Shown here: positions 1 through 64,000 of the stretch, piece by piece
How the letters are laid out: every line of letters begins with the position of its first letter
Numbering within the stretch: position 1 is the stretch's first letter
NCBI RefSeq assembly: GCF_025999835.1
Contig: NZ_AP025628.1
Span: 62,001 to 126,000, forward strand
Direction of reading: 5' to 3'
From: Caldinitratiruptor microaerophilus
GTDB lineage: Bacteria; Bacillota; Sulfobacillia; Symbiobacteriales; ZC4RG38
DNA length: 64,000 bases
Made by a program: the position numbers and the translations under genes
Notes under the pieces: model-generated
What the model saw: the letters and a program-made list of their open reading frames with translations, nothing else
Databases searched by the model: none
Told to the model about the DNA's origin: nothing

Positions 1-249
1 CTTCCCGGCCAGGGAGAGCAGGCGGTTGCCGAGCCAGTACCGGCTCGAGCCCGGCGTCGACGTCACGAGGCCCCAGGCGGAGAGCTTCCGCAGGTACCGG
101 TAGACGGTGGAGGCCGGGATTCCGGCCTCCGCAGCGATCTCCGCCGCGGTCAGCCCTTCCGGGAATCGTTCGAGGGCGAACAGGATCTGCAGCCCGCGCT
201 CGAGCGACGCGAGACTGTCTTTATCACTCTGTGATAAATGCTTTCTCAT
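1..249 (-). CDS. IclR-family transcriptional regulator, N-terminal part (cut by window edge)
   Basis: The 83 visible codons run off the left edge of the window. They encode an N-terminal winged helix-turn-helix of the IclR type: LERGLQILFALERFP, then AAEIAAEAGIPASTVYRYL, then a wing ending in a YWLG segment. In this family a C-terminal effector domain would follow, and it lies outside the window. The ATG at 249 is the first in-frame start; the upstream ATG at 260 is in another frame and meets a stop almost at once. Two inverted repeats overlap the first codons and the start (220-257), which suggests autoregulation. The target pathway cannot be told from here. Confidence 0.8.
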   Translation of the reverse strand, partial: MRKHLSQSDKDSLASLERGLQILFALERFPEGLTAAEIAAEAGIPASTVYRYLRKLSAWGLVTSTPGSSRYWLGNRLLSLAGK

Positions 250-257
250 AATATGAG
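220..257. promoter_or_regulatory. Two inverted repeats at the start of the IclR-type gene (candidate operator)
   Basis: TTTATCAC-TCT-GTGATAAA (220-238) is a perfect 8+3+8 inverted repeat inside codons 4-10. CTCATA-A-TATGAG (245-257) is a 6+1+6 repeat that covers the start codon. Both are AT-rich in a GC-rich genome. IclR proteins usually bind short palindromes near their own promoter, so autoregulation is a fair inference; binding itself is not shown. Confidence 0.4.
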
Positions 258-304
258 CATTCGTTCCCGACGTGGCAATTCCCTGCTGGCCATGTCAGCG
301 GCGA

Positions 305-341
305 AGAAAAAACAGGCGCCCCCCGGAAGCTCCGAGGGGCG
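305..341 (-). terminator. Intrinsic terminator downstream of hemQ
   Basis: Read on the minus strand, CGCCCCTCGGA, loop GCT, TCCGGGGGGCG forms an 11-bp stem with one G-U pair, followed within four bases by a run of six T. It lies about 20 bp after the hemQ stop. Confidence 0.8.
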
Positions 342-360
342 GGACCGTGGCGCCGGGCGT

Positions 361-1119
361 CTAGACGCCGAGGTACTCCGGCAGGTCCTCCGGTTGGAGG
401 CGCAGGCCCACGTAGAACGGGCCGAAGACGGCGTAGCGGGCGCTCACCTCGTCGAACCGCATCTCGTAGACGAGCTTCTTGAACTGCAGCGGATCGTCCG
501 CGAAGAGCGTGACGCCCCATTCCCAGTCGTCGAGCCCCATCGCCCCGGTGATCACCTGCGTCACCAGACCCGCGTACTTCCGCCCGGTGGCCCCGTGTGC
601 GGCCATGAGCTCGGCCCGCCGCTCCGGCGGGAGCATGAACCAGTTGTCCTCGCCTTCGCGCTTCTTGTTCATCGGGTAGAAGCAGATGTGCGAGGTGTCC
701 GGGATCCGGGGCTTCAGGCGGCGCTGCAGGTACGCCTGTGTTTCCGGGCTTGCCGTCTCCCCGCCGCGGGCGCCTTCCCCGTGCCGGCTCAGCTCGACCA
801 CCGAGACGAAGGAGGTCGTCTGGCGGGTGACGCCCGCCAGCCGGGTCTTGTCGAAGGCCAGCTCAAGGTCCCGCAGGTCCCGGAGAGTCGGGCGGAAGTG
901 GAGGATCAGGAGGTCGCCCTTGTGGCCGAGCACGCTGTAGATGGCGCTGCTGCCTTCCGGGCTGTCCTCCACCTTCTGGCAGGATGTGAAGAAGGCAACG
1001 GCTTCCTTCACGGCATCGTCCCGCTGGCCGGGGGAGAGGCGCTTCCACGCCTCCCAGTCGACCTTCCGCAGGTCGTGCAGGGCGTACCATCCCTCGAGGG
1101 TCTCGGGGGCCGATGGCAT
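361..1119 (-). CDS. hemQ: Coproheme decarboxylase HemQ (chlorite dismutase family)
   Basis: 252 aa, normal length for HemQ, which converts Fe-coproporphyrin III to heme b by two peroxide-dependent decarboxylations in the coproporphyrin-dependent pathway of Gram-positive bacteria. The N-terminal half begins EGWYALHDLR and carries the first ferredoxin-like fold. The C-terminal half has CFYPMNKKR with the catalytic Tyr (Y148), NWFMLP, and the proximal heme His in LMAAHGATG (H175), followed by a TQVITG segment and DDWEWGVTLF. The start has a GGGAGGGG ribosome binding site. It lies 45 bp downstream of the dehydrogenase gene on the same strand, so the two may be co-transcribed, and a U-tract terminator follows. 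No other heme gene is nearby. Confidence 0.95.
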   Translation of the reverse strand: MPSAPETLEGWYALHDLRKVDWEAWKRLSPGQRDDAVKEAVAFFTSCQKVEDSPEGSSAIYSVLGHKGDLLILHFRPTLRDLRDLELAFDKTRLAGVTRQTTSFVSVVELSRHGEGARGGETASPETQAYLQRRLKPRIPDTSHICFYPMNKKREGEDNWFMLPPERRAELMAAHGATGRKYAGLVTQVITGAMGLDDWEWGVTLFADDPLQFKKLVYEMRFDEVSARYAVFGPFYVGLRLQPEDLPEYLGV

Positions 1120-1164
1120 GGCAAATCCCCTCCCGTGGGTATCGGTGCAGCGCCGGTGCTCCGC

Positions 1165-2067
1165 CTAGGCCCGCTCCGGGCCGGCGGGGCCACGCGCTAC
1201 CGAGCGCGTGAACGCTGCGATCGCTGCGAAGTCCTGATCGCCGAGGCCGGCGGCACGGGCCGCTGCGTACGCCCCGTGCGCCGCAGCCGCCGCGGGGAGC
1301 GCCGTCCCCAGCCGGTGGGCCTCCAGGAGGGCCAGACCCAGGTCCTTCTCCATCCAGCGGAGCTGAAAGGCGGGCGGGAAGTCCCCCGACTGCATGAGCG
1401 GGGCCTTCATCCGGACGATGGGAGCGCCTGCCGGACCTTCCATGAGCATCCGAACGATCGCGTCCCGCTCGAGGCCGAGCCCGTCGGCCAGCGCCAGCGC
1501 CTCGCCCAGCGCGGCGACGAGGGTGCCGGTGAGCATGTTCGCCACGATCTTGGCCGCGGCCCCCTGTCCCGCGGCACCGAAGTGGTGCACGCTCTGGCCC
1601 ATGGCGTCGAGAACCGGTCGCGCCCGGGTGAGCGCCTCCGGGTTCCCGCCCACCAGGAACGTGAGCGTACCGTCGGTCGCGGGCTTCACGCTGCCCAGGA
1701 CCGGGGCGTCCAGGTACTCCACGCGGGCTCTTGCAGCCGCCTCCGCCATCTCCCGGGCCGCCGACGGGCCGATGGTCGAGGCGTCGATCCACACGGCGCC
1801 ACTCCGGCAGGCGGCGAGGAAGCCGTCCGTCCCCAGGGCGACCTGCCGGACCGCGGCCGGGTCGCCCAGCATGGTCACGATGAAATCGGCCCCGCGAACG
1901 GCTTCCCGGGGAGTGCCGGCCAATCGCCCGCCGGCCTCCACCAGCGGCTGGCCCTTCTCGGGAGTCCGGTTCCACCCGGTGACGGAAAAGCCCTTGCGCT
2001 GCAGGTTCAGAGCCATGGGCAGGCCCATCTGGCCCAGCCCCAGGAAGGCGACGGTGGTCTCCGGCAC
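1165..2067 (-). CDS. NAD(P)-dependent beta-hydroxyacid dehydrogenase (3-hydroxyisobutyrate dehydrogenase/GLYR family)
   Basis: About 300 aa. The Rossmann motif FLGLGQMGLPMA is at residues 8-19, the substrate-binding DAPVLGS segment near 120, and the catalytic Lys in GAAAKIVANM at about 173, all hallmarks of the beta-hydroxyacid dehydrogenase family. Typical substrates are 3-hydroxyisobutyrate, tartronate semialdehyde, glyoxylate or succinic semialdehyde; the sequence does not decide between them. I chose the GTG at 2067, preceded by AGAGGAG, over the longer reading from 2118, because it starts just before the Rossmann strand. It precedes hemQ on the same strand, but no functional link is obvious. 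Confidence 0.85.
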   Translation of the reverse strand: MPETTVAFLGLGQMGLPMALNLQRKGFSVTGWNRTPEKGQPLVEAGGRLAGTPREAVRGADFIVTMLGDPAAVRQVALGTDGFLAACRSGAVWIDASTIGPSAAREMAEAAARARVEYLDAPVLGSVKPATDGTLTFLVGGNPEALTRARPVLDAMGQSVHHFGAAGQGAAAKIVANMLTGTLVAALGEALALADGLGLERDAIVRMLMEGPAGAPIVRMKAPLMQSGDFPPAFQLRWMEKDLGLALLEAHRLGTALPAAAAAHGAYAAARAAGLGDQDFAAIAAFTRSVARGPAGPERA

Positions 2068-2277
2068 GGGTCGGCTCGCTCCTCTCTGCCAGCTAGTCTG
2101 TCTCAATGATGGTAACACGAAAGTACGTGGCTGACGAAGGCGGGGTGGTACAAGCCATGTCGGTGGCGCCCGGTTCCGCGTGGGTGGCGGATCCCGTAGG
2201 CAGTCCGCAGCCGTCCGCCGTGAGCGGTCGGCACGCGCCAGGCATGCTGTGAGCGAAGGCGAGTCCCGAGGTCGATG

Positions 2278-2324
2278 TGCAGAAGAGGATCCGCGAAGAA
2301 AAGTCTAGCGGATCCTCTTCTGCA
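2278..2324. repeat. Perfect 17-bp inverted repeat in a 646-bp gene-free stretch
   Basis: TGCAGAAGAGGATCCGC (2278-2294) and its exact reverse complement (2308-2324) flank a 13-nt spacer. No T-run follows on either strand, so it is not a standard intrinsic terminator. The rest of 2068-2584 shows no coding signature or RNA element that I recognise. Confidence 0.75.
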
Positions 2325-2584
2325 CTACTGGGCCCTCCGTCGGGGGTGTTCGCCCTCGTAGAGTTCACAGAACGTCAGTCATGCGTCCCCATGGTGTCGT
2401 GCGAACGCCTCCTTCGGCCCGCTTCGTTGCCTGTCCGGGCTCCTGCTGTGCAAATCGGGAGCCGCTGGCCGGCGGCTTGTGGGTGCTGTACTGCACTACG
2501 TACCACGGTGGGGACGCTCGTTCTTCGTAGCGGAACCGCACTAGCACGGGTCGGGGCGGCGCGGGCGGCGCCGGAGGGCGGCCG

Positions 2585-2623
2585 TGGAGTGGCAACGCAC
2601 ATGGAGTGGCACGTGGAGTGGCA
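2585..2623. repeat. Three direct copies of TGGAGTGGCA just upstream of a promoter
   Basis: Copies lie at 2585-2594, 2602-2611 and 2614-2623, with start-to-start spacings of 17 and 12 bp. The last ends 5 bp before the -35 box of the sdpR-like promoter. This could be an activator or repressor site cluster, but the function is inferred from position only. Confidence 0.5.
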
Positions 2624-2628
2624 ACCCC

Positions 2629-2657
2629 TTGACGTGCGCCGCGTCGGGACCTATACT
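2629..2657 (+). promoter_or_regulatory. Sigma-A promoter for the sdpR-sdpI pair
   Basis: TTGACG (-35), 17-bp spacer, TATACT (-10). A TTAG-N8-CTAA partial inverted repeat sits just downstream (about 2670-2685), where an autorepressor of the SdpR type could bind. Confidence 0.75.
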
Positions 2658-2713
2658 GGGCGCGGACAGTTAGACAGATAGCTAATTATACAATCGCCGA
2701 GGTGGTGCACGGG

Positions 2714-3016
2714 ATGGGGCCGCTCAACGAGGTGTTCCGGGCCATTGCCGACCCCACCCGGCGGGAGATCCTGCGCCTCCTGCGCCGGGGTGACATGACC
2801 GCCGGGGAGATTGCCGGCCACTTCGCCATCTCGAAGCCGAGCATCTCCCATCACCTCGGTGTGCTCAAGCAGGCGGGTCTGGTCCTCGACGTGCGCCGGG
2901 GCCAGAACATCGTCTACAGCCTGAACACGACGGTCTTCCAGGACGTCCTCACCTGGCTCGTCCAGTTCACCGAACGGGGAGGGGGTTCCGGTGACGGTGA
3001 CGCCGCGCCGGTATGA
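2714..3016 (+). CDS. ArsR/SmtB-family repressor, SdpR-like
   Basis: About 100 aa with a winged helix: IADPTRREILRLL, AGEIAGHFAISKPSISHHL as the recognition helix, and a VLDVRRGQNIVYSL wing. No metal-binding Cys cluster is visible, which fits the SdpR autorepressor type rather than a metal sensor. I chose the ATG at 2714 because a GAGGTG ribosome binding site lies 9 bp upstream; an in-frame GTG at 2702 is possible. The gene overlaps the SdpI-like gene by 26 bp, so the two are translationally linked. In B. subtilis SdpR represses sdpRI until SdpI binds toxin. No sdpC toxin gene is visible here. Confidence 0.88.
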   Translation: MGPLNEVFRAIADPTRREILRLLRRGDMTAGEIAGHFAISKPSISHHLGVLKQAGLVLDVRRGQNIVYSLNTTVFQDVLTWLVQFTERGGGSGDGDAAPV

Positions 3017-3680
3017 CGTGCGTGAGCAGCTTCGCGGCGACTGGCTGCTCCTCCTGCTGCTGGCGGTGGGGCTCGTGGTCGGGATGGTCGTGGCGCCGAA
3101 TCTGAGCGGACCGGTCCCCATCCACTGGAACGCGCGCGGCGAGCCCGACGGCTTCCTGGCTCCACCCTGGGGCGCGGTGATCCACCCCCTCGTCGGCGCG
3201 GCGGTGTACCTCGGGCTCCTCGTGCTGCCGCTGATCGACCCGAGCCGGGCGAACTACCCCCTGTTCGCCGGCACGGTCCGGGCCATCCGCTGGGTGCTGG
3301 TCCTGACCGCCCTCGGGCTGCACGCGGTGGGGCTCCTGGTGGCGCTTGGTCACCGCCTCGATTCGGGCCGCGCCGTGATCGGGGCCGTCGGGCTCTTGTT
3401 CCTCATCCTGGGAAACGTGCTCGGCCGCGTGCGCCACAACTGGTTCATCGGGATCCGGACTCCGTGGACGCTGGCCAGCGAGGCGGTCTGGCAGCGCACC
3501 CACCGCCTCGCCGCCCCGATCTGGGTCCTGGGCGGAGCGGTGGGCATCCTGTCGGCGGCCCTCCTCCCCCCGAGGCCTCGTGCGGCCGTCTTCGGGGCGG
3601 CCGTCGCCGTGATGGTCGTCGTACCGGTCGTCTACTCCTACCTGGAGTGGCGGCGGACCGGGGCCGGGGAATCGTCGTGA
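2991..3680 (+). CDS. SdpI-family integral membrane protein (immunity/signal transduction type)
   Basis: 229 aa, mostly membrane segments (about six). The N-terminal DUF1648 part has HWNARGEPDGF at residues 45-55, and the C-terminal SdpI part has the GNVLGRVRHNWFIGIRTPW block. In B. subtilis SdpI gives immunity to the SdpC toxin and sequesters SdpR at the membrane. The GTG start at 2991 overlaps the ArsR-type gene by 26 bp with GGGAGGGGG just before it. The pair forms a short operon from the promoter at 2629. Whether it protects against a peptide or only senses membrane stress is not decided by the sequence. Confidence 0.88.
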   Translation: MTVTPRRYDVREQLRGDWLLLLLLAVGLVVGMVVAPNLSGPVPIHWNARGEPDGFLAPPWGAVIHPLVGAAVYLGLLVLPLIDPSRANYPLFAGTVRAIRWVLVLTALGLHAVGLLVALGHRLDSGRAVIGAVGLLFLILGNVLGRVRHNWFIGIRTPWTLASEAVWQRTHRLAAPIWVLGGAVGILSAALLPPRPRAAVFGAAVAVMVVVPVVYSYLEWRRTGAGESS

Positions 3681-3984
3681 GGGCCGCCCATGGGAGGCGG
3701 GACACGGGCACAGGCTCGAGCGGGAGCGGTTCTACTTCGCGGGGGTCGGGGAAACGAGATGCTTCAGCGAGACTGGCAGGTTGCCCGCATGATGCCCGCC
3801 CCCCGCATGCGGCTGGGGTTCTCCCCGGTCAAGGTCGTGTCGAAGCCCACGCCTGCACGCATCCTCCAGCACGTGGCGATTTGCAGCGGGAGCCATGACC
3901 CGGCCACGGCGCCGAACACCCCCACCGGTTCGCTTGGTAAAGTGTGCGTACTTCGGGGTGGCCCCGCCTCGTCGGGCACCCGCG
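3681..3984. other. Gene-free stretch
   Basis: About 300 bp between the convergent SdpI-like and DUF393 genes. Open frames cross it but none has a ribosome binding site, domain signature or neighbour logic that I can support. I see no repeat, terminator hairpin or RNA element with confidence. Confidence 0.4.
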
Positions 3985-4338
3985 TCAGCCTCCAGGTGGC
4001 CGGATCCGGCGTCCCACTGCGACCCGATCGTAAAGCCGGCGGCCCGGCGTGGTGCGGGACAGGATCCAGAGGAAAGGAGCGGCCGGCCAAAGGAGCGGCA
4101 GCCGCAGGGCGACCTGGACGAGGGCGCTCATCCCCTCGTACGGCCGGCCGCCCTCCGCCGGCACGGCGTGGAGCCGGCGGCGGACCCGCGCCGGGTCCAG
4201 TCCCATCGCCTCGGCGATGCCGGGCTCGCGCAGCGACACCACCTCGACGAGGCCGAGCCAGTCGAGCCGGCGGATCCATGCCGCCGCGCGGGAGCACGTC
4301 GGGCACCACCCGTCGTAGAGCACGCGCAGGCCGCGCAC
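3985..4338 (-). CDS. DUF393 (DCC family) thiol-disulfide oxidoreductase
   Basis: 117 aa. The family signature is VLYDGWCPTCS at residues 6-16, a thioredoxin-like CxxC active site, with length and C-terminal hydrophobic stretch (LPLLWPAAPFLW) normal for the family. These small proteins are thought to act in thiol-disulfide exchange, with partners unknown. It sits divergent from the DUF420 membrane protein. No ribosome binding site stronger than AGGTGCG is visible, so the exact start is less sure. Confidence 0.85.
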   Translation of the reverse strand: MRGLRVLYDGWCPTCSRAAAWIRRLDWLGLVEVVSLREPGIAEAMGLDPARVRRRLHAVPAEGGRPYEGMSALVQVALRLPLLWPAAPFLWILSRTTPGRRLYDRVAVGRRIRPPGG

Positions 4339-4427
4339 ACGCGCGCACCTCCCGTATCGGTCCCGCCGAACAGGGGGCGGCCCGGGGCAGCAGGAGTTCG
4401 GAAACCGGGTGGTCGAAAAAAGAACGC

Positions 4428-4865
4428 ATGCTGCAGAACCCCGTGGCCCTCCTTGCCGGGGCCAACGCGCTGCTGAACGCGACGAGCGCCGTGCTGATGG
4501 TCGCCGGCCTCCGGTTCATCCGCCGTGGGGATCGGGACCGGCACATGCGCCGGATGCTGGCCGCCGCCGTCCTGCAGGGGGTCTTCCTGATCCTGTACGT
4601 GATCCGCACCGGGCTTTACGGCACCACGCCCTTCCAGGGGCCGGGGCCCCTGCGGGTCGCGTACCTGGCGCTTCTCGGGAGCCACATGTTCCTGGCGATC
4701 ATCGCCGCGCCGCTCGTCGTGCTGACCCTGTGGTGGGCGCTCCGGGGTGACCTGGCCCGCCACCGCCGGCTGGCCCGGTGGACCTACCCGATGTGGCTGT
4801 ACGTCTCGGTCACGGGGCCGCTCGTGTTCGTCATGCTGTACGGCTTCGGCCGTCCGGGGGCGTAG
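4428..4865 (+). CDS. DUF420 family membrane protein
   Basis: About 145 aa with four predicted membrane segments: NALLNATSAVLMVAGL, MLAAAVLQGVFLILYVI, YLALLGSHMFLAIIAAPLV and WLYVSVTGPLVFVMLY. Conserved histidines occur in GSHMFL and LARHRRLARWTYP. Members (YozB of Bacillus and relatives) have been linked to cytochrome oxidase maturation, but no oxidase genes are visible here. The longer open frame upstream to 3690 lacks any membrane or domain signature, so the ATG at 4428 is preferred even though its ribosome binding site is poor. Confidence 0.82.
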   Translation: MLQNPVALLAGANALLNATSAVLMVAGLRFIRRGDRDRHMRRMLAAAVLQGVFLILYVIRTGLYGTTPFQGPGPLRVAYLALLGSHMFLAIIAAPLVVLTLWWALRGDLARHRRLARWTYPMWLYVSVTGPLVFVMLYGFGRPGA

Positions 4866-4906
4866 CGGAAAGGCTTCCTCAGGCTGCCTCCGGGGCGCCG
4901 CGGGCC

Positions 4907-5812
4907 CTAGAGGCGGCCCTCCCGCCGGAGCCCCTCCACGGCGCCCTGCACCGCTTCCCGGAGGGGGCGCGGGGTGACGCCCAGGTCCCGCTCGGCGGGG
5001 CCGGGGTCGCCCACGTTGCCAGCTTCGAGCATGGCGATCTCGTCGGTGGTGGCCGGCGGGTTCGGGGTCAGCCGCTCGAGCACGGCGGCGACCGGCCGCA
5101 TGACCGCCAGCGGCACGTGCAGCCGGCCCTTGCGGATGCCCATGGCGGCCATGATCTCCGCGATGAAGTCCTCGAAGCTCACGCGCTCGGGCCCCGCCAG
5201 GTCGTAGGTCCGGCCGCGAGCCGCGGGGACCTCGAGGGCTCGCCGGAAGGCCCGGGCCACGTCGCGGCGGTCGACCGGCTGGACGGGGTACCGCCCCGTG
5301 CCCGGGATCGGGACGAAGGGCGCCTTCCGGATGAGCCCGGCGTACTCCTCCACGAACCCACCGGGTCCGACGACGAACGAGGGCCGGAAGATCGTGAACG
5401 GAATTCCGGAGGCGCGCACCGCCTCCTCGGCCTTCTTCTTCGCCTTCATGTAGCCGGTCGTGGGATTGTCCGTGAGGCCCAGGGCGCTCATGAGGACGAA
5501 GTGCTCGGCCCCGGCGTCCACCGCGGCCTGGACAGCGTGGACCGCCCCCTGCGCGGTGATCGCCTCGAAGGTCCGTGCTCCCCACTGCCGCCGGATGGCG
5601 ACGAGATGCACCACCGCACGGCACCCGCGTGCCGCCGCCCGCACGGACGCCGGGTCGGTGACGTCGCCGCGGGCGACCTCCGCCACCCAGGGCCGGATCG
5701 GGCCCGAGGTCGCCTCGGACCGGACCAGCGCCCGCACCGGGTGACCTGCCTCCGCCAGCTCCCGCACGATCTCCCGTCCGACGAAGCCCGTCGCCCCCGT
5801 GACCAGGATCAT
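4907..5812 (-). CDS. Atypical extended SDR, NAD(P)-binding epimerase/NDUFA9-like protein
   Basis: 301 aa starting MILVTGATGFVGREIV, a glycine-rich Rossmann motif at residues 5-11. The substrate half has GYMKAKKKAEEAVRASG (Tyr and Lys near 140-145), then TIFRPSFVVGPGG and a PVDRRDVARAF block, as in the NmrA/NDUFA9-like atypical SDRs. Many members no longer catalyse redox chemistry and act in quinone biosynthesis or complex assembly, so the activity is uncertain. The AGGAGG ribosome binding site 8 bp before the ATG at 5812 fixes the start. The longer open frame to 6184 crosses the tryptophanase remnant and is not real. Confidence 0.87.
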   Translation of the reverse strand: MILVTGATGFVGREIVRELAEAGHPVRALVRSEATSGPIRPWVAEVARGDVTDPASVRAAARGCRAVVHLVAIRRQWGARTFEAITAQGAVHAVQAAVDAGAEHFVLMSALGLTDNPTTGYMKAKKKAEEAVRASGIPFTIFRPSFVVGPGGFVEEYAGLIRKAPFVPIPGTGRYPVQPVDRRDVARAFRRALEVPAARGRTYDLAGPERVSFEDFIAEIMAAMGIRKGRLHVPLAVMRPVAAVLERLTPNPPATTDEIAMLEAGNVGDPGPAERDLGVTPRPLREAVQGAVEGLRREGRL

Positions 5813-5829
5813 GGCACGATCCTCCTTCC

Positions 5830-6099
5830 CTAGGCCGTGGCCGCCGGCACCGGCTCGAATCGGGCCGTGAAGTGGCGCAGGACCGCAGGCTCGTAGGTGA
5901 AACGCATGCCGGGTACCCGGTCCCGGCGTGCGTGGACGGCGATCAGGGCGTCGGCGACCACGTCCAGGTGCCGGTGGGTGTACACCCGGCGGGGGATGGC
6001 GAGGCGCGGGAACTCGGGCGATGCGCGCCTCCTTCGCTCCTTCGGGAGGAGGCGGAGGGGCTCCGCCATCCTGGCCTTGAACGGTTCGGCGTCGCGCAC
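5830..6099 (-). pseudogene. C-terminal remnant of tryptophanase/tyrosine phenol-lyase
   Basis: The last 60 or so codons (5830-6015) read [22 protein letters not shown] in two overlapping parts, then [19 protein letters not shown]. This is the typical C-terminus of the beta-eliminating lyases, which are normally about 460-480 aa. The PLP lysine and all upstream domains are absent, and the codons before the match (6016-6099) do not resemble the family. It is read as the stump left by a deletion of the 5' part of a lyase gene. It is unlikely to be functional. Confidence 0.7.
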
Positions 6100-6243
6100 G
6101 CGCGTCTCCTTCCCGATGCGGCGGGTGCTTCGGAGGACAGCCGCGGGGAGCAGAGAGAAGGCGGCGCGCGACCGAACCCGGCAACCGGTCCAGCGAAGAA
6201 CTTGGACGGCGTGGGCCGGGTCACCTCTGCGACTGGGGGCGAC

Positions 6244-6489
6244 CTACGGCTCCACGCGGTCCTGTGGTTCGGGGTCCTGTTCGGCGTTGCCGCCGCTGCC
6301 GTAGACCCGGCGCGTGGCGATGTGCGCCCAGACCGCGCCGGCATCGGTCCGGGCGAGCACCTGTCCCGTGGGCGATTTCCTCCGCGCCGCCTCGTCGTCG
6401 CCGGCGGGCGGCGCCGGCCTGGTCGCCGGGGCCGGGGCGGATTGCGGCGGAGACTGCGAGCTACGCTGCGTGCGAGAAGCGTCCGGCAT
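6244..6489 (-). CDS. Small hypothetical protein, Pro/Ala-rich N-terminus
   Basis: 81 aa: a low-complexity, proline- and glutamine-rich first third, then GQVLARTDAGAVWAHIATRRVYG and an acidic tail. A good GGAGG ribosome binding site lies 9 bp before the ATG at 6489, which is the main reason to accept it. I do not recognise a family. It lies just downstream of the MetX-like gene on the same strand (55 bp gap) and could be its operon partner. It could also be a chance frame in GC-rich DNA. Confidence 0.4.
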   Translation of the reverse strand: MPDASRTQRSSQSPPQSAPAPATRPAPPAGDDEAARRKSPTGQVLARTDAGAVWAHIATRRVYGSGGNAEQDPEPQDRVEP

Positions 6490-6544
6490 GTCGGTTCGCC
6501 TCCGGTTCGTGTCGCCCGCTAGTGTGCCCCGGCACCGGCACCCA

Positions 6545-7579
6545 TCACGTCTCCGCCAGGAAGCGGCGCACGGCAACTTCGAACCGGTCGGCCTCGACGA
6601 CGCCGGCCAGGTGCCCCCCATCGGTCTCGACGACCTCGCACCGGGCGTCCTTGCCGAGCCGCTGCAGCCGATCGGCCAGATCCAGGCTGTGCGAGGGCGG
6701 GAAGAAGAGGTCCGTGCGGACCGGCAGGAGGAGGACGCCTGCCCGGACACGCGCCAGGGCCGCCTCCAGGCTGCCGTGCGGGGCGGCCAGGTCGAAGGCC
6801 TGCCACTTGCGGATCATGGCGACGAAGTGGCTGGCGTGCCAGCCCGCAGCCCGCTCCCGGGCGATCGCCCACACCGCTTCCCGGGGATCGCCGCCCGGAA
6901 GGTTGCGCTCCGCCCAGGCGGGACCGCGGGCGGTCACGGTGAGGAGGAACGCGGCGCGCGTGAGGCCGTCCACCGGCTCCGGGCCTCCGTGGTAGTCGCC
7001 GCCCTGCCAGCGCGGGTCGGCCTCGATGGCCGCCGCCGCGGCCTCGGCCGGCACCAGCGCGGTGAACGCCGGGGTCCGGGCCGCGGTGACGGCGGCCACG
7101 ACGGCCCGGGGCACGTCCGGGAACTCGACCGCCCAGGTGAGGGCCTGGTAGCCGCCCATGGACGGGCCGCCGACGAGGGCGAGCCGGTCCACCCCCAGGT
7201 GGCGGAGCAGTTCCCGCTGCAGCCGCACGTCATCCCGCACGTTCAGCGGCGGAAAGCGCTTCCCGTACGGCCGGCCGGTCTCCGGGTCGCCCGTGGCCGG
7301 TCCGGTGCTGACCTCCTCCCGGTTGAGGTTCGCCAGCATGCTCGGGCAGATCACGAAGTAGCGGTCCGTGTCGATCGCTTTCCCCGGCCCGACGAGCCCC
7401 TCCCACCAGCCGCCCGGCCCGGCGGCCCGGGTGTCGCCGCTGAAGTGGTGGCAGACCAGGACGGCGTTGTCGCGGGCCGGGTTCAGCCGCCCCCAGGTGC
7501 GGTACCCGATCCGGACCGGGATCTCCGCCCCCGACTCCAGGCGGAACCGGGGCAGAGAGAAGACGGCGCGCGCCTCCAA
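6545..7579 (-). CDS. Alpha/beta-hydrolase of the homoserine O-acetyltransferase (MetX) family
   Basis: 344 aa, typical length. The nucleophile elbow is LVGGPSMGGYQAL with Ser140; the other triad members are the Asp in PVRTDLFFPPSHS and the His in DGGHLAGV near the C-terminus. CHHFSGDTRAAG and the WWEGLVGPGKAIDT block are family features. Some MetX-like proteins are true homoserine or serine acyltransferases and others are plain hydrolases; the GPSMGG variation from the common GGSMGG leaves this open. Start is TTG at 7579 with GGGGGGAAG upstream. It follows the SDR gene by 20 bp on the same strand, suggesting an operon not devoted to methionine. Confidence 0.8.
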   Translation of the reverse strand: MEARAVFSLPRFRLESGAEIPVRIGYRTWGRLNPARDNAVLVCHHFSGDTRAAGPGGWWEGLVGPGKAIDTDRYFVICPSMLANLNREEVSTGPATGDPETGRPYGKRFPPLNVRDDVRLQRELLRHLGVDRLALVGGPSMGGYQALTWAVEFPDVPRAVVAAVTAARTPAFTALVPAEAAAAAIEADPRWQGGDYHGGPEPVDGLTRAAFLLTVTARGPAWAERNLPGGDPREAVWAIARERAAGWHASHFVAMIRKWQAFDLAAPHGSLEAALARVRAGVLLLPVRTDLFFPPSHSLDLADRLQRLGKDARCEVVETDGGHLAGVVEADRFEVAVRRFLAET

Positions 7580-7598
7580 GCGTTCTTCCCCCCGGGGG

Positions 7599-8375
7599 TC
7601 AGGCGGCGCTCATGCCGCCGTCGACCAGGATGATCTGCCCCGTGATGTACGAGGCGGCCGCGGACGCCAGGAACACGGCGACCCCCATGAGCTCGCCCTC
7701 GCGTCCGACGCGCCCCATCGGCACCGTCCGGATGATGGCCTCTTCCGCCTTCTCCAGGACACCCCGGGAAAGGCGGGTGGGGAAGAAGCCGGGTGCGATG
7801 CAGTTCACCCGGACTCCGTGCGGCGCCCACTTCACGGCCAGGTCGCGGGTCAGGGCGATCACGCCGCCCTTGCTTGCGGCGTAACCGACCGCATCCAGCA
7901 CCTGCGGCGGGGTGCCGTACAGTCCGACCACCGACGCCACGTTGATGATCGCCCCCCGCCCCCGGTCGACCATCCGGCGGCCGACCGCCTGGCAGCAGAG
8001 GAACGTCCCCGTCAGGTTGATGTCGAGCACCCGGCGCCATTCAGCCAGCGGCATCTCCAGCGCGGGCGCGCCCCAGCTCACCCCCGCGCTGTTGACGAGG
8101 ACGTCCACCGGCCCCAGGCGGTTCTCGACGGCCTCCACGAGGCGCTGGACGCTGTCCGGATCGGACACGTCGGCTTCCAGGGCCATGTGCTCGATTCCCT
8201 GCCGGGCGAGTTCCTCGGCGGCACTGTCGAGCCATTCCCGGCGCCGGGCGGTGACGGCCACCCGGGCCCCCGCCTGGCCGAGGCCGATCGCCATCTCGAG
8301 GCCGAGGCCCCTCGATCCGCCGGTCACCAGCGCCACCTGTCCGCTCAGGTCGAAGAGATCTCGGATATCCCTCAC
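7599..8375 (-). CDS. Short-chain dehydrogenase/reductase (SDR), gluconate 5-dehydrogenase-like
   Basis: 258 aa classical SDR: TGGSRGLG cofactor loop near residues 17-24, NSAG structural motif, and catalytic YAASKGG following VASVVG, then IAPGFFPTR. The GTG at 8375 with an AGGGAGAAGG ribosome binding site is chosen; the open frame up to 8666 is not conserved in sequence character. The first residues (DLFDLSGQVALVTG) and the GAPALEMPL and GFFPTRLSRGVLEK blocks closely match the SDR at 26835, so the two are recent paralogs. It is followed by the MetX-like gene. The substrate is unknown; oxidation of a 3-hydroxyacyl or sugar acid is possible. Confidence 0.87.
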   Translation of the reverse strand: MRDIRDLFDLSGQVALVTGGSRGLGLEMAIGLGQAGARVAVTARRREWLDSAAEELARQGIEHMALEADVSDPDSVQRLVEAVENRLGPVDVLVNSAGVSWGAPALEMPLAEWRRVLDINLTGTFLCCQAVGRRMVDRGRGAIINVASVVGLYGTPPQVLDAVGYAASKGGVIALTRDLAVKWAPHGVRVNCIAPGFFPTRLSRGVLEKAEEAIIRTVPMGRVGREGELMGVAVFLASAAASYITGQIILVDGGMSAA

Positions 8376-8668
8376 GCTGGCCTTCTCCCTTTCCGGTCCC
8401 CCACCTTGACTGCTGGCGCGGCGCAGGCCGCGATGGAAGTGGTTGGCCACCCACGCGGCTCTTCCCTCCTTGCCGCGACCCGTGTCGAACAGCGGGGCAC
8501 GCCGCCGAGCGCCCGCCGCCGACCCGTTGCACCGGGGAGACCGGTCGCTTATAGTGTTAAGTAGATTCGGGCTTTGTCCGGTTGTATCCTGTTTGTGATG
8601 TGACGAACAAACTTCGGCGGGGGTCCGGCGCACCGGAGTCGGGGCCGGACCGGGGGAGCGGGTCACGG

Positions 8669-9436
8669 ATGAGCCACTGGACGGCGGCGCTTCACGACAT
8701 CGCCACGGCCCTGGTCCGGTCGGAGCGCAAGGCGACGGTCCTGACCGGGGCCGGCATCTCCATCCCGAGCGGCGTGCCCTCCTTCCGCGGCGAGAAGGGG
8801 CTCTGGGAGCGCTATGACCCGGCCGAGTACGCCCACATCGACGCCTTCCACCGCCAGCCGGCGCGGGTGTGGCAGATGCTGCGCGAGCTCCGCCAGGTCA
8901 TCGAGCGCGCCCGGCCCAACCCGGCCCACCTCGCCCTGGCGCGGCTCGAGGAGCTCGGCTACCTCCGGGCCGTGGTGACGCAGAACGTCGACGGCCTGCA
9001 CCAGGCAGCCGGCAGCCGGGACGTGGTCGAACTTCACGGCAGCTACCGGGAGGTCGTCTGCCTGGCCTGCGGGGCCCGGTACCCGTGGGATTCCCTGGAG
9101 CTGCTGGCGCCGGACGAGACCCCGCCCCGCTGTACGTGTGGCGGTCTCTTGAAGCCGGACGTGGTCCTGTTCGGGGAACTCCTCCCCCGGTACCCCCTCA
9201 TCCGGGCGTGGGTGGAAGCCCAGAACTGCGATACCCTGCTCGTCATCGGCACCTCGGCGGAGGTGGAACCTGCGGCCAGCCTGCCCGCCGTCGCCCGGAA
9301 CGCGGGCGCCCGGATCGTCGAGATCAACCCGCACCCCGCCCTGGATGCCGACTTCACGCTCGCCGCCCCGGCGGAGGAGGTCCTGCCCCGGCTGGTCGAG
9401 GTGGTGGAGGAGATCCGCGGCACGTCGGCGGCGTGA
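8669..9436 (+). CDS. NAD-dependent protein deacylase, sirtuin (Sir2/CobB family)
   Basis: 255 aa. Motifs in order: GAGISIPSGVPSFRG (27-41) for NAD binding, TQNVDGLHQ (104-112), catalytic HGS (His123), a zinc ribbon with C131/C134 and C155/C157, LKPDVVLFGE, then IGTSAEVEP and INPHP near the C-terminus. Sirtuins remove acyl groups from protein lysines using NAD+ and often control acyl-CoA synthetases, which fits the many CoA ligases in this window. The ATG at 8669 follows a GGGGGAG site. The second zinc pair is C-x-C, seen in some prokaryotic members. Class III (desuccinylase) Tyr/Arg pairs are not obvious. Confidence 0.93.
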   Translation: MSHWTAALHDIATALVRSERKATVLTGAGISIPSGVPSFRGEKGLWERYDPAEYAHIDAFHRQPARVWQMLRELRQVIERARPNPAHLALARLEELGYLRAVVTQNVDGLHQAAGSRDVVELHGSYREVVCLACGARYPWDSLELLAPDETPPRCTCGGLLKPDVVLFGELLPRYPLIRAWVEAQNCDTLLVIGTSAEVEPAASLPAVARNAGARIVEINPHPALDADFTLAAPAEEVLPRLVEVVEEIRGTSAA

Positions 9437-9493
9437 GGTGCCACGAAGAACCTTCGGCCTCCGTCCGGGTGGGGCGGAGGTCGTTTCGCGCCG

Positions 9494-10249
9494 GTGTCCC
9501 CGGAGCCGGACCGCACAGGAGGAAACGGAGGCGCGCCTGGCGAATTAGCCTCCACCGGCCGGTCGGTAGAAGCTGGACACCGGCGGGTCACCGGGAACCG
9601 TGGGCGGCTGCCGCCCGGCGACAGGGGGGAACGGGCGATCCGGACGCCGAAGGGGACGGAGAAACGGGCGCACAGACGGGCGCCCAGGGAGCAGGAGATC
9701 CGGCAGGCGGCCCTGCGCCTGTTTCGGGAGAAAGGGTACCACGCGACGTCGATCCAGGACCTGGCCCGGGCCGTCGGGCTCCAGAAGGCCAGTCTCTACT
9801 ACTACTTCTCGACCAAGGAGGAGCTGCTGGCGGGGATCGCCGCCGAGGCCATCACGCGTTACACCGGTTCGCTCGAGCAGATCGCCACGGGGCCCGGAAG
9901 CGCGCGGGAGAAGCTGCAGGCGGCCATCCGCAATCACCTGGTGACCCTGGCCGCCCACCGGGATCTGGTGACGATCTACCTCCGCGACTCGTACGCCCTG
10001 ACGCCGGAGCAGCAGGAGCCGGTGCGGCGCGAGGGCCGGCGGTACGTGGAGCTGTTCGAGCGCATCATCCGCGAGGGCATCGAGACGGGGGACTTCGCGA
10101 GCGAGGACCCGAAGATGGCGGCGCTGGCGGTGGTCGGCGCCTGCAACTGGTTCTACACCTGGTTCGACGAGGGAGGGCGCCTCAGCCCCGAGGCGATCGC
10201 CGAGCGCTTCGCCGCCACCTTCCTCGATGGCCTGGCGGCCCGCAGGTAG
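9494..10249 (+). CDS. TetR/AcrR-family regulator, FadR/KstR-like
   Basis: The DNA-binding domain starts around residue 60: REQEIRQAALRLFREKGYHATSIQDLARAVGLQKASLYYYFSTKEELL, shown here only by its landmarks IRQAALRLF, GYHATS and ASLYYYF. The C-terminal half resembles the TetR_C group of fatty-acid degradation regulators. The start is unclear. GTG 9494 gives 251 aa with an unusual 55-residue leader; a good GGGGGG ribosome binding site stands before an ATC near 9636, and no ATG or GTG lies between. A probable role is control of lipid or acyl-CoA genes, inferred from family. The next gene follows in the same frame after a short gap. Confidence 0.85.
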   Translation: MSPEPDRTGGNGGAPGELASTGRSVEAGHRRVTGNRGRLPPGDRGERAIRTPKGTEKRAHRRAPREQEIRQAALRLFREKGYHATSIQDLARAVGLQKASLYYYFSTKEELLAGIAAEAITRYTGSLEQIATGPGSAREKLQAAIRNHLVTLAAHRDLVTIYLRDSYALTPEQQEPVRREGRRYVELFERIIREGIETGDFASEDPKMAALAVVGACNWFYTWFDEGGRLSPEAIAERFAATFLDGLAARR

Positions 10250-10294
10250 CACCGGTCGAGGGGCACCGGTGGTGAGAAAGCGGGGGAGAGCGCC

Positions 10295-11077
10295 CTGTCG
10301 CAGGAGGCCCGCAGCCTCTACGGTGGCCGCGACCCGGGCCCGCGCCGGTACGGCGACGGGCCGGTCGCGCTGTGCACACTCGGGACGGTCGGGCTTGACG
10401 AAGCCGTGGCGGCGGCCGACCCTGCCGCCGGGGCCTGCATCGGACTCGCCGGGCCGCTGGTGGTGGGCGACCACGGGGTGGAGCGCCTGGCGTGGGCCCT
10501 CCTGGACCGGCCGAGCCTCCGCTTCCTCGTCGTGGCAGGGGCGGAGGCGCCGGACCGCCGGGTGGCCGGAGCCCTCCGGGACCTGTGGGCGGGGCGCTGG
10601 CGGCCGCCGAACCTCTCGGAGGCCGAGGTGGCCGCGCTGCGGCAGCAGGTCGAGCTGGTCGACCGGGCCGGCCTCACGGATCCGGCTGCCGTCGCCGGGG
10701 CAGTACGGTCGTGCGCCGCCCGGAACCCCGGCCGGTGGCAGGGCCGGCGCCCGCCCGGGTTGCCCGTCGAGGTCGTCGACGCCGGCGAGCCCAAGAAGTG
10801 CTTCCTTGCCCCCGACCCGGACGGGTACTTCCTGCTCTCCGTCGACCGCCCGGCCCGGCGGCTCGTGCTCGAGCGGTTCACTGCGGACGGGCGGCGGACC
10901 CACGTGCTTCGGGGCACCACGGCGGATGCCGTGGCGGCCGCGCTCGTCAGGCTCGGCCTTGTGCGCGATCCGGGGCACGCCCTGTACCTGGGGCGGGAAC
11001 TGCAGAAGGCGGAAGTGGCTCTCGCGCTGGGGCTGGCCTACGAACAGGACGTGCCGCTGCGGCTCGAGACGCAGTGA
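10295..11077 (+). CDS. Fusion of an MtrA-like domain and DUF4346
   Basis: The N-terminal half (PVALCTLGTVGL, then CIGLAGPLVVGDHGVERL, RFLVVAGAEAP and LRQQVELVDRAG) resembles tetrahydromethanopterin S-methyltransferase subunit A (MtrA), whose equivalents read CxIAGPCKTENLGIEK, RFLILCG and QEQVELVD. The C-terminal half (APDPDGYFLLSVD, LERFTADG, HALYLGRELQKAE and YEQDVPL) matches DUF4346. No methanogenesis genes are near, so it is not a canonical Mtr subunit. No ATG or GTG opens the conserved part: I propose CTG 10295 behind GGGGGAG, because GTG 10406 would remove the first strand. The TetR gene just upstream is probably its regulator or operon partner. The role is unknown. Confidence 0.7.
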   Translation: MSQEARSLYGGRDPGPRRYGDGPVALCTLGTVGLDEAVAAADPAAGACIGLAGPLVVGDHGVERLAWALLDRPSLRFLVVAGAEAPDRRVAGALRDLWAGRWRPPNLSEAEVAALRQQVELVDRAGLTDPAAVAGAVRSCAARNPGRWQGRRPPGLPVEVVDAGEPKKCFLAPDPDGYFLLSVDRPARRLVLERFTADGRRTHVLRGTTADAVAAALVRLGLVRDPGHALYLGRELQKAEVALALGLAYEQDVPLRLETQ

Positions 11078-11109
11078 ACCACCCCCGGGGCGCCCGCCCC
11101 GGGGGTGGT
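11078..11109. terminator. Bidirectional hairpin between convergent genes
   Basis: ACCACCCCCGGGGCG and its exact reverse complement, separated by CC, form a 15-bp GC stem directly after the DUF4346 stop and 11 bp from the YceI stop. The T-run is weak (TCGTCT), so termination efficiency is uncertain. Confidence 0.6.
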
Positions 11110-11120
11110 CGTCTCGCCGG

Positions 11121-11669
11121 TCAGGCGGCGGCAGCCTGCTTGATCGCCTCGACCTCCACGGAGATCCGTACCTCTTCGCCCACCAGGATCCCGCCGGTCT
11201 CGAGCACCACGTTCCAGTTGAGCCCGAAGTCCTTGCGGTTGATCTTCCCCGACACGGTGAAGGCGGCCCGTTCGTTGCCCCACGGGTCCTTGGCCTGACC
11301 CTCGGACGTGAGGGAGAGCGTGACCGGCCGGGTGACGCCGCGGATGGTGAGATCACCGGTCATCTCGTACTCGTTCTCCCCCTTGCGGCGGATCTCCCGG
11401 CTCTTGAACGTGATCTTGGGGAAGTTGGCGGCGTCGAAGAAGTCCGGGGACCGCAGGTGCTCGTCCCGCTGGGGCTCCCGGGTGTCGATGCTGGCCACGT
11501 CGATCGTGACCTCGGCCTGGGCGGTGGTCAGATCGGACGGATCGGCGAGGATGTGCCCCTCGACCCCCGCGAAGCGACCCTTCACGGTCGCGATCATCAT
11601 GTGCCGCACGGCGAACTCCACGGTGGTGTGGGAAGGATCGATCACCCATCTGGACAGGTTGGCGGACAT
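11121..11669 (-). CDS. YceI family protein (polyisoprenoid-binding-like lipocalin fold)
   Basis: 182 aa, cytoplasmic version without signal peptide. Family blocks: WVIDPSHTTVEFAVRHMMIATVKGRF, given here by its landmarks DPSHTTVEF and KGRF, then HLRSPDFFDAANFPKITF, GDLTIRGVTRPVTL and DFGLNWN. YceI proteins bind long-chain isoprenoids or amphiphiles; a cytoplasmic form may carry a quinone or lipid precursor. An AGGAGG ribosome binding site precedes the ATG at 11669, and a sigma-A promoter lies at 11762-11791. The gene is transcribed alone and ends at a shared hairpin. Confidence 0.92.
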   Translation of the reverse strand: MSANLSRWVIDPSHTTVEFAVRHMMIATVKGRFAGVEGHILADPSDLTTAQAEVTIDVASIDTREPQRDEHLRSPDFFDAANFPKITFKSREIRRKGENEYEMTGDLTIRGVTRPVTLSLTSEGQAKDPWGNERAAFTVSGKINRKDFGLNWNVVLETGGILVGEEVRISVEVEAIKQAAAA

Positions 11670-11761
11670 CGGCAGACCTCCTCATGAATCGTGCACTGCA
11701 GCCACCGGAAGTGGATGGAGAATCTTAGCTTCCCTACGGGAAGTGGATTCACCTGCTGCAG

Positions 11762-11791
11762 ATTATAGGGTACGGAGGAAGCCTGTGTACA
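11762..11791 (-). promoter_or_regulatory. Sigma-A promoter for the YceI gene
   Basis: On the minus strand: TGTACA (-35), 18-bp spacer, TATAAT (-10). Two copies of GGAAGTGGAT lie between it and the gene (about 11707 and 11739) and could be regulator sites. Confidence 0.65.
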
Positions 11792-11869
11792 GTACTGACA
11801 AAGTATGCACCGAGTAACGACTTCGTAAGGAGTTTTCGAGCCCCGACTCGCCGGTGCGGAGATGGACCA

Positions 11870-11897
11870 GGGGCGCCCCCTGCGAGTGGGGCGCCCC
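11870..11897 (-). terminator. Hairpin downstream of the fatty acyl-CoA ligase
   Basis: Two GGGGCGCCCC arms separated by 8 nt form a 10-bp stem about 35 bp after the ligase stop. No T-run follows, so this is a weak or rho-assisted terminator. Confidence 0.4.
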
Positions 11898-11931
11898 CGC
11901 GCTCCGTGCATGGCCGTCTGCAGCACCGGCC

Positions 11932-13551
<1,620 letters not shown>

Positions 13552-13655
13552 CGAGCCTTCCCCTCCGTATGGCAAGCGTGACGTGCAGGATGTACGGTTC
13601 GATACCGCCTTGCCCGCCACCTCCAAATCGACGGAACCATTCTGAGGAATGAACG

Positions 13656-13694
13656 CGACGGGGCCGGCAGGGACGGGACCCCGCCGCCCCGTCG
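13656..13694 (-). terminator. Stem-loop between dienoyl-CoA reductase and CoA ligase genes
   Basis: CGACGGGGC (13656-13664) pairs with GCCCCGTCG (13686-13694). It lies 16 bp after the reductase stop. There is no clear T-run; it may attenuate rather than end transcription. Confidence 0.4.
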
Positions 13695-13709
13695 TGCGCG
13701 CCGGCTACC

Positions 13710-14501
13710 CTACCGGGACCCCTTGAAGAGGCCCCGCCCCAGCCACGTGCCCCCGTCGATCGTCAGGACCTCACCGGTGATGAACCCGGCATAGTCCGAG
13801 ACGAGGTAGGCCGCCGCGTGGGCGATCTCTTCCGGCGTACCCATCCGCCCGAGGGGGACGGCCTGGATCACGGCTTGTCGGGCCTCCTCGGTCGGCCAGA
13901 GCTGCGGGGCGGCGCCCGTGCCGTCGACCGGCCCGGGGGCGATGCAGTTCACCCGGATTCCCCGGGGCGCCCACTCCACCGCCAGAGTGCGGGTCATGGC
14001 GAGCACCCCCGCTTTCGCCGCGGCCGAGTGCACGGTTCCCGGCCCGCCCGTCCAGGCGTAGGTGGCGATGATGTTGAGGATGTTCCCGCCCCGGCCCTGG
14101 CCGATCCAGTGGCGGGCCACGGCCCGCGTGCAGTAGAAGGTGCCGTTCAGGACGATGTTCACCACTGCGTTCCAGCCGTTCACCGAGAGCTCCTCGGCCG
14201 GGCAGACGAAGTTACCGGCGGCGTTGTTCACCAGGATGTCGATCTTCCCGAACCGCTCCAGCGTGCGGTTCACCAGGTTGTCCACCTGCCCCGGATCCCG
14301 CACGTCGGTGGGCACGACGAGGGCCTCGCCGCCCCGCCCGGCGATCTCGGCCGCCGCCTTCTCGAGGTTTTCTTGCTTCCGACTTGCGAGCACCACCCGG
14401 GCGCCGAGTCGGGCGAACTCCAGGGCCATCGCCTTGCCGAGGCCCGTGCCCCCACCGGTGATGATCGCCACCCGGTCCGCCAGCGTGCCAGCCGGTAACA
14501 T
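13710..14501 (-). CDS. 2,4-dienoyl-CoA reductase, SDR type (FadH/DECR-like)
   Basis: 263 aa SDR with TGGGTGLG (15-22) and NNAAGNF. The active site differs from the usual YxxxK: Y148 in ATYAW, then S159 and K163 in HSAAAKAG. This Tyr-Ser-Lys arrangement is the signature of the NADPH-dependent 2,4-dienoyl-CoA reductases (mitochondrial DECR1 and Bacillus YkuF). It would reduce dienoyl-CoA intermediates of polyunsaturated fatty acid oxidation. It starts 13 bp after the acyl-CoA dehydrogenase stop, with GGAGGG upstream, so the two are one operon from the sigma-54 site at 15704. Confidence 0.88.
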   Translation of the reverse strand: MLPAGTLADRVAIITGGGTGLGKAMALEFARLGARVVLASRKQENLEKAAAEIAGRGGEALVVPTDVRDPGQVDNLVNRTLERFGKIDILVNNAAGNFVCPAEELSVNGWNAVVNIVLNGTFYCTRAVARHWIGQGRGGNILNIIATYAWTGGPGTVHSAAAKAGVLAMTRTLAVEWAPRGIRVNCIAPGPVDGTGAAPQLWPTEEARQAVIQAVPLGRMGTPEEIAHAAAYLVSDYAGFITGEVLTIDGGTWLGRGLFKGSR

Positions 14502-14514
14502 GCCATGCCCTCCT

Positions 14515-15663
14515 TCAGGACCTCGACTTCAGCAGTTGCCGGGCGATCACGAGCCGCTGGATCTGGTTGGTCCCCTCGTAGATCTGGGTGATCTTGGCGT
14601 CCCGCATGAGCTTCTCGACGGGGTAGTCCCGCATGTACCCGTTGCCGCCGAGGATCTGCACGGCGTCGGTGGTCACCCTCATGGCGACGTCGCTGGCGAA
14701 GCACTTCGCCATGGCTCCCTCCGCCGTTCCGGGCTGCCCCTGGTCCTGGAGCCAGGCCGCGCGCCAGACCAGGAGCCGGGCGGCGTCGATGTTCATGGCC
14801 ATGTCCGCCAGCATGGCCTGGATCATCTGGAACTCGGCGATCGGCCGGCCGAAGGCGTGCCGCTCCCTGGCGTAAGCCAGCGCCTCCTCCATGGCCCGTC
14901 GCGCCACGCCCACCGCCGCAGCGCCGATACCGGGGCGTGTGCGGTCGAGCGTCTGCATCGCCAGCTTGAATCCCTGCCCCTCGGCACCCAGGCGGTTGGC
15001 GGCCGGGACGACCGCCTCCTCGAAGATCACTTCGCCTACGTGCGAAGCCCGGTCACCCATCTTCCTCTCCTTCTTGCCCGCTCTCACGCCCGGGGTGTCG
15101 CCCGGGACGATGAACGCGCAGATGCCCTTGTGGGCGAGGCTCCGGTCCAGGGTCGCGAAGACCACGTAGAGGTCGGCCACGCCGCCGTTCGTGATGAACG
15201 TCTTTGTCCCCGTGATGACGTACTCGTCGCCCACCCGCCTGGCACGGGTGTACATGGCTGCCACGTCGGAGCCGCCGGTGGCCTCGGTGAGGGCGAAGGC
15301 CGCGAGCCGGGGCTCCGCGCAGAACCACGGCAGGAACTTCCGCTTCTGCTCGTCGGTACCGGCGAGCAGGATGGGCTCCAGGGCCAGGTTGTTGGCGCTG
15401 ATCGAGCCGCTGATGCCCAGGCACCCCCAGGCCAGTTCCTCCTCGATCAGGCAGCCCTCCAGGTTGCCGAGGCCCTGCCCGCCGTACTCCGGCGGGACGT
15501 GAACGTTCATGAGCCCCAGTTCGTGCGCCTTCCGGATGACTTCCCAGGCCGGCTCCTCGGTCTCGTCGTGCTTGGGCGCGATGGGCTTGATCTCCGTCTC
15601 GGAGAACTCGTGGGCGAGGTTCCGGAGGGCCTCCTGCTCCGGGCTGAGCTGGAACGTGACCAT
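14515..15663 (-). CDS. Acyl-CoA dehydrogenase
   Basis: 382 aa FAD enzyme, full length. N-terminal helical domain, then FALTEATGGSDVAAM (FAD/acyl contact), TKTFITNGG, DRASHVGEVIFE, and the C-terminal domain with YARERHAFGRPIAEFQ, QILGGNGYMRDYPVEKL and IYEGTNQIQR, where E363 is the catalytic base position of the medium/short-chain enzymes. It catalyses alpha,beta-dehydrogenation of acyl-CoA. The ATG at 15663 has GGAGGGG 6 bp upstream and lies about 40 bp from a -24/-12 promoter on the minus strand. The electron acceptor ETF is not in the window. Confidence 0.94.
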   Translation of the reverse strand: MVTFQLSPEQEALRNLAHEFSETEIKPIAPKHDETEEPAWEVIRKAHELGLMNVHVPPEYGGQGLGNLEGCLIEEELAWGCLGISGSISANNLALEPILLAGTDEQKRKFLPWFCAEPRLAAFALTEATGGSDVAAMYTRARRVGDEYVITGTKTFITNGGVADLYVVFATLDRSLAHKGICAFIVPGDTPGVRAGKKERKMGDRASHVGEVIFEEAVVPAANRLGAEGQGFKLAMQTLDRTRPGIGAAAVGVARRAMEEALAYARERHAFGRPIAEFQMIQAMLADMAMNIDAARLLVWRAAWLQDQGQPGTAEGAMAKCFASDVAMRVTTDAVQILGGNGYMRDYPVEKLMRDAKITQIYEGTNQIQRLVIARQLLKSRS

Positions 15664-15703
15664 GTTTTCCCCTCCACGGCGAGCGTTGACCGCTCCCACT
15701 TCA

Positions 15704-15719
15704 CGCAAGACCCATGCCA
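15704..15719 (-). promoter_or_regulatory. Sigma-54 (-24/-12) promoter for the acyl-CoA dehydrogenase operon
   Basis: On the minus strand TGGCATGGGTCTTGCG fits TGGCAC-N5-TTGCA/T with the invariant GG-N10-GC spacing. The predicted transcript start is about 30 bp before the ATG at 15663. A plus-strand sigma-54 site lies 230 bp away, so this 421-bp gap (15664-16084) is a divergent regulatory region. A GCATCACGGGCGATGA-like imperfect palindrome lies at 15808-15823 and could be an enhancer site. I see no gene in the gap. Confidence 0.65.
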
Positions 15720-15948
15720 TCCTGGTGCTGCTCCGGTACCCGGCGGCGCGAGCCTCCCGACACCCTCTCCTGCCGGTGCAGGTTCCACGGCGGGGAGATG
15801 TACTCCTTCATCGCCCGTGATGCAAGCCCCCATCGCGCGAGCGCCCACGGCACGTACCGCCCGACCCGCCCACCCGGGCCCCGTGCCCGAAGGTGCTCCA
15901 GGCCCGCATCTCTGGCACCCGAGTTCGGGAGGGGGGCGGGGGCGCGAC

Positions 15949-15964
15949 TGGCATGAACATTGCA
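15949..15964 (+). promoter_or_regulatory. Sigma-54 (-24/-12) promoter upstream of the hpaB-like remnant
   Basis: TGGCATGAACATTGCA, preceded by C, matches the consensus with exact GG-N10-GC spacing. The remnant gene begins 120 bp downstream. Confidence 0.65.
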
Positions 15965-16084
15965 ACGCGGGGTGTGACAGACACCCGGGGCGGGGGAAGC
16001 TGCCGGGAGAGAACGGCACCGGAGGGGGTGGGAGACCAACCTTCACCCATCACCCACATCGGATGGGAGAGGAGGAATCGGTTC

Positions 16085-16342
16085 ATGGCACTGCGTTCTC
16101 CGGAGCAATACCGCGAGAGCCTTCGCGACGGCCGCAACGTGTACGTGGCGGGCCAGCGAGTGGAGGACGTGACCACTCACCCGGCCATGACTGCCTCGGA
16201 CTTCGCCGGTTACATCGAGGTGGGGACCGTGCACGGGGAAGGGTCCCTCCAGGCGCAGCTCCTGGGCATCTACCGGGATTACGATTTCAACCGATCGCGG
16301 TCTCTGGTGCAGGACATCCTGGCGCGCTCCGTTGATGCGTAA
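16085..16342 (+). pseudogene. Internally deleted 4-hydroxyphenylacetate 3-monooxygenase/4-hydroxybutyryl-CoA dehydratase family gene
   Basis: 85 aa. The first 35 residues (SPEQYRESLRDGRNVYVAGQ, then RVEDVTTHPAM) are the standard N-terminus of the HpaB/4-hydroxybutyryl-CoA dehydratase family. The rest (TASDFAGYIEV, HGEGSLQAQLLGIYRDYDFN) resembles the family C-terminus. The roughly 400 residues in between, which hold the FAD and active sites, are missing in frame. It keeps a strong GAGGAGG ribosome binding site and a sigma-54 promoter. Full-length members are about 480-500 aa. A functional micro-protein is conceivable but less likely than a deletion derivative. Confidence 0.7.
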
Positions 16343-16432
16343 GGGGGGGCCCTTGTTCACCCTGCACCACAAGGTCTGTCCGCCCCACCTGCCCAAGACG
16401 CTTGGCCGGGTAGGCCCGGTGGCCGCGAGGCA

Positions 16433-16470
16433 GGCGGCGGGGTGCCCTGGTGACTGGGCACTCCGCCGCC
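16433..16470 (-). terminator. Terminator hairpin of the liv operon
   Basis: GGCGGCGGGGTGCCC and GGGCACTCCGCCGCC form a 15-bp stem with one G-U pair around an 8-nt loop, 36 bp after the livF stop. Confidence 0.55.
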
Positions 16471-16506
16471 CACGTTCGCGGCTCCACGGGCCCCCTACAC
16501 TCCGAC

Positions 16507-17211
16507 CTAGGCGCCGATGTAGGCTCGGCGGACGTCCTCGCTTCTCACCAGCTCCTCGGCGAGGCCCGTCATGACGATCTGCCCGTTCTCGATCACGTAG
16601 GCACGGTCGGCGAGTTTCAGCGCTGCCTGGGCGTTCTGCTCGGAGAGGAGCACCGTGGTCCCCCGCTCGTGGATGGACCGGATGATCCGGAACATGTCCC
16701 GCACCACCAGGGGAGCGAGCCCCAGCGAGGGCTCGTCGAGGAGGAGGAGCTTCGGCCGGGCCATGAGCGCCCGCCCGATGGCGACCATCTGCTGCTGCCC
16801 GCCGCTGAGGGCCCCCGCCGGCTGGTGTTGCTTCGCGCGCAGGGCCGGGAAGAGGTCGTACACCTCTCGCAGCGTCTCGACCACCTCGCGGCGGTCCCGG
16901 CGAGTGTAGGCACCGAGCAGAAGGTTCTTCTCCACGGAGAGATGCGGGAACAGATGGCGGGCCTCGGGGCAGTGCGACATGCCCAGCCGCACGATCTGAT
17001 CGGGGCGCAGCCCGTCCACTCGCCGACCGTCGAACTCGACCGTACCCGAGACCGGCCGCCGGAGCCCGCTGAGGGTGCGGAACAGCGTGCTCTTGCCGGC
17101 CCCGTTGGCGCCGAGGATGACGACCAGTTCACCCCTGGCGACCTGGATGTGGATATCCCGGAGGGCCAGATAGCTGCCGTAGGCGACGGTGAGGCCCTTG
17201 ACCTCAAGCAA
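16507..17211 (-). CDS. livF: Branched-chain amino acid type ABC transporter ATPase LivF
   Basis: About 234 aa. Walker A GANGAGKST, LivF-type EARHLFPHLSVEKNLLLGAY, signature GALSGGQQQM, Walker B LLLLDEPSLGLAPLVV and H-loop region LLSEQNA, in which Gln replaces the usual His as is normal for LivF. I chose the TTG at 17211 with GGGGGGAG upstream, overlapping the livG stop by 8 bp. It couples ATP hydrolysis to import through LivHM. The promoter-proximal gene is livK, giving the order K-H-M-G-F. Substrate may be a branched-chain amino acid, an amide or a short carboxylate. Confidence 0.92.
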   Translation of the reverse strand: MLEVKGLTVAYGSYLALRDIHIQVARGELVVILGANGAGKSTLFRTLSGLRRPVSGTVEFDGRRVDGLRPDQIVRLGMSHCPEARHLFPHLSVEKNLLLGAYTRRDRREVVETLREVYDLFPALRAKQHQPAGALSGGQQQMVAIGRALMARPKLLLLDEPSLGLAPLVVRDMFRIIRSIHERGTTVLLSEQNAQAALKLADRAYVIENGQIVMTGLAEELVRSEDVRRAYIGA

Positions 17212-17968
17212 CGTGCTCCCCCCCGAGGTACGCCTCGACCACTGCCGGGTCCGACGCGATCTCACGGGGTGTGCCCTCGGCGATCTTTCGGCCGTAGCTC
17301 AGGACGACGATGCGGTCTGCCAGGCCCATGACCATCCGCATCTTGTGTTCGATCAGGCAGACCGTGATGCCGGAGGCACGGATCTTCTCGATCAGCCGGG
17401 CGATGGTGCCCGTCTCGTCGGCGTGTAGCCCGGCCGTGGGCTCGTCGAGGAGGAGGAGCCGGGGCCCCGTGGCCAGCGCCAGGGCGATGGCCAGGCGCTT
17501 GCGGGCCTCCTGGGAGAGCGACCGGACGGGCAGGTCGGCGGCATGGTCAAGGCCGACCGTCTCCAGCGCCGCCATCCCCCTCTCCAGGCTCTCGTTCTCT
17601 TCGCGGCGGTGACGGGGGGTGCGCAGGATCGCGTCCCAGAAGCCCGAGCGGGTGTGGAGGCGGTGGCCGACCATCACGTTGTCGATGACACGACTCTCCA
17701 TGAACAGGGTAGGGGTCTGGAACGTCCGGGCGATGCCCCGGCGTGCGACCTCGTGGGCCGGCAGGTGCGTGATGTCCTGACCCCGGAACATGACGCGTCC
17801 CTGAGTCGGGCGGAGGAGCCCGCTGATCACGTTGAAGAACGTCGTCTTGCCGGCTCCGTTCGGGCCGATCACGGCGAGGATCTCGCCCTCCCGGACCTCG
17901 ACGTCCACCCCGTCCAGGGCGGCCATCCCGCCGAAGTGCCGGGTGAGCCCTTCCGTTCGGAGAAGCAC
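17204..17968 (-). CDS. livG: Branched-chain amino acid type ABC transporter ATPase LivG
   Basis: 254 aa with Walker A GPNGAGKTTFFNVISG, the LivG insert ARTFQTPTLFMESRVIDNVMVG (landmarks ARTFQ and NVMVG), a SLSQEARKRLAIA signature in which LSGG is replaced by LSQE, Walker B LLLLDEPTAGL, and H-loop VCLIEHKM. LSxE-type signatures occur in some LivG proteins, so the substitution is not by itself disabling. The GTG at 17968 with GGAGGGGG upstream begins 4 bp after the livM stop; the open frame to 18043 overlaps livM and is rejected. Confidence 0.92.
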   Translation of the reverse strand: MLLRTEGLTRHFGGMAALDGVDVEVREGEILAVIGPNGAGKTTFFNVISGLLRPTQGRVMFRGQDITHLPAHEVARRGIARTFQTPTLFMESRVIDNVMVGHRLHTRSGFWDAILRTPRHRREENESLERGMAALETVGLDHAADLPVRSLSQEARKRLAIALALATGPRLLLLDEPTAGLHADETGTIARLIEKIRASGITVCLIEHKMRMVMGLADRIVVLSYGRKIAEGTPREIASDPAVVEAYLGGEHVA

Positions 17969-17972
17969 GGCG

Positions 17973-19022
17973 TCACCCCCTCCCTTCCGCCGTCTCCACC
18001 GGGCGTTCGGTCGCCATGCCCACAAGGGGGTGTGCGGAAGCACGTGCCCGCCTCCCGAGGTACCCCCAGGCGTCGGCCAGCGCCCCGGCCAGCCCCTTCG
18101 GGAAGTACATGACGATCAGGATGAGTATGGGACCGAAGATCAGCATCCGGTACTCCTGCAGGAGCTGCAGGCTCTCCGTCAGGAGCGACACCACCAGGGT
18201 CCCCACGAGCGGCCCCGCCACGGTTCCCTGGCCCCCGACGAGCAGGAAGAGCAGGAGGTTGAAGGTGACCCCGAAGTGGCTGACCTCGGGTCCGATGAAG
18301 CGGATCTGGGCCGCGTAGAGACCCCCGGCGATGCCGGTCAGGACCGCCGAGATCACGAAGGCGAGCCGCTTTTCCGCCATGACTCGGATCCCGAGCGACT
18401 CGGCGAGGACCTCTCCGCTGCGGATCGCCTGAAACGTCCGCCCCACGAGCGAGTGGACGAGCCGGTAGGTGACCATCTGCGTGAGGAGAAAGAAAAGCAG
18501 GACGAGGTAATATTGGGCCCGGGGCGACCGGAACGTGATGGGCCCGACCACCGGCAGGGGGATCGGCGACGGGAGCGGGATGCCGATGAGGCCCCGCACA
18601 CCCTCCGTGAGCGAATCCCACTCCTCGATGACCAGTCCGATGATCACCCCCACGCACAGCGTGAAGATGGCGAAGGTATGACCCCGGGTGCGAAGGGACA
18701 CCAGCCCGACGGCATAGCCTACCACCCCGGTCAGGAGGGCGGCGGCCGGCAGGGCGACCCAGAAGGACAGGCCCGCCTTGGTCGTCAGCAGCCCCACGGT
18801 GTAGGCGCCGATCCCGAAGAGCCCACCCTGGGCGAGGGACAGCTGTCCCGCATAGCCCAGGATCACGTTGAGCCCCTGGGTGGCGATCGCCCAGATGAGG
18901 GCCATGCGGATGACCTGCAGGTAGTAGCGGTTCGTGACGGCGTACGGCAGAACCAGGGCTGCGGCCAGGAGGAGGAGGAGGCCCACGTGGCGCCGGTACC
19001 GGTTCATGATCGCGCTCGCCAT
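17973..19022 (-). CDS. livM: Branched-chain amino acid type ABC transporter permease LivM
   Basis: 349 aa, eight or more membrane segments. LivM landmarks: NVILGYAGQLSLAQGGLFGIGAY near residues 52-74, LRTRGHTFAIFTL, and the cytoplasmic coupling loop FQAIRSGEVLAESLGI, then GGQGTVAGPLVGT. It forms the channel with LivH. It starts 4 bp after the livH stop. The C-terminal 25 residues are a hydrophilic extension without known role. Confidence 0.93.
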   Translation of the reverse strand: MASAIMNRYRRHVGLLLLLAAALVLPYAVTNRYYLQVIRMALIWAIATQGLNVILGYAGQLSLAQGGLFGIGAYTVGLLTTKAGLSFWVALPAAALLTGVVGYAVGLVSLRTRGHTFAIFTLCVGVIIGLVIEEWDSLTEGVRGLIGIPLPSPIPLPVVGPITFRSPRAQYYLVLLFFLLTQMVTYRLVHSLVGRTFQAIRSGEVLAESLGIRVMAEKRLAFVISAVLTGIAGGLYAAQIRFIGPEVSHFGVTFNLLLFLLVGGQGTVAGPLVGTLVVSLLTESLQLLQEYRMLIFGPILILIVMYFPKGLAGALADAWGYLGRRARASAHPLVGMATERPVETAEGRG

Positions 19023-19026
19023 GGCA

Positions 19027-19887
19027 CTACCCCGCCTCCCTCGAGAACAGACCCGCCGGCCGCAGCGAGAGGATGGCGACCAGGAGGAGGAAGGCGACGA
19101 CGTCCTTGAACTCGGCGGGCAGGAACGTCACGCTCAAGCTTTCCGCCAGACCGAGGATGTAGCCGCCGAGGACCGCTCCGGGGAGGCTACCCATGCCGCC
19201 CAGGACGATGATGACGAAAGCCTTGAGGGCCACCATGGCGCCCATGCCCGGGTAGACGAGGAAGATCGGCCCGGCCAGGGCGGCGGCGGCCGCGGCCAGG
19301 GCGGTGGCGACTGCGAACGTCACCATCGTGACCGTACCCACGGGAATGCCCACGAGGGCGGCTCCGTCCCGGTCCTGCGCAACGGCCTCGATGGCCGCGC
19401 CGAGGCGGGTTCTCTTGAGAAACAGGTACAGCAGCAGCATCAGCACGACCGCGGCGACGACCACGACGAGGCGCTGGCCGGTGATCTGAAGGCCGAGGAT
19501 GCGCACGGTGGATTCGAAGACCGGGGGCATCCGCCGATAATCCGCGCCCCAGAGGGCCTGGGCGAGCGCTTCCAGGAAGAGCAGGAGTCCGACGGCGGCG
19601 ATGAGTACGCTCGTCTGCGGGGCGTCACGCATCGGGCGGAAGACGACCCGCTCCACCACGAGCCCCACCAGTGCCATGAGGGCCATGGCGAGGACGAGCG
19701 TGACCCAGTAGTTGACCCCGGCGAGGAGGAGGAACAGGACGACGTAGGCGCCGATCATGTAGAGGTGCCCGTGGGCGAAGTTCGGAACCTCCATGATCCC
19801 GTAGATGAGGGAGAGGCCCAAGGCCACGAGGCAGTAGATGCTTCCCAGCACGAAGCCGTTCAGCACCTGCTGGGCGAGGATGCCCAT
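19027..19887 (-). CDS. livH: Branched-chain amino acid type ABC transporter permease LivH
   Basis: 286 aa with LNGFVLGSIYCLVALGLSLIYG at the N-terminus, the conserved NFAHGHLYMIGAY loop, and GMGSLPGAVLGGYILGLAE in the last third, all typical of LivH. The ATG at 19887 lies behind CGGAGGG; the frame upstream to 19953 overlaps livK and is not used. The gene is 16 bp downstream of the livK stop. Confidence 0.93.
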   Translation of the reverse strand: MGILAQQVLNGFVLGSIYCLVALGLSLIYGIMEVPNFAHGHLYMIGAYVVLFLLLAGVNYWVTLVLAMALMALVGLVVERVVFRPMRDAPQTSVLIAAVGLLLFLEALAQALWGADYRRMPPVFESTVRILGLQITGQRLVVVVAAVVLMLLLYLFLKRTRLGAAIEAVAQDRDGAALVGIPVGTVTMVTFAVATALAAAAAALAGPIFLVYPGMGAMVALKAFVIIVLGGMGSLPGAVLGGYILGLAESLSVTFLPAEFKDVVAFLLLVAILSLRPAGLFSREAG

Positions 19888-19903
19888 CCGGACGATCCCT
19901 CCG

Positions 19904-21220
19904 CTAATAGCTCTCCTGCACCGGGATCGGGATCTGCTGGTCGTACTTCCCATCCTTCACCATGACCCCGATGACCTCGCCCACGATGCCGCCCTTGTCG
20001 TTGAGCTTCCGCCAGATGATCGGCACCTTGTCGCGCGGCAACTGTTGGATGGCGTCACTGAAGCTGGCCATGATCTTCTCGACGTCCGTGACGGTACCGG
20101 CGCGTTCGAGCGCCTTGGCCACCAGGTACATCGCCTGGTAGTGCTGGGCCTGCTCGTACGTGGGCCTCTTACCGAAGCGGGCCTTGTACTGCTCGACGAA
20201 CTGCTGGGTGGCGGGGCCCGGATAGCGGTAGAGCGGCATGAGCCCGACGGCGCCGTTGAGCATCTCGATCGGCACGATCTCTTCCATTTCTTCGAACTTC
20301 GCCTGGTCCATGACGACGAAGCCGCCCTTGAAGCCTTGCTCCCGGGCGGTCTTGATGACGAGGGCCGTGGGCTGAGACGGACCACCGACGAAGAGCACGT
20401 CGGGGTTCGTCGCCAGGGCCTTGGTGACGAACGGCGTGAAGTCGGTCTCCGTGTTGTAGTTGGCCGCGAAGTTCCCCGTCACCGTGCCGCCCAGCGACTC
20501 CCACGCCTTGGTGAACACCGCAGTCCAGTCCTTGGCGTACTGGTGCGTACCGGGTACGAGAGCCACCTTCTTGCCGAAAGCCTCCATGACGGCCTTCGAG
20601 TACGGCACGGCGTAGGCGTCATACGGGGCCGGGATGCGCAGGGTCAGCTTGTTGCCGCGCTGGGTCACGCGGGGCTCGCTGGTGTACGCCGCGATGATGA
20701 ACCCATCCTGCTCGTTGAACTCCTGCATGGCGAAGACGCCGCCGCTGTGGGGCGTGAAGATGATGGGCGTCTCATACTGCTCCAGGAGCCGGCGCGCGTT
20801 GGTGGCCGTCTCGTTGGGCAGGTACTTGTCATCCAGCGGCACCAGGTTGATGGCATAGCGCTTGCCGCCCACGTTGATGCCGCCACTCTTGTTGATCTCG
20901 TCGGCCGCCATCTGCAGTCCGTTCAACGTGTTCTGGCCGTAGATCGCGGCCCCTCCACTCAGGGGACCGGAGTAGCCGATGTTGACCTTGGCCTCTGGCG
21001 GTCCCTGCTGCGGCTGGGCTGGCCTGGCCGGCTGGTTCTGGGCCGACGCCGCCGGCGCGCTGCCGGCCTGGGGGGCGGAACCGCCGGCAGCGGGCTGCTG
21101 GGAGGGGGTACGGGTACCGCACCCGGCGACGAGGAACAAAACAACCAGCGGGACGAGGCTGCGCTGCCAAAGCCCTCCCGAACGGTGGCCCTCATGGCAT
21201 TGGGCCTGAACGACTGGCAT
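19904..21220 (-). CDS. livK: ABC transporter substrate-binding lipoprotein (LivK/amide-urea type)
   Basis: 438 aa. Signal peptide with lipobox LVAGC (Cys34), a 45-residue Ala/Pro/Gln-rich tether, then a type I periplasmic-binding fold: VNIGYSGPLSGGAAIYG, GGINVGGKRYAINLVPLDD, TPHSGGVFAMQEF, and YEQAQHYQAMYLVAKALERAG near the C-terminus. It delivers a ligand to LivHM. It is the first gene of livKHMGF; GAGGAGG precedes the ATG at 21220. The neighbouring acyl-CoA genes leave open a non-amino-acid substrate such as an aromatic or short branched acid. Confidence 0.92.
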   Translation of the reverse strand: MPVVQAQCHEGHRSGGLWQRSLVPLVVLFLVAGCGTRTPSQQPAAGGSAPQAGSAPAASAQNQPARPAQPQQGPPEAKVNIGYSGPLSGGAAIYGQNTLNGLQMAADEINKSGGINVGGKRYAINLVPLDDKYLPNETATNARRLLEQYETPIIFTPHSGGVFAMQEFNEQDGFIIAAYTSEPRVTQRGNKLTLRIPAPYDAYAVPYSKAVMEAFGKKVALVPGTHQYAKDWTAVFTKAWESLGGTVTGNFAANYNTETDFTPFVTKALATNPDVLFVGGPSQPTALVIKTAREQGFKGGFVVMDQAKFEEMEEIVPIEMLNGAVGLMPLYRYPGPATQQFVEQYKARFGKRPTYEQAQHYQAMYLVAKALERAGTVTDVEKIMASFSDAIQQLPRDKVPIIWRKLNDKGGIVGEVIGVMVKDGKYDQQIPIPVQESY

Positions 21221-21349
21221 CCGGTCCGCCTCCTCTCCGTGAAGCCCGGGGCGGGGGAAATCCGGGGGAGAGGGCGAAGGCCAGAGATGCCCCATCTATT
21301 TGGCGGATGGAAGCAATTCGGCGAAGATCCTCCTGTCCCCTTCGCCAGA

Positions 21350-21379
21350 GAAGTCCGAAATCAGTCTGGAAGTCCAAAT
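21350..21379. repeat. Direct repeat GAAGTCC(G)AAAT between livK and the sigma-54 activator
   Basis: GAAGTCCGAAAT (21350-21361) and GAAGTCCAAAT (21369-21379) are spaced 19 bp apart in the divergent region. This is a candidate regulator site only. Confidence 0.3.
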
Positions 21380-21493
21380 GGAGACAGACCCAGGATTCGG
21401 CTCCCCTGTTGGAGAAATCTCACCCCTGACCGTCTCCGCAGGCCTGGGCGGCGCCAACCCTTTCCTTTGAGGACCCTTTCAGGAGGGACCGCC

Positions 21494-23242
21494 GTGGCGC
21501 TCGCGCATCCGCATGCCGGCCGTACCGGCAGCAAGTTTCTGCTCGCGTTGGAGCGGGCCGGAATCGGCGTCGTGATCCTGCGGGGGGAGCGCATCGTCAC
21601 AACCGGCGGCGCCCTGCGGACCATCCTGGGGCGCCGGGTCGACCAGTGGCCGGGCTTGCCCATCGAGACGGCCCTGCCGGACGCGGCCCTCCTCGCGGCG
21701 CTGCGCTCGGCGGGCGGCGTGGGTCCGACGCTCGTGTCGGTGGGAAGCCGGATGGCACTCGTCGCCGGCGCCGGGGACCAGAACTCCGCAGTCCTGCTGT
21801 TCCAACTGGCCCAGATGCCGGGGGCGCAGAGATTCCACGTGGCCGACCCCTGGGTCTTCGAAGAGCTGGAGGCCGTGCTCCGGACCGTGTGCGACGGGGT
21901 GCTGGTCACGGACGGACAGGGGACCATCCTGCGTTACACGCCCTCCTGGGGCCAGGCGCCAACGCCGGAGGAGCTCCTGATGATGGGCAAGAGCGTCGCG
22001 GAGCTGGAGGCCCGGCGGATCTTCTACCCATCCGCGACCCGACAGGTTCTGGCCACCGGGACCAGCCAGCGGGTCCTCCAGGACACCGCCCCGGGCCGGC
22101 GGCTCGAGGTAGTCGGCATCCCCGTCCGGGATGGGAGCAACCGGATCGTGCGGGTCGTGTCGCTCATCCGGGATATCACCGCCGAGGAACAGCTCCGCCG
22201 CCGGCTGGCGGAGATCGAGTCGCTCGCGGAGCGCTACCGGCAGGAGCTGGCGCGCCTGCGGAGCGCGCAGGCCGGTGACGGGGAGCTGGTCTTCCGGAGC
22301 GAGCGCATGCGCCAGGTGCTGGCGGTCGTCGACCGCGTGGCGGCGACGGACTCCACCGTGCTCATCCTGGGGGAGACGGGGGTCGGGAAGCAGCTGGTCG
22401 CGCGCCGCCTGCACCAGGGCAGCAGCAGGCGGGACGGCCCCTTCGTGGTCGTCAACTGTAGCGCCGTGCCGGAAAGCCTCCTCGAGTCCGAGCTGTTCGG
22501 CTACGAGGGCGGGGCCTTCACGGGGGCCGGCCGGCACGGGAAGGTCGGCCTGCTCGAACTGGCCCACAAGGGGACGCTTCTCCTCGACGAAGTGGGGGAA
22601 CTCCCTCTTCACCTTCAGGCAAAGCTCCTGCACGCCCTGCAGGACCGCCGCTTCTTCCGGGTGGGCGGCACCCGGGAGGTGCGGGTGGACGTCCGGATCG
22701 TGGCCGCCACCAACCGGGATCTGGAGGAACTGGTCCAGGAGGGCGCCTTCCGTCGTGACCTGTACTATCGTCTGAACGTGGTCCCGGTTTCGATTCCGCC
22801 GCTCAGGGAGCGGCCCGAGGACATCCCGGTCCTGGTCGAGCACTTCCTCCGGCGCCACTCGGACCGGTACGGTCGCCACGTCGAGTTCACCCCTGCGGCC
22901 ATGGAGGCGCTGGTGCGGTACCCGTGGCCGGGCAACGTGCGAGAGCTCGAGAACCTGGTGGAGCGCCTCTTCGTCACGGTTACGGATCCGGTCATCGACG
23001 TCGTTCACCTGCCCGACCAGGTACGCGTGCCGGCCCGGCCGCGCCGGGGCAACGTCGAGGTTCACCGCATCGTTCCCCTCCGGGAAGCCGTGGAGGAGCT
23101 GGAGACGAAGCTCATCGCCGAGGCGATGGCCCGTTACGGCTCGACGCGGCGGGCCGCCCGGGTGCTGGGGGTCGACCAGTCAACGCTGGTGCGGCGGCTC
23201 CAGAAGCTGCATCACCGGCACGACCGGCCGCAGCCGATGTAA
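21494..23242 (+). CDS. PAS-domain sigma-54-dependent transcriptional activator (enhancer-binding protein)
   Basis: 582 aa. An N-terminal region of about 115 residues of unclear fold, a PAS-like sensor at about 120-235 (EELEAVLRTVCDGVLVTDGQG), and a coiled linker. The AAA+ domain follows, with Walker A GETGVGKQ (293-300), the sigma-54-contacting GAFTGA loop (340-345) and Walker B LLLDEVGEL. A C-terminal Fis-type helix-turn-helix (STRRAARVLGVDQSTLVRRL) ends it. The GTG at 21494 has AGGAGG 8 bp upstream; the huge open frame starting at 19838 is antisense to livKH. A sigma-54 promoter lies 107 bp downstream of its stop, so it most likely switches on the 23465-29283 operon in response to an acyl or aromatic ligand. 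It may also act on the sigma-54 sites near 15.8 kb. Confidence 0.93.
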   Translation: MALAHPHAGRTGSKFLLALERAGIGVVILRGERIVTTGGALRTILGRRVDQWPGLPIETALPDAALLAALRSAGGVGPTLVSVGSRMALVAGAGDQNSAVLLFQLAQMPGAQRFHVADPWVFEELEAVLRTVCDGVLVTDGQGTILRYTPSWGQAPTPEELLMMGKSVAELEARRIFYPSATRQVLATGTSQRVLQDTAPGRRLEVVGIPVRDGSNRIVRVVSLIRDITAEEQLRRRLAEIESLAERYRQELARLRSAQAGDGELVFRSERMRQVLAVVDRVAATDSTVLILGETGVGKQLVARRLHQGSSRRDGPFVVVNCSAVPESLLESELFGYEGGAFTGAGRHGKVGLLELAHKGTLLLDEVGELPLHLQAKLLHALQDRRFFRVGGTREVRVDVRIVAATNRDLEELVQEGAFRRDLYYRLNVVPVSIPPLRERPEDIPVLVEHFLRRHSDRYGRHVEFTPAAMEALVRYPWPGNVRELENLVERLFVTVTDPVIDVVHLPDQVRVPARPRRGNVEVHRIVPLREAVEELETKLIAEAMARYGSTRRAARVLGVDQSTLVRRLQKLHHRHDRPQPM

Positions 23243-23348
23243 GGCTCCATCGCGGCCGATGAGGAACTGCATCGCGGGATGCCCGGCTGCGGTGCCGACC
23301 CGGTTCGCGTCCGCCCGGCCCGGGCGCCCTCAGGCACGGGGATGCTCG

Positions 23349-23364
23349 TGGCATAACCTTTGCT
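23349..23364 (+). promoter_or_regulatory. Sigma-54 (-24/-12) promoter for the MaoC/thiolase/ligase operon
   Basis: TGGCATAACCTTTGCT shows GG-N10-GC spacing and good -24 and -12 matches, 100 bp upstream of the first MaoC gene and just downstream of the activator gene. GCATC-GCGG-GATGC at 23269-23282, about 70 bp upstream, is a candidate enhancer palindrome. Confidence 0.7.
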
Positions 23365-23464
23365 TTCAAGAGCGGGCGTGGGCCCGCAGTGGATTCCGGC
23401 TGCGCCGCGCCCGGACCGTGAGGCCGAGTCCCGGCGGCTGGGAAAGAACGGAGGGTGTAGCAAC

Positions 23465-23860
23465 ATGTCGGTTGACCGTTCGATGGTCGGACGGGAGCTG
23501 GAGCCCGTCCTCGTCGAGGTGGAGCGGGGGGCGATCCGCCGCTTCGCCGAGGCGCTGGGCGACCCGAACCCGGTGTACCGCGAAGGGCGGGTGGCCCCGC
23601 CCACGTTTCCTACCACTTTCCGTTTTCCGCTGACCGAGCTCGGCATCGAGCCGTCTCGGGTCCTCCACGGTGAGCAGGAGTTCGAGTACACGCGGCCGCT
23701 TCGGGCCGGCGACCGCCTCGTCTGCCGTACCCGGGTGGCGGACGTGTACGAGAGGACCGGACGGCTCGGCCGCATGACGTTCGTCGTGGTCACGACGGAG
23801 GGACGCGACGAGAAGGGCGCTCCGGTCTTCACCGCCCGCAGCACGCTGATCGTCCGGTAG
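23465..23860 (+). CDS. MaoC-like hotdog protein (FAS1-type dehydratase N-domain, HadA/HadC-like)
   Basis: 131 aa. SMVGRELEPVLVEVERGAIRRFAEALGDPNP (landmarks VERGAIRRFAEALGDPNPVY) is the MaoC_dehydrat_N pattern, followed by APPTFPTTF and FEYTRPLRAGDRL. It lacks the catalytic Asp/His pair of hydratase 2 enzymes, as the A/C subunits of HadAB/HadBC dehydratases do. It probably pairs with the MaoC half of the next protein to form a two-subunit (R)-3-hydroxyacyl dehydratase/enoyl hydratase. GGAGGGTG precedes the ATG, and the next gene is 12 bp away. Confidence 0.85.
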   Translation: MSVDRSMVGRELEPVLVEVERGAIRRFAEALGDPNPVYREGRVAPPTFPTTFRFPLTELGIEPSRVLHGEQEFEYTRPLRAGDRLVCRTRVADVYERTGRLGRMTFVVVTTEGRDEKGAPVFTARSTLIVR

Positions 23861-23872
23861 GGGGGGCTTGGG

Positions 23873-25060
23873 GTGTACTTCGAGGACGTCCGGGTGGGCG
23901 ACCCGCTGCCCACGATCGAGAAGCCTCCGGTCACGAAGGTACAGCTCGTCCAGTACGCCGGTGCATCCGGGGATTTCAATCCCATCCACACGGACGACGA
24001 GACCGCCCGCCGGGTGGGCCTGGACGGCGTGATCGCCCACGGCATGCTCAGCATGGGCTTCCTGGGCCAGCTCCTGACCACCTGGGCCGGGCCGGAGAGC
24101 GTGCGGCGTCTGAAGGTGCGCTTCCGGGAGATGGTGCGTCCCGGTGACGTGCTGACGCTCCACGGCACCGTGACGGGTGCCCGGCCGGACGGGGCCGGGG
24201 GGCTCGTCACCGTCGAGGTCTGGGCAGAGAACCAGCGGGGCGAGCGGGTCACCGTCGGTGAGGCGGAGGTGTTCCTTCCGAGCCGGACCCCTCGCGGAGC
24301 CGTGGCCGGGCGCTTTGCCGGCCGGGTCGCGCTGGTGACCGGTGCGGGAAGAGGCATCGGCGCCGCGGTCGCGCGGAAGTTCGCGCTGGAGGGCGCTGCC
24401 GTGGTGGTGAGCGACCTCGACCGGGAGCCTGCCGAGGAGGTCGCCGCCGGGATCACGGCGGAAGGGGGGCGGGCACTGGCCATCGCCTGCGACGTGACGG
24501 ACCGCGCGCAGGTGGAGGCGATGGTGGAGCGCACCCTCGCCGAGTTCGGCCGCCTCGACATTCTCGTCACCTGTGCCGGGATCATCCGCGACAACCTCAT
24601 CCACAAGATGACGGACGCCGACTGGGACGCGGTGATCGACACCCACCTCAAGGGCACGTTTCTGTGCTGTCAGGCCGCCCAGCGCCACATGGTCCCGCAG
24701 CGATACGGCAAGATCGTGGTGCTGTCGTCGACGTCCGCCCTGGGGAACCGCGGCCAGGCGAACTACTCCGCCGCCAAGGCCGGGCTGCAAGGGTTCGCAC
24801 GGACGCTGGCCATCGAACTCGGACCGTTCAACATCAACGTGAACGCCGTGGCACCGGGCTTCGTCGAGACCCGGATGACCCGGGCGGTGGCCGAGCGGAT
24901 CGGCGTGGACTACGAGGAACTCAAGCGGCAGGCCGCCGAAGCCACCCCCCTGCGCCGGGTGGGCCAGCCGGAGGACATCGCCAACGTGATCGCCTTTCTT
25001 TGCAGCGACGAGGCCAGCTACGTCACGGGCCAGACCATTTACGTTCGCGGCGGTCCGTGA
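23873..25060 (+). CDS. Bifunctional MaoC-type (R)-hydratase fused to SDR (R)-3-hydroxyacyl dehydrogenase
   Basis: 395 aa with two domains. Residues 1-136 are a MaoC hydratase 2 hotdog with the catalytic pair D34 and H39 in ASGDFNPIH and the VIAHGMLSMGF helix. After a short linker, residues 150-395 are a FabG-like SDR: TGAGRGIG (156-163), CAGI, catalytic Y298 and K302 in NYSAAKAG, and NVNAVAPGFVET. Together they would hydrate enoyl-CoA to (R)-3-hydroxyacyl-CoA and oxidise it to 3-ketoacyl-CoA, or run in the reductive direction. This resembles peroxisomal MFE-2 chemistry but with the domain order reversed. The GTG at 23873 follows a GGGGGG stretch; the thiolase follows, completing a beta-oxidation set. 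Confidence 0.9.
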   Translation: MYFEDVRVGDPLPTIEKPPVTKVQLVQYAGASGDFNPIHTDDETARRVGLDGVIAHGMLSMGFLGQLLTTWAGPESVRRLKVRFREMVRPGDVLTLHGTVTGARPDGAGGLVTVEVWAENQRGERVTVGEAEVFLPSRTPRGAVAGRFAGRVALVTGAGRGIGAAVARKFALEGAAVVVSDLDREPAEEVAAGITAEGGRALAIACDVTDRAQVEAMVERTLAEFGRLDILVTCAGIIRDNLIHKMTDADWDAVIDTHLKGTFLCCQAAQRHMVPQRYGKIVVLSSTSALGNRGQANYSAAKAGLQGFARTLAIELGPFNINVNAVAPGFVETRMTRAVAERIGVDYEELKRQAAEATPLRRVGQPEDIANVIAFLCSDEASYVTGQTIYVRGGP

Positions 25061-25104
25061 GTGCCTGCGCCCGAGCGCTGTGAACCGGTGAGGAGCCGAC
25101 AGGG

Positions 25105-26286
25105 GTGGGAGAACGCGTGGATGAGGCGGTGATCGTCAGCGGGGCCCGGACCGCCGTCGCGCGGGAGAACGGGGCGCTCCGGGACCTCGCCCCGCACCAG
25201 TTCGGGGCGCACGTGGTGAAGGCCGCGCTGGCGCGGGCGGGCGTGGACGGCCGCGAGGTGGACGAGGTCCTTTTCGGGAACGTCATGGCCGGGGGCGGCA
25301 ACATCGCCCGGTTGACGGCGCTCGAGGCCGGCCTGCCGTTCGAGGTGCCGGCCATGACCGTGGACCGGCAGTGCGGGAGCGGTCTTCAGGCCATCTGCAC
25401 GGCCGCGCAGGGCATCCGGCTCGGGGAGTGGCGGATCGTCATCGCCGGCGGGACGGAGAGCATGACTCGGGCGCCCTACCTTCTCGAGCGCCCGGCGGCG
25501 CCGTACTCCCGGGTTCCGCCCCGTTTCGTCCGGCCCCAGCTGTCGCCGGAGTGGATCGGCGACCCGCCGATGGGCATCACGGCGGAGAACGTGGCCGAGC
25601 GCTACGGCATCTCCCGGGAGGACCAGGACGCCTTCGCCCTCCGCAGTCAGCAGAACGCCGCCCGAGCCCTGGCCGACGGCCGGTTCGCCGGGCAGATCGT
25701 CCCCATTGATGTGCCGGCCGGAAAGGGAGAGACCCGGCGGTTCGAGGTCGACGAGCACCCGCGCCCCGATACGACCATGGAGAAGCTCTCCCGCTTGCCT
25801 CCGGCCTTCAAGCCCGGCGGCACCGTCACGGCCGGGAACAGCTCGGGCATCAACGACGGGGCGGCGGCTGTCATCGTGATGTCTTCCCGGGAGGCCGAGC
25901 GGCGGGGGCTGCGACCGCTCGGGCGGCTCGTGGGATGGGCCGTGGCAGGGGTCGACCCCAACATCATGGGCATGGGACCCGTCCCGGCGGTGCGCAAGGT
26001 GCTCGAGCGCACGGGGCTCGGACTGGATGACCTGGACGTCATCGAGCTGAACGAGGCCTTCGCGGCGCAGGCAGTGGCGTGCATCCGCGAGCTCGGGCTC
26101 GACATGGAGCGAGTGAACCCGAACGGCGGAGCGATCGCCCTCGGGCATCCGGTGGGGGCGACCGGGGCGATCCTCACGCTGAAGGCCCTGTACGAGCTGC
26201 GCCGTAGCGGCGGGCGGTACGGCCTCGTCACCGCCTGCATCGGCGGCGGCCAGGGGATCGCGGCGATCTTCGAGCGCATCGACTGA
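25105..26286 (+). CDS. Thiolase (acetyl-CoA C-acyltransferase)
   Basis: 393 aa, full length. Active-site nucleophile C90 in [11 protein letters not shown], His348 in GHPVGATGA, and Cys378 in [16 protein letters not shown] and [10 protein letters not shown] are also present. It cleaves 3-ketoacyl-CoA with CoA, or condenses acetyl-CoA. Start GTG 25105 (GAGGAG upstream) is preferred; GTG 25117 is an alternative. In the operon it follows the hydratase-dehydrogenase fusion, so it would perform the last beta-oxidation step on (R)-configured intermediates. Confidence 0.94.
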
Positions 26287-26313
26287 GAAACTCGTTGCAA
26301 AGAGGTGGAGCCT

Positions 26314-26778
26314 GTGCGCGCAAGCGACTTCTTTCCGTTCCGCCACCAGATCCGAGAGGGAACACGGATTGCCATCGACGGCCTGACGCCCGAGCAGCTG
26401 GAGTGGAAACCGCCGGGCGGGGTCCACTCGATCCTGGGGTGGCTTCGTCATGTCGCCCAGGCGGAGGACTGGTGGGTCCGGCGTGTGATCCTCGGTGAGG
26501 CGATGACCCCGAAGCGGAAGGTCGAGGTGCCGGACTTGGAATCCGTCATGGCCTACCTGGAGGAGACCCGGGCCCGGACCAACCGCCTCCTGGAAGAGTG
26601 GCCCGCTGAGAAGCTGCAGGAGATCCGGCCCATCCCGCCCGACCACAACGGCCCTCCCATCGAGGAAGCGCCCATTCACTGGATCATCCAGACCGTCTTC
26701 AACCACGAGATCCACCACCGGGCCCAGATCCGTCTCTACCGGCGCCTCATGGGAGTGCCCGCGGCGCCCTCCTGGTGA
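26314..26778 (+). CDS. DinB-family (YfiT/BstA-like) metal-binding protein
   Basis: 154 aa four-helix-bundle protein with the expected three-His metal site: H46 in [13 protein letters not shown] and H131/H135 in [10 protein letters not shown]. DinB-like proteins often act as thiol-dependent S-transferases (mycothiol or bacillithiol). In this operon it may detoxify reactive unsaturated acyl intermediates, which is inference. GTG 26314 with AGAGGTG upstream is preferred to GTG 26305. Its stop overlaps the next open frame. Confidence 0.8.
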
Positions 26779-26834
26779 CGGGGGGCGCCGCAAAGGGGAA
26801 GGACGGCAGCGACGCGGAGGTGGTGGATTGGAAC

Positions 26835-27635
26835 ATGGTGCTACCCGAGAACGCATCCCCGCATGTGTGGGAACTTTTCAAACTCACGGGCAAGGTGGCC
26901 CTCGTGACCGGGGCCTCTCGGGGCCTGGGGCTCGAGATCGCCGAGGGGCTCGGCGAGGCCGGTGCCCGGGTGGTGATCACGGCCCGGCGGCGGCCAGCCC
27001 TGGATGAAGCGTACGAGGCCCTGCGGGCCCGGGGGATCGACTGCCGGGCGTTTCAGGGATCGGTCGCCAGCCCGGACGACGTGGCGGCCCTGGTGCGTCA
27101 GGTGCTCGAGTGGTACGGGCGGATCGACATCCTGGTGAACAACGCCGGGCGGACATGGGGCGCGCCGACCCTGGAGATGCCGCTTGACCGGTGGCAGGAA
27201 GTCCTGGACACGAACGTGACCGGAACGTTCCTCCTCTCGCAGGCCGTGGCCCGGGAGATGGTCCGGCAGGGCGAGGGCGGCCGGATCATCAACATGGCGT
27301 CGGTCGCCGGGCTGCAGGGATCGAACCCCCAGCACCTCTCGGCAGTGGGTTACAGCGCCAGCAAGGCGGCCGTGATCGGGCTCACCCGGACGCTGGCCAC
27401 CCACCTGGCGCAGTTCGGCATCACCGTGAACGCCATCGCCCCGGGCTTCTTCCCCACCCGGATGAGCGAGGGCGTCCTGGAGAAGGTCGGGGACGAGGTG
27501 GCCCGGGGCATTCCCCTCGGGCGAGTGGGCCGGCCCGGCGAGCTGAAGGGCGTCGCCGTGTTCCTGGCCTCGCCTGCGAGTTCCTACATCACCGGTCAGG
27601 TCATCGTGGTCGACGGCGGCGCGACCGCCTGGTAG
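26835..27635 (+). CDS. Short-chain dehydrogenase/reductase, paralog of the SDR at 7599-8375
   Basis: About 266 aa [21 protein letters not shown], catalytic YSASKAA after NMASVAG, and [19 protein letters not shown]. It shares the [15 protein letters not shown] entry, GAPTLEMPL and GFFPTR blocks with the earlier SDR. I placed the start at ATG 26835 behind GGAGGTGG; an upstream GTG near 26820 and the long frame from 26775 are alternatives. In the operon between DinB and CoA ligase it probably oxidises a 3-hydroxyacyl-CoA or alcohol. Its cofactor is likely NAD(P)H. Confidence 0.87.
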
Positions 27636-27678
27636 CGTTCCCCCGGACCTACGGTTGCGGAAGGAGGTGGCTCGGACC

Positions 27679-29283
27679 GTGACGCGTCCGTGGCTGAAGC
27701 ATTACCCGGAGGGCGTGCGAGCGCACCTGGAGTACCCGCGAGTCCCGCTCTACGCGCTGCTGGACGAGACCGCGGCGCACCACCCGGACCTGACCGCCCT
27801 TCGCTTCTACCAGCACCGGCTGACCTACCGCGAACTGGCCGAGCGCGTGAACCGGTTCGCGGCGGCGCTGGCCGGCCTGGGCGTGCGCAAGGGCGACCGG
27901 GTGGCACTGATGCTCCCGAACTCGCCGGCCTACGTGATCGGGTACTACGGCACCCTGAAGGCCGGTGGCATCGTGGCCCAGGTCAACCCGCTGTACACCG
28001 GCCGGGAGCTGCTCCACATCCTGAACGACTCCGGCGCGGAGACCATCGTCGTCGCCGATGTGCTGTACCCGAAAGTGCAGTCCGTCCAGTCCGGCAGCCC
28101 GCTCAAGAACGTGCTGGTCGCCCGCCTCCAGGGCGGGGTCGAGCCGGGTCCGGGAGCCCACTCGATGGAGGCGCTCATCGCCGGTGCGGCACCGCAGGCT
28201 CCGGAGGTGGCGGTGGATGCCGGCGACGTCGCCGTCTTGCAGTACACGGGCGGAACCACCGGCGTCTCGAAGGGCGCCATGCTCACGCACTTCAACCTGG
28301 TGGCCAACGCCCTGCAGGTGAAGGAGTGGATGGCCGGGCCGGCGGAGCCGGGCCAGGAGCGTATCCTCACGGTCCTGCCCCTCTTCCACGTGTACGGCAT
28401 GACGGTCTGCATGAACTTCGGGCTGGCCACCGCCTCCGAGCTCATCCTGCTCCCGCGCTTCGAGATCGCCGAGGTCATGAACACGATCCGGGAGACCCGG
28501 CCGACGTTCTTCCCCGGCGTCCCCACCATGTACGTGGCCGTGAACAACTTTCCGGACGCCGAGAGCTACGGCGTTTCGTCCATCCGGCGGTGCAACTCCG
28601 GCGGCGCCCCGCTGCCGTTCGAGGTCATGCAGGCCTTCGAGCGCCGCTTCGGGTCGGTGCTCTTCGAGGGCTACGGCCTCTCGGAAGCCTCACCGGTCAC
28701 TCACGCCAACCCGGTGGTCGGGCTGCGCAAGCCGGGCACCATCGGCATCCCGTACCCGGACACGGACGCCGAGATCGTCGACATCGAGACCGGCGAGCGC
28801 GTTCTGCCCCCTGGCGAGGTGGGCGAACTCCGCATCCGCGGACCGCAGGTGATGGCCGGGTACTGGAACCGGCCTGACGAGACGGCGAAGGCCCTGCGGA
28901 ATGGGTGGCTGTACACCGGCGACATCGCAAAGATGGACGAGGACGGGTACTTCACGATCGTCGAACGGAAGAAGGACATGATCATCACGTCCGGCTACAA
29001 CGTCTTCCCCCGGGAAGTCGAGGAGGTACTGTACGAGCACCCCGCCGTCCTGGAGGCCGCCGTTGCCGGCATCCCCGATCCGTACCGGGGCGAGGCGGTG
29101 AAGGCGTACGTCGTGCTGCGCCCCGGGATGCAGGCGACCGAGGAGGAGATCATCGCGTTCTGCCGGGAACGCATCGCCCCGTTCAAGGCACCCCGGGCAG
29201 TGGAGTTCCGCGACAGCCTGCCGAAGAGCGCCGTCGGGAAAGTGCTCCGGCGGCTGTTGACGGAGGGTGAGCGGCAGGCGTGA
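27679..29283 (+). CDS. Long-chain fatty-acid-CoA ligase (AMP-forming, FadD/LcfA type)
   Basis: 534 aa. ATP-binding loop QYTGGTTGVSKGAMLTH, LPLFHVYGMTVCMN, FEGYGLSEASPVTH, hinge VERKKDMIITSGYNVFPREVE (landmarks ERKKDMI and GYNVFPRE), and catalytic Lys in KSAVGKVLRR. This pattern is the bacterial LcfA/FadD class that feeds beta-oxidation. The GTG at 27679 has AAGGAGGTGG upstream. As last gene of the sigma-54 operon it activates the substrate that MaoC, SDR and thiolase then degrade. A strong terminator follows at 29312. Confidence 0.94.
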   Translation: MTRPWLKHYPEGVRAHLEYPRVPLYALLDETAAHHPDLTALRFYQHRLTYRELAERVNRFAAALAGLGVRKGDRVALMLPNSPAYVIGYYGTLKAGGIVAQVNPLYTGRELLHILNDSGAETIVVADVLYPKVQSVQSGSPLKNVLVARLQGGVEPGPGAHSMEALIAGAAPQAPEVAVDAGDVAVLQYTGGTTGVSKGAMLTHFNLVANALQVKEWMAGPAEPGQERILTVLPLFHVYGMTVCMNFGLATASELILLPRFEIAEVMNTIRETRPTFFPGVPTMYVAVNNFPDAESYGVSSIRRCNSGGAPLPFEVMQAFERRFGSVLFEGYGLSEASPVTHANPVVGLRKPGTIGIPYPDTDAEIVDIETGERVLPPGEVGELRIRGPQVMAGYWNRPDETAKALRNGWLYTGDIAKMDEDGYFTIVERKKDMIITSGYNVFPREVEEVLYEHPAVLEAAVAGIPDPYRGEAVKAYVVLRPGMQATEEEIIAFCRERIAPFKAPRAVEFRDSLPKSAVGKVLRRLLTEGERQA

Positions 29284-29311
29284 GGTTACCGTCACAGTGC
29301 CCAGTGCTACG

Positions 29312-29342
29312 AGGCCCCTGCCGGATGAACCGGCAGGGGCCT
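29312..29342. terminator. Bidirectional terminator between CoA ligase and metQ
   Basis: AGGCCCCTGCCGG, loop ATGAA, CCGGCAGGGGCCT: a perfect 13-bp stem followed by TTCC on the plus strand, lying between convergent genes. Confidence 0.8.
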
Positions 29343-29364
29343 TTCCACGGGCGCCCGGCAGGGC

Positions 29365-30231
29365 TCAGAATCCCGGTACCACGGCGCCCTGGAAGGTCTC
29401 CTCGATGAACTTCCTGATCTGGGGCGAGTGGTACGCCTCGACGACCTTCCGGAACTCGGGCCGGTCCTTCTCCTTCTCCCGCACGGCGATGACGTTCACG
29501 TACGGCGAGTTCTGCTCGACGAAGATCGCGTCCTTCCTGGGGTTCAGGCCCGCCTCCATCGCGTAGTTCGTGTTGATCACCGCGGCGTCGACGTCCGGCA
29601 GGACCCGGGGCAGCTGGGCGGCGTCGAGCTCCTGGAACCTCAGCCCCTTCGGGTTCTCGACCACGTCCCGGGGGCTCGCCAGGATCCCGGCCTCCGGCTT
29701 CAGCTTGATGAGCCCCGCCTGCTGCAGGACCAGCAGCGCCCGGCCGCCGTTGGTCGGGTCGTTCGGGATCGCCACGGTGCCGCCCTGGCGGATCTCGTCG
29801 AGCTTCTGGATCTTCCGGGAGTAGACGCCCATCGGGAAGGTCACGGTCCTGGCGATGGAGACCAGGTGGAAGCCCCGCTCCTTGTTCTCGGTGTCGAGGT
29901 AGGGCTGGTGCTGGAAGGAGTTCAGGTCCAGGTCGCCGGCCTCCAGGGCCTGGTTCGGGATCTTGTAGTCGGTGAAGACCTTGATGTCCAGGCGGATGCC
30001 CTGGGGCTCAAGGAGCTTCGCCACTTCCTTCATGATCTGCTCGTGCGGCCCGGCGGTCACGCCGACCCGGAGCACCACCGGGCTCGTGGCGCCGCCGGCG
30101 TCGGACGCACCCGCCACGGGAGCACCGGCGTTCGCCGCGCCGGCGGCGCCGCCCGCGGGCTTCGAGCCGCACCCGGTGAGAAGGGCCAGGGTCGTGAGGG
30201 CTACCGCGAAGGAGAGCCAGACTCTGCGCAT
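29365..30231 (-). CDS. metQ: D-methionine ABC transporter substrate-binding lipoprotein MetQ
   Basis: 288 aa of the NlpA family. Signal peptide with lipobox LLTGC (Cys21), an Ala/Gly-rich tether, then LRVGVTAGPHEQIMKEV, DLDLNSFQHQPYL, TVAIPNDPTNGGRAL and AAVINTNYAMEAGL, all MetQ hallmarks. It binds methionine outside the cell for MetNI. It is the last gene of the minus-strand metNIQ unit controlled by an upstream S-box. 151 bp separate it from metI, with GC-rich hairpins but no gene. Confidence 0.94.
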   Translation of the reverse strand: MRRVWLSFAVALTTLALLTGCGSKPAGGAAGAANAGAPVAGASDAGGATSPVVLRVGVTAGPHEQIMKEVAKLLEPQGIRLDIKVFTDYKIPNQALEAGDLDLNSFQHQPYLDTENKERGFHLVSIARTVTFPMGVYSRKIQKLDEIRQGGTVAIPNDPTNGGRALLVLQQAGLIKLKPEAGILASPRDVVENPKGLRFQELDAAQLPRVLPDVDAAVINTNYAMEAGLNPRKDAIFVEQNSPYVNVIAVREKEKDRPEFRKVVEAYHSPQIRKFIEETFQGAVVPGF

Positions 30232-30382
30232 CGTTGGATACGACCTCCCAGTGCGTGGTGAGGACCCGTGAAGAGGGAGAACCGGTGGGCGCCGGTCCAG
30301 GCGCGCGGGCCTGCCGGCCGCCGCGCCGGTGGGGGATGCCGGCCTCCCCCGCCCGCCTCGCGGCGTCCGGATGCAGGGCTCG

Positions 30383-31063
30383 CTAGCGCCGGTCGAGCGC
30401 CCGCACGGTGCGGTCGCCCAGGGCCTGCAGGGCCTGGACGATGACCACCAGCAGGATCACGGTGGCGATCATCACGTCGCCGCGGTACCGGTAGTAGCCG
30501 TAGTTGATGGCGAGCTGGCCGAGCCCACCCGCCCCCACGGCGCCGGTGATGGCCGAGTAGGCCACGAGGTTGACGACGAGCACGGTGGCGCTGTGCACGA
30601 GTCCCGGCAGGGCCTCCGGGAGCAGCACCTTGCGGACGATCTGCCAGGGGCTGGCGCCCATGACCAGGGCCGCCTGGATGACGCCGGGGTCGACCTCCCG
30701 CAGGTTGCCGTCCACGAGGCGGGCGAGGAACGGAGTCGCCGCCACGGTGAGGGAGACGACCGCGGCGGTGGGGCCGATGGTCGTCCCCACGATGAGCCGC
30801 GTGAGCGGGATCAGGGCGACCACCAGGATGATGAAGGGTACGGACCGGACGGTGTTCACTACACTACCCAGGAGGCGGGCCAGGCCCGGGGATTCGAGGA
30901 CGTGGCCCCTGTCGGTCACGGTGAGCAGAACGCCGAGCGGTACCCCGAGGACGACGGCGAACAGGGTGGACAACCCGACCATGTAAAGGGTCTCCAGGAC
31001 GGCCTTCAAGAGGTCAGGGCCCATCTCGTCCAGGAAGACGGCCAGGCTCCACGGCTCAGGCAT
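30383..31063 (-). CDS. metI: D-methionine ABC transporter permease MetI
   Basis: 226 aa with five membrane segments and the MetI landmarks ETLYMVGLSTLFAVVLGVPLGV, NTVRSVPFIILVVALIPLTRLIVGT and GASPWQIVRKVLLPEALPGLV, the EAA coupling loop. AIATGAVGAGGLGQLAINYGYYRY-like C-terminus is as expected. The start overlaps the metN stop by 8 bp, so the genes are translationally coupled. Confidence 0.94.
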   Translation of the reverse strand: MPEPWSLAVFLDEMGPDLLKAVLETLYMVGLSTLFAVVLGVPLGVLLTVTDRGHVLESPGLARLLGSVVNTVRSVPFIILVVALIPLTRLIVGTTIGPTAAVVSLTVAATPFLARLVDGNLREVDPGVIQAALVMGASPWQIVRKVLLPEALPGLVHSATVLVVNLVAYSAITGAVGAGGLGQLAINYGYYRYRGDVMIATVILLVVIVQALQALGDRTVRALDRR

Positions 31064-32090
31064 GATGCAGCACCTCCACGATGAGTCCCTGATCGGTCAG
31101 GAACTCGGTCGCCCGGGCGACGTCCTGCGGCGCTCCCCGCAGCTCCAGGGTGAGGGCGCCGAAGGGGGACTCGCCGATCTGGTCGACCTTCCCCCGCAGC
31201 ACGTTCGCCTCGACGGCGAAGCGGCGGACCATGCGCGAGATCACGGGTTCGGCGGCCGTGGGGCCCACGAACGTCACGTGCACGTAGCGGCGATCCTCGC
31301 CCGCCGGATGGGGCTTGCCGTTCACGGTCACCCACGCTGGTAGCGGGCCGTCACCACGCAGGTCCTCCAGGAAAGCCCGCGTGACGGCGGAGCGGGGGCG
31401 GCTGAAGACCTCGAGCACGGGCCCTTCCTCCACGATCCGCCCGCCCTCCATCACCGCGACCCGGTCGCAGACCTGACGGATCACGTCCATCTCGTGGGTG
31501 ACGAGCACGATGGTCAGCCCCAGCCTCCGGCCCAGGTCCCGGAGGAGCGCCAGGATGGAGCGGGTCGTCTGCGGGTCGAGGGCGGAGGTGGCCTCGTCCG
31601 ACAGCAGCACGGCCGGGTCGGTGGCCAGCGCCCGGGCGATGGCCACCCGCTGCTTCTGGCCGCCGGAGAGCTGGGATGGATAGGCACCGGCCCGGTCGCC
31701 GAGCCCCACCAGGTCCAGCAGTTCGGCCACCCGCCGGCGGATCTGCGCCCGCGGCACCCCGGCGATCTCCAGCGGGAGGGCCACGTTCTCCGCCGCCGTG
31801 CGGGAGCGCAGGAGGTTGAAGTGCTGGAAGATCATCCCCAGGCGGCGGCGCTCGGCCCGCAGCGCCGCCCCGCGCAGGTGGGTCACGTCGCGGCCGTCGA
31901 GGTAGACGGCTCCCTCATCCGGCTGCTCCAGAAGGGCCATGGTCCGGATCAGCGTGCTCTTGCCGGCTCCGCTCAGGCCGATGATGCCGAACACCTCGCC
32001 CTTCCGGACGTGGAGGTTCACGCCGACCAGGGCGGGGACGGTCCCGGCCGGTGTGCGGAAGGACTTGCTGACGTTCTTGAGGACGATCAC
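31056..32090 (-). CDS. metN: D-methionine ABC transporter ATPase MetN
   Basis: About 344 aa. Walker A GLSGAGKSTLIR, MetN-type IFQHFNLLRSRTAAENV, signature QLSGGQKQRVAIA, Walker B VLLSDEATSALDPQTT, then LVTHEMDVI. The C-terminal 80 residues form the NIL regulatory domain, which binds methionine and causes trans-inhibition. The annotated open frame to 32198 runs back into the riboswitch terminator, so I take GTG 32090, just before VLKNVSKSF, as start. Transcription is controlled by the S-box at 32217-32330. Confidence 0.93.
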   Translation of the reverse strand: MIVLKNVSKSFRTPAGTVPALVGVNLHVRKGEVFGIIGLSGAGKSTLIRTMALLEQPDEGAVYLDGRDVTHLRGAALRAERRRLGMIFQHFNLLRSRTAAENVALPLEIAGVPRAQIRRRVAELLDLVGLGDRAGAYPSQLSGGQKQRVAIARALATDPAVLLSDEATSALDPQTTRSILALLRDLGRRLGLTIVLVTHEMDVIRQVCDRVAVMEGGRIVEEGPVLEVFSRPRSAVTRAFLEDLRGDGPLPAWVTVNGKPHPAGEDRRYVHVTFVGPTAAEPVISRMVRRFAVEANVLRGKVDQIGESPFGALTLELRGAPQDVARATEFLTDQGLIVEVLHHA

Positions 32091-32164
32091 TGCCGCATCG
32101 GCACTCCCTTCCGTGGAGCTGCGGGCGCCGGTGCCCGGCGGTCCCCGCAGCGGCCCCTGCGGGA

Positions 32165-32211
32165 CAAACGAAGAGGCCCTCGCGAGAGCGAGAGCCAACG
32201 CAAGCGGGCCT
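32165..32211 (-). terminator. Expression-platform terminator of the S-box
   Basis: On the minus strand AGGCCC pairs with GGGCCT across an inner CTCGC/GCGAG hairpin, followed by TTCGTTTGT. It lies directly 3' of the aptamer, as expected for transcription attenuation. Confidence 0.6.
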
Positions 32212-32216
32212 GCGTC

Positions 32217-32330
32217 ACTCTCATCTCTCAGGACCCGTCGGGTCCTGCAGGAATTAGCACCGCCACGCCCTCATGGGCGCCGGTTGCCGGGCGTCATCGG
32301 GCCAGTCCCTCAGCCTGCTCTGGATAAGAG
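32217..32330 (-). promoter_or_regulatory. SAM-I (S-box) riboswitch upstream of metNIQ
   Basis: Minus-strand S-box consensus elements appear in order: CTCTTATCCAGAGCAGG (P1/P2 start), GGGACTGGCCCGATGA, CCCGGCAACC, GGTGCTAATTCCTGC, and the closing TGAGAGATGAGAG that pairs with the first element. SAM binding would stabilise the aptamer and favour the downstream terminator, shutting off methionine uptake when SAM is high. A promoter lies just upstream. Confidence 0.95.
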
Positions 32331-32357
32331 TGGGCCGTATCAAGTTCTGGCGGTAAC

Positions 32358-32385
32358 TTTATCAGGCTGTTTCGCTGGACGGCAA
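32358..32385 (-). promoter_or_regulatory. Probable promoter for the S-box/metNIQ transcript
   Basis: Minus strand: TTGCCG (-35), 16-bp spacer, GATAAA (-10). The predicted start is about 15-20 nt before the aptamer. Confidence 0.45.
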
Positions 32386-32548
32386 GCAGGATGTCGAACC
32401 GCTCGAACCCCGGAGGATGGATCTGGAGGTGCCGCCGCGGCCGGGGAGGGCTTTTCTTGTCGTTTCAGGCTGTGGCTCAAGCCGCCCACCGTTTGCCATA
32501 AGGCTGTAGAAGGTGCTGTTTTCCACCGTACAGAACTTAAGGAACTCG

Positions 32549-34477
32549 GTGATCGTACCGATGCGGACGCGCTTGGCCATCTTCGGGCATCCCCTCATCA
32601 CTGGCCAGTTGCGTGAGGTTGCGGCAGAGTTCGGCCCGGCGCTCGAGGTCAGGCTGGTCGATCAGGTACTCCTGTCGGAGGCCGTGGCCCTGGCGCGACA
32701 GTGGGAGGCCGAGTCCGCCGTGGACGTTTTCGTCTCGGGCGGGGCAAACGCAGCTCTGCTGAAACAGTCCGTGACCCTGCCCGTCGTGGCGTTCCGGGTC
32801 AACTCTCTTGACCTCTTGGCGGGCATCTCCAGAGCCATGGCCCTTTCGCCGGTGGTGCCGGTGGTCACCTATGGCGAGCCGCTCCACGGCCTTGGGGAGG
32901 TCTCCCATCTTTTTCGTGTGCGGGTGCTCGCCCTCGCCTATGCCTCGCGGGACGAACTCCCGAAGCGCCTCGACGAGGCCCGGCGCCTGGGAGCACGCGC
33001 CGTGGTCGGGTCGAGCCTCGTTTGCGAGTGCGCGGCCGCCGCCGGCATGCACGGTGTGCTCATCTACTCCCGCGCCTCGTTCAGGGAAGCGATCGCCAAC
33101 GCCCTGGACCTGGCGGCTGCCCGCCAGCGGGAACTCGAGCGTGCGGAACGCTTCAAGGCCATCCTCGACTTCGCCTACAGCGGCATCGTGGCTACGGACG
33201 AGGACGGCCGTATCACAGTATTTAACCCGGTGGCCGAGAAAATCGTGGGCGTATCCGCCCGAGACGCGATGGGGCGCCGCCTCGACGAAGCGGTGGGGCC
33301 CGATTGCAGCCTCATCCCCGCCATCCGGGCCCGCCAGACCGAACTGAACCAGGTTCACCGCATCGGCCGCGGTGAGGTATTGGCCAGCCACGTACCCATC
33401 GTGGTGGAAGGGCAGGCGAGAGGTTGCGTACTGACCTTTCAGGACGCGGCGGTCATCCAGCGCGGAGCCGAGCGGCTGCGGGGGCAGTCGGAGAGCCGGG
33501 GGCTCACGGCACGTTACACCCTCGCAGACGTGGTCGGGGAGAGTCCTGGGATCCGATCGGCGATTGACAAGGCGGCCCGCTACGCGCGGGTCGACTCGAC
33601 CGTCCTGATCGAGGGGGAAACCGGAACCGGCAAAGAGCTGTTCGCCCAGGGGATCCACAACGCCAGCTGCCGCCAGGACGGTCCCTTTGTCGCCATCAAC
33701 TGTGCCGCGCTGCCGGAGGCCCTCCTGGAGAGCGAACTCTTCGGTTACGAGGAGGGGGCGTTCACCGGCGCCCGTAAGGGCGGGAAGCCAGGGCTGTTCG
33801 AACTGGCCAGCCGTGGAACTATCTTCCTGGACGAGATCGGAGAACTTTCCCCCGGCCTGCAGGCGCGCCTGCTGCGTGTCCTTCAGCAGCGCCAAGTCAT
33901 GAGGGTGGGCGGCGACCGAGTCATTCCAGTCGACGTTCGCGTGATCGCTGCTACGCACCGAGACCTGCGGGCCGAGGTCACGGCAGGCCGTTTCCGCCGG
34001 GACCTCTTCTTCCGGCTCGACGTGCTGCGTCTAACCCTGCCCCCGCTTCGGGAGCGGATCGAGGACGTGCCGCTTCTGGTGGAGACCATCTTGCGTCGTT
34101 TCGACCCCGTCCTCGCAACCGAACTCCGCCCGCTCCTCGGCCGTGTCGTGCCGGTGGCGAGGCTGTACACGTGGCCCGGCAACGTGCGGGAGCTGGAAAA
34201 CGTCGTCGAACGCTTCGCGGTGACCATCCAGGGGAGTTCGTTATCGCCGCGCGAGGCGCTTGTGCGGTTTCTCACGCTGGTGGAGGAGCACATTTCTGGC
34301 AGCGGCACAAGCCCGCGCGGCGTATCCGGCCGCCCCGGCACGACTGCTTCGCGTCCGACTTCCCCCGACGACATCCGCCGCATGGTGGCCCTTGCCGGCG
34401 GTAATCGGTCAGAGGCTGCCCGCCGCCTGGGTATCAGCCGGACGACGTTGTACCGGAAACTGCGCGAAAGCAAGTAA
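32549..34477 (+). CDS. PrpR-type sigma-54-dependent activator
   Basis: 642 aa. Domains: PrpR_N ligand-sensing domain (about 55-195; VFVSGGANAALL, SLDLLAGISRAM and GSSLVCECAAAAGM), a PAS domain (about 205-305), and AAA+ with GETGTGKE (356-363), GAFTGA (403-408) and FLDEIGELSPGLQ. A C-terminal Fis helix-turn-helix (GGNRSEAARRLGISRTTLYR) ends it. PrpR_N proteins sense propionate-pathway acids such as 2-methylcitrate. I take GTG 32549 behind AAGGA; ATG 32561 is possible. A near-consensus sigma-54 promoter lies about 90 bp downstream, so its target is the CoA-transferase/lyase/ABC operon. It is not linked to prp genes here. Confidence 0.93.
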   Translation: MIVPMRTRLAIFGHPLITGQLREVAAEFGPALEVRLVDQVLLSEAVALARQWEAESAVDVFVSGGANAALLKQSVTLPVVAFRVNSLDLLAGISRAMALSPVVPVVTYGEPLHGLGEVSHLFRVRVLALAYASRDELPKRLDEARRLGARAVVGSSLVCECAAAAGMHGVLIYSRASFREAIANALDLAAARQRELERAERFKAILDFAYSGIVATDEDGRITVFNPVAEKIVGVSARDAMGRRLDEAVGPDCSLIPAIRARQTELNQVHRIGRGEVLASHVPIVVEGQARGCVLTFQDAAVIQRGAERLRGQSESRGLTARYTLADVVGESPGIRSAIDKAARYARVDSTVLIEGETGTGKELFAQGIHNASCRQDGPFVAINCAALPEALLESELFGYEEGAFTGARKGGKPGLFELASRGTIFLDEIGELSPGLQARLLRVLQQRQVMRVGGDRVIPVDVRVIAATHRDLRAEVTAGRFRRDLFFRLDVLRLTLPPLRERIEDVPLLVETILRRFDPVLATELRPLLGRVVPVARLYTWPGNVRELENVVERFAVTIQGSSLSPREALVRFLTLVEEHISGSGTSPRGVSGRPGTTASRPTSPDDIRRMVALAGGNRSEAARRLGISRTTLYRKLRESK

Positions 34478-34500
34478 CACCTGTACTGTGACGGGTGGAC

Positions 34501-34512
34501 GTTACACGTAAC
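34501..34512. promoter_or_regulatory. GTTACACGTAAC palindrome, candidate enhancer site for the PrpR-type activator
   Basis: A perfect 5+2+5 inverted repeat 55 bp upstream of the -24 box. A second GTAACAC lies at 34474-34480, overlapping the activator stop. Spacing fits an upstream activating sequence; binding is inferred. Confidence 0.4.
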
Positions 34513-34566
34513 ACACCGGGATCACGGCGCGGCGCCGCGTCTTTCGTTTTGTGGCGGGACCCGGTC

Positions 34567-34583
34567 TTGGCACAGTTGTTGCT
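34567..34583 (+). promoter_or_regulatory. Sigma-54 (-24/-12) promoter of the CoA-transferase/lyase/ABC operon
   Basis: TTGGCACAGTTGTTGCT is an essentially perfect match to YTGGCAC-N5-TTGCW. It sits about 90 bp after the activator gene and about 90 bp before the CoA-transferase start. Confidence 0.9.
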
Positions 34584-34675
34584 GTATACGGACGAAAGGC
34601 ATAGCTCCTGTGACGACACCGGGTCGCCCGGGAACCCGTGGTCGTGCGCATTCCGTGGGTCAGGAAGTGATTCGG

Positions 34676-35908
34676 GTGCCAAGAAGCGATGCGGTCCAGT
34701 CGGCCGCCCGGGGTCCGCTCGCCGGCGTGCGCGTTGTCGAACTGGGAGTGCTACTCGCCGGGCCGTTCGTCGGTCGTCTGCTCGGAGACTTCGGCGCGGA
34801 GATCATCAAGGTAGAACAGCCTGGCAAGGGAGATCCCCTTCGAGAGTGGGGGCACCACCGGTACAAGGGCCGCACCCTATGGTGGCCGGTGCAGTCCCGG
34901 AACAAGAAGTGCATCACGCTGGACCTGCATACCGAGAAAGGCCGAGAACTGCTCAAGCGCTTGGTGGCGGTCTCGGACGTCCTGGTGGAGAATTTTCGCC
35001 CCGGTGTGATGGAGGGGTGGGGGCTCGGTTGGGAAGAGCTCTCCAGGATCAACCCGCGTCTGATCATGGCCCGCGTGTCCGGTTACGGCCAGACGGGACC
35101 CTACGCGTCTCGTGCGGGCTTCGCGAGCGTCGGCGAGGCGATGGGCGGCCTCCGGTACATCAACGGCTATCCTGGGCAGGCGCCCCCCCGGACGGGCATC
35201 TCGCTCGGCGATTCCCTCGCTGCCATGTTTGCCACCCAGGGGATCCTCATGGCTCTGTACTGGCGTGACGCGCTCGGCGGTGGGCGCGGGCAGGTGGTGG
35301 ATGCCTCCATCATGGAGTCCTGCTTTGCCTTGCTGGAGAGCGCCGTGCCCGAGTACGACCGGCTGGGCGTCATCCGGGAGCCGTCAGGGACCGGCTTGCA
35401 GAAGGTGGTCCCGTCGAACCTGTACAGGTCGAGGGACGGCAAGTGGATGGTGATCGCCGCCAACGCCGACAACGTTTTCCGCAGGTTGTGCCAGGCAATC
35501 GGCCGCCCGGAACTGGCGGACGACCCGCGTTTCGCCACCCACGCTGCCCGCGGCGAGCACGCGGAGGAGATCGACAGTATCATCGCCGAGTGGGCGGCCG
35601 AACGGGACGCAGCGGAGATTGACCGAATCCTCAACGACGCAGGGGTCGTCTGCGGGCCGATCTACACCATCGCGGATATCTTCCGAGACCCGCATTATCG
35701 AGCTCGGGAAATGATTATTCAGATGTACGACCCCGACATCGGTCCGTTCGCGGCGCCCGGGATCATCCCGAAGCTCTCCGTGACGCCGGGGGCCGCACTT
35801 TGGGCCGGCCCGTCGCGGCTGGGCACCCACAACGAGGAGATCTACTGCGGGCTTCTCGGCCTCTCGAAGGAGGAACTGGCGGAACTCGAGCGGCAGGGGG
35901 TGGTGTAG
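34676..35908 (+). CDS. Class III (CaiB/BaiF family) acyl-CoA transferase
   Basis: 410 aa. N-terminal GVRVVELGVLLAGPFVGRLLGDFGAEIIKVE (landmarks AGPFVGRLLGDFGA and IIKVE), LVENFRPG, ARVSGYGQTGPY, and TGISLGDSLAAMFA with the Asp at the position of the catalytic aspartate of formyl-CoA transferase. GGGRGQVVDASIMES follows, and VVCGPIYTIADIF near the C-terminus. These enzymes move CoA between carboxylates through an enzyme-acyl anhydride. GTG 34676 behind AGGAAG is chosen among several in-frame GTGs. As first gene of the sigma-54 operon, and next to a lyase, it probably activates the imported acid. Confidence 0.9.
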   Translation: MPRSDAVQSAARGPLAGVRVVELGVLLAGPFVGRLLGDFGAEIIKVEQPGKGDPLREWGHHRYKGRTLWWPVQSRNKKCITLDLHTEKGRELLKRLVAVSDVLVENFRPGVMEGWGLGWEELSRINPRLIMARVSGYGQTGPYASRAGFASVGEAMGGLRYINGYPGQAPPRTGISLGDSLAAMFATQGILMALYWRDALGGGRGQVVDASIMESCFALLESAVPEYDRLGVIREPSGTGLQKVVPSNLYRSRDGKWMVIAANADNVFRRLCQAIGRPELADDPRFATHAARGEHAEEIDSIIAEWAAERDAAEIDRILNDAGVVCGPIYTIADIFRDPHYRAREMIIQMYDPDIGPFAAPGIIPKLSVTPGAALWAGPSRLGTHNEEIYCGLLGLSKEELAELERQGVV

Positions 35909-35911
35909 GCC

Positions 35912-36829
35912 GTGGTGACCGTGTGCGAGGTGGGTCCGCGCGACGGCCTGCAGAACGAGCCGACCTTGCTGCCGCTCGAAGTGAAGGCCGAGCTGGTTCG
36001 ACGTCTGGTGGACGCGGGCCTACGCCGTATCGAGGTGGGCAGCTTTGTGCATCCCAAGGCCGTGCCCCAGATGGCCGATACCGACCGTCTATGCGAACGG
36101 ATCCCCCGCAGTCCGCAGGTGACGTATGCCGGGCTCGTGCTGAACGAGAAGGGTTTCGACCGGGCGGTGTTGGCGGGTGTGCAGCAGGTGAACTTCGCCT
36201 TCGCCGCGACCGAGACGTTCAATCAGCGCAACCAGCGCGCGTCCACGCAAGAAAGCCTGGACGCTTTCCAGCAGATCGCCCGAAGAGCCCGAGAGGCCGG
36301 CATGCGCTGCGCCTTAACCATCGGGGCCGCGTTCGGCTGCCCGTTCGAGGGGGAGGTGCCGGAGGAGCGGATCGTCGGGTTCGCGGTTCGAGCTGCCGAG
36401 GCAGGCGCGGACGAGATCGTGCTTGCCGATACCATCGGCGTGGCCGTTCCCTCACAGGTTTCACGGCTCCTGCGGCATGTCCGGGAAGCTGTGGGAAACT
36501 CCCTCCCCGTCGGCGTGCACCTCCACAACACCCGCAATACGGGGTACGCCAACGCGTACGCGGCGCTGGAGGCCGGCGCCACGATCGTGGACGCCGCTGT
36601 CGGCGGGACGGGGGGCTGTCCGTTCGCCCCTCGGGCCACCGGCAACATCGCCACCGAGGATCTCGTGTACATGCTGCACCGGATGGGCATCCAAACCGGT
36701 ATCGATCTCGACCGCCTCATCGAGACGGCGCAGTGGCTGGAGGCGCAAATCGGCCGTACGCTACCGGGACAGTTGATGAAGGCGGGCGGGTTCCCTCCCC
36801 CGGGCACCGGGTTGAGCAGGGCAGGGTGA
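35912..36829 (+). CDS. HMG-CoA lyase-like acyl-CoA lyase (DRE-TIM metallolyase)
   Basis: 305 aa. EVGPRDGLQNE with catalytic R10/D11, metal ligands H203 and H205 in VHLHNTRNTG, and the catalytic-loop Cys236 in GGCPFAPRATGNIATED. The overall fold and Cys loop match HMG-CoA lyase, but HNTRNTG replaces the usual HDTYGQ, a variant class whose substrates may be HMG-CoA, citramalyl-CoA or related tertiary-hydroxy thioesters. It would split such a CoA ester into an oxo acid and acetyl-CoA. The gene begins 3 bp after the CoA-transferase stop, so product hand-off is likely. Confidence 0.9.
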   Translation: MVTVCEVGPRDGLQNEPTLLPLEVKAELVRRLVDAGLRRIEVGSFVHPKAVPQMADTDRLCERIPRSPQVTYAGLVLNEKGFDRAVLAGVQQVNFAFAATETFNQRNQRASTQESLDAFQQIARRAREAGMRCALTIGAAFGCPFEGEVPEERIVGFAVRAAEAGADEIVLADTIGVAVPSQVSRLLRHVREAVGNSLPVGVHLHNTRNTGYANAYAALEAGATIVDAAVGGTGGCPFAPRATGNIATEDLVYMLHRMGIQTGIDLDRLIETAQWLEAQIGRTLPGQLMKAGGFPPPGTGLSRAG

Positions 36830-36915
36830 GGACGGTGTTGGGGCAGGCCAGCCAGCCAGGACGGTGTTATGAGTATACGTTTTTCACTACTCACAAAGCA
36901 GGGAGGCGAGTGTTC

Positions 36916-37995
36916 ATGCGGCGGCGTGAGTTCCTGAGGCTCATCGGACAGGCTGGGGTATTGGCGGCGGGCGGTTACCTGTTCGGCTGCGCCGCGCCGC
37001 GCCAGCAGGCCCAGCAGGGCGGGGCGCCACAGGGCGGTCAGGGGGCCGGAGCGGCGGCAGGAGGGTCGGGTCCCCTCCTTTCGGCCGAGATCACGGTCAC
37101 GCACTGGCCGTCCCTTCTCTACGGCGTTCCCTGGATGGTGGCGCTGGACAAGGGCTACTTCAAGGAAGAGCGGATTGAACTGAAGGGCATCGTGGGGTCG
37201 GACGGCGGCGGCACCACGGTGCGGAACGTGGTGACGGGGGGCCTTCCCATCGGTGAGGTGGCCACCGCCGCGGCTTACCGCGCCTGGGCCGCGGGAGCCC
37301 CGCTGATCGTGGTCGGCGGCGGCGTGCGTAGCGTCTCCGAGATCAACTGGGTCACGCGGGAGGACCGCTCGGACATCCAGACGATCCAGGACCTGCGGGG
37401 AAAGAAGATCGCTTTCACGAGCCCCGGCTCCGTAACAGAGGCCGTGCTCACGTTGAGCCTGAAGAAGGCAGGGCTCGACCCACTCAAGGACGTCCAGATG
37501 ATCGCCGCCGGTGGCGTGTCCAAGGGGCTCACGGCGCTGAAGGAGGGCGCTGTCGATGCGGCCGCGGACATGGAGCCGGTTTACTCGGCCAAGCCGGAAG
37601 GGCTGCGGGTAGTCTTTTGGGCGCGCGACTTCGTGCCGGCATTCCAGCAGACCGTGCTCATCGTGGGCCCCGATCTGGTCAAGCAGGGCGGCGAGGCGAT
37701 CCGGGCGCTCTTGCGGGCGCGGCGCAAGGGCATCGAGTACGTGGTGGCCCATCGGGACGAGGCGGCCGAGATCTTCGCGCGGGAGTCCAAGCTGCCGGTC
37801 GAAGCGTGCCGCAAGGCCCTCGAGACGGTGAAGCCGGACGTCTACTACACGGCGGGGCTCGACCCGGCCGGCCTGCAGGCGGTCGAGGAGCAGCTCCGGA
37901 TCATGGGGCTGGCCCCCGCGGACGGCAAGGTGCCGTGGAAAGACTTCGTCAACCAGGACTTCCTGCCGGACGGCGTCGGCAAGATCACCCTCTGA
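36916..37995 (+). CDS. ABC substrate-binding protein, SsuA/TauA/NMT1 type, Tat lipoprotein
   Basis: 359 aa. Export signal MRRREFLRLIGQAGVLAAGG has a twin-arginine SRRxFL-like motif and ends in lipobox FGC (Cys25). After a Gln/Gly-rich tether the NMT1-like fold follows: HWPSLLYGVPWMVALDKGYFKEE, IGEVATAAAYRAWAAGAP, LRGKKIAFTSPGSVTEAVL. It would bind an organic anion outside the cell. An 86-bp gap precedes it with a GGGAGG ribosome binding site. Tat export of a lipoprotein is unusual for this family and suggests folding before export. Confidence 0.9.
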   Translation: MRRREFLRLIGQAGVLAAGGYLFGCAAPRQQAQQGGAPQGGQGAGAAAGGSGPLLSAEITVTHWPSLLYGVPWMVALDKGYFKEERIELKGIVGSDGGGTTVRNVVTGGLPIGEVATAAAYRAWAAGAPLIVVGGGVRSVSEINWVTREDRSDIQTIQDLRGKKIAFTSPGSVTEAVLTLSLKKAGLDPLKDVQMIAAGGVSKGLTALKEGAVDAAADMEPVYSAKPEGLRVVFWARDFVPAFQQTVLIVGPDLVKQGGEAIRALLRARRKGIEYVVAHRDEAAEIFARESKLPVEACRKALETVKPDVYYTAGLDPAGLQAVEEQLRIMGLAPADGKVPWKDFVNQDFLPDGVGKITL

Positions 37996-38007
37996 GCGGG
38001 TGGGCCC

Positions 38008-38787
38008 ATGCTCGAGCTCATCGACGTGCGCAAGGTGTTCCGGCCGGAAAACGGTGAACCCGTCGAGGCCGTGGCCGGTGTCAGCCTGACGGTGGAGCGG
38101 GGCGAATTCGTGTCCATCGTGGGGCCGAGCGGCTGCGGGAAGTCGACCCTCCTGGAGATCATCGCCGGGCTCACGGAGCCGACCTCAGGCGAGGTGCGCC
38201 TGGACGGCGTTCCGCTCGCCAGCCCGCACCCGTCGGTCGGGGTCGTGTTCCAGGAGGACTCGACGTTCCCATGGCGGACGGTGCTCGAGAACGTGGAATT
38301 CGGCCTCGCGATGCGCGGGGTTCCACCGGCGGAGCGGCGGGAGAAGGCGCGGCGGATGATCCGGGCGGTGGGGCTCGCGGGCTTCGAGAAGGCCTACCCC
38401 CCGGAACTGTCCGGGGGGATGCGGCAACGGGTCGCCATCGCGCGTACTCTTGTGCTCGAGCCCGCCCTGCTGCTGATGGACGAGCCGTTCGGCGCCCTCG
38501 ATGAGCAGACACGGCTTGTCCTCGGTGAGGAACTGCTGCGTTTGTGGGCGCAGACAGGGTCCACGGTGGTCTTCGTGACTCACTCGCTGGACGAGGCGGT
38601 GCTCCTGTCCGACCGCGTGTGCGTGATGAGTGCCCGTCCAGGGCGGGTGAAGGACGTGGTGCGAGTCGGCCTGCCTCGCCCCCGGGACTCCAGCGTCATC
38701 GGTACGCCGGCATTTGGCGCCCTGACCGGCCGGATCTGGGAGAACCTGCGGGAAGAGGCCCTGCGCGCCATGGGTCGCGACGCGTGA
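38008..38787 (+). CDS. ABC transporter ATPase, SsuB/TauB type
   Basis: 259 aa with Walker A GPSGCGKSTLLEIIAG, Q-loop VFQEDSTFPWRTVLENV, signature ELSGGMRQRVAIA, Walker B LLLMDEPFGALDEQT and H-loop VFVTHSLDEAVLLSDRV. The wording of the Q-loop and DEPFGALD is diagnostic of the nitrate/sulfonate/taurine importer family. It starts 12 bp after the binding-protein gene and energises the two permeases that follow. Confidence 0.94.
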   Translation: MLELIDVRKVFRPENGEPVEAVAGVSLTVERGEFVSIVGPSGCGKSTLLEIIAGLTEPTSGEVRLDGVPLASPHPSVGVVFQEDSTFPWRTVLENVEFGLAMRGVPPAERREKARRMIRAVGLAGFEKAYPPELSGGMRQRVAIARTLVLEPALLLMDEPFGALDEQTRLVLGEELLRLWAQTGSTVVFVTHSLDEAVLLSDRVCVMSARPGRVKDVVRVGLPRPRDSSVIGTPAFGALTGRIWENLREEALRAMGRDA

Positions 38788-38800
38788 GAGGGCGGTGACC

Positions 38801-39556
38801 ATGAGCCACCGGCGCAAGGTTCAAGCGGCTCGGGCGATCGCGCTGGTCGTCGGGCTCGCCTTCCTGGAACTGGGCCCGCGCCTGGGGTGGGTTGACCGCC
38901 TCACCCTGGTGCCGCTGTCCGAAGTCTTACGTTCTCTCCACGCTCAGCTTGTTCAGGGAAAACTGACGGAACACCTCGGGGCATCCGCCGTCACTGTCGT
39001 TACGGCCTTCGGCCTAGCGGTCCTGACGGGTGTCCCGGCGGGGTTGCTGCTATGGCGACTTCCCAAGGTCCGGGCCTTACTAGAACCGTACCTGGCCTCG
39101 TACTACGCGGTGCCGGTGTTTGCCCTGTACCCGCTTCTCATCTCGCTCCTGGGCATGGGCTACCTGCCGATCGTGGCGATTGCCTGGGGCTGGTCGGTGG
39201 TCGCCGTGGTGGTGAACACGGCGGTGGGATTCACGCAGGTCCGGCCGGTGTACCGGAAGCTTGCGGTCACCCTGCGTCTCACCCCATGGCAGACCTTCCG
39301 CCACATCCTCTTCCCGGCCGCCGCTCCGTACGTCTTCAACGGGATCAAACTGGCCGTGACGTATTCCGTGATCGGGGTCATCGCGTCGGAGTTCATCCTG
39401 GCCCCGAGGGGGCTGGGGTGGCTGATCTCTTACCACTACAACAATTTCAGCCTGCGGGAGATGTACGCGGCGCTCGCGCTGGTCCTCGTTCTGGCCACCG
39501 GGATCTACACGGCTGTGGGGCGCGCCGAGCGCGCGGTCAGGAGGCGGGCCGGATGA
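38801..39556 (+). CDS. ABC transporter permease, SsuC/TauC type (first of two)
   Basis: 251 aa, about six membrane segments, coupling EAA-type loop in KLAVTLRLTPWQTFRHILFPAAAPYVFNGI (landmarks TLRLTPWQTF and HILFPAA) and a C-terminal FSLREMYAALALV. ATG 38801 lies behind GAGGGCGG; an in-frame GTG at 38795 is possible. Its stop overlaps the start of the second permease by 4 bp (ATGA), so the two are made in equal amounts and probably form a heterodimer. Confidence 0.91.
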   Translation: MSHRRKVQAARAIALVVGLAFLELGPRLGWVDRLTLVPLSEVLRSLHAQLVQGKLTEHLGASAVTVVTAFGLAVLTGVPAGLLLWRLPKVRALLEPYLASYYAVPVFALYPLLISLLGMGYLPIVAIAWGWSVVAVVVNTAVGFTQVRPVYRKLAVTLRLTPWQTFRHILFPAAAPYVFNGIKLAVTYSVIGVIASEFILAPRGLGWLISYHYNNFSLREMYAALALVLVLATGIYTAVGRAERAVRRRAG

Positions 39557-40374
39557 TGCCAGCCGCCGCGCGTCTGGAGCGTTGGCGACACGTGCTCGTG
39601 CTGGGCGTGCTGGTGGGCGTGTGGCAGGTTGCGGCGATGGAACTGGGCGGGTTCGTCGTCGCCTCGCCCGCCGAAACCCTCCGCTCCCTGGGCGAAGGCC
39701 TGCGGGACGGGTGGCTTCCCACTGCCACCTGGGTGACGCTGAAGGAGACGGTGCTGGGTTACGCACTCGCCGTGGCCACCGGCGTCTCTGCCGGCATCCT
39801 GCTGGGGCGCCACCGCTTCTGGGGAGAGGTCTTCGACCCCTTGATCGCCCTGGTGTACTCCATTCCGAAGGTCACCCTGTACCCGGTGTTCCTGCTGCTC
39901 TTCGGACTCGGCTACGCCTCCAAGGTCGCCTTCGGTTGGTTCCACGGCGTCTTTCCGATCCTGATCTTCACAGCCGCAGGCATCCGGACGGTGCGGCCGG
40001 TCTACCACAAGCTGGCGCGCACGCTCGGCCTGAGCCCGTGGCAGCGGTTCTACCACGTCGAGTTCCCCGCGGCGCTGCCGGCCGTACTCACCGGCCTGCG
40101 CTTCGGCTTCAGCCTCACCTTCCTCGGGACGATCCTGGGCGAGATGTTCGCCTCCAAGCACGGCCTCGGCTTCGAGCTGATGCAGGCCACCACGGTGCAC
40201 GTGGTCCCACGGATCTTCGCCCTCATCCTCGTCATGGTCGTGCTTGCGGTTCTCGCCAACGGCCTTCTGGTGCGGTTCGAGGGGACGGTGACGCGGCAGG
40301 GTGGCCCCAGCTCGGCGGCGCGCCGGGCGAGCCCGGGTGCTCCCGGGGAGGTGGGATTCCGTTCGGCTTCTTGA
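39553..40374 (+). CDS. ABC transporter permease, SsuC/TauC type (second of two)
   Basis: 273 aa. Six membrane segments, FDPLIALVYSIPKVTLYPVFLLLFG in the middle, EAA loop LARTLGLSPWQRFYHVEFPAALPAVLTGL (landmarks TLGLSPWQRF and VEFPAALP), and a hydrophilic C-terminal tail. Last gene of the operon. The long open frame upstream to 39052 overlaps the first permease and is not used. Most SsuC/TauC importers have a single permease gene; a two-gene pair suggests an asymmetric channel. Confidence 0.9.
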   Translation: MMPAAARLERWRHVLVLGVLVGVWQVAAMELGGFVVASPAETLRSLGEGLRDGWLPTATWVTLKETVLGYALAVATGVSAGILLGRHRFWGEVFDPLIALVYSIPKVTLYPVFLLLFGLGYASKVAFGWFHGVFPILIFTAAGIRTVRPVYHKLARTLGLSPWQRFYHVEFPAALPAVLTGLRFGFSLTFLGTILGEMFASKHGLGFELMQATTVHVVPRIFALILVMVVLAVLANGLLVRFEGTVTRQGGPSSAARRASPGAPGEVGFRSAS

Positions 40375-40481
40375 TCCTTCCACCCACCCAGGATCTCGCC
40401 CCCTGGCTCCGGTCGTGGGGTACCCGTGGGTCAGAAGGAGCCCCGGCGAACCCGTGATCCCGCACTAACCCCTGGTCTCTA

Positions 40482-40511
40482 TGGACAGCCCCGCCGGACG
40501 CACGGTAAACT
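40482..40511 (+). promoter_or_regulatory. Sigma-A promoter of the cobalamin riboswitch transcript
   Basis: TGGACA (-35), 18-bp spacer, TAAACT (-10). Predicted start about 25 nt before the aptamer. Confidence 0.6.
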
Positions 40512-40542
40512 GCCGGTAATTGCACAACTACATATGCAAATC

Positions 40543-40709
40543 GACCGGGTGGCCTGCGCCGCCGGCACAGGCTGAAAAAGGGAAGTGCGGTGAGAATCCG
40601 CCGCGGTCGCGCCACTGTGAGCGGGGAGTTCCCGGCACGAGGCCACTGTCCGAACGGACGGGAAGGCGCCGGAGGGCGACGATCCGCAAGCCAGGAGACC
40701 GGCCCGGTC
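40543..40709 (+). promoter_or_regulatory. Cobalamin (B12) riboswitch
   Basis: Aptamer elements in order: P1 arm GACCGGG, GAAAAAGGGAAG, GGTGAGAATCCGC, GCGGTCGCGCCACTGTGAGC, CCACTGT, GGGAAGGCGCCGGAGG, GCGACGATCCGCAAGCC, the B12-box AGGAGACC, and the closing P1 arm CCCGGTC. A complete consensus core is kept. It would repress downstream genes when adenosylcobalamin is bound. The downstream cobB/cbiA gene is broken, so this switch now appears to control remnants. Confidence 0.93.
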
Positions 40710-40803
40710 GGTTCTGGCTCGGGTCCCCTCGCGGGATGGGGGATAGGGCTGAACCGGTGTCTTCTTGGCCGGACGAGTCCCGGGCACCGGAAGAAACGCG
40801 CTG

Positions 40804-40829
40804 AGGCGCCGCATCCCGCGGCGCCTTTT
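40804..40829 (+). terminator. Intrinsic terminator of the B12 riboswitch
   Basis: AGGCGCCGC, loop ATCCC, GCGGCGCCT, then TTT: 9-bp stem with T-run, 94 nt after the aptamer, as expected for the expression platform. Confidence 0.85.
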
Positions 40830-40851
40830 CGGTTCCCCGGGTCCGTGGCCG

Positions 40852-40992
40852 ACCGGGTTGCCGTGTTGCGGCTTGGACCCCGGATTCCTGCATCTACTGG
40901 AAGAGCGGGCCTGGTGGGCGGCGGAGGCCTGCCCGACAGGGGCCATTCACCTGAGCCAGGTCCCGGCCGGCGGGTCGGAAGGGGAATGCTGA
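40852..40992 (+). pseudogene. Possible remnant of a ferredoxin-like gene
   Basis: The frame reads LLEERAWWAAEACPTGAIHLS before a TGA at 40990-40992. CPTGAI is the typical second half of a 4Fe-4S ferredoxin motif, but the other three cysteines of the cluster are absent. The position between B12 riboswitch and cobB would suit a cobalamin-operon ferredoxin. The evidence is one short motif, so this stays tentative. Confidence 0.3.
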
Positions 40993-41002
40993 GGTGGCGG
41001 TC

Positions 41003-42173
41003 ATGCGGGTGCCACGCCTTGTCGTGGCCGGTACGGAGAGCGGAGCCGGCAAGACCACCGTGGCGCTGGGGCTCATGCGGGCCCTCCGGCGGCGCGGGCT
41101 CCGGGTGCAGTCGTTCAAGGTCGGACCGGACTACATCGACCCCGCCTACCACACCACCGCTGCCGGCCGCCCCAGCCGGAACCTGGACGGGTGGATGTGC
41201 GGCGAGGACCTGGTGCGCGCCCTCTTCGCCCGGGCGGCCGGCGCGGCCGACGTGGCGGTCATCGGGTGGGTCATGGGCCTCTTCGACAGCGCGGGCCCGG
41301 CCACCGACAGCGGCAGCACGGCCGAGGTCGCCCGCTGGCTGGACGCGCCCGTGATCCTGGTGGTCGACGCCTCCGGCATGGCCCGCATCGCTGCCGCGAT
41401 GGTCCGGGGATACGCGACCTTCGACCCCAGGGTGCGGATCGCCGGGGTGGTCTTCAACCGCGTCGGCAGGTGGCCGACGCGGTGGCGGCGACGGTCGACC
41501 TCGGCCGGGTGTTGGCCATCGCCCGGGACGCGGCCTTCCACTTCTACTACGAAGACGGGCCTGGCGGCGCTCGGTGTGGAATGGGCTCCTTTCAGCCTCC
41601 TCGCCGGAGAGTCCATCCCTGCCGGCAGCGACGCCCTGTACCTGGGCGGCGGCTTTCCGGAGGTGTACCGGGCCGAACACGCAGCCCACGACCGGCTCCG
41701 TGCCGACGTAGAGGCCGCGCATCGAAGCGGCATGCCGATCTACGCCGAGTGCGGCGGGCTCATGTAGCTCGCCCGGGCCATCGTGGACCTGGACGGCCGG
41801 GCCTGGCCCATGGCCGGCCTCCTGCCGGTCTCGGCCCGCATGCAGCCCCGCCTCGCCGCGCTCGGCTACGCCCGGGCCACCTTCCTCCGGGAGACGTTCC
41901 TCGGCGGCCCCGGTGAAGGAGGTGGTGGGGCACGAGTTCCACTGGTCCGTCTCCGATCCCCACCCGCCCGACTGGCCCCCCATGTACCGTTTCTTGGGGC
42001 GCCGGGTCAACGGTCAGGAAGAAGGTTTCGCCCGGCCCGGTCTCCTCGCCAGCTACCTGCACCTGCACTTCGCCGCCAACCTGGCCGCGGCCCGGCGGTT
42101 CGTCGAGGCCGCGGCGGGCTACCGCTGCCGCCGGCTTGGCCCGCAGGGCGGTGGGACAGGGCCAGTTACGTGA
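41003..42173 (+). pseudogene. cobB: Broken cobyrinate a,c-diamide synthase gene (cobB/cbiA)
   Basis: Strong CobB/CbiA similarity is spread over three frames. 41003-41467: VAGTESGAGKTTVALGLMRAL (landmark ESGAGKTT), FKVGPDYIDPAYH, and VVFNRVG. Then a deletion of roughly 60-70 codons with a frame change to 41467-41555 (VDLGRVLAIARDAAFHFYYED). Back in the first frame come YLGGGFPEVYRAE and YAECGGLM with the glutaminase Cys, then TAG at 41765 where the family has Tyr. It reads on to [11 protein letters not shown], and a third shift near 41915 continues GHEFHWSV and [13 protein letters not shown]. The enzyme amidates cobyrinate with glutamine in B12 synthesis. With one stop, three shifts and a deletion it cannot make the full enzyme. 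Confidence 0.85.
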
Positions 42174-42230
42174 TAGGCAGGGGATTTCCCGGACGCGTGC
42201 CGGCGCGCGCCGCAGGGAGACGCCACACGG

Positions 42231-42875
42231 ATGTCGAACTCCGGCGGCCAACACCTGTCTCGTCTACGAGGGGGTTCAGCCCTTGACCGCGACCTCCTGC
42301 CCGAGTCTGAGATCCCGCAGGCCTGGTACAACATCCAGGCCGACATGCCGCGCCGCCCGGCGCCGCCCCTCCATCCGGCCACGAAGAAGCCCGTGGGGCC
42401 GGACGACCTGGTCCCGATCTTCCCGATGGCGCTCGCCGAGCAGGAGGTGTCCACCGAGCGGTGGATCCCCATCCCGGAGGCGGTGCGGGAGGACTTCGCG
42501 CCGCCCGGGATCCACGCCGGCGGCCTTCGCTTCCACGGGGCGGCGCCGCTCGTGAGCCAGCTCGTCGAGGACGGCATCGTCGAGGCCCGGGCCTACGGGC
42601 AGCTCTCGGTCTTCGAGGCGGCCGTCCTCTTCGCCCGCAGCGAGGGCATCCTGCCGGCGCCCGAGTCGGCGCACGCCGTGAAGGCAGCGGTCGACGAGGC
42701 CCTGCAGGCCAAGGAGGCGGGCGAGCCCCGGGTCATCCTCTTCGGCCTCAGCGGCCACGGCCACTTCGACATGGTGGCGTACGACGCTTACCTCCACGGC
42801 CGGCTGGAGGACTTCGACTATCCCGGGGAGGCCATCGAGGAATCGCTCCGGGCCATCGCGCCGCTGCAACCGTGA
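42231..42875 (+). pseudogene. trpB: Internally deleted tryptophan synthase beta subunit, TrpB2 type
   Basis: 214 aa in frame against about 450 for the family. Residues 25-75 ([51 protein letters not shown]) are the TrpB2 N-terminus. Directly after EDFAP the C-terminal part begins: [50 protein letters not shown]. Some 230-240 residues, including the PLP lysine and COMM domain, are missing. A GGGAG ribosome binding site and open frame remain. Catalysis is not possible; a residual structural role is conceivable but unlikely. Confidence 0.85.
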
Positions 42876-42897
42876 TCCGCAGCCGGCAAACCCGGGA

Positions 42898-42934
42898 GGC
42901 GGCCGGGCGGAGGTCCTCCCTCCGCCCGGCCGCC
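42898..42934. terminator. Bidirectional terminator between trpB2 remnant and CoA ligase
   Basis: GGCGGCCGGGCGGAG and its exact reverse complement around a 7-nt loop form a 15-bp stem lying exactly between convergent genes. T-runs are weak on both sides. Confidence 0.65.
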
Positions 42935-42935
42935 G

Positions 42936-44540
42936 TCACTCCTTGGCCAGACCGGCGTACATCTGCCGGAGCTCCCGCTTGAGGATCTTCCCGCTGGGGT
43001 TCTTGGGGAGCCGGTCGACCGTGACCACGTACTTCGGTACCTTGAACCCGGCGAGGTGCTGGCGACAGAGGGACAGGATCTCCTCGGGGTCGATCCGCTC
43101 CCCTGCCTTGGGGACGACCACCGCGGTCACGGCTTCGATCCAGTAGGGGTGGGGGATGCCGATCACGGCGACCTCGGACACCTTCGGGTGCCGGTAGATG
43201 ACCTCTTCCACCTCGCGGCTGGCGACGTTCTCGCCGCCCGTCTTGATCATGTCCTTCTTGCGGTCGACCACGGTGAGGTAACCGTCCTCGTCCATCACTC
43301 CGAGGTCACCGCTGTGGAACCAGCCGCCCCGGAAGGCCTCGGCGGTCTTCTCGGGGTCGTTCCAGTAGCCCAGCATGGCGTGGGGGCTGCGGTGGACGAT
43401 CTCACCGACGGTCCCCGGCGGTACGGGCCGTCCCTCGTCGTCGACCAGGATCGTCTCCACGTTCAGGCAGGCTTTGCCGGCCGAGCCGGGCTTGGTGAAC
43501 TGCTCCTCGGGCTTGAGGATCGTGGCCACGGGGCTCATCTCGGTCTGCCCGTAGAAGTTCCACAGGCGCACGTTCGGGAGGCGGCGGGAGAGCTCGCGCA
43601 GGACCTCGACGGGCATGATGGCGGCGCCGTAGTACCCCTTGCGCAGCGAGGACAGGTCGTGGCGGTCGAACTCCGGCGAGCGCAGCAGCGCGATCCACAC
43701 GGTGGGCGGGCAGAAGAGCTTGGTGACCCGCTCCTGCTCGATCGTCTGCAGGATCGTGGCCGGGTCGGGCCCCGTCAGGATGATGCTGGTGGCGCCCAGG
43801 TAGACGTCCGGCGTGAGGAAGCAGTGCAGCTGCGCCGAGTGGTAGAGAGGGAGGGCGTGGATCTCGACGTCGTCGTGGGACATCTCGCCGTCGACGATGG
43901 CGCTCACGTACTGGGCGATGAGCGAGCGGCTGGTGAGCATCACGCCCTTGGGCCGGGACTCGGTGCCGCTGGTGTAAAGAAGCTGGATGGGATCGTCGTC
44001 GCCGACTTCGGCCTGGGGTTCCGAATCGTCCGGGTGGGCCATCCAGGCGTCGATCGGCTCCCACCCCGGGGGCACCGGCAGGCCGTTCAGGTCGATCCAG
44101 CCCCGTACCCGCCCGGCGTCGGTCCCCTGCCGGGCGGCCAGGCGCAGGGCTTCCTCGGCCACCGGCGCCAGGGCGTCTTCCACCACGATACCGGACGCCC
44201 CTGAGTGGTTCAGGATGTAGGCCACTTCCTCGCCCTTGAGCATGAAGTTCACGGGCACCGAGATGGCGCCGAGCTTGGCCAGCGCGAAGTAGAGGACGGC
44301 GAACCCGTGGCAGTTGTGGGACAGCAGGGCGATGCGATCGCCCTTCTGCACGCCGCGCTCACGGAGGGCATGGGCGGTGCGGTTCACGGCGGCATTGAAG
44401 TCGGCGTATGTCTGGCGGAGGTCACGGAACACGACGGCGGTCTTTGTGGGATAGCGGGCCGCGGTGCGCCGAAGCAGATCTCCGATGGTGTGCCGGCGGG
44501 CCAGGGCGATCGCTGCTGGCAGTTCCACAGAATCTTCCAC
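42936..44540 (-). CDS. Acyl-CoA synthetase (AMP-forming, FadD13-like)
   Basis: 534 aa. LLYTSGTESRPKGVMLTSRS (the second Gly/Thr of the usual TSGTTG loop is Glu, as in some FadD13-like enzymes), LPLYHSAQLHCFLTPD, WNFYGQTEMSPVATIL, hinge VDRKKDMIKTGGENVASREVE (landmarks DRKKDMIKT and ENVASRE), and catalytic Lys in NPSGKILKRE. It activates a fatty or cyclic carboxylic acid. ATG 44540 follows GGAAAGGGTGG. It is downstream of the DUF62 and GH31 genes on the same strand but is probably metabolically separate. Confidence 0.93.
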   Translation of the reverse strand: MEDSVELPAAIALARRHTIGDLLRRTAARYPTKTAVVFRDLRQTYADFNAAVNRTAHALRERGVQKGDRIALLSHNCHGFAVLYFALAKLGAISVPVNFMLKGEEVAYILNHSGASGIVVEDALAPVAEEALRLAARQGTDAGRVRGWIDLNGLPVPPGWEPIDAWMAHPDDSEPQAEVGDDDPIQLLYTSGTESRPKGVMLTSRSLIAQYVSAIVDGEMSHDDVEIHALPLYHSAQLHCFLTPDVYLGATSIILTGPDPATILQTIEQERVTKLFCPPTVWIALLRSPEFDRHDLSSLRKGYYGAAIMPVEVLRELSRRLPNVRLWNFYGQTEMSPVATILKPEEQFTKPGSAGKACLNVETILVDDEGRPVPPGTVGEIVHRSPHAMLGYWNDPEKTAEAFRGGWFHSGDLGVMDEDGYLTVVDRKKDMIKTGGENVASREVEEVIYRHPKVSEVAVIGIPHPYWIEAVTAVVVPKAGERIDPEEILSLCRQHLAGFKVPKYVVTVDRLPKNPSGKILKRELRQMYAGLAKE

Positions 44541-44580
44541 CCTTTCCGTCGAAACTGGTGGGCAGGATGCTGCGGACTTT

Positions 44581-45426
44581 CTACGACAGCGCCCCGCCCG
44601 GTTCCTGCGCCGGCTGGCGGTCGCCGGCGCGGCGGAGGGTGACCGGCTGATCGACGCGCAGGCCGAGCCGCTCCCGCGCGCTTCCCCGGTTCACGGCGAT
44701 TGCCAGGTCCCACGAGGAGTCGATGAGCAGGCAGACCTCGCCGGGGGGGACGTCGGCGTAGGTGGTCACGAAGGGCGCGCGGAGCGGGCGGCCATCCAGG
44801 TCGACCTCCACCGGGTCGCCGGGCCGGACCCGGAGCTGGGCCACGACGTCCGCAGGGATGTTCGTCCGGGCCGAGCCGAAGGAGTCGAAGGTAAGGATCT
44901 GCCCCCGGAGGACCCCTTCCGACATTACCGGTTCGGGCAGGTCCGGCCGGACCAGGTCGGTCAGGTCGACGGCCGGGCCGAGGGCTTCGAAGGGCAGCCC
45001 CGCCGCCAGCCGGGCGGCGGCAGGGCAGAACACGTCCCGCCCGTGGAAGGTGGCAGAGGTGGGGCGAAGGAGCACGTCGGGGTTCTGGATGGTGACGGCC
45101 GCCTGCGCCCCGCCGAGGCGCTCCGCGCCCGGAAGCAGGACGCCCGAGTCGGGACCGACGAGCACGTCCCCGCGGCCGGTGCGGAGGGCGAGCGCCCGCC
45201 GCGCCGAACCCACCCCGGGGTCGACGATGACCACGTGGATCCCCACCGGCAGGTAGGGCGCGGCATCCCGCAACACGAGGGCCCCGGCCCGCACGTCGAA
45301 GGGCGGCACGGCGTGGGAGATGTCGACGATCTCGGCCTCCGGGCAAAGCCGCTTGATGACGGCCCGGCAGATGCCGGGGAACTCGGAATGCCCGAAGTCG
45401 GTGGTGAGCGTGATGACCGGCCGCAC
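44581..45426 (-). CDS. S-adenosyl-L-methionine hydrolase (DUF62/SAM hydroxide adenosyltransferase)
   Basis: 281 aa. VITLTTDFGHSEFPGICRAVI at the N-terminus contains the TDFG motif; IVDISHAVPPFDVRAGALVL, HVVIVDPGVGSARRALAL, VGPDSGVLLPG and FHGRDVFCPAAARLA follow, all diagnostic of the DUF62 family. Members hydrolyse SAM to adenosine and methionine; the halogenase members need a differing active-site loop that is not seen here. GTG 45426 with AGGAGG upstream; the long frame to 46749 is antisense-like and overlaps GH31. It may lower SAM, which is relevant to the S-box elsewhere. Confidence 0.9.
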   Translation of the reverse strand: MRPVITLTTDFGHSEFPGICRAVIKRLCPEAEIVDISHAVPPFDVRAGALVLRDAAPYLPVGIHVVIVDPGVGSARRALALRTGRGDVLVGPDSGVLLPGAERLGGAQAAVTIQNPDVLLRPTSATFHGRDVFCPAAARLAAGLPFEALGPAVDLTDLVRPDLPEPVMSEGVLRGQILTFDSFGSARTNIPADVVAQLRVRPGDPVEVDLDGRPLRAPFVTTYADVPPGEVCLLIDSSWDLAIAVNRGSARERLGLRVDQPVTLRRAGDRQPAQEPGGALS

Positions 45427-45455
45427 GGCGAGCCTCCTTCCTGCCCCTGGACCGG

Positions 45456-47897
45456 TTACCACTCCAGCCGCACGCGCAGCGCGGCGGTCGCTTCCGGCAC
45501 GGCCACGCGCACCGTGCGGGTCCGGGGGTCGTAGTGCCAGCCGCCGGGAGATTCCCGGAGCGCCCGGGCCGACGGCTGCCGGCGGAGTTCGTGCGGAGCC
45601 CGTCCGGGGTGGCCCCCTGGGTGGAAGACGACCCGCCCGGGCGGCTCGGGGACGCGGACCTGCACGGACCAGCGGCGCAGCGGTCGAGCGTGGCCATCCC
45701 TCCCCTCCGGTTCGGCGCTCACGGTCAGCGCCCCTGCCTCCTGCCACCACCGGAGGCGGGTGAGGGTGTACTGCCCGTCCCGGTACGCCTCGGTCTCGCC
45801 GTCGTCCTCGTACACGAGGGACTCGCCCGCGCCGGGCGGCCCCGGGAACACGGCCAGGTGAAGGGAATCCCACGGCAGGGGGCCCGCGTGCGCCCCGGGT
45901 TCGGTCAGGGGGAGGATCGCACCGGCCCGCACGAAGACGGGGGGCTGGCCCAGGGGCGCCCGGGCGAGGCGGTGGCGGCCCCCCTGGCGGAGGCGGGCCG
46001 TGTGCCACTCGTACCACTCGCCGCCGGGCAGGTACACCCGCCGCCGGCGCGCCCCCTTCTCGAGCACTGGTGCAACGAGGAGGTCCGGCCCCACGTAGAA
46101 CTGGTCGCGCAGGTCCCGGACTCGTTCGTCGTCGGGGTGGGCGAGCACGAGCGGCCGCATGAGCGGGAGGCCGGTGCGGTGCGCTTCCCAGGCGCACGTG
46201 TACAGGTAGGGCAGCAGGCGGTACCGGAGCCGGATCACCTCCCGGGCGAGCCGCTCCGCCTCCGGCCCGAAAGCCCAGGGCTCCCGGGGCTGGAAGGCCG
46301 CGTGGGGCCGCAGAAGGGGGGTGAAGGCGGCGAACTCGAGCCAGCGCAGGTAGAGTTCGGGATCGACCTGTCCGCGGTGCTCGAGGAAGCCCCCGACGTC
46401 GCTGTTCCAGTACGGCACCCCCACCAGGCCCATGCCCAGGCCGAGCGCCGGCTGGGCGCGCAGCGCCTCCCACGTGGTGTCCACATCCCCGCTCCACACG
46501 GCGGCGCCGTAGCGCTGCATGCCCATCCAGCCCGACCGGCTCATGACGAAGACGCGGCGTTCCGGGAAGGCCGCCTTCTGGCCGCGGTACACTGCCTCGA
46601 TCATCCGCAGGGCCTGGAGGTTGTGCACCGCGGCGGCCGGGCCGCCGTGGTGGATCATGTCCGGGTAGTGCTGCTCGGGCTCGTTGAGGTCGGTCCACCA
46701 GCCGTCGATCCCCATGCGGGCCAGCCGCTCGTGCTCGGCGGCCCACCACCGTCGGGCCTCGGGGTGGGAGAAGTCGACCAGGGCGGCGTCGCCTCCGGCC
46801 CAGAACGGGAAGGTGTACGGATCGCCCCCGTCTGCCTCCGGCCGGCGGACGAGGAACCCGCGCGCACGGCCCTCCTCGAAGACGCGGGTGCCGACCAGCA
46901 CGTAGGGCTCCTCGATGACCACGACGCGAAAACCCGCCCGGTGCAGGTCGCGCAGCATGCCCAGCGGGTCCGGGAAGGCCTCCTCGTCCCAGTCGAGCTC
47001 GCCCATGCGGCGGAACCAGTACAGGTCGAGGATGAGCCCGTCACAGGGGATCTGGCGCTCCCGCATCTCCCGGGCCACGGCCTCCACCTCGGCCCGATTC
47101 CGGTATCCGTACCGGGACTGCAGGTAGCCGAGGGCCCAGAGCGGGGGCAGCGCGGGCCGCCCCGTGAGGCGTGTGTAGCGGTCGAGCAGGTCTGGGAGGC
47201 CATCGCCGGCGAGGAAGTAGAAGGCAAGGGAGCCCCCGTCCGCCCGGTAATGCCAGGGCCCGCCCTGCCCCGGCCGTACCGCGCGGAAGTCGATCTCGGC
47301 CGGCCACGGGCTGTCGAACACCACGCCGTAGCCCCGCAGGCTCCAGAACACCGGGAAGAGCAGCCGGGCGGCGGGCCCGGGCAGGTGCTTGTTCCAGATG
47401 GGCGCCCGCCGTCCGCTCCACTCCAGCCACGGCGGCCCCTCGAACTGGCCGGGGGCGCCCCCGCCGTAGAACCGGTCGGCCGGGCCGGCCGTGAAGTCCG
47501 TGCCGACCTGCCACCCGTCCCAGCCGACCGTCACGCCCGCCGTCAGGAGTTCCGCCCGGGCCGGCGACAGGGGTTCCGCGTCCGGCGGGAGCCGCTCGAA
47601 GGTGAGCCGCACGGGCTCCGGGTCGATGCGGATGCGCAGGCCCCCGCCAGCGTCGACGGTGAGAGAGCCGCCCTGTTCCCGTGCGCTCAGCGTGGGGCGA
47701 TCCTCCCCACCGTCCGGCACGGGCTCCTCGATCCCCCGGGCCGGGGGGTGCAGGGGTTGCCAGCGCACCTCCCGCTTCAGCTCCACCCGCACGACGCCCG
47801 GCAGGACCGGTCGGATGCGCAGCGCGGTCTCCCCGTCCCGGATCTCGACGCCGTCTGGCCCGGCGTCTGTGTGGTACCAGCGGTAGAAGTGTTCCAG
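45456..47897 (-). CDS. Glycoside hydrolase family 31 alpha-glucosidase-like enzyme
   Basis: 813 aa if started at CTG 47897. GH31 domains: N-terminal beta-sandwich (RFYGGGAPGQFEGPP), TIM barrel with LDLYWFRRMGELDWDE, nucleophile Asp in WWTDLNEPEQ (about residue 403) and acid/base Asp in WSGDVDTTWEAL (about 471), then FVRAGAILPL and a C-terminal sandwich. It would release alpha-linked glucose or xylose. The first ATG/GTG (47792) would cut off EHFYRWYHTDAG and a strand of the sandwich, so CTG 47897 behind GGGGTGAG is more likely. No sugar transporter is close. No signal peptide, hence cytoplasmic. Confidence 0.92.
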   Translation of the reverse strand: MEHFYRWYHTDAGPDGVEIRDGETALRIRPVLPGVVRVELKREVRWQPLHPPARGIEEPVPDGGEDRPTLSAREQGGSLTVDAGGGLRIRIDPEPVRLTFERLPPDAEPLSPARAELLTAGVTVGWDGWQVGTDFTAGPADRFYGGGAPGQFEGPPWLEWSGRRAPIWNKHLPGPAARLLFPVFWSLRGYGVVFDSPWPAEIDFRAVRPGQGGPWHYRADGGSLAFYFLAGDGLPDLLDRYTRLTGRPALPPLWALGYLQSRYGYRNRAEVEAVAREMRERQIPCDGLILDLYWFRRMGELDWDEEAFPDPLGMLRDLHRAGFRVVVIEEPYVLVGTRVFEEGRARGFLVRRPEADGGDPYTFPFWAGGDAALVDFSHPEARRWWAAEHERLARMGIDGWWTDLNEPEQHYPDMIHHGGPAAAVHNLQALRMIEAVYRGQKAAFPERRVFVMSRSGWMGMQRYGAAVWSGDVDTTWEALRAQPALGLGMGLVGVPYWNSDVGGFLEHRGQVDPELYLRWLEFAAFTPLLRPHAAFQPREPWAFGPEAERLAREVIRLRYRLLPYLYTCAWEAHRTGLPLMRPLVLAHPDDERVRDLRDQFYVGPDLLVAPVLEKGARRRRVYLPGGEWYEWHTARLRQGGRHRLARAPLGQPPVFVRAGAILPLTEPGAHAGPLPWDSLHLAVFPGPPGAGESLVYEDDGETEAYRDGQYTLTRLRWWQEAGALTVSAEPEGRDGHARPLRRWSVQVRVPEPPGRVVFHPGGHPGRAPHELRRQPSARALRESPGGWHYDPRTRTVRVAVPEATAALRVRLEW

Positions 47898-47969
47898 CGC
47901 TTCTCACCCCAGTCGGAGTGTCCCTGTCTGACCGCCTTTCAAACCGCCGCGAACGATTCGAGCCCCGCC

Positions 47970-47998
47970 TTGACTCGCCCTTTGGCACGTGCTACCAT
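47970..47998 (+). promoter_or_regulatory. Sigma-A promoter of the TetR/efflux operon
   Basis: TTGACT (-35), 17-bp spacer, TACCAT (-10). The palindromic operator at 48015 lies about 10 bp after the expected start. A related GCGAACGATTCG half-repeat is at 47948-47960, just before the -35. Confidence 0.7.
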
Positions 47999-48014
47999 GA
48001 GGCACGGCCTGGTT

Positions 48015-48030
48015 AACGATCGTTCGCTCA
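48015..48030. promoter_or_regulatory. TetR operator copy 1 (AACGATCGTTCGCTCA)
   Basis: Contains the palindrome AACGATCGTT between promoter and TetR start. The same 16 bases recur at 48683-48698. Position downstream of the transcription start fits autorepression. Confidence 0.7.
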
Positions 48031-48059
48031 CCGCCGTTTCCGTGAGGGGGCATGCTCCG

Positions 48060-48662
48060 GTGACCGATGAGCCTGAGACACGCAGCACCCGGGACCGCAT
48101 CCTGGAGGCGGCGCGGGACGCGTTCCTCCGGTCAGGCTACCACGGCACGAGCATGCGAACCCTCGCGCAGGCCTGCGGGCTGTCGGTGGCCGGCATCTAC
48201 GCTCACTTCGAGAACAAGGAGCAGATCCTTGAGACCCTTCTGGCGGACAATCCGTTCCGGACCCTCATCGAGCAGGTCGCGGCGCTCTGGAATCCGGATC
48301 GGCCGGACGAAAGCCTGCGCCGCATCAGCCACCTGATCGTGTCGCGGCTTGACGAGCACGTGGCCTTCTACCGCCTGGTGTTCCTCGACGTGATGGAGTT
48401 CGGCGGGCGGCACATCCGGGACGTGGCGGCAGGCAACTTTCAGCGAATCGGCGTCTCCCTGGTGCCTCGCCTGCGGGAGGCGATCGAGCAGGGGAAGATC
48501 CGGGACGTGCCGCCGCTCCTCATCCTTCGCGCATTCCTGGGCCTCTTCATTTCGTACGTGGTCACTGACCGCCTCATCTTCAGCGGGCTGTTCCCGTTCT
48601 CCGAAGAGGAAACGGTGGACGCGCTCATCGACATCTTCCTGCACGGAGTGGTGCCGAGATGA
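48060..48662 (+). CDS. TetR-family repressor of the efflux operon
   Basis: 200 aa. N-terminal helix-turn-helix TRDRILEAARDAFLRSGYHGTSMRTLAQACGLSVAGIYAHF (landmarks AARDAFLRSGYHGTS and VAGIYAHF), then FENKEQILETLL and an all-helical ligand domain. GTG 48060 with GAGGGGG upstream is preferred; the ATG at 47998 lies inside the -10 box. The stop overlaps the next start (ATGA). Operator copies lie on both sides of the gene. It most likely senses the efflux substrate and derepresses itself plus the pump. Confidence 0.9.
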   Translation: MTDEPETRSTRDRILEAARDAFLRSGYHGTSMRTLAQACGLSVAGIYAHFENKEQILETLLADNPFRTLIEQVAALWNPDRPDESLRRISHLIVSRLDEHVAFYRLVFLDVMEFGGRHIRDVAAGNFQRIGVSLVPRLREAIEQGKIRDVPPLLILRAFLGLFISYVVTDRLIFSGLFPFSEEETVDALIDIFLHGVVPR

Positions 48663-49741
48663 CCGCTTCGCGGAGTTCTGCGAACGATCGTTCGCTCAGC
48701 AGGCGCATCCCCCGGTCGGCTCTCCTCGCCGCCTCCGTGGTCCTGGCCGTGACCGCCCTCTCTGCCTGTGCCCGCACCCGGGCACCCCGCCCGCTCACCG
48801 CCTCCGGGACCGTGGAGGCGGATACGGTCCGGGTGGCCGCCGAAGTCGGCGGCCGGGTGCTGGAACTCGGCGCGCGGGAGGGAGAAGTGGTGCGGGCCGG
48901 GCAGGTGGTCGCCCGCCTCGACAGCCGACTGGCGGAGGCCCGCGTGCAGGAGGCGGAGGCCGCGCTCGCCACCGCCCGCGCCCGGTACGAGGAAGCGGCC
49001 GGTGGAACCCGGGACGAGGTGATCCGCCAGGCCCGGGCGGCGCTCGATCAGGCCCGGGTCCAGCGGGATGCGGCGGCGCGCGAGCGCGACCGCCTCCGCG
49101 CGCTGGTCAGCGGCGGAGCGGCGACCGCGGCGCAGCTCGACCAGGCCGAAGATCGCCTCCGTGCAGCCGACAAGGCGCTCGCCGCCGCGCAGGCCGCCTA
49201 CGACCAGGCGCGGGCCGGGGCCACCCGGGCTGCGCTCGCGGTGCTGGAGCGGGCGGTGGAACAGGCGGAGGCCGCGGTGAAGCTGGCCCGCCTCCAGGCC
49301 GACCTGTCCACGGTACGGGCCCCGGTCGACGGGGTGGTCTCGGCGGAGCTGGCCCATCCGGGCGAGGTGGTCGCACCCGGCGCGCCGCTGGTCGAGATCG
49401 TCGACACCCGCCGGCTCTGGGTGCGCGTGTACATCCCCGAAGCCGACCTGGTCCGCCTGCGCACCGGTCAGCCGGCGGAGGTCCGGGTCGACGGGCTTCC
49501 GGACCGCCGGTTCCCGGCCTCGGTTCGCTGGATCGCCCCCGAGGCCGAGTTCACCCCCCGCAACGTCCAGACACCCTCCGAACGCACCCGCATCGTGTTC
49601 GCCGTGAAGGTCGCGGTCACCGACCCCGAGGGGCACCTGAAACCCGGCCTTCCGGCCGACGTGACCTTCCTGGATGTCGGCGCCGCCCCCCCGCCGGTGG
49701 GCGGGCCCGATTCCTCGCGGGGGGAGAGCAGCAGGTCATGA
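48659..49741 (+). CDS. HlyD/YbhG-type membrane fusion (efflux adaptor) lipoprotein
   Basis: 360 aa. Signal peptide with lipobox LSAC (Cys37), lipoyl half VAAEVGGRVLELGAREGEVV, a long alpha-helical hairpin rich in Ala/Arg/Glu (about 95-210), second lipoyl half VRAPVDGVVSAELAHPGEVVAPG, and the beta-barrel part PSERTRIVFAVKV with LKPGLPADVTF, as in YbhG/YhiI. It would link the inner-membrane ABC pump to the TolC-like protein. It starts within the TetR stop; the second operator copy lies in codons 8-13. Its stop overlaps the next start by 4 bp. Confidence 0.92.
   Translation: MTASRSSANDRSLSRRIPRSALLAASVVLAVTALSACARTRAPRPLTASGTVEADTVRVAAEVGGRVLELGAREGEVVRAGQVVARLDSRLAEARVQEAEAALATARARYEEAAGGTRDEVIRQARAALDQARVQRDAAARERDRLRALVSGGAATAAQLDQAEDRLRAADKALAAAQAAYDQARAGATRAALAVLERAVEQAEAAVKLARLQADLSTVRAPVDGVVSAELAHPGEVVAPGAPLVEIVDTRRLWVRVYIPEADLVRLRTGQPAEVRVDGLPDRRFPASVRWIAPEAEFTPRNVQTPSERTRIVFAVKVAVTDPEGHLKPGLPADVTFLDVGAAPPPVGGPDSSRGESSRS
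48680..48695. promoter_or_regulatory. TetR operator copy 2 (GCGAACGATCGTTCGC), inside the adaptor gene
   Basis: A perfect 16-bp palindrome in codons 8-13 of the adaptor gene, sharing AACGATCGTTCGCTCA with the copy upstream of the TetR gene. It lies 665 bp from copy 1, so DNA looping or a roadblock is possible. Confidence 0.65.
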
Positions 49742-50649
49742 TCGAGGTGCGCGGGCTGCGCAAGCGGTTCGGCGCCGTGGAGGCGCTGGCCGGGATCGAT
49801 CTGCACGTACCTGCGGGGACCCTGTTCGGCCTGCTCGGTCCGGACGGGGCGGGCAAGACCACGACCCTTCGCTGCCTTGCCGGCGTGCTGGCGCCGGACG
49901 GGGGCCAGGTGCGGGTGGCGGGGCAGGATCCGGTCTCCCCCGGCGCCAGGCGGCGGCTCGGCTACGTCACCCAGCCGCCGGGGCTGTACGGCGATCTCAC
50001 CGTGCAGGAGAACATCGTCTTCTTCGGGCGAGTGTACGGCCTCGAGCCGGGCGTACTCCGGGAGCGGATCCGGGAGGTCCTGGACTTCACCGGCCTCGGG
50101 CCGTTCGCCGGGCGTCTCGCCGACCACCTGAGCGGGGGCATGCGCCAGAAGCTGGCGCTGGCGTGCGCGCTCGTCCACGAGCCCGACGTGCTCCTGCTGG
50201 ACGAGCCCACGACGGGGGTCGACCCCCTTGCCCGTCGGGATTTCTGGACCCTGCTCGACCGCCTGCGGGCCCGCGGCGTGGCCGCGGTGGTGAGCACGCC
50301 GTACCAGGACGAAGCCCGGCGGTGCGACCGGCTGGCCTTCCTCTGGCGCGGCCGGCTCCTGGCGGAGGGAGCTCCGGAAGAGGTCCGGCAGCTGGCGCCG
50401 CCCGGCGTGCTCCGCCTGACCGGTGCCCCGCTGGCCGCGTTGCGCCAGGTCGCCGCGGGCTGTCCCTCCGTGCGGGTGGCGTACGCGGACGCCCGCGGGG
50501 TCACCGCGCTGGGGGACGACCCGGAGCGGATGCGGATCGAGATCGAAGAGGGCCTGGGACGGGCCGGGCTGTCCGCCGCCGTGGCTCCGGCGACGGCCGT
50601 CCTCGAGGATGCCCTCATCGCCCTCACGGTGGCGGGTGAGGGGGCATGA
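49738..50649 (+). CDS. ABC efflux ATPase, first of a heterodimeric pair (YbhF N-half type)
   Basis: 303 aa. Walker A GPDGAGKTTTLRCLAG, YVTQPPGLYGDLTVQENI, intact signature HLSGGMRQKLALA, Walker B LLLLDEPTTGVDPLARRDF. The H-loop reads VVSTPYQDEA, so the switch His is replaced by Pro. A C-terminal 90-residue regulatory part follows. In E. coli YbhF both ATPase halves are one protein; here they are split. Its stop overlaps the second ATPase start by 4 bp. Confidence 0.93.
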   Translation: MIEVRGLRKRFGAVEALAGIDLHVPAGTLFGLLGPDGAGKTTTLRCLAGVLAPDGGQVRVAGQDPVSPGARRRLGYVTQPPGLYGDLTVQENIVFFGRVYGLEPGVLRERIREVLDFTGLGPFAGRLADHLSGGMRQKLALACALVHEPDVLLLDEPTTGVDPLARRDFWTLLDRLRARGVAAVVSTPYQDEARRCDRLAFLWRGRLLAEGAPEEVRQLAPPGVLRLTGAPLAALRQVAAGCPSVRVAYADARGVTALGDDPERMRIEIEEGLGRAGLSAAVAPATAVLEDALIALTVAGEGA

Positions 50650-51419
50650 CGGCCGTGGCGGCCATCGAGGTCCGGGGACTCACCCGCCGCTTCGGAGATT
50701 TCACGGCCGTCGACTCCGTCAGCTTCCGGGTGCAGACCGGCGAGGTGTTCGGCTTCATTGGCCCGAACGGGTCGGGGAAGTCGACGACCATCCGGATGCT
50801 GTGCGGTCTCCTGGAGCCTAGCGCCGGCGAGGCCCGGGTCCTCGGGCTGGACGTGCGGAAGGACACCGAGGCCATCCGGGCCCGGATCGGCTACATGTCG
50901 CAGCGCTTCAGCCTCTACGAGGACCTCACGCCGGCGGAGAACCTGGAGTTCTACGGGTCCGTCTACGGCCTGGCGAACGCCCGCCGGCGAGAGCGTGTGG
51001 CGCGCCTCCTCGAGGAGGTGGTGGGCGACCCTGCGGTCCACCGGCGCCCCGTCCGAGGGTTGCCGACGGGCTACCGGCAGCGGCTCGCCCTCGCCTGCGC
51101 CCTCGTGCACGAGCCCGAATTGCTGTTCCTCGACGAGCCCACCGCCGGGGTCGACCCCCTGTCGCGCCGCCGCTTCTGGGAACACATCTATGCGCTGGCG
51201 GAGGCGGGTCTCACGGTCTTCGTCACGACCCACTACATGGACGAGGCGGCGCTGTGCCACCGGCTCGGCCTGATCCACGCCGGACGCCTCCTGGCCGTGG
51301 CAGCGCCGGCCGACCTGGTCCGGGACCACGGGAGCGTGGAGGAGGCCTTTGCCTCGCTGGTGGCGGCGGGGCCGGCCGCGGTCGCGACCCCGGGCGGCGC
51401 AAAGGAGGGGCCGGCGTGA
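50646..51419 (+). CDS. ABC efflux ATPase, second of a heterodimeric pair (YbhF C-half type)
   Basis: 257 aa. Walker A GPNGSGKSTTIRMLCG, YMSQRFSLYEDLTPAENLEFYG, a degenerate signature GLPTGYRQRLALA in place of LSGG, Walker B LLFLDEPTAGVDPLSRR and an intact H-loop TTHYMDEA. Defects here and in the partner fall in the same composite ATP site (see findings). Overlaps ATPase 1 and the permease by 4 bp each, so stoichiometric translation is likely. Confidence 0.93.
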   Translation: MTAVAAIEVRGLTRRFGDFTAVDSVSFRVQTGEVFGFIGPNGSGKSTTIRMLCGLLEPSAGEARVLGLDVRKDTEAIRARIGYMSQRFSLYEDLTPAENLEFYGSVYGLANARRRERVARLLEEVVGDPAVHRRPVRGLPTGYRQRLALACALVHEPELLFLDEPTAGVDPLSRRRFWEHIYALAEAGLTVFVTTHYMDEAALCHRLGLIHAGRLLAVAAPADLVRDHGSVEEAFASLVAAGPAAVATPGGAKEGPA

Positions 51420-52546
51420 ACCTGCGACGCATGTGGGCCATCGCGGCGAAGGAGGCCCTGCACATCCGGCGCGACCGGGCCACGCTGATCATCATCCTGG
51501 TCATGCCGGTCATGATGATGCTGATCTTCGGGTACGCTGTCTCGACCGACGTCGATCGCATCCCCACCGCGGTCCTGGACCGCGACCACTCCGCCGCCGG
51601 ACGGCTGCTGGTCGACAAGCTCGCCTCGACCGGCTACTTCGTGTTCAGCGTACCGGCGGAGGACGAGGAGGACCTGCGGCGGCTGGTCGACTCCGGACAG
51701 GCCCGTGCGGGCCTGGTGATCCCGGCGGGCTTCGGGCGCCGGCTCGGCCGGGGGGAGCCCGCGCAGGTGCAGATGCTCATCGACGGTTCCGATCCCCTGA
51801 TTGCCCGCACCGCGCTGGCCACCGCGCAACTGGTCGTGCAGGCCCACTCCGCTTCCCTGCTCGCCGAGCGCGTGGTCCGGGCGGGGGGGACCCGCCCCTC
51901 CGGGGCCATCGACTTCCGGCCCCGCGTCTGGTACAACCCCGAGCTCGACTCGGTCCGCTTCAACCTCCCCGGCCTCCTGGGGGCGGTGCTGCAGAACGTC
52001 ACGACGCTGCTCACGGCCTTCGCCATCGTCCGGGAGCGGGAGCGGGGGAGCATCGAGCAGCTGATCGTCACCCCCGTCCGCCCCCTGGAGCTCATGGTGG
52101 GCAAGCTCCTGCCGTACTCCGCCATCGCCTTCCTCGAGGTCGCCCTCACGCTCGCCGTCTCGGTGTACTGGTTCGGTGTCCGGCCGAGCGGGAGCGTGCC
52201 CCTGCTCCTGGCGCTCTCCACGCTCTTCCTGCTGGCGGCGCTGGGGTTCGGTCTCCTGATCTCGACCGTGGCCACGAACCAGCTCCAGGCCATGCAGCTG
52301 GCCTTCGCGCTCTATCTCCCCAGCATCCTGCTCTCGGGGTTCATGTTCCCCCGGGAGGCCATGCCGCCGGTGGTGGCGGCGATCGGGCTGATCTTTCCCC
52401 TCACCTTCTTCTTGCGAGTGCTCCGGGGGATCATCGTCAAGGGCATCGGGCTCGACCTGCTCTGGCGGGACGTCCTGGTGCTGGCGGCCTTCGCCGCGGC
52501 CATCGTCGGACTTGCCGCCCTGCGTTTCCGGAAGCGCCTCGGATGA
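51416..52546 (+). CDS. ABC-2 type efflux permease (YbhR/YhhJ-like)
   Basis: 376 aa. One N-terminal membrane segment (LIIILVMPVMMMLIFGYAVS), a large extracytoplasmic domain of about 150 residues (RIPTAVLDRDHS, GLVIPAGFGRRL), then five membrane segments with FAIVRERERGSIEQLIVTPVRPLELMVGK (landmarks RERERGSIEQL and TPVRPLELM) and SGFMFPREAMP. GTG 51416 overlaps the ATPase stop. Most Ybh-type pumps have two permease genes; only one is present, so it probably homodimerises. Confidence 0.92.
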   Translation: MNLRRMWAIAAKEALHIRRDRATLIIILVMPVMMMLIFGYAVSTDVDRIPTAVLDRDHSAAGRLLVDKLASTGYFVFSVPAEDEEDLRRLVDSGQARAGLVIPAGFGRRLGRGEPAQVQMLIDGSDPLIARTALATAQLVVQAHSASLLAERVVRAGGTRPSGAIDFRPRVWYNPELDSVRFNLPGLLGAVLQNVTTLLTAFAIVRERERGSIEQLIVTPVRPLELMVGKLLPYSAIAFLEVALTLAVSVYWFGVRPSGSVPLLLALSTLFLLAALGFGLLISTVATNQLQAMQLAFALYLPSILLSGFMFPREAMPPVVAAIGLIFPLTFFLRVLRGIIVKGIGLDLLWRDVLVLAAFAAAIVGLAALRFRKRLG

Positions 52547-52691
52547 CTCCTCGCGCCGTTTCCACCGGGCGATCGCCACGCCAGCCGCCTCGTGGTACCA
52601 TGGAGGTCGGCCTCGCCGCTTGTCGAGCGCTGTAGTCCTGACCGGAGCGCTGCTGCCCGCAGGAGACCACGAATGTCTGGAGGGGGTCCAC

Positions 52692-53918
52692 TTGAACCCG
52701 ACAAGAGCCGTGTGGTTCCGATCCTGGGTCCGGAGAGCCGCGGGGATGACCCTGCTTGCGGTGGGCCTCGCCTTCGTGGCCGGGGGCACCGGCCGGGCTG
52801 CCGGCGCCGGCGGTGAGGTGAGCCTCTCGCTCGGCCAGGCCACGGAGAAGGCGCTGGCCAGCAGCCAGCAGGTCCGGCTGGCCGAACTGGCCGTCGAGCG
52901 GGACCGGCTGGGGGTGCGGGAGGCCCGCAATCTGGCCAGTACGATGCGCGACTTGCAGGATATGCCCCTTCCTGCGGAGAGCGGGCCGAGCGGACCCGGC
53001 AAGATCGATGTCGATCTGGCCGTTGAGGTCGGGCCCGGCCAAGCACAGGACGCCCTTTACGTCTCCGAGCGCAACGTGGAGGCGGTGAAGCGCCAGGTTC
53101 AGGCGGACGCCGAGCAGGCGTACTTCAGCGCCCTCCTCGCCCAGGAGGCCGTGAAGGTCCGGCAGGAGAGTCTACGGCTGGCCGAGGAGCAGCTCCGACT
53201 GGCCCGTGTGGGCCTCGAGGCCGGGGTACGGGCGAGGGCGGAGGTGCTCGCCGCCGAGGTGCAGGTCGCCCAGGCCCGTGCCGCCCTGCAGACGGAGGAG
53301 AAGAACCGTGAGCTTGCCTTCGCGGCCTTGCGGCAGAAGCTGGGGCTGCCGGCGGAGACCCGGATCACGCTGACCGACCCGCTCGCACCCGGGGAACTGC
53401 CCGCGACCACCCTGGACGAGGCCCTGCGGCACGCGACGGAGAACAGCCTGAGCCTGTACCAGCTCAGCCGGGGCGTCGAGCACCAGAAGAAGGTCGTGGA
53501 GATCGTCGCCCGGTATCTGCCCGGCACCTTCCGGCACCGGAAGGAGCTGTATACGCAGAAGCAGCTGGAGATCCGGCTCGAGGACGCCCGCAACCAGCTG
53601 GAGCTCGCCGTGCGCGGGGCCTACCTCGACATGGTGAACGCCCACGCGCAGATCGCCCAGTACGACAAGGCGATCGAGCAGGCCGAGGAGAACCTTCGCC
53701 TGCAGCGCCTGCGCTACGAGGCCGGTCTGGGAACCGGGGTGGAGGTGGACGGTGCTGCCTCCCAGCTCACGGCGGTACGCCTCCAGCGCCTGAAGGCCGT
53801 CTACGATTTCCGGGTCAGCCGCTCGAAGTTCGACCTGCTCGTCCAGGGGCCGCCGGTGAGCACCCAGGTGCCGGCCGGGCAGGCAGCGCCCGGGGCGCCG
53901 GCGGGCTTCGGAGCCTAG
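52692..53918 (+). CDS. TolC-family outer-membrane efflux protein
   Basis: 408 aa. Signal peptide FRSWVRRAAGMTLLAVGLAF to GRAAGAG, then long heptad-rich helical segments: LGQATEKALASSQQVRLAELAVERDRL (landmarks ATEKALASSQQVRLAELAVE), AYFSALLAQEAVKVRQESLRLAEEQLRLARVGLEAG (landmarks QEAVKVRQESLRLAEEQ and RVGLEAG), and a second repeat NAHAQIAQYDKAIEQAEENL with LRLQRLRYEAGLGT. The two-repeat OEP layout is kept, but beta-strand segments are short. TTG 52692 behind GGAGGGGG is the best start; the frame to 52512 is coding-like only by chance. It sits 145 bp after the pump operon and would complete a tripartite exporter if the cell has an outer membrane. Confidence 0.85.
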   Translation: MNPTRAVWFRSWVRRAAGMTLLAVGLAFVAGGTGRAAGAGGEVSLSLGQATEKALASSQQVRLAELAVERDRLGVREARNLASTMRDLQDMPLPAESGPSGPGKIDVDLAVEVGPGQAQDALYVSERNVEAVKRQVQADAEQAYFSALLAQEAVKVRQESLRLAEEQLRLARVGLEAGVRARAEVLAAEVQVAQARAALQTEEKNRELAFAALRQKLGLPAETRITLTDPLAPGELPATTLDEALRHATENSLSLYQLSRGVEHQKKVVEIVARYLPGTFRHRKELYTQKQLEIRLEDARNQLELAVRGAYLDMVNAHAQIAQYDKAIEQAEENLRLQRLRYEAGLGTGVEVDGAASQLTAVRLQRLKAVYDFRVSRSKFDLLVQGPPVSTQVPAGQAAPGAPAGFGA

Positions 53919-53946
53919 CTCCGCGGTCCGATGCGGAGGTGACCGA

Positions 53947-54375
53947 ATGGAACCCGCACCCCTCAGCGCGATTCGCGAGTTCCGTCCGGAGGACTACGAG
54001 ACCGTTCGTGCCCTGTGGGTACGTGCCGGGCTGGCGCTCCGGCCGGGTGACGACCTGCCCGACCTCCTGCGGTTCGTCGAGCGCAATCCCGGGCTCTTCC
54101 TCGTCGCCGAGCGGGACGGGGAGATCGTCGGCACCGTCATGGGCGCCGACGACGGCCGGCGCGGGTGGGTCTACCACCTGGCGGTCGAGCCCCGGCTGCA
54201 GGGGCGAGGGATCGGACGGCGCCTGATGGCGGAGGTCGAGGCTCGCCTGGCCGCCCGGGGCGTGCCCAAGGTGAACCTGCACGTCGCCGAGGGCAACGAG
54301 CGCGTCGTGGGCTTCTACCGGCGTCTCGGGTACGAACCCGGCGGCGCCCGCATGCTCGGGAAGTACCTGCGGTGA
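53947..54375 (+). CDS. GNAT-family N-acetyltransferase (YpeA-like)
   Basis: 142 aa GCN5 fold: IREFRPEDYETVRALWVRAGLALRPGDD (landmarks DYETVRALW), GDGEIVGTVMGADDGRRGWVYHLAVEP as core strands, the acetyl-CoA loop RLQGRGIGRRLMAEVE, and NERVVGFYRRLGYEP at the C-terminus. YpeA-like members acetylate amino groups of unknown small molecules or proteins. GGAGGTG precedes the ATG. It lies 28 bp after the TolC gene on the same strand. Confidence 0.91.
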   Translation: MEPAPLSAIREFRPEDYETVRALWVRAGLALRPGDDLPDLLRFVERNPGLFLVAERDGEIVGTVMGADDGRRGWVYHLAVEPRLQGRGIGRRLMAEVEARLAARGVPKVNLHVAEGNERVVGFYRRLGYEPGGARMLGKYLR

Positions 54376-54403
54376 GCTGTCCGGGTCGGGCGGGAGTTGC
54401 GAG

Positions 54404-56053
54404 TCAGCGTGGGCGGCGGTGGGCGATCCAGCGTTTTGCCGTGATGGTCCCGTCCGGGGCGATCACCACCCGCCACCGACCGGTGTAGCACCCCTCCGCG
54501 TCGTAGCGCCCCAGCAGCACTTCCGTGGTGCCCGGTTCCACGATGGGCACCCAGGCGTCCCAGCGGGAGGCGAGCCAGCGGGCCACCGGCAGGTTGGCGG
54601 GGATGCCTCCCGCTGACCGACCTCGGGGCGGGGGTGACCCCCCGAACACGGCGGCTGCGGCGCGATCCCCCCACATGGCGATGACGGCGCCCCCGGCCTC
54701 CCGCAGGCGCTCCTGGACCCAGGGGGGAAGCCAGACGCGGTTCTTGCCTTCCAGCGAGAACCGGGCCCCGGGCTCGCTGGCGACCAGGACCCCGTCGCGA
54801 TCCAGGCGGAAAACGGTGGGCGGCTCGCCGGGCGCTTCCCGGGCGAGCGGTCCGCCCGGGCGGGGTTCCCGCCGGCACGCCGGGGCCGCGCCCACCCGGG
54901 TGCAGCTGCCCCGGGCCCGTCCGGCGACAAGAGCTCCGCTCGCGGCCCGTCCGGCCGCCCGCACTGCGTTCGCCAGCCGCCGGCCTGCTCTCCGGTTCTC
55001 CAGGAGGAGGGCGGCGATTCCCAGCACGGTGGCGAGGAAAGCCGCACCGGCCGCTGTGGCGGGGTGCGCCGAGACGACCACCACGATCCCGAGCACTCCG
55101 GCCGCGGCGGCCAGGAGGCCGGCTGCAGCACGGACCGCCCTGTCGTACCCGTCCTCCCCGGCCCGGCGACGTCGCAGGGCCTCCACAGCCCGGTAGACGC
55201 CGAGCGCGACGCCGAGGACGCCCCCCGCCATGCCGGCGATGCGGCCGAGCGTGGCGGCCCAGTTCCCGGGGCTCGCCCGCACGGCCGCGAGGACGGCCGA
55301 GGGGCGCAGGCTGCGCGCGAACGCCCTCAGGTCGAACGCGTGGCGCAGGCCCAGCCCGACGGCCCGGCGCACCGTGATGGCCCACGCCAGGCCGCGGGCC
55401 CCCGGAATGCCGGTCTGCCGGAGCGCGGCGTCGGTTGAGGCGACGTGTTCGAGGAAGCGGGCCGTCAGGGTAGAGAGGCCGCTTCCCGCCGTATAGGCGG
55501 CGTCCACGGCGTCCTGGGCCGGACCGTCGGGGAGGAGCGGGCCGGCCAGGCCCGTCCCCGACCAGAGGGCGAGGAAAATCCGGGCCGGACTCGGTTGCCC
55601 CGACGGGCGAAGCCCTTCCGCCAGGATGTTCAGGGGCATCTGCACCGCGCGAAGGAGCGTCTGGGCGATCCGGACGGGCAGGGTGACGTCGCGCCCCCCG
55701 GCCTCGGGGCCCGATCCAGCCGCCCGGACCGGCCCGGGCGTTTCCGGCCGCCCGGGACGCGGGTTTCCCCGGTCGGCGGCCCCGGCGCGGGGGCCGGGGC
55801 CCGCAGGTGGGAGCTGCCCGTTCTCGCCGGCGGGCATCGGTCGGATCTCCGCGTCGACGGGCGCGAGGCGAGCCCCGGGCGCGGCTCCCCCGGGACGGCC
55901 TGCGGCGCTGGCCTCGGCGGCCGCTGAGCCCCATACCACGAGCCCGGCCGTGGCCACGGCAGCGGCCCAGCGGAGGGCCAGCCGGACCAGCTGCCGCCGC
56001 GTGCGCCGGACCTGTGCGGACCGCAGTTCCCGGAGCGGCACCGGCAGGCACAC
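54404..56053 (-). CDS. Large membrane protein of unknown function, third gene of an unknown module
   Basis: 549 aa; no family recognised. An N-terminal basic stretch with membrane segment (LRWAAAVATAGLVVWGSAAA), a long Pro/Gly/Ala-rich linker, then a hydrophobic middle third with several membrane segments (GRIAGMAGGVLGVALGVYRAV; LLAAAAGVLGIVVVVSA; AAFLATVLGIAALLL). The soluble C-terminal domain of about 170 residues contains FRLDRDGVLVASEPGARFSL, VWLPPWVQERLREAGG and WRVVIAPDGTITAKRW. GTG 56053 behind AGGAGGTG, 5 bp after the upstream stop, fixes the start. The frame to 56368 overlaps the upstream gene. Confidence 0.75.
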   Translation of the reverse strand: MCLPVPLRELRSAQVRRTRRQLVRLALRWAAAVATAGLVVWGSAAAEASAAGRPGGAAPGARLAPVDAEIRPMPAGENGQLPPAGPGPRAGAADRGNPRPGRPETPGPVRAAGSGPEAGGRDVTLPVRIAQTLLRAVQMPLNILAEGLRPSGQPSPARIFLALWSGTGLAGPLLPDGPAQDAVDAAYTAGSGLSTLTARFLEHVASTDAALRQTGIPGARGLAWAITVRRAVGLGLRHAFDLRAFARSLRPSAVLAAVRASPGNWAATLGRIAGMAGGVLGVALGVYRAVEALRRRRAGEDGYDRAVRAAAGLLAAAAGVLGIVVVVSAHPATAAGAAFLATVLGIAALLLENRRAGRRLANAVRAAGRAASGALVAGRARGSCTRVGAAPACRREPRPGGPLAREAPGEPPTVFRLDRDGVLVASEPGARFSLEGKNRVWLPPWVQERLREAGGAVIAMWGDRAAAAVFGGSPPPRGRSAGGIPANLPVARWLASRWDAWVPIVEPGTTEVLLGRYDAEGCYTGRWRVVIAPDGTITAKRWIAHRRPR

Positions 56054-56058
56054 GGACC

Positions 56059-56928
56059 TCACCTCCTGCCCACCTGCGTGGGGATCCGGTGCCGCGCCAC
56101 GAGGCGCCGGATCACCGCCTCCGGCAGGTCGAGCTCGTGGGACCGGGCGTTGGGGTAAAGGTTCAGTGAGGTGGAGCCGGCGAGGAAACCCTCCAGGTGC
56201 ATGAGGGCCCTGCGAAGGTCCTCCACCGCTGCCCTGGACACCCCCGGTCTTTTCGGCCGCAGCCCTTGGAGCAAGTGGATCGCAGGCATGTACTGTTCCC
56301 GCAGTTCCCCGTTGAAATGGGAGCGCTTGATCTCGAGGGCGGCGATGTGCGGAGTGAGGACCGTCCACGGGTCGTCCTCGGTCACCACGGCCTCCTCACC
56401 CCTCGCCTCCAGCCGCTCGTAGAGCCGCCGTGCAGCCTCCCGGGCTCCCTGGCGGAGCTCGTCGATCTGAAGTTCCTTCTCGTTGAGGTACCGGACCAGG
56501 TCCAGGATCCGGCCGAACGCCTCGCGGTACGTCACCGGCCAACCGGCACCCGTCACCCGGGCCTGCCATTCAGTCAGGTATTCGCGGAGCTGGCGTGAAA
56601 GCTCCTCGTAACGGGTCATCTCCGAGGGCGGGGCTGGGGCCTCCAGCCCCGACTTCAGGGCCAGACCGAGCAACCACAAGGTCCGTACAGCACGTGCCGT
56701 CAGCTCCAGCGGGGCCGGGCGCAGGTTCTCGTCGAGCACCATGCTGCCGGTGGGCCACAGGTCGCTGAGATGGTAAATGAACACGCGGAATCGGGCACCG
56801 CTGCCGTCCTGGAACCAGGGTACACACGTGACCACCTGTTCGAGGGCACGCTTGCGGCTGAGCACGGGTGGCTCCCACGGGGGGTCGACGCCCGGGCGGA
56901 AGCAGACCGCCAACACCGAGCCGCTCAT
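56059..56928 (-). CDS. Hypothetical soluble protein, second gene of an unknown module
   Basis: 289 aa; not recognised. Begins MSGSVLAVCFRPGVDPPWEP, then LSRKRALEQVVTCVPWFQDG, FRVFIYHLSDLWPTGSMVLDENL, and a long helical, charged central part (MTRYEELSRQLREYLTEW to AREAARRLYERLEARGEE) that may form a coiled coil. ATG 56928 overlaps the TGA of the upstream small gene (ATGA), which decides the start. Predicted cytoplasmic. The next gene begins 5 bp after its stop, so all three are made together. Confidence 0.75.
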   Translation of the reverse strand: MSGSVLAVCFRPGVDPPWEPPVLSRKRALEQVVTCVPWFQDGSGARFRVFIYHLSDLWPTGSMVLDENLRPAPLELTARAVRTLWLLGLALKSGLEAPAPPSEMTRYEELSRQLREYLTEWQARVTGAGWPVTYREAFGRILDLVRYLNEKELQIDELRQGAREAARRLYERLEARGEEAVVTEDDPWTVLTPHIAALEIKRSHFNGELREQYMPAIHLLQGLRPKRPGVSRAAVEDLRRALMHLEGFLAGSTSLNLYPNARSHELDLPEAVIRRLVARHRIPTQVGRR

Positions 56929-57110
56929 GGCGCCGTCCGGGTGGATGCGGGGGCAACGGACCGCCCCGGTCCAGGGTTCGTGGCCACCTGGGCGCGGACC
57001 GGTGCCGGCGGGGACCACAACATGAGCAGGATCCAGGGGGACAGCGAGGCCGTTAGGAAGAATCGGACCAGACCTCGCACCCATGGCCGTTGCGGGTTGT
57101 GTCCAGTCAT
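56925..57110 (-). CDS. Small secreted or membrane-anchored protein, first gene of an unknown module
   Basis: 61 aa. A basic N-terminus, a hydrophobic core LVRFFLTASLSPWILLMLWS and a signal-peptidase-like APVRA-QV end, then about 18 mature residues rich in Pro, Thr and Ala. GAGGTGAG lies just upstream of ATG 57110. Its stop overlaps the next start. Could be a leader-type peptide, a small exported factor or a translational coupler. No homolog recognised. Confidence 0.55.
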   Translation of the reverse strand: MTGHNPQRPWVRGLVRFFLTASLSPWILLMLWSPPAPVRAQVATNPGPGRSVAPASTRTAP

Positions 57111-57207
57111 TCCCGTCTCACCTCGACCGCGATAACGGACACCGGTGCTGTCTCGTTCGGCGCCTGGCGGAAAAACTTGGAGCCGCACACGGTCGCCCAG
57201 ACAGAAA

Positions 57208-57231
57208 CCAGCGCCGGCGAACCGGCGCTGG
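57208..57231 (-). terminator. UUCG-tetraloop terminator
   Basis: On the minus strand CCAGCGCCGG, loop TTCG, CCGGCGCTGG followed by TTTCTGT: a 10-bp perfect stem, 55 bp after the stop of the small membrane protein gene at 57286. Confidence 0.75.
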
Positions 57232-57285
57232 CTGTGCGTTCGTTCTCCCTTGTCCGCTGTCCGAGGGGTTTCGCAAACCGCAGGC

Positions 57286-57495
57286 CTAGATCTGCGGTCC
57301 CTTGTATCCCGGGGGCAGCATGAGAGCGATGAGGGCAGTGGCGAGCAACATCACGATGGCCCCGACCCAGAACTGAGTGCGGAGGGCAGCCCACAGCTCG
57401 CTGCGCCGGCGCCAGACGGTGAACAGGAGGGCCAGCGCGAAGAGGACCAGCGTGAAACCGGCCGGCCAGGTGATGTTGCGGGGGAAACCGAGCAT
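57286..57495 (-). CDS. Small two-helix membrane protein
   Basis: 69 aa: GFTLVLFALALLFTVW and FWVGAIVMLLATALIALML membrane segments joined by RRRSELWAALRTQ, and a short KGPQI tail. Start ATG 57495 has a GGGGGG stretch 13 bp upstream; a longer frame to 57684 has no membrane or domain logic. It lies just upstream of the unknown three-gene module but with its own terminator. Role unknown. Confidence 0.6.
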   Translation of the reverse strand: MLGFPRNITWPAGFTLVLFALALLFTVWRRRSELWAALRTQFWVGAIVMLLATALIALMLPPGYKGPQI

Positions 57496-57741
57496 GCCCA
57501 ACCGTCGTCCCCCCTTTCCGGGCGAACACCGCGTGACAATCACGTTCATAAGGATACAGGAAGTCCTGCGCGGACGTCCACACCCGGACCGCCGCGATGC
57601 CGCACCGCCACGAGGTGGCCCGCACCGCCGCGATGCATCGCCGCGGCCCGCCGCGCCCGGGAAGAACCGGCGAAACCGGACCACGGGGTCCGGTTTCGCC
57701 GCTGCAACCTCTCTATGCGCTGAGAAATGCGCCGAACTCGC

Positions 57742-58326
57742 TCAGAACTGCACCCGCCGGTATCCTTCCGACAGCGCACGGGTGGCCGCCACCGCGGCAT
57801 AGGGCCACAGCCGGTCGTAGGCGATCCATGTCACGGTACCGAGGATGTCCGGGTCGATGAAGCCGGTGGCGCGGGCGAGCGCCCCCAGCAGCGCTGCTGC
57901 CGGCTCCGCGCCGGTCTCGTCGCTGATGCCCTCGGCGTCCACGGTGGCGGTGGTTCCGCCGAACCAGCGCAGGCCTCGCCTGACCGCATGCGGAGCACGA
58001 GGGGTCGCCACCACCAGCGTCCCGTCGGGGTTCAGCGTCCGGCGAAGGTCGGCGCGTGCCAGCAGGGATTCGTCGAGGACCACCAGGAGGTCGGCCCGCC
58101 CCGACTCCTCACCGGCGAACCGGAGGGCGCCCCGGCCCCGGCGACCTTGCACGTGCACCACCGGCCGCTCCCGGCTCGCCGTGCAGTCGAGCCCCTGCCG
58201 GCGCAGGGTCTCGGCGAGGATGTCGGCCGCCTGGCGGGCACCGCAGCGGTTGTCACCGTCGACGAAGCGAACGGAGAAGTCCCCGACGGGCAAGGGCGAG
58301 AGCTGGACTCTGGCCTCGGGCAGCAT
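57742..58326 (-). CDS. 2-oxoacid:ferredoxin oxidoreductase gamma-subunit-like protein (orphan)
   Basis: 194 aa. The order of blocks FVDGDNRCGARQAADILAETLRRQG, RGRGALRFAGEESGRADLLVVLDE, LNPDGTLVVATP, GAEPAAALLGALARATGFIDPDIL follows the pyruvate/ketoisovalerate ferredoxin oxidoreductase gamma (catalytic-domain III) fold. The glycine-rich GxGGQG entry is replaced by DGDNRCGARQ, so cofactor/thiamine contact may be lost. AGGAGG precedes ATG 58326. No alpha or beta subunit is adjacent; an alpha-type gene begins at 63212. It may be a divergent regulatory or maturation homolog. Confidence 0.65.
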   Translation of the reverse strand: MLPEARVQLSPLPVGDFSVRFVDGDNRCGARQAADILAETLRRQGLDCTASRERPVVHVQGRRGRGALRFAGEESGRADLLVVLDESLLARADLRRTLNPDGTLVVATPRAPHAVRRGLRWFGGTTATVDAEGISDETGAEPAAALLGALARATGFIDPDILGTVTWIAYDRLWPYAAVAATRALSEGYRRVQF

Positions 58327-58730
58327 CGATCGCGGCCTCCTCCGGGCGGATCGCCCTCCGGACATCGCACTTCTCAAGGTCGGATTGTAACGGATGCCAC
58401 GCGGGCGGTCCCATGGCGGACGGCAAACGGCCGCACGGTGCCGGTGACACGCGCGCCGGGGGCAGAGCCCGGCCACCGGCAGGGGTGGCTGGTGGGTTCG
58501 TGCAGTTCAGGGGTCCAGGAACGCGTCTTGCCGCCCTTCTCCGACCATTTGCTGCTTACAAGCCGCTGGTGGGCGTCGGCGGTCACGCGTGTAGTGGTTC
58601 CGAAAAGCGGCGCGAATTCAGGATGGTTGCGTTCCTGGCTGGCAGGAACCGGGGGCCCAGGATACGAATTCAAAGGCAAAAACGGCCATGGAGCAACCAG
58701 GAAGAGGTCTCCACGAGGGAGCACGACGGC
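58327..58730. other. Divergent intergenic region between gamma-like gene and histidine kinase
   Basis: About 400 bp without a supportable gene. A minus-strand TACAAT (58384-58389) could be the -10 box of the gamma-like gene. Two GAATTC sites (about 58615 and 58667) form an imperfect inverted arrangement upstream of the kinase. No RNA element recognised. Confidence 0.35.
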
Positions 58731-59792
58731 GTGTTGGACACCCAGCCGTTTCTCGAGGCCATTCCCGTCGGGGCGCTCGTCTGGAGTCCATCCAGCGGTG
58801 TGCGGCCGAACGCCGCCTTCGCTGCGATGCTCGGCTACGGCCCGGGGGAGCAGGGGCTGCACGCCTCCGCCGAGGCCGTGGCCCGGTACCTGCAGGAGAT
58901 CCACGGCACACCAGAGCGGTTGGAGGCGCTCCGGCGGGGGGAACAGCGGGAGCCGGTGTACAGCGAGGTGCGGCACCGGAGCGGCAGCTCCGTCCCGGTG
59001 GTGGTCATCCCGTCCGTGTGGCCGGGTCCACCGGAGGAGACCGCCCTTCTGGCTCTGGTGGTGGACCTCCGGCCAGGCCTCGATCAGGAACGGAGGGAAA
59101 AGATCGCCATCGTGGGGCGATGGGCGGCGGGGGCGGCGCACGACCTCCGCACGCCGATCGCGGCGGTGAAGATGGCGCTGCAGGCGGTAGAGCGTCGCCC
59201 TGACCGCGCTCCGGAGCTGATCGCCGAGGCGCTCCGGCAGCTCGCCCGGGTGGACCGGATCATGCAGAACCTTCTCTTCATGGGGAAACCCCAGCTCTCC
59301 GAGCTGCAACCGGTGTCGGCCTGGGACCTGCTCCTGGCCGCGGTGGCCGAAGTCCAGGAGCGTGCCGAGGCACAGAACGTCCGGGTGTACTTGCCCGCGC
59401 TGCGGGCGGCGGATGGGCCGCCCCCGGTCGTCGTCCACCCGCCCCTCATGCAGCAGGCGTTCACGTACCTGCTCGACAACGCCCTGGATGCCATGGCGGA
59501 GGGCGGCATCGTCCTCCTGGACTGGACGGTCCTGGACGGGCGCCTCCGCCTTGACGTGTGCGACAGCGGACCGGGCATCGGCGAAGCCCTGCGCACCCGC
59601 GTGTTCGAGGCGTTCTTCTCGACCAAGCCGGAAGGCCTGGGGCTCGGCCTGACGCTCTGCCAGGACATCGTCCAGGCCCATGGGGGCGAGGTGGAGATCG
59701 CCCCCGGGCCTGCCGGGGGGCTAAGGGCTTCCGTCATCCTGCCGCTCGCCGGCGACCCGGCTCCGGACCCCGGCGCCGGCGGATCCGACTAA
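58731..59792 (+). CDS. Orphan PAS-containing sensor histidine kinase (NtrB/KinA-like)
   Basis: 353 aa. A PAS-like N-terminus (FLEAIPVGALVWSP, NAAFAAMLGYG) of about 110 residues, HisKA with phospho-acceptor His137 in GAAHDLRTPIAAVK, and an HATPase domain with N-box LLDNALDAMAEGG, G1 DSGPGIGEAL, F-box FEAFFSTKPEGLGLGL. No membrane segment: a soluble kinase. GTG 58731 behind GAGGGAG is chosen. No response regulator is next to it, as for phosphorelay or nitrogen-type kinases. The stop overlaps that of the convergent small gene. Confidence 0.9.
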   Translation: MLDTQPFLEAIPVGALVWSPSSGVRPNAAFAAMLGYGPGEQGLHASAEAVARYLQEIHGTPERLEALRRGEQREPVYSEVRHRSGSSVPVVVIPSVWPGPPEETALLALVVDLRPGLDQERREKIAIVGRWAAGAAHDLRTPIAAVKMALQAVERRPDRAPELIAEALRQLARVDRIMQNLLFMGKPQLSELQPVSAWDLLLAAVAEVQERAEAQNVRVYLPALRAADGPPPVVVHPPLMQQAFTYLLDNALDAMAEGGIVLLDWTVLDGRLRLDVCDSGPGIGEALRTRVFEAFFSTKPEGLGLGLTLCQDIVQAHGGEVEIAPGPAGGLRASVILPLAGDPAPDPGAGGSD

Positions 59793-60079
59793 CGCCCCAT
59801 CGCGCGGGGGTTGTAACCCGCCGCCTTCAGGTAGCCGGCGACGCCCGAGCCGCTCAGGACGTGCAGGAGCAGTTCGGGCGTCACGTCCATCCGGGGTCCC
59901 ATGGTGCCGTACGCGAGCAGCCCCCCGACCGCGCCTGCCAGGATGTCCGAGAGAAACCCCATATACACCCCGTCCCGGCGCAGGCGGGGTAGGTCGAGCG
60001 TCCGGTCCTGCACGATGTCAAGCACCAGGCCACCGAGCGCGCCGGTGGCCGCGGCAAGTGCCAGCGGCGACCAGTTCAC
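59789..60079 (-). CDS. Small membrane protein (DUF4257-like)
   Basis: 96 aa. LALAAATGALGGLVLDIVQDRTLDLPRLRRDG, GFLSDILAGAVGGLLAYGTM and LLHVLSGSGVAGYLKAAGY give two to three membrane segments; the GGLVLDIVQ and GFLSDILAG pattern resembles the DUF4257 family of Bacilli, in which no function is known. I take GTG 60079 because AAGGAG lies 11 bp upstream; the GTG at 60091 overlaps that site. Transcribed convergently to the kinase. Confidence 0.65.
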   Translation of the reverse strand: MNWSPLALAAATGALGGLVLDIVQDRTLDLPRLRRDGVYMGFLSDILAGAVGGLLAYGTMGPRMDVTPELLLHVLSGSGVAGYLKAAGYNPRAMGR

Positions 60080-60237
60080 GTCCGTTGCCACTCCTTCCCG
60101 TGTAGGCTGTTTACAGAATATGACCCATCGCTCGGCGGAGTTGCCATACCAGCAGGAGTTCCGGCTCCCACGGAGAATAGGACAGGCGGAATAGTGATAC
60201 GCTCCTGAATGTGGATGACAGGTCGGGGATCAGGGGG

Positions 60238-60588
60238 ATGCGCCTGGGAGACCTGAAGCAGGAGGTCATGCGAATCAACAACCGGGTCAACCAGGAGGTT
60301 TTTGGCACCGGGCTGGTATGGCAGCGCGTCGAGGTGGTCGGTCCCCGCGTCCTCGTGATCCTGGCGGAGAATCGGCGTCTCAAGGCCCTGTCGACTTTGA
60401 ACGGAGCGGAGGAACTGACTGCCCGGCTAACCGATATCGCTCTCTTGCGCCAGTACAAGGAGCGCCTGCGCCGCCAGCTGGAGGAAGGGCTCGGTGTGTC
60501 CGTGCGGGCGGTGCTCAAAGATTACGATGGTGAGGCCCAGCTGGCCGGTACGGTGGTGTTCTTGGACACTAGCTTGACGGTGGAATAG
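60238..60588 (+). CDS. DUF2294-like protein
   Basis: About 116 aa. LGDLKQEVMRINNRVNQEVFGTGLVW, RVLVILAENRRLKAL, and RQLEEGLGVSVRAVLKDYDGEAQLAGTVVFLD follow the DUF2294 pattern (two short alpha/beta halves with the VxxVLxDxD block). DUF2294 members are small soluble proteins of unknown role, often in sodium- or stress-related loci. The start is uncertain between GTG 60211 and ATG 60238. A long hairpin follows at 60658. Confidence 0.6.
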   Translation: MRLGDLKQEVMRINNRVNQEVFGTGLVWQRVEVVGPRVLVILAENRRLKALSTLNGAEELTARLTDIALLRQYKERLRRQLEEGLGVSVRAVLKDYDGEAQLAGTVVFLDTSLTVE

Positions 60589-60657
60589 AAGCGCCCGGCG
60601 ACAATCTCGAGAACAGCTGGTTGGTTGCGGGAGCTCCCTGAGGAGAGCCCAGTGAAA

Positions 60658-60720
60658 CCGCCGGCACTCGTCCCGAAACGGGGGTTTCGACTCCCGAGGC
60701 GGGGCGAGTCCGGCGGTTGC
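60658..60720 (+). terminator. Long hairpin before the solute-binding protein gene
   Basis: CCGCCGG-C-ACTCGTCCCG pairs with CGGGGCGAGT-CCGGCGG around an inner CGGGGGTTTCGACTCCCG hairpin, giving a stem of about 17 bp with one bulge and one G-U pair, then TTGCTTATTC. It lies 70 bp after the DUF2294-like stop and 33 bp before the next ATG. It may end the upstream transcript or act as a leader element. Confidence 0.5.
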
Positions 60721-60752
60721 TTATTCAGGCAGTTCAAGGGGGTTGGGACACC

Positions 60753-61928
60753 ATGACGAGAGTACCAAGGTGCGCGGTGTGGAGCCTGGTCGCGATGCTT
60801 CTCTTGGTGGCAGGCGGGTGTGGGGTGCGCGGTCCGGGTGGAGGGTCGGCAGCCACCGGGGGGCTGCCCGCCGGAGGCCCCGGCGCTGCGTCCGCTCCGA
60901 GCCAAGGGGCATCGGCGGGGGTCACGGCTGGCGGTGCCGGGGCTAGTGCTCAAGCAAGCCATACCTCCCTGCCGCCGCTCAGCCCGCCGGCGCGGGTGAC
61001 CGTCGGCATGAAGGCTGTGCCGTCCGACGCCGGCGCCCTGATCGGGATGGAGAAAGGGTACTACAGGGAACTCGGCATCGAGATCGAGCGGCTGGACTTC
61101 AAGACCGGGCAGGACATGATCAACGCCCTGGCCACCGGGCACTTGGACGTGGGCTTCACGGTGACGGCAGCGGGGCTCTTCAACGCCATGAGCCGCAACG
61201 TGAAGATGAAGATCGTGGCGGACAAGGGCTACAACATCCCGGGCAAGGGCTACTACCGGCTGGTGCTGCGCAAGGACGTCGCAAGCCAGGTGCGGGATTT
61301 CAAGGATTTGAAGGGGAAACGGCTGGCCATCGTGGGGGTCGGATCCCTGGACGAGATCGCGCTCGACCGGATCCTCCGCAAGGGCGGGCTCACCACCCGG
61401 AACAACCCTGACATCAAGGTGCTGAGTTCCTTCCCCGACATCGTGGTCGCCTTGGCGAACGGCTCCATCGACGGTGGCATGCTGATCGAGCCGTTCGTCC
61501 AGCAGGCGATCCAGAAGGGCGTGGGGGATCCGTGGAAGGACCCCTCGGAATACGAAGATAACGCCCAGATCGCGATCATCGTGTACGGCACGAGCATGAT
61601 CGAGCGCCCTGACGTGGCAAATCGATTCATGGTCGCGTACTTGCGCTCACTCCGGGATTACAACGACGCGTTCATGAAGAACAAGAACAGGAAGGAGATC
61701 GTCGACCTGCTCGCCCGGGTGTCCACCGTCAAGGACGCAGCTCTCATGGACAGCATGCTCCCGGCCGGCCTCAACCCCAATGGTTACGTGCGGATGAAAG
61801 GGATCCAGAGCGACATCGATTGGTACGCCGAACGCGGCATGCTTCAGGGTGGTCCTCTGAAGGCGGAGGACGTCGTGGATAATCGATATGTCGAAGAGGC
61901 GTTGAAGGTTCTCGGGCGGTACGAGTGA
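60753..61928 (+). CDS. ABC substrate-binding lipoprotein, NMT1/SsuA type
   Basis: 391 aa. Signal peptide with lipobox VAGGC (Cys23), an unusually long Gly/Ala/Ser tether of about 60 residues, then RVTVGMKAVPSDAGALIGMEKGYYRELGIEI (landmarks GALIGMEKGYYRE), GHLDVGFTVTAAG, LKGKRLAIVGVGSLDE and NGSIDGGMLIEPFVQQAI, the NMT1-like fold. AAGGGGG precedes ATG 60753. No ATPase or permease is adjacent in the window, so partner genes must lie elsewhere. Substrate unknown. Confidence 0.89.
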   Translation: MTRVPRCAVWSLVAMLLLVAGGCGVRGPGGGSAATGGLPAGGPGAASAPSQGASAGVTAGGAGASAQASHTSLPPLSPPARVTVGMKAVPSDAGALIGMEKGYYRELGIEIERLDFKTGQDMINALATGHLDVGFTVTAAGLFNAMSRNVKMKIVADKGYNIPGKGYYRLVLRKDVASQVRDFKDLKGKRLAIVGVGSLDEIALDRILRKGGLTTRNNPDIKVLSSFPDIVVALANGSIDGGMLIEPFVQQAIQKGVGDPWKDPSEYEDNAQIAIIVYGTSMIERPDVANRFMVAYLRSLRDYNDAFMKNKNRKEIVDLLARVSTVKDAALMDSMLPAGLNPNGYVRMKGIQSDIDWYAERGMLQGGPLKAEDVVDNRYVEEALKVLGRYE

Positions 61929-61971
61929 AAGAAAACGCCAGTAAAACTGGACGACACAGGGGTTCATCGCA

Positions 61972-62991
61972 ATGACCAGACCGTACACGACCGTTGCGGA
62001 CGTGCTGCGGGCCCTCAGCCGTCTCACACGGGGGCGGCTCTTCCAGGGAGAACCTGCGGGGGCGGCGAGGGCTCGCAGCCCTCACGTCGTCTGGAAGTCG
62101 TCCGGAATCCCGGGCAAGGAGGTGCTCGAGATCCCCGGGCTCATCGTCGGGAAGCGGGACCGGCCCGTGCGCCGGGTTGCCATGGGCATCACGTTGACGG
62201 AGAACGCGATCGAACTGGCGGGCGCCATGAACGTGGATCTTCTGATCTGCCACCACCCGGTGGCCGACGGGGCTTCCGCCGGCGGAGTGCCGCTCAGTCA
62301 ATACCTGGGGCTGTACGACCTGGCCCTCATCGAGGTGCACGAGGCGTTCCACGGGCTCCATCCGGGAATCCCGTATCTACACGGACTGGACGTCGTCTTC
62401 CGCGACACGTCTTTCGGCGGCATCCCCGGGAACGTGGTCGTGGTCGGGGAGCCGTTACCGGAGGTGCGCCGATTGGGCGACATCCCGGCGCGCCTGGAGC
62501 GTTTCATGGGCCTGGGACGAGAGGAATCGATCCTCGAGGCGGAACGGGCAGCCGTCGGGACATCGGCGGTGGAGAGCGCTGCCGTCGCCACACGGCCTCG
62601 GATCCTCCTGGGCCGTCCGGACGACCCCGTGACGGGCATCATCCAGGTGTTCCCACACTCGGGAACCCGCCCGGAGCACCTGGAGGCCCTGGTCACTCGC
62701 TTCCCCTGGTGCAACACCGTCGTGGCGAGCATCAGCCGAGTTCGGGCCGGAGCCCCGCTGGTCGACGCGGCCGCCCGGATGGGCCTCCGCTTCGTACTGG
62801 GAAATTCGCACGCCATGGAGGTGTTCGAGAACTGGGTGCCGCTGGCCCACGCACTGGCCGCCCTGTTGCCCGGGTTGGAGTTCCTGATCTGGCAGGAACG
62901 GGTGAGCGTGGTGCCGCTGGAGTTCGCAGGATCACCCGACCTGCGTGAGTACGCGGCGGATATCGCCCGGCATCTTCTCGGAGAGGGCTGA
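61972..62991 (+). CDS. NIF3/DUF34 family metal-binding protein
   Basis: 339 aa. Metal-site motif LLICHHPVADG near residues 90-100, a second metal region DTSFGGIPGN, and GNSHAMEVFENWVPLAHAL near the C-terminus, typical for NIF3 (GTP cyclohydrolase I type 2-like) proteins, which form hexameric dinuclear metalloproteins of unclear substrate. It follows the binding-protein gene by 43 bp and is probably co-transcribed, so the pair may handle one compound. Confidence 0.85.
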   Translation: MTRPYTTVADVLRALSRLTRGRLFQGEPAGAARARSPHVVWKSSGIPGKEVLEIPGLIVGKRDRPVRRVAMGITLTENAIELAGAMNVDLLICHHPVADGASAGGVPLSQYLGLYDLALIEVHEAFHGLHPGIPYLHGLDVVFRDTSFGGIPGNVVVVGEPLPEVRRLGDIPARLERFMGLGREESILEAERAAVGTSAVESAAVATRPRILLGRPDDPVTGIIQVFPHSGTRPEHLEALVTRFPWCNTVVASISRVRAGAPLVDAAARMGLRFVLGNSHAMEVFENWVPLAHALAALLPGLEFLIWQERVSVVPLEFAGSPDLREYAADIARHLLGEG

Positions 62992-63015
62992 GTATTTCGG
63001 CGTTTCGACGGTATC

Positions 63016-63044
63016 TTGCGCTGGGGCGGGCGGGTCGGTATACT
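63016..63044 (+). promoter_or_regulatory. Possible sigma-A promoter for the 2-oxoacid oxidoreductase gene
   Basis: TTGCGC, 17-bp spacer, TATACT, 168 bp before the gene. A GCTCAT-N5-ATGAGC inverted repeat follows at 63092-63108 and resembles the CTCATAATATGAG repeat at the IclR-type gene. Confidence 0.35.
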
Positions 63045-63211
63045 CATGCTGAAACGACTTTGGGACGAGGCTTTCTTTTGACCTACCTGCCGCTCATAAT
63101 TGATGAGCGACTGGTCTCCAGGCGGGCGTTCAGTCAGAACCCCTTGAGGCAGAACCCCGGCGGATACCTTGCCTGTGTTGCGGCGAAGTCAGGGTCCAGG
63201 GAGGGAGCGTC

Positions 63212-64000
63212 GTGCAGGGGAGGCACCACGAGATGGCGGTGGCTGCCCGACGGCTGCTGCAGGGGAACGAAGCTTGTGCGGAAGCGGCCATCGCGGCAGG
63301 GTGTCGCTTCTACGCCGGATACCCGATCACCCCCTCGTCCGAGATCGCCGAGTACATGGCGCGCCGGTTGCCTGAGGTCGGCGGCACCTTCATCCAGATG
63401 GAAGACGAGATGGCCAGCATCGCCGCCTGCATCGGCGCTTCCCTCGCCGGGGTCCGGGCGATGACCGCAACGAGCGGACCTGGGTTCAGCCTCATGCAGG
63501 AGAACCTCGGCTACGCCTGCCTGGCCGAGATTCCGATCGTGGTCGTCGACGTACAGCGGGTGGGGCCCAGCACGGGTATGCCCACGCTGCCGTCTCAAGG
63601 TGACGTCATGCAGGCCCGGTGGGGGACCCATGGTGATCACCCCATCGTGGTGCTCGTGCCGGCCTCTGTGGCGGAGTACTACGAGCTCACCGTGAAAGCG
63701 TTCCAGATCTCGGAGATCCTGCGGACGCCGGTGGTGCTCTTGGCGGATGAGGTTGTGGCCCACATGCGCGAGGTGGTCTCCGTGCCGGCCGAGGTGACGG
63801 TGAAAGAGAGGCCGACCCCCGCCGTGCCGCCGGAGGCATACGTGCCCTATCGGGTGTCGGCGCCGGACGAGGTGCCACCCATGGCACCGCTGGGCAGCGG
63901 CTACCGGTTTCACGTCACCGGCCTGTACCACGGCGAGGACGGGTTCCCGACGAACGACCCGCGCGTGGCCGAAGCCCTCATCCGGCGGCTTCACGCGAAA
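63212..64000 (+). CDS. 2-oxoacid:acceptor oxidoreductase alpha subunit (KorA/VorB type), cut by window edge
   Basis: 263 codons seen. GNEACAEAAIAAGCRFYAGYPITPSSEIAEYM, shown by its landmarks LLQGNEACAE and GYPITPSSEIAE, then EDEMASIAACIGASLAG, ATSGPGFSLMQENLGYACLAEIPIVVVDVQR (landmark TSGPGFSLM) and GPSTGMPTLPSQGD. This is the PorA-like domain of 2-oxoglutarate/2-oxoisovalerate:ferredoxin oxidoreductases. The thiamine-binding beta subunit normally follows and would lie beyond the edge. Starts GTG 63212 (GGGAGGG upstream) or ATG 63233 are both credible. Confidence 0.92.
   Translation, partial: MQGRHHEMAVAARRLLQGNEACAEAAIAAGCRFYAGYPITPSSEIAEYMARRLPEVGGTFIQMEDEMASIAACIGASLAGVRAMTATSGPGFSLMQENLGYACLAEIPIVVVDVQRVGPSTGMPTLPSQGDVMQARWGTHGDHPIVVLVPASVAEYYELTVKAFQISEILRTPVVLLADEVVAHMREVVSVPAEVTVKERPTPAVPPEAYVPYRVSAPDEVPPMAPLGSGYRFHVTGLYHGEDGFPTNDPRVAEALIRRLHAK

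Follow-up and report, generated by a model that had tools for sequence, protein, structure and literature searches.

A PrpR-type activator beside a CoA-transferase, HMGL-like lyase and NMT1-type importer operon in Caldinitratiruptor microaerophilus suggests uptake and cleavage of a 2-alkylmalate

What does a PrpR-type sigma-54 activator control when its neighbors are a CoA-transferase, a lyase of the HMG-CoA lyase type and an ABC importer, and which acid would such genes handle? This arrangement is found at 32549-40374 of the window, the 64,000-nt stretch of the Caldinitratiruptor microaerophilus genome analyzed here, where the activator is followed by a -24/-12 promoter and then by an operon of six genes, with all ORFs on the + strand (Table 1). 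From the transferase to permease A the genes are separated by 3, 86, 12 and 7 bp, and the two permeases overlap by 4 bp. The motifs GAFTGA (activator), HNTRNTG and GGCPFA (lyase) were seen by reading the translations. No terminator was found downstream of 40374 in a simple scan of 40300-40700. A previous description made from the letters alone (the sequence-only reading) had reported the activator, the promoter and the transferase/lyase/importer operon, and all are present as described according to ORFs, Pfam, NCBIfam and the promoter pattern search.

Table 1. Features of the activator-operon region, with coordinates in the window.
Feature	Position	Strand	Basis and remarks
PrpR-type sigma-54-dependent activator (PrpR_N, PAS, AAA+, Fis-type HTH)	32549..34477	+	Pfam (PrpR_N 123 bits, PAS, Sigma54_activat 230 bits, HTH_8), NCBIfam; start alternatively 32513
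Candidate activator half-site pair GTTAC-AC-GTAAC	34501..34512	+	55 bp upstream of -24 element
Sigma-54 (-24/-12) promoter TGGCACAGTTGTTGCT	34568..34583	+	consensus match, unique in window
Class III (CaiB/BaiF, Frc-type) CoA-transferase, Sct-like	34667..35908	+	Pfam (CoA_transf_3 421 bits); start alternatively 34610 or 34676
HMGL-like DRE-TIM lyase, (R)-citramalyl-CoA lyase-like, motif HLHNTRNTGYAN	35912..36829	+	Pfam (HMGL-like 180 bits), NCBIfam, tree
NMT1/SsuA-superfamily solute-binding protein, probable lipoprotein	36916..37995	+	Pfam (NMT1 102 bits); FGC near residue 32 by reading
ABC transporter ATPase	38008..38787	+	Pfam (ABC_tran 125 bits), NCBIfam
ABC transporter permease A	38795..39556	+	Pfam (BPD_transp_1 80 bits), NCBIfam
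ABC transporter permease B	39553..40374	+	Pfam (BPD_transp_1 98 bits)

The promoter is the sole TGGCAC-N5-TTGCW match in the 64 kb, with 0.01 expected. It agrees with 11 of 12 consensus positions, and an equally good site appeared in 0 of 300 shuffles, which keep single-base composition only. A sigma-54 factor gene (rpoN) was found in the same genome. The half-site pair upstream is a single match in the window and was absent from 100 shuffles, counts that refer to a pattern picked after looking. Its arm length is ordinary for the 90-bp stretch (best arms, P 0.135), no better than chance, so a proven operator was dropped and the pair remains a candidate.

The activator has the layout of PrpR-like sigma-54 activators in Pfam (PrpR_N, sigma-54 AAA+ and HTH), and its PrpR_N domain shows moderate similarity with the solved E. 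coli PrpR sensor (2pju, E 2.4e-21). It scores under the NCBIfam PrpR equivalog cut-off (469.9 against 499.2 bits). The PrpR_N sensor and the sigma-54 promoter are shared with the PrpR-prpBCDE propionate system, but the window operon has no prpBCD, its cargo being a transferase, a lyase and an importer. PrpR_N activators also accompany other cargo: a second PrpR-like gene of this genome lies ahead of genes for an enoyl-CoA hydratase and an ABC importer of the branched-chain type. The sequence-only reading had inferred a 2-methylcitrate-like ligand for the sensor, which our results do not support; given this second gene and the moderate similarity of the sensor, 2-methylcitrate was discarded as the evident inducer.

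Chloroflexus aurantiacus is known for succinyl-CoA:(R)-citramalate CoA-transferase (Sct, EC 2.8.3.20) and (R)-citramalyl-CoA lyase (Ccl, EC 4.1.3.46). In a chlorosome-bearing genome that we take to be that of this species, a class III transferase likewise adjoins an HMGL-type lyase in the same order (locus L183). There, genes for HyuA, HyuB, an isochorismatase and two ABC ATPases come after the pair, and a GntR-type gene lies upstream of it, whereas in the window it is accompanied by an NMT1 ABC importer beside a PrpR-type activator. We infer that L183 is the characterized sct/ccl locus from its position, its uniqueness and the tags Caur_2266/Caur_2265, which we take to be those of sct/ccl in this species. 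The genome gives 6 class III transferase matches, that of L183 included; three others are clustered at 0.22 Mb, presumably the place of the Smt/Mct genes. Around the other strong HMGL-like match (L184), the 15-kb stretch contains no transferase. We know of no agreed physiological role for the (R)-citramalyl-CoA chemistry of Chloroflexus.

The window transferase is 57% identical to that of L183 and 32% identical to the human succinate-HMG CoA-transferase SUGCT (9br7), its best-scoring solved relative. In a tree of 66 rows, built from the window, one PDB stretch and 64 of the 76 loci with a transferase, SUGCT sits on a very long branch. D182, the candidate that we take to be the catalytic Asp, is invariant (65/65 rows). 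The window enzyme is nearer to the Chloroflexus transferase than to SUGCT, which would mean kinship with Sct only if L183 is indeed sct. Human SUGCT and HMGCL, which serve glutarate and leucine, belong to the same two enzyme families as the window pair, although the transferase differs to the degree mentioned and the lyase falls elsewhere in the tree.

The lyase scores 326 bits with NCBIfam PRK05692 (cut-off 246), a model of the HMG-CoA lyase subfamily that assigns no substrate, and is 49% identical to the Chloroflexus lyase. It keeps the equivalents of Arg41, Asp42, Glu72, His233, His235, Cys266, Asn275 and Glu279, presumably catalytic in HMG-CoA lyase, and shows the changes D236N, G239N and Y167T relative to the human enzyme. 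The motif HLHNTRNTGYAN is identical in the window lyase, L183, L185 and L186, while Asp and Gly stand at two of its positions in the HMG-CoA lyases of human and B. subtilis; the motif Asn is also common to 30 of 52 unpaired lyases. At the position of human Tyr167, which we assume to be an acyl-pocket residue, the window lyase has Thr136. Thr occurs there in 43 of 59 paired lyases, and Tyr in 9 of 52 unpaired ones. Unlike the window, 6 of the 7 rows of the Chloroflexus group carry Ala, so that a shared acyl pocket is not established. A quick tree with midpoint root was built from 140 rows, namely the window, three PDB stretches and 136 of the 156 lyase loci after removal of duplicates and of fragments <250 aa. 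The window lies in a part of 94 rows, most of them (60) paired with a transferase (split support 82), apart from the lyases of human and B. subtilis. This part also holds L051 and the Chloroflexus lyases, the latter not being the nearest group to the window.

The transferase-lyase pair is widely conserved, in several phyla. Of 80 named lyase loci (the best 80 of 596 matches), 47 show a class III CoA-transferase within the stretch fetched; only 56 of the 80 are at least 15 kb, absences being partly contig ends. The sequence-only reading had staked its proposal on this pairing in orthologous clusters, and the pairing is there. Pair counts were drawn with differing bit thresholds, and the totals therefore differ.

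The regulatory arrangement also recurs. A -24/-12 site precedes the transferase in the window, L036, L044 and L083, in all of which a PrpR-like gene immediately adjoins the pair; in L107 that gene is about 4 kb off and the site precedes the lyase. No PrpR-like match was found in the stretches of L112 and L046, nor a good -24/-12 site in the regions tested. The near-complete gene set of the window recurs only in L083 (Enterovirga), whose units comprise PrpB-like, LeuC, LeuD and same-family ABC importer genes and the transferase-lyase pair, with one PrpR-type activator beside them. The second -24/-12 site of this locus and the GTTTCA-N21-TGAAAC repeat before both units, similar to an operator, tie the PrpB-like, LeuC, LeuD and importer genes to the pair. 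The PrpB-like and aconitase-family genes of this relative are further points in common with the propionate system.

Aconitase-family hydratases could form (R)-citramalate from citraconate, and some PrpB/ICL-superfamily relatives cleave 2-alkylmalates. Such hydratase genes are found at L083, L041 and L043, the window operon having none. LeuC and LeuD of L083 pass the NCBIfam 3-isopropylmalate dehydratase models (682 bits, cut-off 560, and 200 bits, cut-off 116, respectively), which speaks against a specialized citraconate hydratase. The L041 hydratase and PrpB-like proteins are below their equivalog cut-offs. The aconitase genes of L039 and L051 were rejected as pathway genes, since in both their neighbors are genes of ketol-acid reductoisomerase and isopropylmalate dehydrogenase type, and the clusters look like leucine biosynthesis.

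Concerning the importer, the listed matches of the binding protein, the ATPase (best 25 of 186) and permease A with NCBIfam models of specific transporters (SsuA, TauA, nitrate or thiamine type) are all below cut-off. Importers of the same family are rare: in a class search that took in 154 genomes, 1 of the 153 others has a match at E<=1e-20. They were found in 4 further genomes (L199-L202), flanked by PrpB/ICL-superfamily proteins in L199 and L200; near those of L201 and L202, no PrpB-like, transferase or lyase match was found. In L041 and L043, a different NMT1 binding protein lies within the gene run of the pair.

We suggest, with moderate confidence, that these genes form a catabolic operon that is induced by its substrate, a 2-alkylmalate and most probably (R)-citramalate. 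The PrpR-type protein would respond to the acid, or to a compound derived from it, and together with sigma-54 fire the 34568 promoter. The NMT1-type importer would carry the acid inward, the CoA-transferase would shift CoA from succinyl-CoA onto it, and the lyase would cut the thioester into acetyl-CoA and an oxo acid (pyruvate in the case of citramalate). Import, CoA loading and cleavage had been proposed in the sequence-only reading for an acid such as 3-hydroxy-3-methylglutarate (HMG) or citramalate; an operon of this kind beside a PrpR-type activator is supported, and (R)-citramalate fits better than HMG because of the transferase identities (57% to Chloroflexus, 32% to human). The operon would place (R)-citramalyl-CoA chemistry in a natural catabolic context, and it offers a testable substrate set, a promoter and an operator candidate.

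In the itaconate cluster Ict-Ich-Ccl of Pseudomonas and Cupriavidus, the lyase is of the CitE type. That cluster shares with our proposal the CoA activation and the cleavage of citramalyl-CoA to acetyl-CoA and pyruvate, and differs in its (S)-stereochemistry and added hydratase step, no PrpR or NMT1 importer being named in the available part of PMC12290011. According to the accessible text of PMC6689899, a CitE-type lyase accepts (S)-citramalyl-CoA and (R)-HMG-CoA, and the TIM-barrel type (S)-HMG-CoA, so (R)-citramalyl-CoA would be the expected partner of a TIM-barrel lyase. The claim that no such system had been described stands in part: the transferase-lyase chemistry is published, with EC 2.8.3.20 and EC 4.1.3.46 in the portion available of PMC8307300, while the PrpR switch and NMT1 importer around the pair were not found in the literature searched and look undescribed.

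If the imported acid were HMG, the operon would form HMG-CoA from succinyl-CoA and cleave it to acetyl-CoA and acetoacetate, in agreement with the subfamily score of the lyase, its catalytic residues and the top solved transferase. We consider this rather unlikely, given the closer identity to the Chloroflexus transferase, the place of the lyase outside the human/B. subtilis group with its three changes, and the hydratase and PrpB-like neighbors of the relatives, which have no part in HMG breakdown. It is more doubtful that a nitrogen-bearing precursor is imported (an imide, half-amide or lactam of an alkylmaleate or alkylmalate), opened by enzymes encoded elsewhere and then completed by the pair. 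The transferases closest to that of the window (L055, L037) do lie in transferase-lyase-HyuA-HyuB-isochorismatase operons, NMT1-type importers often carry N-heterocycles, the L199 importer and PrpB-like protein are accompanied by an acetamidase/formamidase-family enzyme, and the window's genome does encode HyuA/HyuB (at 0.67 Mb, beside TctC/TctA). However, the window operon has no amidase or HyuAB gene, and that HyuAB is 0.57 Mb distant with a separate importer.

An ordinary HMG-CoA lyase of leucine breakdown with an unrelated importer as neighbor seems very improbable. The L051 lyase (60% identical, same clade) adjoins biotin-dependent carboxylase, acyl-CoA dehydrogenase-type and carboxyltransferase genes, an operon that looks like leucine breakdown, and three carboxyltransferase homologues occur in the window's genome, two of them at 53% identity. 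But the transferase in this tight operon would be superfluous for leucine breakdown, a single sigma-54 promoter fronts all six genes, and the pair is conserved across several phyla. Equally remote is an importer for a sulfonate, nitrate or thiamine precursor co-transcribed by chance. Among curated models, the binding protein and the ATPase score highest with SsuA/TauB-like ones, and the solved relatives of the former include a ThiY-type protein and SsuA; the curated matches are below cut-off and the solved ones weak. The company of these importers also speaks against it, with PrpB-like proteins in L199 and L200, with PrpR, LeuCD and the pair in L083, and with another NMT1 binding protein in the pair's gene run in L041 and L043.

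Beyond the proposed 2-alkylmalate operon, and unexpectedly, of the 80 named relatives (the best 80 of 596 matches) 28 combine the pair with a caprolactamase-like HyuAB, and 23 of these have in addition an isochorismatase-type hydrolase, as in Chloroflexus. The transferase-lyase-HyuAB-hydrolase cluster is conserved in Pseudomonadota, Actinomycetota and Chloroflexus-type genomes, and no description of it was found in the literature searched. These clusters suggest an undescribed imide/lactam-to-alkylmalate route. Tentatively, and as a possibility below even chances, such a route ending in an Sct/Ccl-like pair may be widespread. The caprolactamase-like HyuAB would open the imide or lactam ring, the isochorismatase-type amidase would hydrolyze the half-amide, in some lineages a LeuCD/aconitase-family hydratase would hydrate the resulting alkylmaleate, and the alkylmalate would finally be split by the transferase and lyase into acyl-CoA and an oxo acid. 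Among the candidate sources are alkylated maleimides released when tetrapyrroles are broken down. In this picture, the window operon would be an import-only, PrpR-controlled branch, and the purpose of the Chloroflexus pair would be explained.

The layout proposed in the sequence-only reading, a PrpR-type activator followed by a -24/-12 promoter and a six-gene operon on one strand, was confirmed by gene calls, domain matches and a promoter scan. The pattern TGGCAC-N5-TTGCW has a single match in the 64 kb of the window (TGGCACAGTTGTTGCT), with 0.01 expected. The genome, one contig of 3.60 Mb, encodes a sigma-54 factor and has a second PrpR_N activator beyond the window.

Features of the window operon and its flanks, and the divergent unit of the Enterovirga locus L083
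Feature	Position	Remarks
MetQ-MetI-MetN-like ABC importer	29365-32198 (-)	upstream of the activator (translations read only)
PrpR-type sigma-54 activator	32549-34477	same strand as the six operon genes
-24/-12 site TGGCACAGTTGTTGCT	34568-34583	between activator and transferase
Six tightly packed genes: class III CoA-transferase, HMGL-like lyase, NMT1-type binding protein, ATPase, two permeases	to 40374	strand of the activator
AMP-binding acyl-CoA ligase	42936-44540 (-)	downstream on the opposite strand, outside the operon count
L083 divergent unit: PrpB-like, LeuC, LeuD, binding protein, ATPase, permeases		

The closest CHARACTERISED relatives of the window pair (transferase and lyase) were found in a transferase-lyase locus of a genome of 5,258,541 bp that encodes a chlorosome protein and is very probably that of Chloroflexus aurantiacus. 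Of its two strong HMGL-like matches, one lies directly behind a class III transferase. Matches to class III transferases number six, including one interrupted by stops. Three of the six cluster at 0.22 Mb, which we take to be the place of Smt and Mct, and the lyase-adjacent one is at 3.084 Mb, presumably Caur_2266 (Sct), with Caur_2265 (Ccl) as its lyase; this candidate pair is at G272 C1:3083419-3085520. With the lyase-adjacent enzyme, the window transferase shares 57% identity, against 32% with the human succinate-HMG CoA-transferase. Sct (succinyl-CoA:(R)-citramalate CoA-transferase, EC 2.8.3.20) and Ccl ((R)-citramalyl-CoA lyase, EC 4.1.3.46) are both named in PMC8307300, and PMC9196870 lists the Sct paper among its references; the two-step chemistry is already known.

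The window lyase is 49% identical to the candidate Ccl of Chloroflexus, and the motif flagged by the sequence-only reading, HLHNTRNTGYAN, is identical in both; the HMG-CoA lyases of human and B. subtilis carry Asp in place of its first Asn and Gly in place of its second. Tyr167 of the human enzyme corresponds to Thr136 in the window lyase; in the Chloroflexus group, 6 of 7 rows have Ala there. Use of 3-hydroxy-3-methylglutarate, named beside citramalate in that reading, is possible: the residues of HMG-CoA lyase that we take to be metal-binding and catalytic are all retained in the aligned window lyase. A lyase tree built by a quick method and rooted at the midpoint (support of the split, 82) places the window lyase in a mostly transferase-paired part, apart from the enzymes of human and B. 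subtilis; it is not beside the Chloroflexus group, and the lyase of L051, a leucine-type operon, is among its nearest. The transferase thus makes the stronger case and the lyase the weaker one.

Import, CoA transfer and cleavage of (R)-citramalate or another 2-alkylmalate is the most likely function, with substrate, donor, inducer and transport direction being what we infer; gene order, promoter, kinship and the putative L083 regulon are what the analysis shows. The results speak neither for nor against a 2-methylcitrate-like inducer. The NMT1-type ABC system would import the acid, the transferase would move CoA to it from succinyl-CoA, and the lyase would cut the thioester, with acetyl-CoA and pyruvate, or homologues of these, as products. 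Sigma-54 together with the PrpR-type activator would switch the operon on. No packaging of the pair that combines PrpR and a sigma-54 promoter with an NMT1 importer was found in the literature searched.

Lyase relatives were investigated in 151 sampled genomes, including this one, and in 80 named loci (best 80 of 596). A class III CoA-transferase (>200 bits) is present in the fetched stretch of 47 of these 80, so the pairing, which the sequence-only reading expected orthologous clusters to share, is kept. From the 51 transferase genes in those 47 loci, 30 are within 500 bp of the lyase, 20 at 0.5-6 kb (HyuA/HyuB frequently intervene) and 1 farther away than 6 kb. As most transferase genes adjoin or stand near the lyase, the pairing cannot be put down to background. 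In the window's class, 9 of 29 short lyase loci (L004-L032) have the pair. A second pair occurs in the window's own genome at 585-587 kb (L046, G000:C1:577000-593000), followed by TctC and TctA; a LacI-type gene is just upstream, with no good -24/-12 site before the pair. The L078 record is titled Klebsiella pneumoniae (MAG), yet both of its proteins, lyase and transferase, cluster with those of Steroidobacteraceae and further proteobacterial MAGs; the title is probably wrong.

Among the named loci (the best 80 of 596 matches), 28 have the pair with both HyuA and HyuB, and 23 also an isochorismatase-family hydrolase. The HyuAB clusters (L050, L053-L058, L061, L064, L065, L069, L070, L073, L076-L078, L085, L087-L089, L092, L101, L103, L109, L116, L121, L123, L126; also L183, L185 and L186) span Pseudomonadota, Actinomycetota and Chloroflexus-type genomes, and in Chloroflexus the genes at the candidate sct/ccl locus follow precisely the order pair-HyuA-HyuB-isochorismatase. 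The transferases nearest to the window's, among the matches listed, belong to such operons with isochorismatase: L055 (68%), with a cytosine/purine/allantoin-type permease nearby, and L037 (61%), with a LeuC-like gene. HyuA and HyuB of L055 are caprolactamase-like (533 bits to CapA, 222 to CapB, both below the cut-off of 1000). L117, with pair and isochorismatase without HyuAB, has an arylmalonate-decarboxylase/Asp-Glu-racemase-family gene nearby. No description of the transferase-lyase-HyuAB-isochorismatase set was found in the literature searched. With low confidence, the larger cluster could open an imide or a lactam, hydrolyse an amide and cleave an alkylmalate. The window's genome also has a TctC-TctA-HyuA-HyuB run (L188, G000:C1:664000-682000).

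In L041 and L043, of the window's class, transferase, lyase, NMT1 binding protein and aconitase form one run, followed by an ATPase in L041; these binding proteins are weakly similar to the window's (43 and 35 bits). Same-family importers occur in 5 of 297 genomes searched, Enterovirga included. In the four others, PrpB-like genes stand alongside in two (L199, also with an acetamidase/formamidase-family gene, and L200), and none was found beside the importer in L201 and L202. Elsewhere, the carriers near the pair are TTT (L036, L046), SSF (L044, L107, L112) and TRAP (L117), which often transport organic acids.

Only one other fetched locus has the nearly complete window set (pair, PrpR, sigma-54 site and NMT1 importer): L083, 20.9 kb from the alphaproteobacterium Enterovirga aerilata. 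TGGCAYG-N4-TTGC and GTTTCA-N21-TGAAAC, both fitted after looking, each have exactly 2 matches there, one before the transferase-lyase genes and one before the divergent unit. Since both patterns precede both units, and the binding protein is 40% identical to the window's, we suggest that importer family, activator type and pair form a putative regulon in this distant lineage. A LeuCD-type hydratase could form (R)-citramalate from citraconate, but LeuC and LeuD of L083 exceed the NCBIfam isopropylmalate dehydratase cut-offs, which argues against a dedicated citraconate enzyme.

Wherever a PrpR-like gene directly adjoins the pair, the transferase has a -24/-12 element in front of it, matching 11 (window), 10 (L036), 11 (L044) and 10 (L083) of 12 consensus positions; in 300 single-base shuffles, these scores were equalled in 0, 0.7, 0.3 and 2% of trials, respectively. 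L107 has a weaker PrpR-like match about 4 kb away and a 10/12 site some 0.6 kb ahead of the lyase, a score that 1% of shuffles reached. In L112 and L046, whose stretches contain no PrpR-like match, no -24/-12 site was found in the regions scanned (best 7/12 and 6/12). L045 has the activator and the lyase but lacks a transferase. The second PrpR_N activator of the window's genome (L047, G000:C1:1178000-1196000) is followed by an 11/12 site (11185); next come genes for an enoyl-CoA hydratase and for an ABC importer of the branched-chain type.
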